From an uncultured Lentisphaeria bacterium (lineage in GTDB: Bacteria > Verrucomicrobiota > Lentisphaeria > Victivallales > Victivallaceae): DNA of 13,520 nucleotides. The stretch is taken from contig CAIJKT010000462.1 in the NCBI GenBank assembly GCA_903821255.1, positions 1 to 13,520 of the forward strand, in the 5' to 3' direction. The notes under the pieces were generated by a model, which saw only the letters and a program-made list of their open reading frames with translations, did no database searches and had not been told where the DNA came from. Below are positions 1-13,520 of this stretch, in pieces (within the stretch, counting starts at the first letter, position 1; the number at the start of each line of letters is the position of its first letter). A program made the translations under genes and the position numbers.

Positions 1-689
1 ACAAAACCGTCTCTGGCGGAATCGAACGGACGGCTGGCTTTTTCAGGCGTTTCGTTATAGTCTTTGGACAGCGCCCGGATGGCGATAAAGCCCAGGGCCT
101 GAGCCCAGCTTAATTCTTCCGCCCCGCCGCATACCACCATATCATAGAGCCCGAACTGGATCAGCCGCATGCCGGCCAGAATGGCGTGGGCGCTGCTGGC
201 GCAAGCCGAACTTATATCGTAACTTTCGCCGGAAAAGCCGAAGATCAGCGACAGATTGGCGACTGCGGAAGACGGCATCACTCTGGGAACGATGCATGGA
301 TTGACATTGCGCAGTCTTCTGGTCTTATCATAAGCGAGGGCGGCTTCATAGGTTTCCTGGTAATTGCTGCCGGCAACCCCGCTGATGACCGCAATCCGGT
401 GACTTCTTACGTCCTCCAGTGGAATTGCCGCTTCTTTCAGGGCCTGCTGCACCGCGACGATTGACATCCTGGCATTGGCCGGCGCGAAACGCAGCCGTTT
501 TTTGTCCAGCAGCTCGCACGCCGGGTTCTGGTCGGCAAATCCGCCGACCTGACAGTCCATCCCGCGATCTTTCCAGTCCTGAACAAACGTAGTTCCGGAA
601 CGGCCTGCCCGCAGGGCTTCTTCATTTATTGGTAAACCATTACCTAAAGGCGTCAGCAAACCCCTGCCGGTAACTAAAACTTTTCTCAT
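1..689 (-). CDS. fabB: Beta-ketoacyl-ACP synthase I-like (FabB-like), N-terminal part
   Basis: This condensing enzyme would extend acyl-ACP chains with malonyl-ACP in cytosolic fatty-acid synthesis. Only 229 codons lie in the window and the C-terminus, with the two catalytic histidines, is off the left edge. The minus-strand translation starts MRKVLVTGRGLLTPLGN. The nucleophile motif SSACASSAHAI puts the cysteine at residue 163, the same number as in E. coli FabB, and it is followed by GGAEELSW, then LSKDYNETPEKASRPFD and RDGF. These resemble FabB more than FabF. The ATG at 689 has a GGGAAG-type ribosome site about 9 bases upstream. It lies 118 bp downstream of the repeat-tailed reading frame on the same strand. 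A specialised ketosynthase (for example from an aryl-polyene type pathway) cannot be excluded without the rest of the locus. Family assignment is firm; the FabB subtype is likely. Confidence 0.88.
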   Translation of the reverse strand, partial: MRKVLVTGRGLLTPLGNGLPINEEALRAGRSGTTFVQDWKDRGMDCQVGGFADQNPACELLDKKRLRFAPANARMSIVAVQQALKEAAIPLEDVRSHRIAVISGVAGSNYQETYEAALAYDKTRRLRNVNPCIVPRVMPSSAVANLSLIFGFSGESYDISSACASSAHAILAGMRLIQFGLYDMVVCGGAEELSWAQALGFIAIRALSKDYNETPEKASRPFDSARDGF

Positions 690-807
690 GGATGAAACTT
701 CCCTTGTCTCCAAAACATTTTTGTCTCTGCATTTATACCCCACACGAATATAATCATTTTTATATTAATTTCTATTGCGGAAACGAATATTTTTGCAGTA
801 AATGACG
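690..807. other. AT-rich intergenic gap before the ketosynthase gene
   Basis: This gap separates the end of the repeat-tailed reading frame (stop at 808-810 on minus) from the ketosynthase start at 689. On the minus strand it holds a weak promoter-like pair, TTCGTT and TATAAA spaced 17 bp. No convincing terminator hairpin was seen. A ketosynthase promoter here is an inference. Confidence 0.3.
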
Positions 808-1359
808 TTACAACTGCAAAAAAGCGTCCAAAACAGGCTGCCGCAACACAGATGCCTGATTAACAGAAGTTTCCGTACTGGCAGCAGTCTGACGGGACTC
901 ACAGGATACCGGCACAACCGACATTCCGGAGAGTTTGGAGAGCTCCCGAGCCGGGAGATTGTCGGTTTTCCCGCCAATCCCGGCAGAATGGACTGCATGG
1001 ACGACATGGACAGCATGGAGGTCCGCTGTCGCGGAGATTCCGGAGAGTTTGGAGACCTCCTGAGCAGAAGATGATTCCGGACAACCGTCCGATCCGGAGA
1101 GTTTGGAGACCTCCTGAGCTGGAATGTCTTCGCCGCTGCGGCCAGCAGAACTAACCGGGCAACCGCCCGTTCCGGAGAGTTTGGAGACCTCCTGAGCAGA
1201 AGATGATTCCGGACAACCGTCCGATCCGGAGAGTTTGGAGAGCTCCTGAGCAGGGGGTGTTTCTGTTGTATTGATTCTCCCAGTATTCACAGTACTCCCA
1301 TTATTCCCATCAGACTCGCCCGTTCCGGAGAGTTTGGAGTCCCGTTGAGCTAACCAGTA
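808..1359 (-). pseudogene. Detached C-terminal repeat tail of the HTH protein, out of frame by one base
   Basis: From 1359 to the TAA at 808 the minus strand is open in the frame one base off from the upstream HTH gene. It begins YWLAQRDSKLSG and carries the motif AQE(V/L)SKLSG again and again, joined by Ser/Gly/Pro/Glu-rich linkers, and ends with a His/Val-rich and then a Thr/Ser/Gln-rich stretch. The opening YWLAQR lines up with YWLDRN at the end of the first HTH domain (residues 104-109), so this was almost certainly the natural continuation of the gene whose frame now ends at 1310. An ATG at 1290 could start a 160-residue protein, but no good ribosome site was seen. Repeat starts are spaced 54-114 bp, always a multiple of three, which implies selection as protein while the repeats spread. 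The function of the tail is unknown; a flexible, low-complexity extension is the inference. Confidence 0.6.
925..1350. repeat. Six interspersed copies of a 27-bp repeat
   Basis: The plus-strand unit is TCCGGAGAGTTTGGAG, two variable bases, CTCC or a close variant, one or two more bases and GAGC. Copies lie at 925-951, 1039-1065, 1093-1119, 1171-1197, 1225-1251 and 1324-1350; the last is the most diverged. A higher-order unit of 81 bp (1039-1119 and 1171-1251) is identical at 80 of 81 bases, which points to recent duplication. Start-to-start distances are 114, 54, 78, 54 and 99 bp. Each copy contains TCCGGA, a self-complementary hexamer, and most have GGAG-N2-CTCC. The five copies from 1225-1251 down to 925-951 encode AQELSKLSG, AQEVSKLSG or ARELSKLSG on the minus strand; the last copy encodes AQRDSKLSG. 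Confidence 0.93.
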
Positions 1360-2062
1360 GACGGATTGCCTTCAGATTTGGCGGAAGCTGACGCACCGTG
1401 GTTTTACGGAGTCTGCCGTCATGGTAGAGTTCAGTCCTGACGGTGCAATCGCCCGTCGCGATTGCCAGCAACTGACTCCGCAAAAGACCGTAACACTGCC
1501 TCCTGCCGCTGTCCAGCGCGGCGGCGAATTCCGGAAAATGTTTCTTATAATTATAGAATGAGGCCGGCGAGATGCCCAGCCGTCTGGCGATTTGGGAATC
1601 AGTATCGCCGGAACTGGCGCAGATTTCTGCTCTCGCCGGAAAAAGTTCGTCATCATACTTTAAACTTGTCGCGGAATTGCCGCTTACAGGTTTTGGATTT
1701 GGCAGCCCGGCGGGTTTTTCATCGGCATACTGTTTGTTCCGGTCCAGCCAGTAAATGACGGCTTTCAGATCCGGCGCCCGCTGCCGCACGGTTTTGATTT
1801 CGCGTCCGCTGTCACTGTTTCTGACGGCGGTGACAAAGCAATTGCCCATTGCCAGGTCCAGCACTCCGGTTTCCATGTCGTCGTCAACCGCCTGCCGTCC
1901 GAGAGCGATTGCTTCGGCGAATTCCGGGAACTGCCGCTGATAGGCGTAAAACGTTTCCGACCCGATTTTCAGGTTGGCCGCGATTTGACTGTTGTTCATT
2001 CCCTTTGCCGCGTATTCCCCGGCTCTTGCCGGAAAGCTTTCATCATACTTCAATTTCGCCAT
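1310..2062 (-). CDS. Tandem double-HTH, phage terminase small-subunit-like protein (frameshifted C-terminus)
   Basis: The 250-residue product holds two copies of the same domain. Domain 1 spans about 4-115 and domain 2 about 134-233. Both open with LKYD(E/D)..FPARA, carry a helix-turn-helix (NSQIAANLKIGSETFY and DSQIARRLGISPASFY), continue with FPEFA.A...GR and end with TVRQ..P.LKA. This order resembles small terminase-like DNA-binding proteins of phages, which bind packaging sites; no other phage gene is nearby, so a domesticated or mobile role is possible. The ATG at 2062 has GGAG 8 bases upstream. The last 17 residues are not native: domain 1 reads LKAVIYWLDRN, whereas domain 2 reads LKAI and then leaves frame at 1360-1363, where one extra base is present. 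Removing one base would give a 417-residue protein running to 808. It is either a recent pseudogene, a phase-variable or recoded gene, or a sequencing error. Confidence 0.7.
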   Translation of the reverse strand: MAKLKYDESFPARAGEYAAKGMNNSQIAANLKIGSETFYAYQRQFPEFAEAIALGRQAVDDDMETGVLDLAMGNCFVTAVRNSDSGREIKTVRQRAPDLKAVIYWLDRNKQYADEKPAGLPNPKPVSGNSATSLKYDDELFPARAEICASSGDTDSQIARRLGISPASFYNYKKHFPEFAAALDSGRRQCYGLLRSQLLAIATGDCTVRTELYHDGRLRKTTVRQLPPNLKAIRLLVSSTGLQTLRNGRV

Positions 2063-2119
2063 TTTTCAGTCTCCATTTTTTATATTTTGCCAGGCGTTGT
2101 GCATCTACATATAGTAAAA

Positions 2120-2143
2120 TTGTCAACTGAAACCGGCAATGTA
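2120..2143 (+). repeat. Left copy of imperfect 24-bp direct repeat flanking the NTase module
   Basis: It matches 3910-3933 at 19 of 24 positions without gaps. The shared core is AAACCGGCA, one differing base and TGTA, preceded by TTG(T/A)CAA. The copies lie 121 bp before the first gene and 15 bp after the last gene of the nucleotidyltransferase/winged-helix operon. It could mark an insertion boundary, but the match is short. Confidence 0.4.
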
Positions 2144-2230
2144 GGCTCAAGAAGCCCATTTTTTCCGTTTTTTTAATCTCAAATAAAAACACGGGAAAAT
2201 AAAAATTCCAAAATTAAGTATTTAAAACAC

Positions 2231-2264
2231 TTGAAATAAGAATTATTACCACTTATTTTATCGT
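2231..2264 (+). promoter_or_regulatory. Candidate promoter giving a leaderless mRNA
   Basis: TTGAAA (2231-2236) and TATTTT (2254-2259) are spaced exactly 17 bp and look like a sigma-70 -35/-10 pair. The ATG of the next gene is at 2265, so transcription would start at or within a few bases of the start codon. No Shine-Dalgarno sequence precedes that ATG, which agrees with leaderless translation. This is a sequence-only prediction. Confidence 0.5.
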
Positions 2265-2876
2265 ATGAAAAAAGAATTTGACAATCGTAATCTCAACGAA
2301 GCTCTGGAACTGCTTGGCGCAATGCTTGAGCGACAGAGCTCAAGGCATTATACGCTGGTAGTTTGCGGCGGGTCGGCGCTTATTACTATGGGTCTGGTCA
2401 GTCGAACGACTAAAGATGTTGACGTCGTAGCCATGCAGGATGAATATTGTAATATTCTTCCGATTCGCGAAATTCCTGCTGAATTACAGGAAATTGCCGG
2501 AGCCGTGGCGGAGCAATTGCAATTGCCGGACAACTGGCTCAATGCCGGACCGGGGCCGATTATAAATAGAAATCTGCCGCATATGGGATTGCCGGAAGGG
2601 TTCTCCGGACGATTAACGCAATTTAAATATGGCGGCAATTTAACTGTATCATTCATCAGCCGGCTGGATCAAGTGTTTTTCAAGACTTTCGCTGCCGCTG
2701 ATAAAGGCGGACCGAGTTACCATCTTGACGACTTACTGAAACTCAAGCCGGCGGCACAGGAACTTCTCGAAGCTGCCCGGTGGTCCATGATTCAAGATCC
2801 ATCCCCGGCGTTCCGGACAACGCTGGAGCAAATGTTTAACAGCATAGGATTTCCGGATGCCGCAAGCAAAATATAA
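2265..2876 (+). CDS. Nucleotidyltransferase-fold protein (DUF6036-like, AbiEii-related)
   Basis: The 203-residue product shows a minimal nucleotidyltransferase signature: VVCGGSAL at about 33-39, then TTKDVDV at 48-54, giving a GGS motif and a DxD pair (D51, D53) that would hold metal. Later motifs SRLDQVFFKTFAA and DLLKLKP..QELLEAARW match the C-terminal half typical of the DUF6036/AbiEii-related group. Such proteins would transfer a nucleotide to RNA or protein; some relatives are toxins of toxin-antitoxin or abortive-infection systems. No substrate can be read from the sequence. It overlaps the downstream winged-helix gene by 20 bp, so the two are probably co-expressed. The start has no ribosome site, but a well-spaced promoter ends just before it. 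The DxD pair is intact, so catalysis is plausible. The fold is well supported; the biological role is inference. Confidence 0.78.
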   Translation: MKKEFDNRNLNEALELLGAMLERQSSRHYTLVVCGGSALITMGLVSRTTKDVDVVAMQDEYCNILPIREIPAELQEIAGAVAEQLQLPDNWLNAGPGPIINRNLPHMGLPEGFSGRLTQFKYGGNLTVSFISRLDQVFFKTFAAADKGGPSYHLDDLLKLKPAAQELLEAARWSMIQDPSPAFRTTLEQMFNSIGFPDAASKI

Positions 2877-3894
2877 CGCTTCGCAATTAAGCAATAAAAT
2901 ACATGACGTCATGCCGCGCCTGCTATGGCGGCAATGGTGCGATCTGGGTGTTAAGGGGCATGGCGGCGAATCAGGCGGAATTGTTATTGACCCGGAAGCG
3001 CTGATTGTCGCAACCTGTATCTGGGGGCGTTACGAAATGCGGCTCTTTGAAGAGATGCTGGACTGGCTGATTGAATTTCACCCTGCAATCAATATTAACC
3101 GTTTAAAAGCATTCCATGCGCGGCAAAGTGCGGAAACACAAAGCATTTTGTCCGCGGTTGCCGATTTTACCGGAAACACGACCGGAAACCGGCAATGGAA
3201 AAACTTTGAAGACGAAAGCAGCAAGGTCCAAATTGAGCCGCGAGCGCTGTTTATGCGCGACAAACATACCCCCGTGCCGCCTTTCGGCAGCAATTTTGAC
3301 GAAGTCTTTAAAGCTCACGGCTGGATTACTGGAAAATTTGAACCGCGCGGGCTTGCGGGAAAGTATATTGATGGAATTTCCGCTCTCCGGCTGAAAATGC
3401 GGTATCTGTTCGGCTGTAATGCCAGGGCTGAAACAATTGCATTTCTGCTGACCAATCCCGACGGCGCTCATCCGCCGTTTATCGGAAAACAGATCGGCTA
3501 TACCCAGAAAACAGTAAATGACGCGCTGTCAGCAATGGCCAGGTCAAATTATATTTGCCCGGAGACCAGCGGCAATAAAAGAATATATTATCTGTCGTCG
3601 GACTTTGCCGCGTTTTTAAGCGGACAGAGAAAATCATCCGGAATATGGTTTAACTGGATGCCGGCCTGCTGTTTCCTGGAACTGCTGGAAAACAAACTCA
3701 ACGATTCCGGCTTTACGGAGCTGTCTGAACAGGCGCAGGCAGTTGAACTGCGGTTGATGCTGAAAAAACTGCCTTATCCGCCGGCGCTTTGTATTTCACG
3801 AGACGGCTTCAGCCGGAGACTGGCAACTGACGGCGATATCACGCAGAGCATGTTCGCCTGGGCGGAAGAGTTGCTTGAATTTATGCAGCAATAG
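2857..3894 (+). CDS. Winged-helix protein of unknown function paired with the NTase
   Basis: This 345-residue protein has no function I can name. The N-terminal half (about 1-175) has conserved-looking blocks such as LLWRQWCDLGVKGHGGE and IDPEALIVATCIWGRYEMRLFEEMLDWL, apparently helical. Residues about 177-250 look like a winged helix: a helix with RLKMRYLFG, LLTNP, then QKTVNDALSAMARSNYI as the recognition helix and KRIYYLSSDF as the wing. No signal peptide or membrane segment is seen. The ATG at 2857 lies inside the end of the upstream nucleotidyltransferase gene (20-bp overlap), with AGGA 7 bases upstream, which suggests translational coupling. By analogy with AbiEi/AbiEii, the DNA-binding partner may repress the operon or neutralise the enzyme, but here it is the second gene and has a large unrelated N-terminal domain. 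The pairing is clear; the role is inference. Confidence 0.72.
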   Translation: MPQAKYNASQLSNKIHDVMPRLLWRQWCDLGVKGHGGESGGIVIDPEALIVATCIWGRYEMRLFEEMLDWLIEFHPAININRLKAFHARQSAETQSILSAVADFTGNTTGNRQWKNFEDESSKVQIEPRALFMRDKHTPVPPFGSNFDEVFKAHGWITGKFEPRGLAGKYIDGISALRLKMRYLFGCNARAETIAFLLTNPDGAHPPFIGKQIGYTQKTVNDALSAMARSNYICPETSGNKRIYYLSSDFAAFLSGQRKSSGIWFNWMPACCFLELLENKLNDSGFTELSEQAQAVELRLMLKKLPYPPALCISRDGFSRRLATDGDITQSMFAWAEELLEFMQQ

Positions 3895-3909
3895 TTTATA
3901 AAATCATCG

Positions 3910-3938
3910 TTGACAAGCCAAACCGGCATTGTAATGCC
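3910..3938 (+). repeat. Right copy of the 24-bp direct repeat, with a small hairpin
   Basis: Bases 3910-3933 match 2120-2143 at 19 of 24 positions. The copy overlaps a hairpin (3925-3938), GGCAT, loop TGTA with flanking T/A pair, ATGCC, just after the winged-helix gene. No T-run follows directly, so it is a poor intrinsic terminator. The remaining bases to 4024 hold nothing I recognise. Confidence 0.4.
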
Positions 3939-4024
3939 TCAGTCTTTAGAAAACAAGTTTATGACACTATGGCAACATTACGGCATGAAGAGAATTGCCG
4001 CTTGCCGCACTTTGAAATTGGCGG

Positions 4025-4915
4025 CTAAGATTTCTGCTGCCGGCGGAAATCGCGGGGGCTGATGCCGAAGTAGGCGTGAAACTGGCGGTTGAAATTGGAC
4101 AAGGTCGGATAGCCGGATTTCAGCGCAATGGACAGGATATCTTCAGTAGTGTGGCGCAGCATTGCCGCTACCGCCTCCAGCCGCAGCCGTTTGATGTATT
4201 CCTGAGGTGAATATCCGGTGGCGGCATGAAATACCTTGCGGAAATTGGACACGCTGTAGCCGCATTTCCGGGCCAGCAGATCCATCCCGATATTTTCATG
4301 GTAGCGCTGAGTGATCAGCCTGATTGCCGGAGTGACCATTTCCAGCTTCCGCCGCGAAACCGGGCCCGGGGCAAAGGAGTCGCGCCTCTCCGACGGCAGG
4401 ATCCGGTGCAGCCGCACCATCATCGCCCAGACCAGCGCCCGCACCAGCGAACGGTATCCGTCTTTGCGCTGCTGCAGTTCTTCGATCACGGTGCGGATAA
4501 TGGCGCAAAGCTCCGGATGTTCCGCCGCCGCCAGGACATTATTGAAATCGGGACCGCTGAGCAGTTCGGTCTCCAATACCGCCGCATCCTCCCGGACAAA
4601 CCCGGCCAGCAGCGCCGCCGGAGCGAGATTGACAAAATACCAGTCGGTCACGCTGCCGGGCGACCCCTTCATCGTATGGAGTTCGCGATGGTTGATGACC
4701 ACGGCGTCACCGGCCCGGAAGGTCCGTATCTTGTTTTCCACAATGAAGATACCCGATCCGCTGCAGCAGCAGCCGATCTCAAGGCAGTCATGCACATGCG
4801 CCTCAATCGGCACATCCGCACGGAGGGTGTGATCCGGCGCCGCCACCGGAAAGGCATCGTCCAGCCGGATCGGGGCAAAAACCGCGTCAAGTAACTCTTT
4901 TGATTGATTAAGCAT
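4025..4915 (-). CDS. AraC-family transcriptional regulator
   Basis: The 296-residue product is a cytosolic, ligand-responsive DNA-binding activator. The N-terminal cupin sensor domain includes EAHVHDCLEIGCC at about 39-50, FRAGDAVVINHRELH at 66-80 and DWYFVNL at 91-97. The C-terminal AraC domain has two helix-turn-helix units: DLLARKCGYSVSNFRKVFH (about 212-230), then GYSPQEYIKRLRLE, and DILSIALKSGYPTLSNFNRQFH (about 259-280), then GISPRDFRR. It is transcribed away from the dehydrogenase/transporter operon across a 102-bp gap, so it most likely controls that operon and possibly itself. Its inducer should be the transported sugar or a derivative. The ATG at 4915 has no clear Shine-Dalgarno, so an alternative start is possible, though residues near the start fit the family. 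Confidence 0.92.
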   Translation of the reverse strand: MLNQSKELLDAVFAPIRLDDAFPVAAPDHTLRADVPIEAHVHDCLEIGCCCSGSGIFIVENKIRTFRAGDAVVINHRELHTMKGSPGSVTDWYFVNLAPAALLAGFVREDAAVLETELLSGPDFNNVLAAAEHPELCAIIRTVIEELQQRKDGYRSLVRALVWAMMVRLHRILPSERRDSFAPGPVSRRKLEMVTPAIRLITQRYHENIGMDLLARKCGYSVSNFRKVFHAATGYSPQEYIKRLRLEAVAAMLRHTTEDILSIALKSGYPTLSNFNRQFHAYFGISPRDFRRQQKS

Positions 4916-4957
4916 AGTATTTTTATCGTTTTAAGGGAGAATATACCTTTTAGATTA

Positions 4958-4965
4958 ACTATAGT
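4958..4965. promoter_or_regulatory. Possible operator palindrome in the divergent control region
   Basis: ACTATAGT is self-complementary and sits mid-way between the AraC gene and the dehydrogenase gene, inside an AT-rich stretch. A second weak inverted repeat, AACT-N6-AGTT, lies just before the dehydrogenase ribosome site. Both are short and could be chance; AraC sites are more often direct repeats. Confidence 0.2.
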
Positions 4966-5017
4966 ATATACAGGCAATAAAATCAACTGTTATTAGTTCA
5001 ATACAGGAGCAAATCAT

Positions 5018-5962
5018 ATGAAAGCAGCCGTTCTTACCGCCACCGGGTTTCAGATCAACGAAGAAAAAATACCGGAATACGGTCCGGACCAGATACTGGT
5101 GAAATCATCCGGCTGCGGTGTCTGCGAAGGCGATGTGTTCCAGTACATCACCCGCATGAACAACCCGGAATCCAGGCAGGAATTTATCCGCATGGGTCAC
5201 GAAGGTTCGGGCATCGTCGCTGAAACCGGCCGGAATGTGACCGGATTCAAGCCGGGGGATAAAGTCACCGCGCTTGGCGGCGACTACGCTGAATACTTTG
5301 TCACCACTCCGGACAGGCTGGCCATAGTTCCCGGCAGCATCGAGTCAAGCATGGCCCTGGGCGAACCGATTGCCTGCTGCATGTCCGGCGCGCGCCGCTT
5401 CGGCGTGAAGATGGGTGACCGTGTCGCCATTATCGGCGCCGGCTACATGGGGCTGACCTGTATGCAGCTGGTTAAACTGCAAGGCGCTGCGGAAACAGTG
5501 ATTTTTGACCTGCTCGACTGGCGGCTTGAGAAGGCCGGAATCCTCGGCGCCGACGTTGTCATCAATTCAAAGGGCAAAACTCCCGCCGAACTGTTCGCGC
5601 AACTGGGAGAATTTGATGTGGTTATCGAAGCCACCGGCGTACAGGCTGCAATCGACCTGGGCACCGAATTGCTGCGGCATCACGGCACCCTGAATCTGGT
5701 CGGTTACCATCAGTCCGGCGGCGGCATCCGCCAGATCGATATGAAAACCTGGAACTTCAAAGCGCTCACCGTGATCAACAGCCATGTCCGCAACGAGGCG
5801 GAAAAGCTGGACGCCATGAAAGCGGCGCTGAAGTTAATGGCGCACGGCAAACTTGATACCAACGCGTTAATCACCAATTACCGGTTTGCCGACATCAATC
5901 AGGCGTTTCAGGACCTTAAAGCCCGCAAAGAAGGCCTGTACAAAGCCAATCTGATATTCTAA
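5018..5962 (+). CDS. Zinc-dependent medium-chain dehydrogenase (polyol/sugar type)
   Basis: The 314-residue enzyme likely oxidises a sugar alcohol or sugar using NAD. The catalytic zinc site is visible: CGVC with C36, GHEGSG with H61-E62, and GEPIACC with E116. The nucleotide-binding motif IIGAGYMGL spans about 138-146, and an acidic residue after the next strand (VIFD, D164) favours NAD over NADP. The protein is shorter than usual (about 340-380) because the four-cysteine structural zinc lobe is absent: KVTALGG leads directly into DYAEYF. It starts with AGGAG 8 bases before the ATG. It is 69 bp ahead of a sugar transporter gene on the same strand and divergent from an AraC regulator, so the three form a catabolic cassette. 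The exact substrate cannot be told from sequence. Confidence 0.87.
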   Translation: MKAAVLTATGFQINEEKIPEYGPDQILVKSSGCGVCEGDVFQYITRMNNPESRQEFIRMGHEGSGIVAETGRNVTGFKPGDKVTALGGDYAEYFVTTPDRLAIVPGSIESSMALGEPIACCMSGARRFGVKMGDRVAIIGAGYMGLTCMQLVKLQGAAETVIFDLLDWRLEKAGILGADVVINSKGKTPAELFAQLGEFDVVIEATGVQAAIDLGTELLRHHGTLNLVGYHQSGGGIRQIDMKTWNFKALTVINSHVRNEAEKLDAMKAALKLMAHGKLDTNALITNYRFADINQAFQDLKARKEGLYKANLIF

Positions 5963-6031
5963 ACAAAACGATGAACCGCGGAGTTGCCAGAAGGTTTTGA
6001 CGGAAGATGTTAATGAATCAGGAGTATTTTT

Positions 6032-8080
6032 ATGCAGAGTTCATTACCGGAAGCGCCGGCGGCTCCCAAAGTTGCCGGTGAAGTTAAAACTTTTCATTGC
6101 GGAACCCTGGTTTACACCCAGGCCGGACTTGTTGCGCTTTTCGGTTTCCTGCTCTGGGGTGACTTCTGCTGCATGATGATGCAGACGGTCATCCCGAGCA
6201 TTCTGCCGCTGAAACTCAAGGCGCTCGGCGCTTCGAACGTCCTGATCGGGGTACTCCTCACCAGCATCTTCCCGATCTTCGGCGTGTTCATCTCGCCCTA
6301 TCTCAGTTTTAAAAGCGATTATCTTAGAACCAGATGGGGGCGGCGCATTCCATTTTTCGCCTTATCCATTCCTTTTGTCTTCATAAGCATAATGCTGCTG
6401 GCTTTTTCAGACGACATCTCCGCGTTTCTGTATCGCAGCTCCAGCCTCATGGCGATGCTCTCGCCGGCATCAGCGGCAATTCTGGTCATTGCGGTGTTTG
6501 TCGTGTCTTTTCAATTTGCCGATGTAATGATCATGTCCGTCTTCCAGTACATCTTCAATGATACTGTTCCGGTTATGTTTATCGGACGTTTCATGGGTCT
6601 GATGCGGATCGTCGGCGGGGTTATAGGCTTCCTTTACAACTACTTCATTTTCAAATACGCCGAAAGCAACAGCAAGGAGATCTTCATCTGCACGGCATTC
6701 ATATATCTGATAGGAATAGGCATGATGTGTCTTTTCGTGAAAGAGGGGAAATATCCGCCTGTCACCGAAAAGGAGAAGAACAATACCCGCGGCTGGGCTG
6801 GTTTTAAGACTTATTTCCGCGAGACTTACTCCTGCAAATTCTACTGGACGAAATTCATCTACAGCACCACCAGCGCCATGGCCTGGGCGGTCGGCCCATT
6901 CTATGTCTTCTATTACAAAGATCTGGGACTGTCGCTGGAATACATCGGGAAAGCGGCGGCCGTAGGCTCCGCCGCCGCCATTGCGGCGGCGTATTTCTCC
7001 TCCATCTTCATTGACCGCTGGCATCCGTTGCGCATAATGACCTATTCTTCCATTTTCGCCGTTGTTTTTTCGGCGGCCGGCTGGGTGTGGCTTTTTGTTA
7101 CGCTTTCGCCTGAGGCATTCTTCTGGCTGTCCATGATGTTCGGCGGACTGATTGGCGCTTTTCATACCACCCTTGCCGCGCTTGCCAGCATGCCCTTCAA
7201 CATCCGCCTGCAACCCAAATCCCGTTACGGACAGTTCTGCTCCGCCGAGTCCATTTTGCGGAACGGCTGCACGATTGCCGCCGGTTTTCTGGTCGGCCTT
7301 TTCTTCGACTCCCTGATGTGGCTTTTCCATGGTTCCGGTTACGCGTACCGTTTCATTTTTGTCTGGGCGCTTTTCTGGCTGATTGTCTCGGCGGCAGTCA
7401 TCGGCAGTCTCTACCGACAGTGGCATGCGCTGGGCGGCGACTTTCACTTTCATCCCCCGGCCCCCTGGTCTGAGACCGGGTTCGAGGAGATGGAGCAGGC
7501 TCCTTACGTCAGCATTCAGACCCGCTGGCTGAGCTATGCGCTTGTCGTATTCCGTCTGCTGATGCTGCTTTCGATAGTTTATCTGATTCCGCTTACTTAC
7601 TGGCTGTGGCACATTGGCTGGAGTTTTGATTTCAAGTGGCATCTTTTCGCAATAATCCCTGTTTCGATAGTGATTTACGGCGTCTGGTCATTTATTGAGC
7701 GCTCGATAAGAGCTGACGTCGCGCGCTGTCTGGCCGGGGAAAAGCCGCTTGACGGCATTCCGCATCACGGAGTATTCCTGCTGAAAGCCTGTGCGCTTCT
7801 CCTTATTTTCTTTGCCTGGACCGGCATGACGATTATGGCGGTCCGCGGCGGACTTCAAGGCGGCGTGATGGTTTTCGGCATCGGCAACCTGATCACGAAT
7901 GCGCTGGTGATCGGCGCGGTGCTTGTTCTACGCCGCCTGGAGCGGGGATATGACCCGATGCTCAATTACGACGGGCGCAGGGAAGAGTACGCCGCCGTGG
8001 TGATTAATGAACCGCCGCCGGCAAACAATGAAGACGGAGCAGGGAACGACGATGACGGGGAATTGCCGGTGACGGCATAA
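6032..8080 (+). CDS. MFS sugar transporter, GPH/SLC45-like, with four extra membrane segments
   Basis: This 682-residue inner-membrane protein is predicted to import a sugar, glycoside or polyol by cation symport. About twelve hydrophobic segments occupy residues 31-465. The loop after segment 2 has the motif SFKSDYLRTRWGRRIPF, typical of GPH/SLC45-like carriers, and segments 4-5 carry QYIFNDTVP and FIGRFMGLMRIVGG. After residue 465 come a soluble stretch and four more hydrophobic segments (about 500-527, 535-556, 582-608 and 612-638), then a Glu/Asp/Asn-rich cytosolic tail. Common GPH carriers have about 450-500 residues, so the C-terminal third is an added module. The ATG at 6032 has AGGAG 7 bases upstream. 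It follows the dehydrogenase gene and probably shares its mRNA and AraC control. The carrier class is well supported; the substrate is unknown. Confidence 0.85.
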   Translation: MQSSLPEAPAAPKVAGEVKTFHCGTLVYTQAGLVALFGFLLWGDFCCMMMQTVIPSILPLKLKALGASNVLIGVLLTSIFPIFGVFISPYLSFKSDYLRTRWGRRIPFFALSIPFVFISIMLLAFSDDISAFLYRSSSLMAMLSPASAAILVIAVFVVSFQFADVMIMSVFQYIFNDTVPVMFIGRFMGLMRIVGGVIGFLYNYFIFKYAESNSKEIFICTAFIYLIGIGMMCLFVKEGKYPPVTEKEKNNTRGWAGFKTYFRETYSCKFYWTKFIYSTTSAMAWAVGPFYVFYYKDLGLSLEYIGKAAAVGSAAAIAAAYFSSIFIDRWHPLRIMTYSSIFAVVFSAAGWVWLFVTLSPEAFFWLSMMFGGLIGAFHTTLAALASMPFNIRLQPKSRYGQFCSAESILRNGCTIAAGFLVGLFFDSLMWLFHGSGYAYRFIFVWALFWLIVSAAVIGSLYRQWHALGGDFHFHPPAPWSETGFEEMEQAPYVSIQTRWLSYALVVFRLLMLLSIVYLIPLTYWLWHIGWSFDFKWHLFAIIPVSIVIYGVWSFIERSIRADVARCLAGEKPLDGIPHHGVFLLKACALLLIFFAWTGMTIMAVRGGLQGGVMVFGIGNLITNALVIGAVLVLRRLERGYDPMLNYDGRREEYAAVVINEPPPANNEDGAGNDDDGELPVTA

Positions 8081-8113
8081 TTCGCGGCCCGGAGTTAAAA
8101 TATAAAAGCCTTT

Positions 8114-8143
8114 TATTTTACGATAATGCATTATCTTAAAATA
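8114..8143. terminator. Bidirectional terminator-like palindrome between convergent genes
   Basis: A 30-bp inverted repeat with a single mismatched pair: outer arms TATTTTA and TAAAATA, inner perfect palindrome GATAATGCATTATC, which could fold with loop TGCA. It lies between the transporter stop (8080, plus) and the endonuclease IV stop (8178, minus). T-rich arms on both strands suit termination in both directions. It is AT-rich, so the stem is weak; a protein-binding palindrome is the alternative. Confidence 0.6.
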
Positions 8144-8177
8144 GGCAGGCATTGCAAATAACCGCAATCTGACGATT

Positions 8178-9083
8178 TCAAAACAGTTCGCCATCCGCCG
8201 GGGCGGCTTTTTTTGACGTTTTTTTCAACGGCCCCGGCTTTGCTTCCTGCAGACCGTAGAGCCAGGCGATCTCTTCCGGCCAGAGTGACGGGTCAATCGT
8301 TTCCAGTATCAGGGGAATGCCGTCAAACCGCGGATCCTGCATGATCCGGCGGAAAATATTTTCGCCGAGATTGCCTTTGCCAAGGTTCTCGTGACGGTCA
8401 ACATGGCTGCCGAGCGAGGATTTTGCATCATTTATGTGCATGCCGCGCAAGTATTTAAATCCGATATGGCGTTCAAACTGCGAAAACGTCCAGTCAAAAC
8501 CGTCATCCGTCGAAATGTCGTACCCGGCGGCGAAAGTGTGACAGGTGTCAATACAGACGCCGACCCGGCTTTTGTCCTTGACCCCGGCAATGATGGCGGC
8601 TACCTGTTCAAAGCTGTAGCCGACATTCGTACCCTGTCCGGCGGTGTTTTCAATGACGGCGGTCACGGAATCGGTTTCCGTCAGTGCCCGGTTGATCGCG
8701 TCCGCAATCCGTTCCAGGCACTCCGCTTCGCTGATTTCGCCTAAATGACTGCCGGGATGAAAGTTAAGCAGGATCAGGCCGAGTTGCTGACAGCGGACCA
8801 TTTCGTCAATGAAAGCATCCGTCGCCGCCCGGTGTTTGACATCGTCAGGCTGTCCGAGATTGATCAAGTAGCTGTCATGCGGCAGGATATGTTCCGGCAG
8901 ATAACCAAATTTGACGCAGTTGTCTTTGAACGCCTTGATCTCATCAGCGGCCAGCGGCGGCGCTTTCCACTGGCGCTGGTTTTTGGTAAACAGGGCAAAA
9001 CCTTTTGCGCCGATTTCCGCGGCGTTCTCCGGGGCTTTATGCACCCCGCCGGCAGTGCTGACATGCGCTCCGACAAATTTCAT
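8178..9083 (-). CDS. nfo: Endonuclease IV (AP endonuclease)
   Basis: The enzyme cuts DNA 5' of abasic sites and removes blocked 3' ends in base excision repair. The 301-residue product shows the full TIM-barrel family pattern: HVSTAGG at 7-13, [71 protein letters not shown] and LILETIDP. All nine trinuclear zinc ligands are present and fall at the same numbers as in E. coli: H69, H109, E145, D179, H182, H216, D229, H231 and E261. The last ~20 residues are a Lys/Ala-rich extension beyond the usual length of about 280-285. The ATG at 9083 has GGAGG 6 bases upstream, next to an 11-bp tandem duplication. It lies 67 bp after the YbgA-like gene and is probably the last gene of that run. Function is certain by family. 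Confidence 0.97.
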
Positions 9084-9091
9084 AAAATCCC

Positions 9092-9113
9092 TCCGTCATT
9101 TATCCGTCATTTA
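9092..9113. repeat. Two tandem 11-bp units at the nfo ribosome-binding region
   Basis: TCCGTCATTTA is repeated exactly, 9092-9102 and 9103-9113. On the minus strand the duplication lies just upstream of and reaches into the nfo Shine-Dalgarno (GGAGGG), and also creates a four-codon reading frame (Met-Thr-Asp-Lys-stop) ahead of the gene. It may be a simple slippage duplication. Confidence 0.7.
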
Positions 9114-9150
9114 TGTAAGTTTTTTGTTTGTAAACAATTAAGCAATTTTG

Positions 9151-10098
9151 CTATACGTGGTATTTTAACTGTAGTTCTTCAGCAGACGGATTCAAATAAT
9201 ACTGCTGAAGCAGAAATTCGCTGTTGTATTTGCGGGTGTAATGGCGGAGCAGCGTTAACGGGGACAGCATCGGAAACAGGCCGTCAACATAGCCGTTGAT
9301 CAGATCCAGCAGTTCCTGTTTTTCATAAGCGGAAAGATTCTTTTTAAAGTAACCCATGATGTGCATCATCACATTGCGGTTTTTCTTCGGGGTGACCTTG
9401 TAATCCAGCGCTTTCATCAAGGCTTCCAGATACCGTTTTTTCGTTTCCGTCAGATTTTTGTGGTTCTGCGCGGCGACAATCCGCCCCAGTTCTTTAACGC
9501 TGTCCGACGAATGTGCCATCAGCATATATTTGTGGCGGCTGTGAAATTCCACCAGCCCCTGTGCGGAGCCGTCGTTTTCTTCGTATTCCAGCCAGCGGCT
9601 GAAAACCATGATTTTATCAATGAAGTTTTCACGCAGCGCGTTGTCGTTCAGCCTTCCCTCCTCTTCAACCGGAATCAGCGGAAAGCGCTCCGTGAAGCCC
9701 CTGGCGAAAAGCCCGACGCCTTGTTTGACCGGAATGCCGTTGCCGCCGAACACTTTTACGTTAAATCTGCCGGAACTGGGGGACTTGCTTTTGAAAATGA
9801 AACCGCAGAGTTTCTCCTTTTCCAGTTCATCGAGTTTTTTTGTCATCCAGGAGTTCATCATTGCGGTGTGATCGATCCCGGTATGGATGGTGACCAGGCG
9901 GGGGGCGTCGATATCTCCGGCCAGGTGCATGGCTTCCCGCGGAACGGGCAGGCCGCATTCCACCTCCGGGCAGACCGGCACGAATTCGGCAAACTGTCCG
10001 AGGATGTCAACAATATAATGATCTAATTTATGCTGACCGTCATAACGTACTTTCTGACCCAGCAGACAGGCACTTGCACCAAGGCGGATTTTACGCAT
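9151..10098 (-). CDS. ybgA: YbgA-like DUF523-DUF1722 protein with a missing cluster cysteine
   Basis: This 315-residue protein joins an N-terminal DUF523 (TudS-like) domain, about 1-145, to a C-terminal DUF1722 domain, about 155-315. DUF523 proteins of the TudS type hold a [4Fe-4S] cluster on three cysteines and remove sulfur from thiouracil; the DUF1722 fusion resembles E. coli YbgA, of uncertain role. Seen here: SACLLGQKVRYDG (C11), PVCPEVECGLPVPRE (C43), and KSKSPSSGRF, where relatives usually have SPSCG; residue 109 is serine (codon TCC). DUF1722 marks are GLVEFHSRHKYMLMAHS and SPLTLLRHYTRKY. Two in-frame ATGs exist; I chose 10098 because its AGGAG lies 9 bases upstream, whereas the ATG at 10104 would leave only 3. 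It follows the SGNH hydrolase gene by 12 bp. The loss of the third cysteine may alter or abolish the cluster. Confidence 0.9.
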   Translation of the reverse strand: MRKIRLGASACLLGQKVRYDGQHKLDHYIVDILGQFAEFVPVCPEVECGLPVPREAMHLAGDIDAPRLVTIHTGIDHTAMMNSWMTKKLDELEKEKLCGFIFKSKSPSSGRFNVKVFGGNGIPVKQGVGLFARGFTERFPLIPVEEEGRLNDNALRENFIDKIMVFSRWLEYEENDGSAQGLVEFHSRHKYMLMAHSSDSVKELGRIVAAQNHKNLTETKKRYLEALMKALDYKVTPKKNRNVMMHIMGYFKKNLSAYEKQELLDLINGYVDGLFPMLSPLTLLRHYTRKYNSEFLLQQYYLNPSAEELQLKYHV

Positions 10099-10110
10099 GA
10101 ACATTTTCTC

Positions 10111-10782
10111 CTATCTCAGGTGTTCTTTAAATTCCTGCGAGGTTTGGCCGGCGCTCTGCCGGAGTATGCCGGCGACTTCCGGCTCGATCACCAGCGCGGC
10201 GCCGGGCAGCAGCCGGATTTTATTGGTCACCGTCTCCAGATTTAAATTTAGAATCGACGAACAGAACACGCAGGCCGTCAGGTAGCTGCCCAGCACCGAG
10301 GGATGGCTCTGATCGGGATCGTATAACTCAATGTCAGGATTTTTCGCGATGACCGCCTGCCAGGCGGGGCCTGCGGGAAATATCAGCGCATTGATCCGCC
10401 GGGCCAGTTCAATATACGCGCCGGTGATGCACTGCTGGGTTTCCGGAAGGAATTTTCTGGACCAGGTAAGATACAGCGCCGCCCGGGCTTTCTTTGATGT
10501 GACCTTGTTGAACAGCGCCGCGGCCGATGCATACATCTTGTCCGGGTCTTCGAGCGGCCGGGTGCTGAATTCCTGGAGCGCGACATAATCCCACTCCTCC
10601 CGCTGCAGCGCCTGGAGCGTTTCGGGATTGTAATAGTGCCATTCCAGCGATTTGCCGCCGGAGGTTACGGCGGACACTTCCAGTTTCATGCCTGCCGATT
10701 CCGCCATCTGGCGGATCATATCCGGCAGATTACTGTAAAAAGTATAGCTGTTGCCGATGAAAAGAATTTTTTTTGCACTCAT
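10111..10782 (-). CDS. SGNH/GDSL-family hydrolase (DUF4886-like)
   Basis: A 223-residue cytosolic SGNH-fold esterase or acetylhydrolase; no signal peptide or membrane segment is seen. Block I is ILFIGNSYTFYSN with nucleophile Ser12. A glycine block follows at VTSGGKSLEWHY (about 39-50), the block usually holding Asn reads DYVALQEFS with Gln70, and the last block DQSHPSVLGSYL gives Asp157 and His160 of the triad. The GNSYT and LQE wording resembles DUF4886-type SGNH proteins of Bacteroidota and Lentisphaerota-like bacteria, often tied to polysaccharide or sialate deacetylation, but the substrate here is unknown. The start at 10782 has a good upstream AGGAGG-like site. It sits 22 bp after the ArsF-like gene and 12 bp before the YbgA-like gene, so it is an inner member of a minus-strand operon. 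Confidence 0.85.
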   Translation of the reverse strand: MSAKKILFIGNSYTFYSNLPDMIRQMAESAGMKLEVSAVTSGGKSLEWHYYNPETLQALQREEWDYVALQEFSTRPLEDPDKMYASAAALFNKVTSKKARAALYLTWSRKFLPETQQCITGAYIELARRINALIFPAGPAWQAVIAKNPDIELYDPDQSHPSVLGSYLTACVFCSSILNLNLETVTNKIRLLPGAALVIEPEVAGILRQSAGQTSQEFKEHLR

Positions 10783-10804
10783 TCGTTTCCTCCTGATAAA
10801 AAGG

Positions 10805-11320
10805 TCACTGATTAATATTCCCTAATTGAATGTTTTTTTCCATGAAATCCCGAATGTTATCACGAATATAATTCAAAAATGCATTTTTATCGGAAATCAA
10901 AGCCCCGGTTTTGTCGAGATTCCGGCATACAGCAGGCTGGCCGCCTGCGCTTGCAGCCATAACCACCGCCGGCGGGGATACTGCAAGAGGCGGTTTTTCC
11001 GCGGAACCGGCATCAATCACTTTAATCACTATAACGCCGCTTTTGAGTCCGGCGGCAAAATCGCGCTCAACCGCCTCTCTGACAAACGATTCGTAATTTT
11101 TGCCGTTCTGGTTATCGGTAAAACAATACACCGTCAGGATTTTTTTATTTTGCGCGGGTTCCGACGCGGCGGCTTTCAATTCCGGCCCGTCCGCGGGCGG
11201 GGCGACCTCAGTTGTTTTGATCGCGCCGGCCTCCCCTGTTTTATTTGAAGTAAAATGGATAATCCCGGCAATGGAGATTACGATCAGGAAAGTTATGACA
11301 ATTCTGCGGATTCTATTCAT
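10805..11320 (-). CDS. Membrane-anchored thioredoxin-fold protein, ArsF-like, active cysteines lost
   Basis: The 171-residue product has one N-terminal membrane segment (about 7-23), an Ala/Pro-rich linker to about 57 and a thioredoxin-like domain from about 60 on. Its order LTVYCFTDN..G..YESFVREAVERDFAAGLKSGVIVIKVID, then RNLDKTGALISDKNAFLNYIRD, resembles the ArsF-like family that accompanies ArsP-type permeases and small thioredoxins. Relatives normally carry a Cys-x-x-Cys motif where this protein reads FTDNQNGKNY; only Cys66 and Cys132 remain, so the usual redox pair is absent. AGGA lies about 8 bases before the ATG. The start overlaps by 8 bp the stop of a broken thioredoxin frame (11313), as expected in that operon type. 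It is probably a degenerating or repurposed anchor protein. The family call comes from recalled motifs and needs a profile search. Confidence 0.6.
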   Translation of the reverse strand: MNRIRRIVITFLIVISIAGIIHFTSNKTGEAGAIKTTEVAPPADGPELKAAASEPAQNKKILTVYCFTDNQNGKNYESFVREAVERDFAAGLKSGVIVIKVIDAGSAEKPPLAVSPPAVVMAASAGGQPAVCRNLDKTGALISDKNAFLNYIRDNIRDFMEKNIQLGNINQ

Positions 11321-11414
11321 TTTCTGCGTCCTTTGCGAATTTTATGATTTCTCCGGGAGAAGGAATTCTGCCCGATGTTTTTACTTTTCCGTCAATATAA
11401 ATTGTTGCTGCATG
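11313..11414 (-). pseudogene. C-terminal remnant of a small thioredoxin (TM0996-like)
   Basis: A minus-strand frame with no start codon reads ATIYIDGKVKTSGRIPSPGE and then a helix to the TAG at 11313. This matches the last third of small redox proteins of the thioredoxin_3 type (TP..YIDGKV..SG..P). The Cys-x-x-Cys half is gone: an in-frame TGA precedes the fragment at 11415-11417, right where the permease remnant ends. Its stop overlaps the ArsF-like start, so translational coupling was once present. Too short to act. Confidence 0.6.
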
Positions 11415-11628
11415 TCAAATTTAAAATCCATCCGCATAAAGTGAAGAAAATCAGCAGATAGATAAAGAAATAGATCAGCATTCTGGTTTTCATAACCTGT
11501 TTGAGCATAACGAATTCAGGAATGCTTACCGCAACCGTGCTCATCATGAAGGCCAGCGCCGTGCCGGACGGCAGGCGCAGAATGGAATTGACGACCATCC
11601 CGGCAAATTGTTTTAATATGTCAAACAT
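11392..11628 (-). pseudogene. Collapsed ArsP/YraQ-type permease remnant
   Basis: The 78-codon frame reads MFDILKQFAGMVVNSILRL, which resembles the N-terminus of permeases of the ArsP/YraQ type, joined directly to GTALAFMMSTVAVSIPEF and a hydrophobic stretch LIYFFIYLLIFFTLCGWILN, which resembles the C-terminal end of the same family. Full members have about 300-350 residues and eight or more membrane segments, so roughly 250 residues appear deleted from the middle. The frame then runs past its natural end into the thioredoxin remnant. An in-frame TAA lies 9 bp before the ATG. The family match is from recalled motifs; the short length is plain. A tiny new membrane peptide could still be made, but no strong ribosome site is seen. 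Confidence 0.55.
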
Positions 11629-11668
11629 GATTTCTTATTCTTAAAATTAATGATTTTTCAAATCAACA

Positions 11669-11683
11669 GGCGCGATGCGCGCC
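11669..11683. terminator. GC-rich hairpin between the RhuM and permease remnants
   Basis: GGCGCG and CGCGCC pair perfectly around the loop ATG. A second AT-rich inverted repeat (TGATTT/AAATCA, 11651-11665) lies beside it on the left. On the minus strand this follows the RhuM remnant by about 40 bp, but there is no clean T-run, so terminator activity is uncertain. The rest of 11629-11724 shows no gene. Confidence 0.35.
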
Positions 11684-11724
11684 GGATTGTTAAATGCCGA
11701 GGCCGGGTTAAAGATTCACGCGTT

Positions 11725-12148
11725 TCATTTTTTTCGTTCAATTCTTTTAATCGCTCTGTCAAAATCGCTTTCAAAAAGTTTACTTTGAACAATCCTGTAT
11801 TTTTCAAATTCGCTTTCGGCAAAAGTCTTCGCAACTTCAGCGCTGATCATGCCGGGATTGTCCAGAATATCTTTCTCATTGAACTGCAAAAAAGCATCCT
11901 TCGGCAGTATGTTCCAAAATGGAACTAACTGCATTTTCATTTAACTCGCCGCTCGCAAAGATATTTTTAAGATGCTTGGTAATGGCGGGTCTTTGCACCC
12001 CGAACAAAAGCGCAATTTTTTCTTGCGTAAGCCAGATGGTTTTATTGTGCAGAAATATTTCAACTTTTACCTTGCCGCCGGGTGTCGTATAGAGCAGAAA
12101 TTCGGTAAAACTGTTCTTGGGAACGATCTCATCTTTCTTCCGGCTCAT
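11725..12148 (-). pseudogene. RhuM-family protein with large internal deletion and frameshift
   Basis: RhuM-like proteins are about 330-350 residues, have an N-terminal HTH and are often found with pathogenicity or phage islands; their role is unclear. From the ATG at 12148 the frame gives LLYTTPGGKVKVEIF, TIWLTQEKIALLFGV, KHLKNIFASGELNE and VSSILEHTA, the family's N-terminal HTH block. The sequence then jumps, in another frame, to PKDAFLQFNEKDILDNPG, AFAESEFEKYR-type and LFESDFDRAIKRI motifs, the family's C-terminus. About 200 central residues are missing, with the junction near 11895-11908. The first frame stops at 11876; the second runs 11940-11725. GGAG stands 5 bases before the ATG, so expression signals survive. 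The start overlaps the stop of an upstream frame as ATGA. A clear pseudogene by structure. Confidence 0.8.
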
Positions 12149-12318
12149 ATTTTCTCCTCGATTTTCTCCGCCATATTTAGCCCCTCCATTTTTCTGAACA
12201 TGTCGAATTCGGCCTGTTTTACATACCGGTTATTAAATTTTTGGGATGCCGTACCAGGAATTTCTCTTTTATTCGCGGCATACACCGCACAACTCGCCAA
12301 ATATGTAAAGCCTCTTTT
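12145..12318 (-). pseudogene. Unrecognised reading frame coupled to the RhuM remnant
   Basis: The minus strand is open for 57 codons ending at the TGA that overlaps the RhuM ATG (ATGA), a classic coupling arrangement. The frame reads KRGFTYLASCAVYAAN, then FNNRYVKQAEFDMFRKMEGL and a Lys/Glu-rich end. The upstream limit is a TAG at 12319-12321, and the first ATG would be at 12201, leaving only 18 residues. It therefore looks like the C-terminal piece of a longer lost gene. I do not recognise the family. Confidence 0.35.
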
Positions 12319-12704
12319 CTACTATAAACGCCTTGACCGGCGATTACAATACTGTTTGTAGCTGGAACGGCTATAAAAGTTTTGATGTCATCCCTTCTTT
12401 ATTAAAGGCTAAACAGTTTAAAATAAATGATTTAAGCTAATTTACTGTGGTAAAATTACTATATATGCAGTAGATGGCCCGAATGAGGCGCTGTCATGTG
12501 AAGAAAGTCTTGCGGGATAAAGGCGGTTTTGTAAACCGCAGTTGCTAAATCGGAAATGTCGAAAACCATCTGCCGGTTTATTGCTGATTTTGTTTTTTAA
12601 ACTGGTAAAAAGCAGTATTTTTACTTGATTTTCCGGCATTTGCTGGCATTATTATAGCTCGCTGATTTTTGTTTAACAAACTTTTTTATAGAAAGGTGGA
12701 AATA
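12319..12704 (+). other. Non-coding region upstream of the aldolase gene
   Basis: No gene is supported in these 386 bases; short frames are not convincing. Seen in it: a perfect 7-bp stem with a 3-base loop (GCGGTTT/AAACCGC, 12523-12539), a CCGGTTTA/TAAACTGG imperfect inverted repeat further right (about 12573-12606), and a weak promoter-like pair TTGATT (12625-12630) and TATTAT (12650-12655) with a long 19-bp spacer. If transcription starts upstream of 12440, the aldolase mRNA would have a long structured leader. No known riboswitch class was recognised. Confidence 0.4.
12523..12539. other. Perfect hairpin in the aldolase upstream region
   Basis: GCGGTTT, loop TGT, AAACCGC. No T-run follows on either strand, so it is not a standard terminator. 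It may be part of a structured leader RNA or a chance palindrome. Confidence 0.45.
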
Positions 12705-13520
12705 ATGGCAGTCAGTTTTAAAGATCTGGGCCTGGTCAACTCCAGAGAGTTGTTTGCCAAGGCAGTAAAGGGCGGATATGCTATTCCCGCTTATAATTTT
12801 AATGACATGGAACAGTTGCAGGCGATTATCATGGCCTGTACCGAAACTCAGTCCCCGCTGATTCTCCAGGTATCCAAAGGCGCACGCAGCTATGCCAACC
12901 AGACGCTGCTGCGTTACATGGCGCAGGGTGCGGTTGAATATGCCAAGGAACTCGGCAAAGGCAAGTCCATTCCGATCGTTCTGCATCTCGATCACGGCCC
13001 GGATTTCGAAACCTGCAAAAGCTGCATCGATTACGGCTTCTCATCGGTTATGATTGACGGTTCACATCTTTCTTTCGATGAAAATTGTGCTGAAACCAAA
13101 AAAGTTGTTGAATACGCTCACGCCCACGACGTCACCGTTGAAGGCGAACTCGGCGTCCTCGCCGGCGTTGAAGACGATGTTCATGCCGCAGAGCATGTTT
13201 ATACCCAGCCGGAAGAAGTTGAAGAATTTGTCAAGCGCACCGGCGTTGACAGCCTGGCGATCGCCATCGGCACTTCTCACGGCGCGTTCAAGTTCAAGCC
13301 GGGTTCCGATCCGAAGATCAGACTCGACATTCTGCGCGAAATCGAAAAGCGCATTCCCGGATTCCCGATCGTTCTTCACGGCTCATCTTCCGTTCCGCAG
13401 GAACTGGTCAAGATTATCAATGAAAACGGCGGAAATCTCAAAGATGCTATCGGCATCGGCGAAGATCAGCTCCGCGAAGCCGCCAAATCCGCAGTCTGCA
13501 AGATCAATATTGACTCAGAC
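12705..13520 (+). CDS. fba: Class II fructose-1,6-bisphosphate aldolase, N-terminal part
   Basis: This zinc enzyme of glycolysis and gluconeogenesis splits or forms fructose 1,6-bisphosphate (DHAP plus glyceraldehyde 3-phosphate). The window holds 272 codons; the usual length is about 310-340, so only the end is missing. Motifs in order: GGYAIPAYNFND (23-34), HLDHG with catalytic Asp96 and zinc ligand His97, VEGELG (145-150), AIGTSHGAFKFKPG (187-200) with His192, LHGSSSVP (224-231) with His225, and KINIDSD at the edge, the DHAP-binding block. The ATG at 12705 has AGGTGG 5 bases upstream. Codons are neat and GC-richer than the preceding gap, as expected of a highly expressed housekeeping gene. 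It is transcribed away from the decayed cluster on its left. A related tagatose-bisphosphate aldolase is the main alternative, but the wording fits fructose-bisphosphate aldolase better. Confidence 0.93.
   Translation, partial: MAVSFKDLGLVNSRELFAKAVKGGYAIPAYNFNDMEQLQAIIMACTETQSPLILQVSKGARSYANQTLLRYMAQGAVEYAKELGKGKSIPIVLHLDHGPDFETCKSCIDYGFSSVMIDGSHLSFDENCAETKKVVEYAHAHDVTVEGELGVLAGVEDDVHAAEHVYTQPEEVEEFVKRTGVDSLAIAIGTSHGAFKFKPGSDPKIRLDILREIEKRIPGFPIVLHGSSSVPQELVKIINENGGNLKDAIGIGEDQLREAAKSAVCKINIDSD

Follow-up and report, generated by a model that had tools for sequence, protein, structure and literature searches.

AbiE (AbiEi/AbiEii, DUF1814), a type IV system, is a two-gene overlapping operon in which a protein with an N-terminal winged helix, AbiEi, is encoded first and a nucleotidyltransferase, AbiEii, second. 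The MenAT pairs of Mycobacterium tuberculosis (MenT1, MenT3/TglT, MenT4) also employ nucleotidyltransferases, and MntA-HepT joins a nucleotidyltransferase and a second protein in one operon with the roles exchanged: there the nucleotidyltransferase is the antitoxin, and the adenylyltransferase MntA is reported to block HepT (PMC7641770). Suicide genes have also been reported inside type I restriction operons. PrrC, the translation-blocking arm encoded within the type IC operon EcoprrI, is reported to be an anticodon nuclease that is held by the Hsd complex and has no typical antitoxin (PMC3506569, PMC12707154). In the RptR-RMS-DarTG2-M48 island of E. coli, a toxin-antitoxin pair lies in a type I operon together with an M48 metallopeptidase gene and a dedicated regulator of the island, RptR (PMC12255303); the slot of DarTG2, as given there, is between hsdS and hsdR. 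A proposal of coupling between immunity and suicide states that immune operons appear not to encode typical antitoxins.

Here we describe a nucleotidyltransferase gene and its neighbor in a 13,520-nucleotide stretch of DNA from an uncultured Lentisphaeria bacterium (the window). We think it rather probable that they form a two-gene, toxin-antitoxin-like defense module with reversed gene order and an unrelated large partner, which restriction systems have repeatedly taken up. As far as anatomy tells, the module would work like AbiE and MenAT; by family and gene order it is not AbiE.

Results

The Enzyme Is a DUF6036 Nucleotidyltransferase

The first gene and its motifs are as follows.
2265..2876, plus strand: DUF6036 nucleotidyltransferase, toxin candidate (203 aa, intact frame)
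2367..2423, plus strand: catalytic motifs I and II, GGS ... R47-x-T49-x-D51-x-D53 (alignment columns of homologues)
2682..2732, plus strand: motif III lysine K140 to the motif IV-like aspartate (H153-x-x-D156; alignment columns)

The original prediction, made from the sequence before any database search, saw here a compact nucleotidyltransferase with intact GGS and DxD motifs. The protein is indeed a member of Pfam DUF6036 (PF19502), scoring 38.9 bits against a gathering cut-off of 23.6, and its homologues number 525 at E 1e-3. The active site is conserved among them: the motif I-II columns are invariant or nearly so in 75 aligned sequences (alignment A3, made up of the window's enzyme and 74 homologues from the list) and again in 87 locus-derived sequences, with K140 and D156 both present in 75/75 of the former and 87/87 of the latter. 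The Pfam AbiEii model was a near miss, below threshold (18.8 bits, cut-off 22.5), and the best of the PADLOC AbiEii models matched at only E 0.0016. Both AbiEii and the enzyme carry the hG[G/S]...R-x3-D-h-D and lysine motifs, and R63/D67/D69 of AbiEii have the same R-x3-D-x-D spacing as R47/D51/D53. Motif IV reads H-x-x-D, with an invariant D156, in the enzyme and +DxxD in AbiEii.

The fold of the enzyme is predicted to be of the MenT-toxin kind, as MenT4, MenT1 and MenT3/TglT occupy top rows of the fold search, where an aminoglycoside enzyme scores as well as the MenT toxins. Furthermore, T49 precedes D51 just as the phosphorylated T39 precedes D41 in MenT1. A sequence search of the PDB with the enzyme returned nothing better than E 0.8, and that match was a fungal protein.

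The Partner Is a Winged-Helix Protein of an Undescribed Family

The second gene encodes the partner, with the following parts.
2857..3894, plus strand: partner, antitoxin or regulator candidate (345 aa), with an N-terminal helical domain, a central winged helix and C-terminal helices
2857..3351, plus strand: N-terminal domain, about residues 1-165, mostly helical in the model (conserved residues, AF2 model)
3394..3636, plus strand: winged-helix domain, residues 180-260 (fold search, profile matches)

The AF2 model of the partner has a pLDDT of 93.2. A winged helix had been claimed at about residues 177-250; the fold search places it at 180-260, and ArsR-type chains match by profile at about residues 185-252. 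The matches in a fold search of the whole protein are filled by the winged helix. The conserved regions of the partner extend beyond the winged helix, and the N-terminal domain contains a conserved D45-P-E-A-L motif as well as R58, R62, W70 and R82. The winged helix is central here, whereas that of AbiEi is N-terminal.

The window's partner had no Pfam match above cut-off and none in NCBIfam or PADLOC, and in agreement with the original view that it is larger than and unrelated to AbiEi, it matched none of the AbiEi models. It is also larger than the MenAT partner, with no MenA chain among the matches listed, and the two genes stand in the opposite order to those of MenAT. The partner family is undescribed in any library searched. 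A single-sequence search found five relatives (itself included), and a profile search in which only the 7996 best candidates were scored found at least 374. The searches linked the partner to no known enzyme family, and HEPN was absent among the 25 Pfam families listed for it out of 60. HEPN toxins have a conserved R-x4-6-H motif. Among 97 partners (alignment A2, the window and 96 of the listed homologues) no histidine column is conserved at ≥85%, and the partner therefore has no HEPN-type R-x4-6-H. With no match among the families listed and no histidine column at that level, the partner was rejected both as a known enzyme and as a HEPN toxin.

Enzyme and Partner Form a Conserved, Overlapping Pair

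The frames 2265-2876 and 2857-3894 share the 20 bp that had been predicted.
2857..2876, plus strand: overlap of enzyme and partner genes, 20 bp (frames in the window)

Among 85 complete pairs (62 partner-anchored, 22 enzyme-anchored and the window, with a few genomes counted twice), all overlap by 14-32 nt, 51 of them by 26 nt and 25 by 20 nt, taking as partner start the methionine nearest the start of the profile. Translation of the two genes is likely coupled through this overlap.

To survey the pair we anchored on each gene in turn. A genome collection with one genome per species contained 107 loci with a partner relative, the best 80 of which were analyzed. By record titles, the partner loci lie in Verrucomicrobiota and neighboring phyla, Thermodesulfobacteriota, Myxococcota, Spirochaetota and Omnitrophota, and further ones in Planctomycetota, Hydrogenedentes, Elusimicrobiota, Actinomycetota and others. 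In 72/80 loci the enzyme gene is found immediately 5′ of the partner gene in the same orientation, and all 72, like the window, show the reversal of the AbiE order noted originally. Of the remaining eight loci, three (L031, L053, L074) are cut by the contig boundary, and in five (L016, L057, L060, L061, L079) there is no full enzyme.

Anchoring on the enzyme (E 1e-10), we found it in 18/288 Verrucomicrobiota and 12/297 Desulfobacterota genomes, with partner sequence directly 3′ in 18/18 and 12/12. This adjacency in all 30 enzyme-positive genomes ruled out a chance pair. In the Verrucomicrobiota genome G272 only about 40 codons of the partner remain before it continues into a different, apparently galactosidase-like frame, perhaps through an assembly chimera; among the Desulfobacterota, G574 has an interrupted partner and G333 a short, divergent one. 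The two families also co-occur: the 288 Verrucomicrobiota genomes comprise 17 with both genes, one with the enzyme and a cut partner, five with the partner only and 265 with neither (Fisher P 4e-22), giving 22 with the partner. All these counts are lower bounds, because the first pass scores a limited number of candidates. The five partner-only genomes are G111 (at a contig end), G170 (a fragment), G007, G297 and G265, the last of which keeps a 3′ remnant of the enzyme.

Pairing as a general property of DUF6036 was rejected: PF19502 matched in 38/247 Spirochaetota genomes, and at the 30 loci fetched the partner was present at only two, the other 28 (within L148-L177) being without this partner. 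Two distant DUF6036 genes (L156, L147) have shorter, divergent partners of about 254 and 268 residues, which suggests that the pair extends beyond the family modeled here.

Plasmids, phages and viral contigs gave no match to the module, the phages being queried with the enzyme. Geminisphaera colitermitum TAV2 contains three copies (L002, L003, L004; about 7021-9912) of a block that are 98-99.96% alike. The block is up to about 2.9 kb long with sharp ends, and consists of enzyme, partner and a 191-residue frame without a Pfam match; the copy in L002 has lost its left end. Such a block could represent a mobile element with the module as its cargo. At L028:5085-8496 two modules face each other with the partner genes tail to tail, and the enzyme of the first is without catalytic motifs I and II.

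The Module Recurs inside Type I Restriction Operons

The genes of the 80 partner loci were clustered and recurrent families named by Pfam on one representative each. The recurrent neighbors were HsdM (N6_Mtase, E 4e-109), HsdS (Methylase_S, 2e-44) and HsdR (HSDR_N, 4e-43), in addition to a YgjP-like metallopeptidase, RadC and Fic. Judged by their likeness to one representative per family, hsd genes occur at 24/80 loci, and in 20 of these 24 hsdM is 5′ and hsdS 3′ of the module, the typical order being hsdM-nucleotidyltransferase-partner-hsdS. hsdR was seen in 15 restriction loci and YgjP in 11, further on; at L023 both hsdM and hsdS are 3′ of the module. Like the DarTG2 island with its M48 gene, these operons can include a metallopeptidase gene (PMC12255303), but the slot differs, lying between hsdM and hsdS, and so do the families. 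L060:6411-10233 and L061:1774-4654 read hsdM-partner-hsdS without a full enzyme, from which it follows that the partner alone can persist inside a restriction operon. Restriction genes were not detected beside the module in 56/80 loci, some of which may be mislabeled as alone because of truncated contigs.

Of the enzyme-anchored genomes, 9/30 have hsdM on the 5′ side (3/18 Verrucomicrobiota, one of them with a short hsdM piece only, and 6/12 Desulfobacterota), or 7/28 once the two anchor genomes are left out. As a control, hsd genes were found at 0/30 Spirochaetota DUF6036 loci with the same flanks, 28/30 of which lack the partner; 7/28 module loci versus 0/28 control loci gives P 0.010, with the control coming from another phylum.

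On a tree of the partner (79 loci and the window, with one locus dropped for a short match) the restriction label changes nine times, at least eight of them forced by well-supported branches, compared with 21 for shuffled labels. The association with restriction has thus been gained or lost at least eight times. In one clade 15/16 rows are in restriction operons, from several phyla. We also searched 198 Desulfobacterota genomes with HsdM of L063. The module accompanied all four HsdM at ≥81% identity (query included; one of these module loci is split over two contigs) and was within 1.5 kb in 0/21 loci with HsdM at ≤53% identity, in some of which hsdS directly follows hsdM. In these genomes the module thus appears to have been inserted at a constant site and to remain linked to its lineage of restriction systems.

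The Enzyme Decays More Often than the Partner

Lesions were called at completeness thresholds of 85% for the enzyme and 75% for the partner, in a single frame; this measure is blind to internal deletions, and the L028 enzyme lacking motifs I and II counts as intact. Among enzyme-anchored genomes, five have a broken enzyme beside an intact partner (G029, G240, G115, G454, G310), one the reverse (G272) and one both genes broken (G574), G333, whose partner is short and divergent, not being counted as a lesion; given the gene lengths, this bias has a binomial P of 0.029, and single cases may be sequencing errors in draft assemblies. In the partner-anchored set, which favors intact partners, both genes are complete in 62/80 loci, the enzyme alone is incomplete or absent in 17 (11 after subtracting four contig-end and two borderline cases, the latter at 83%), both are broken in one, and the partner alone is broken in none. 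In G005-G008, with a lone partner, there was no match to the enzyme profile at E 1e-5. That the enzyme is lost or broken more often than the partner is the pattern expected of a toxin with its antitoxin, and the opposite of the MntA-HepT expectation.

At L057 only a 3′ remnant of the DUF6036 enzyme is left, and immediately 5′ of the partner gene there is an AbiEi-AbiEii pair (3837-5488 and 5714-6835; PADLOC E 1.5e-54 and 9e-109); here one nucleotidyltransferase pair may have displaced another.

The Copy in the Window Stands Alone

No hsd gene was recognised in the 13.5 kb of the window. The pair had been described as alone between a phage-like helix-turn-helix gene and a regulator; its flanks are a terminase-small-subunit-like gene and an AraC regulator, both on the opposite strand. 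Surrounding features are listed below.
1313-2062, minus strand: terminase-small-subunit-like protein with two helix-turn-helix-like halves (phrog_309, E 6e-35)
2120..2143, plus strand: weak 24-nt direct repeat, left copy (79% to 3910-3933)
3910..3933, plus strand: weak 24-nt direct repeat, right copy (79% to 2120-2143)

Other phage genes were not recognised beside 1313-2062. Neither the flanking repeats of the original prediction nor a link of this copy to a mobile element could be established. The 24-nt direct repeat is imperfect and marginal, 3/500 shuffles being as good. Repeats upstream of the enzyme are AT-rich. A promoter and terminator scan gave 10 promoter-like sites, counting both strands, where shuffled sequences averaged 2.6, and an RNA family search found none. 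At 925-1366 a repeat occurs six times at spacings of 54-114 nt, its copies sharing an identical 16-nt core (TCCGGAGAGTTTGGAG) and a longer similar stretch. They fall within two minus-strand frames, 811-1290 and 1313-2062 (at its 3′ end), and one frame translates them into a recurring AQEVSKLSG-like peptide. On the partner tree the window copy is next to a Chitinivibrionales copy, a placement that joins two long branches and is unsure.

Stand-alone copies in general have diverse neighbors. In a scan of 95 of 98 selected neighbors (alignment A4), the best 25 of 77 Pfam families match one or two genes each, and the PADLOC models found include AbiEi, AbiEii, AbiD, SduA and pAgo (one or two genes each).

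Discussion

The original prediction was of an undescribed toxin-antitoxin or defense-like module. That reading is supported, and none of the three refutations named with it was borne out, as the two families are found together, orthologues retain the active site and the partner has no match to a known enzyme family. The link to defense, then a guess, is now direct, with almost a third of the loci (24/80) in type I restriction operons. Since the pair is conserved across phyla and frequently seated in such operons, it is probably an undescribed self-poisoning defense module. We propose that the free nucleotidyltransferase would block growth by adding nucleotides to essential RNA, the target most likely being tRNA 3′ ends as for MenT1, and that the partner, made from the same message, would keep the enzyme off and repress the shared promoter. 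The module would move as a cassette, which type I restriction operons would repeatedly have taken up between hsdM and hsdS and in which it would probably form a second line when restriction fails. It would perhaps be a back-up suicide arm of restriction like PrrC, which is our working model for the restriction-linked copies.

It is tempting to speculate further that the partner, given its position between hsdM and hsdS and its DNA-binding type of fold, monitors the type I complex or the DNA of that complex; a phage that disables restriction would then release the nucleotidyltransferase, and translation would be shut down. We consider this possible but doubtful. Such a guard of restriction would, to our knowledge, be the first to work through transfer of nucleotides to tRNA and to come with an antitoxin of its own. 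If the guard reading is true, stand-alone copies such as that of the window would represent the cassette in its free form.

Other explanations would assign the two proteins different roles. The partner might control hsd expression or assembly, with the enzyme modifying the partner or another component, as would suit the fixed hsdM-hsdS slot in 20/24 restriction loci and the retention of the partner without enzyme in L060 and L061; dedicated regulators of such islands do exist, RptR being one (PMC12255303). We regard such an accessory role as unlikely, because no restriction genes were detected in the window or at 56/80 loci (some on short contigs), and the catalytic residues of the enzyme are kept in both stand-alone and restriction-operon copies. 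The juxtaposition of a nucleotidyltransferase and a larger, mostly helical protein also recalls MntA-HepT, in which the adenylyltransferase MntA blocks the toxin (PMC7641770), and by analogy the enzyme could be an antitoxin that adds nucleotides to a toxic partner. A free toxin should not persist without its antitoxin, yet the partner does so without a full enzyme in L016, L060, L061, L079, G265 and G297. It also has a DNA-binding type of fold and lacks the HEPN-type motif, which together make swapped roles distinctly improbable.

Finally, an ordinary small-molecule nucleotidyltransferase, acting for example on an aminoglycoside-like compound and encoded with its transcriptional regulator, would hardly account for a module repeatedly embedded in restriction operons, for the overlap in 85/85 pairs, for decay of the enzyme while the partner is kept, or for conservation of the partner beyond its winged helix; we consider it very improbable.

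Among 5.39 million open-licence papers we found none naming DUF6036, and in the open-licence literature no reversed-order nucleotidyltransferase pair of this kind and no nucleotidyltransferase pair inside type I operons. The principle is already known from EcoprrI with its PrrC, from the E. coli type I operon that carries DarTG2 and from the proposal of immunity-suicide coupling; what sets the present pair apart is its enzyme family, its undescribed partner, its slot and what appears to be an antitoxin of its own. Part of the unstudied DUF6036 family thereby gains a partner and a likely role. As the same cassette has both a stand-alone form and, in several phyla, a form embedded in restriction operons, the two are directly comparable, offering a natural test of the proposed coupling between immune systems and suicide modules.
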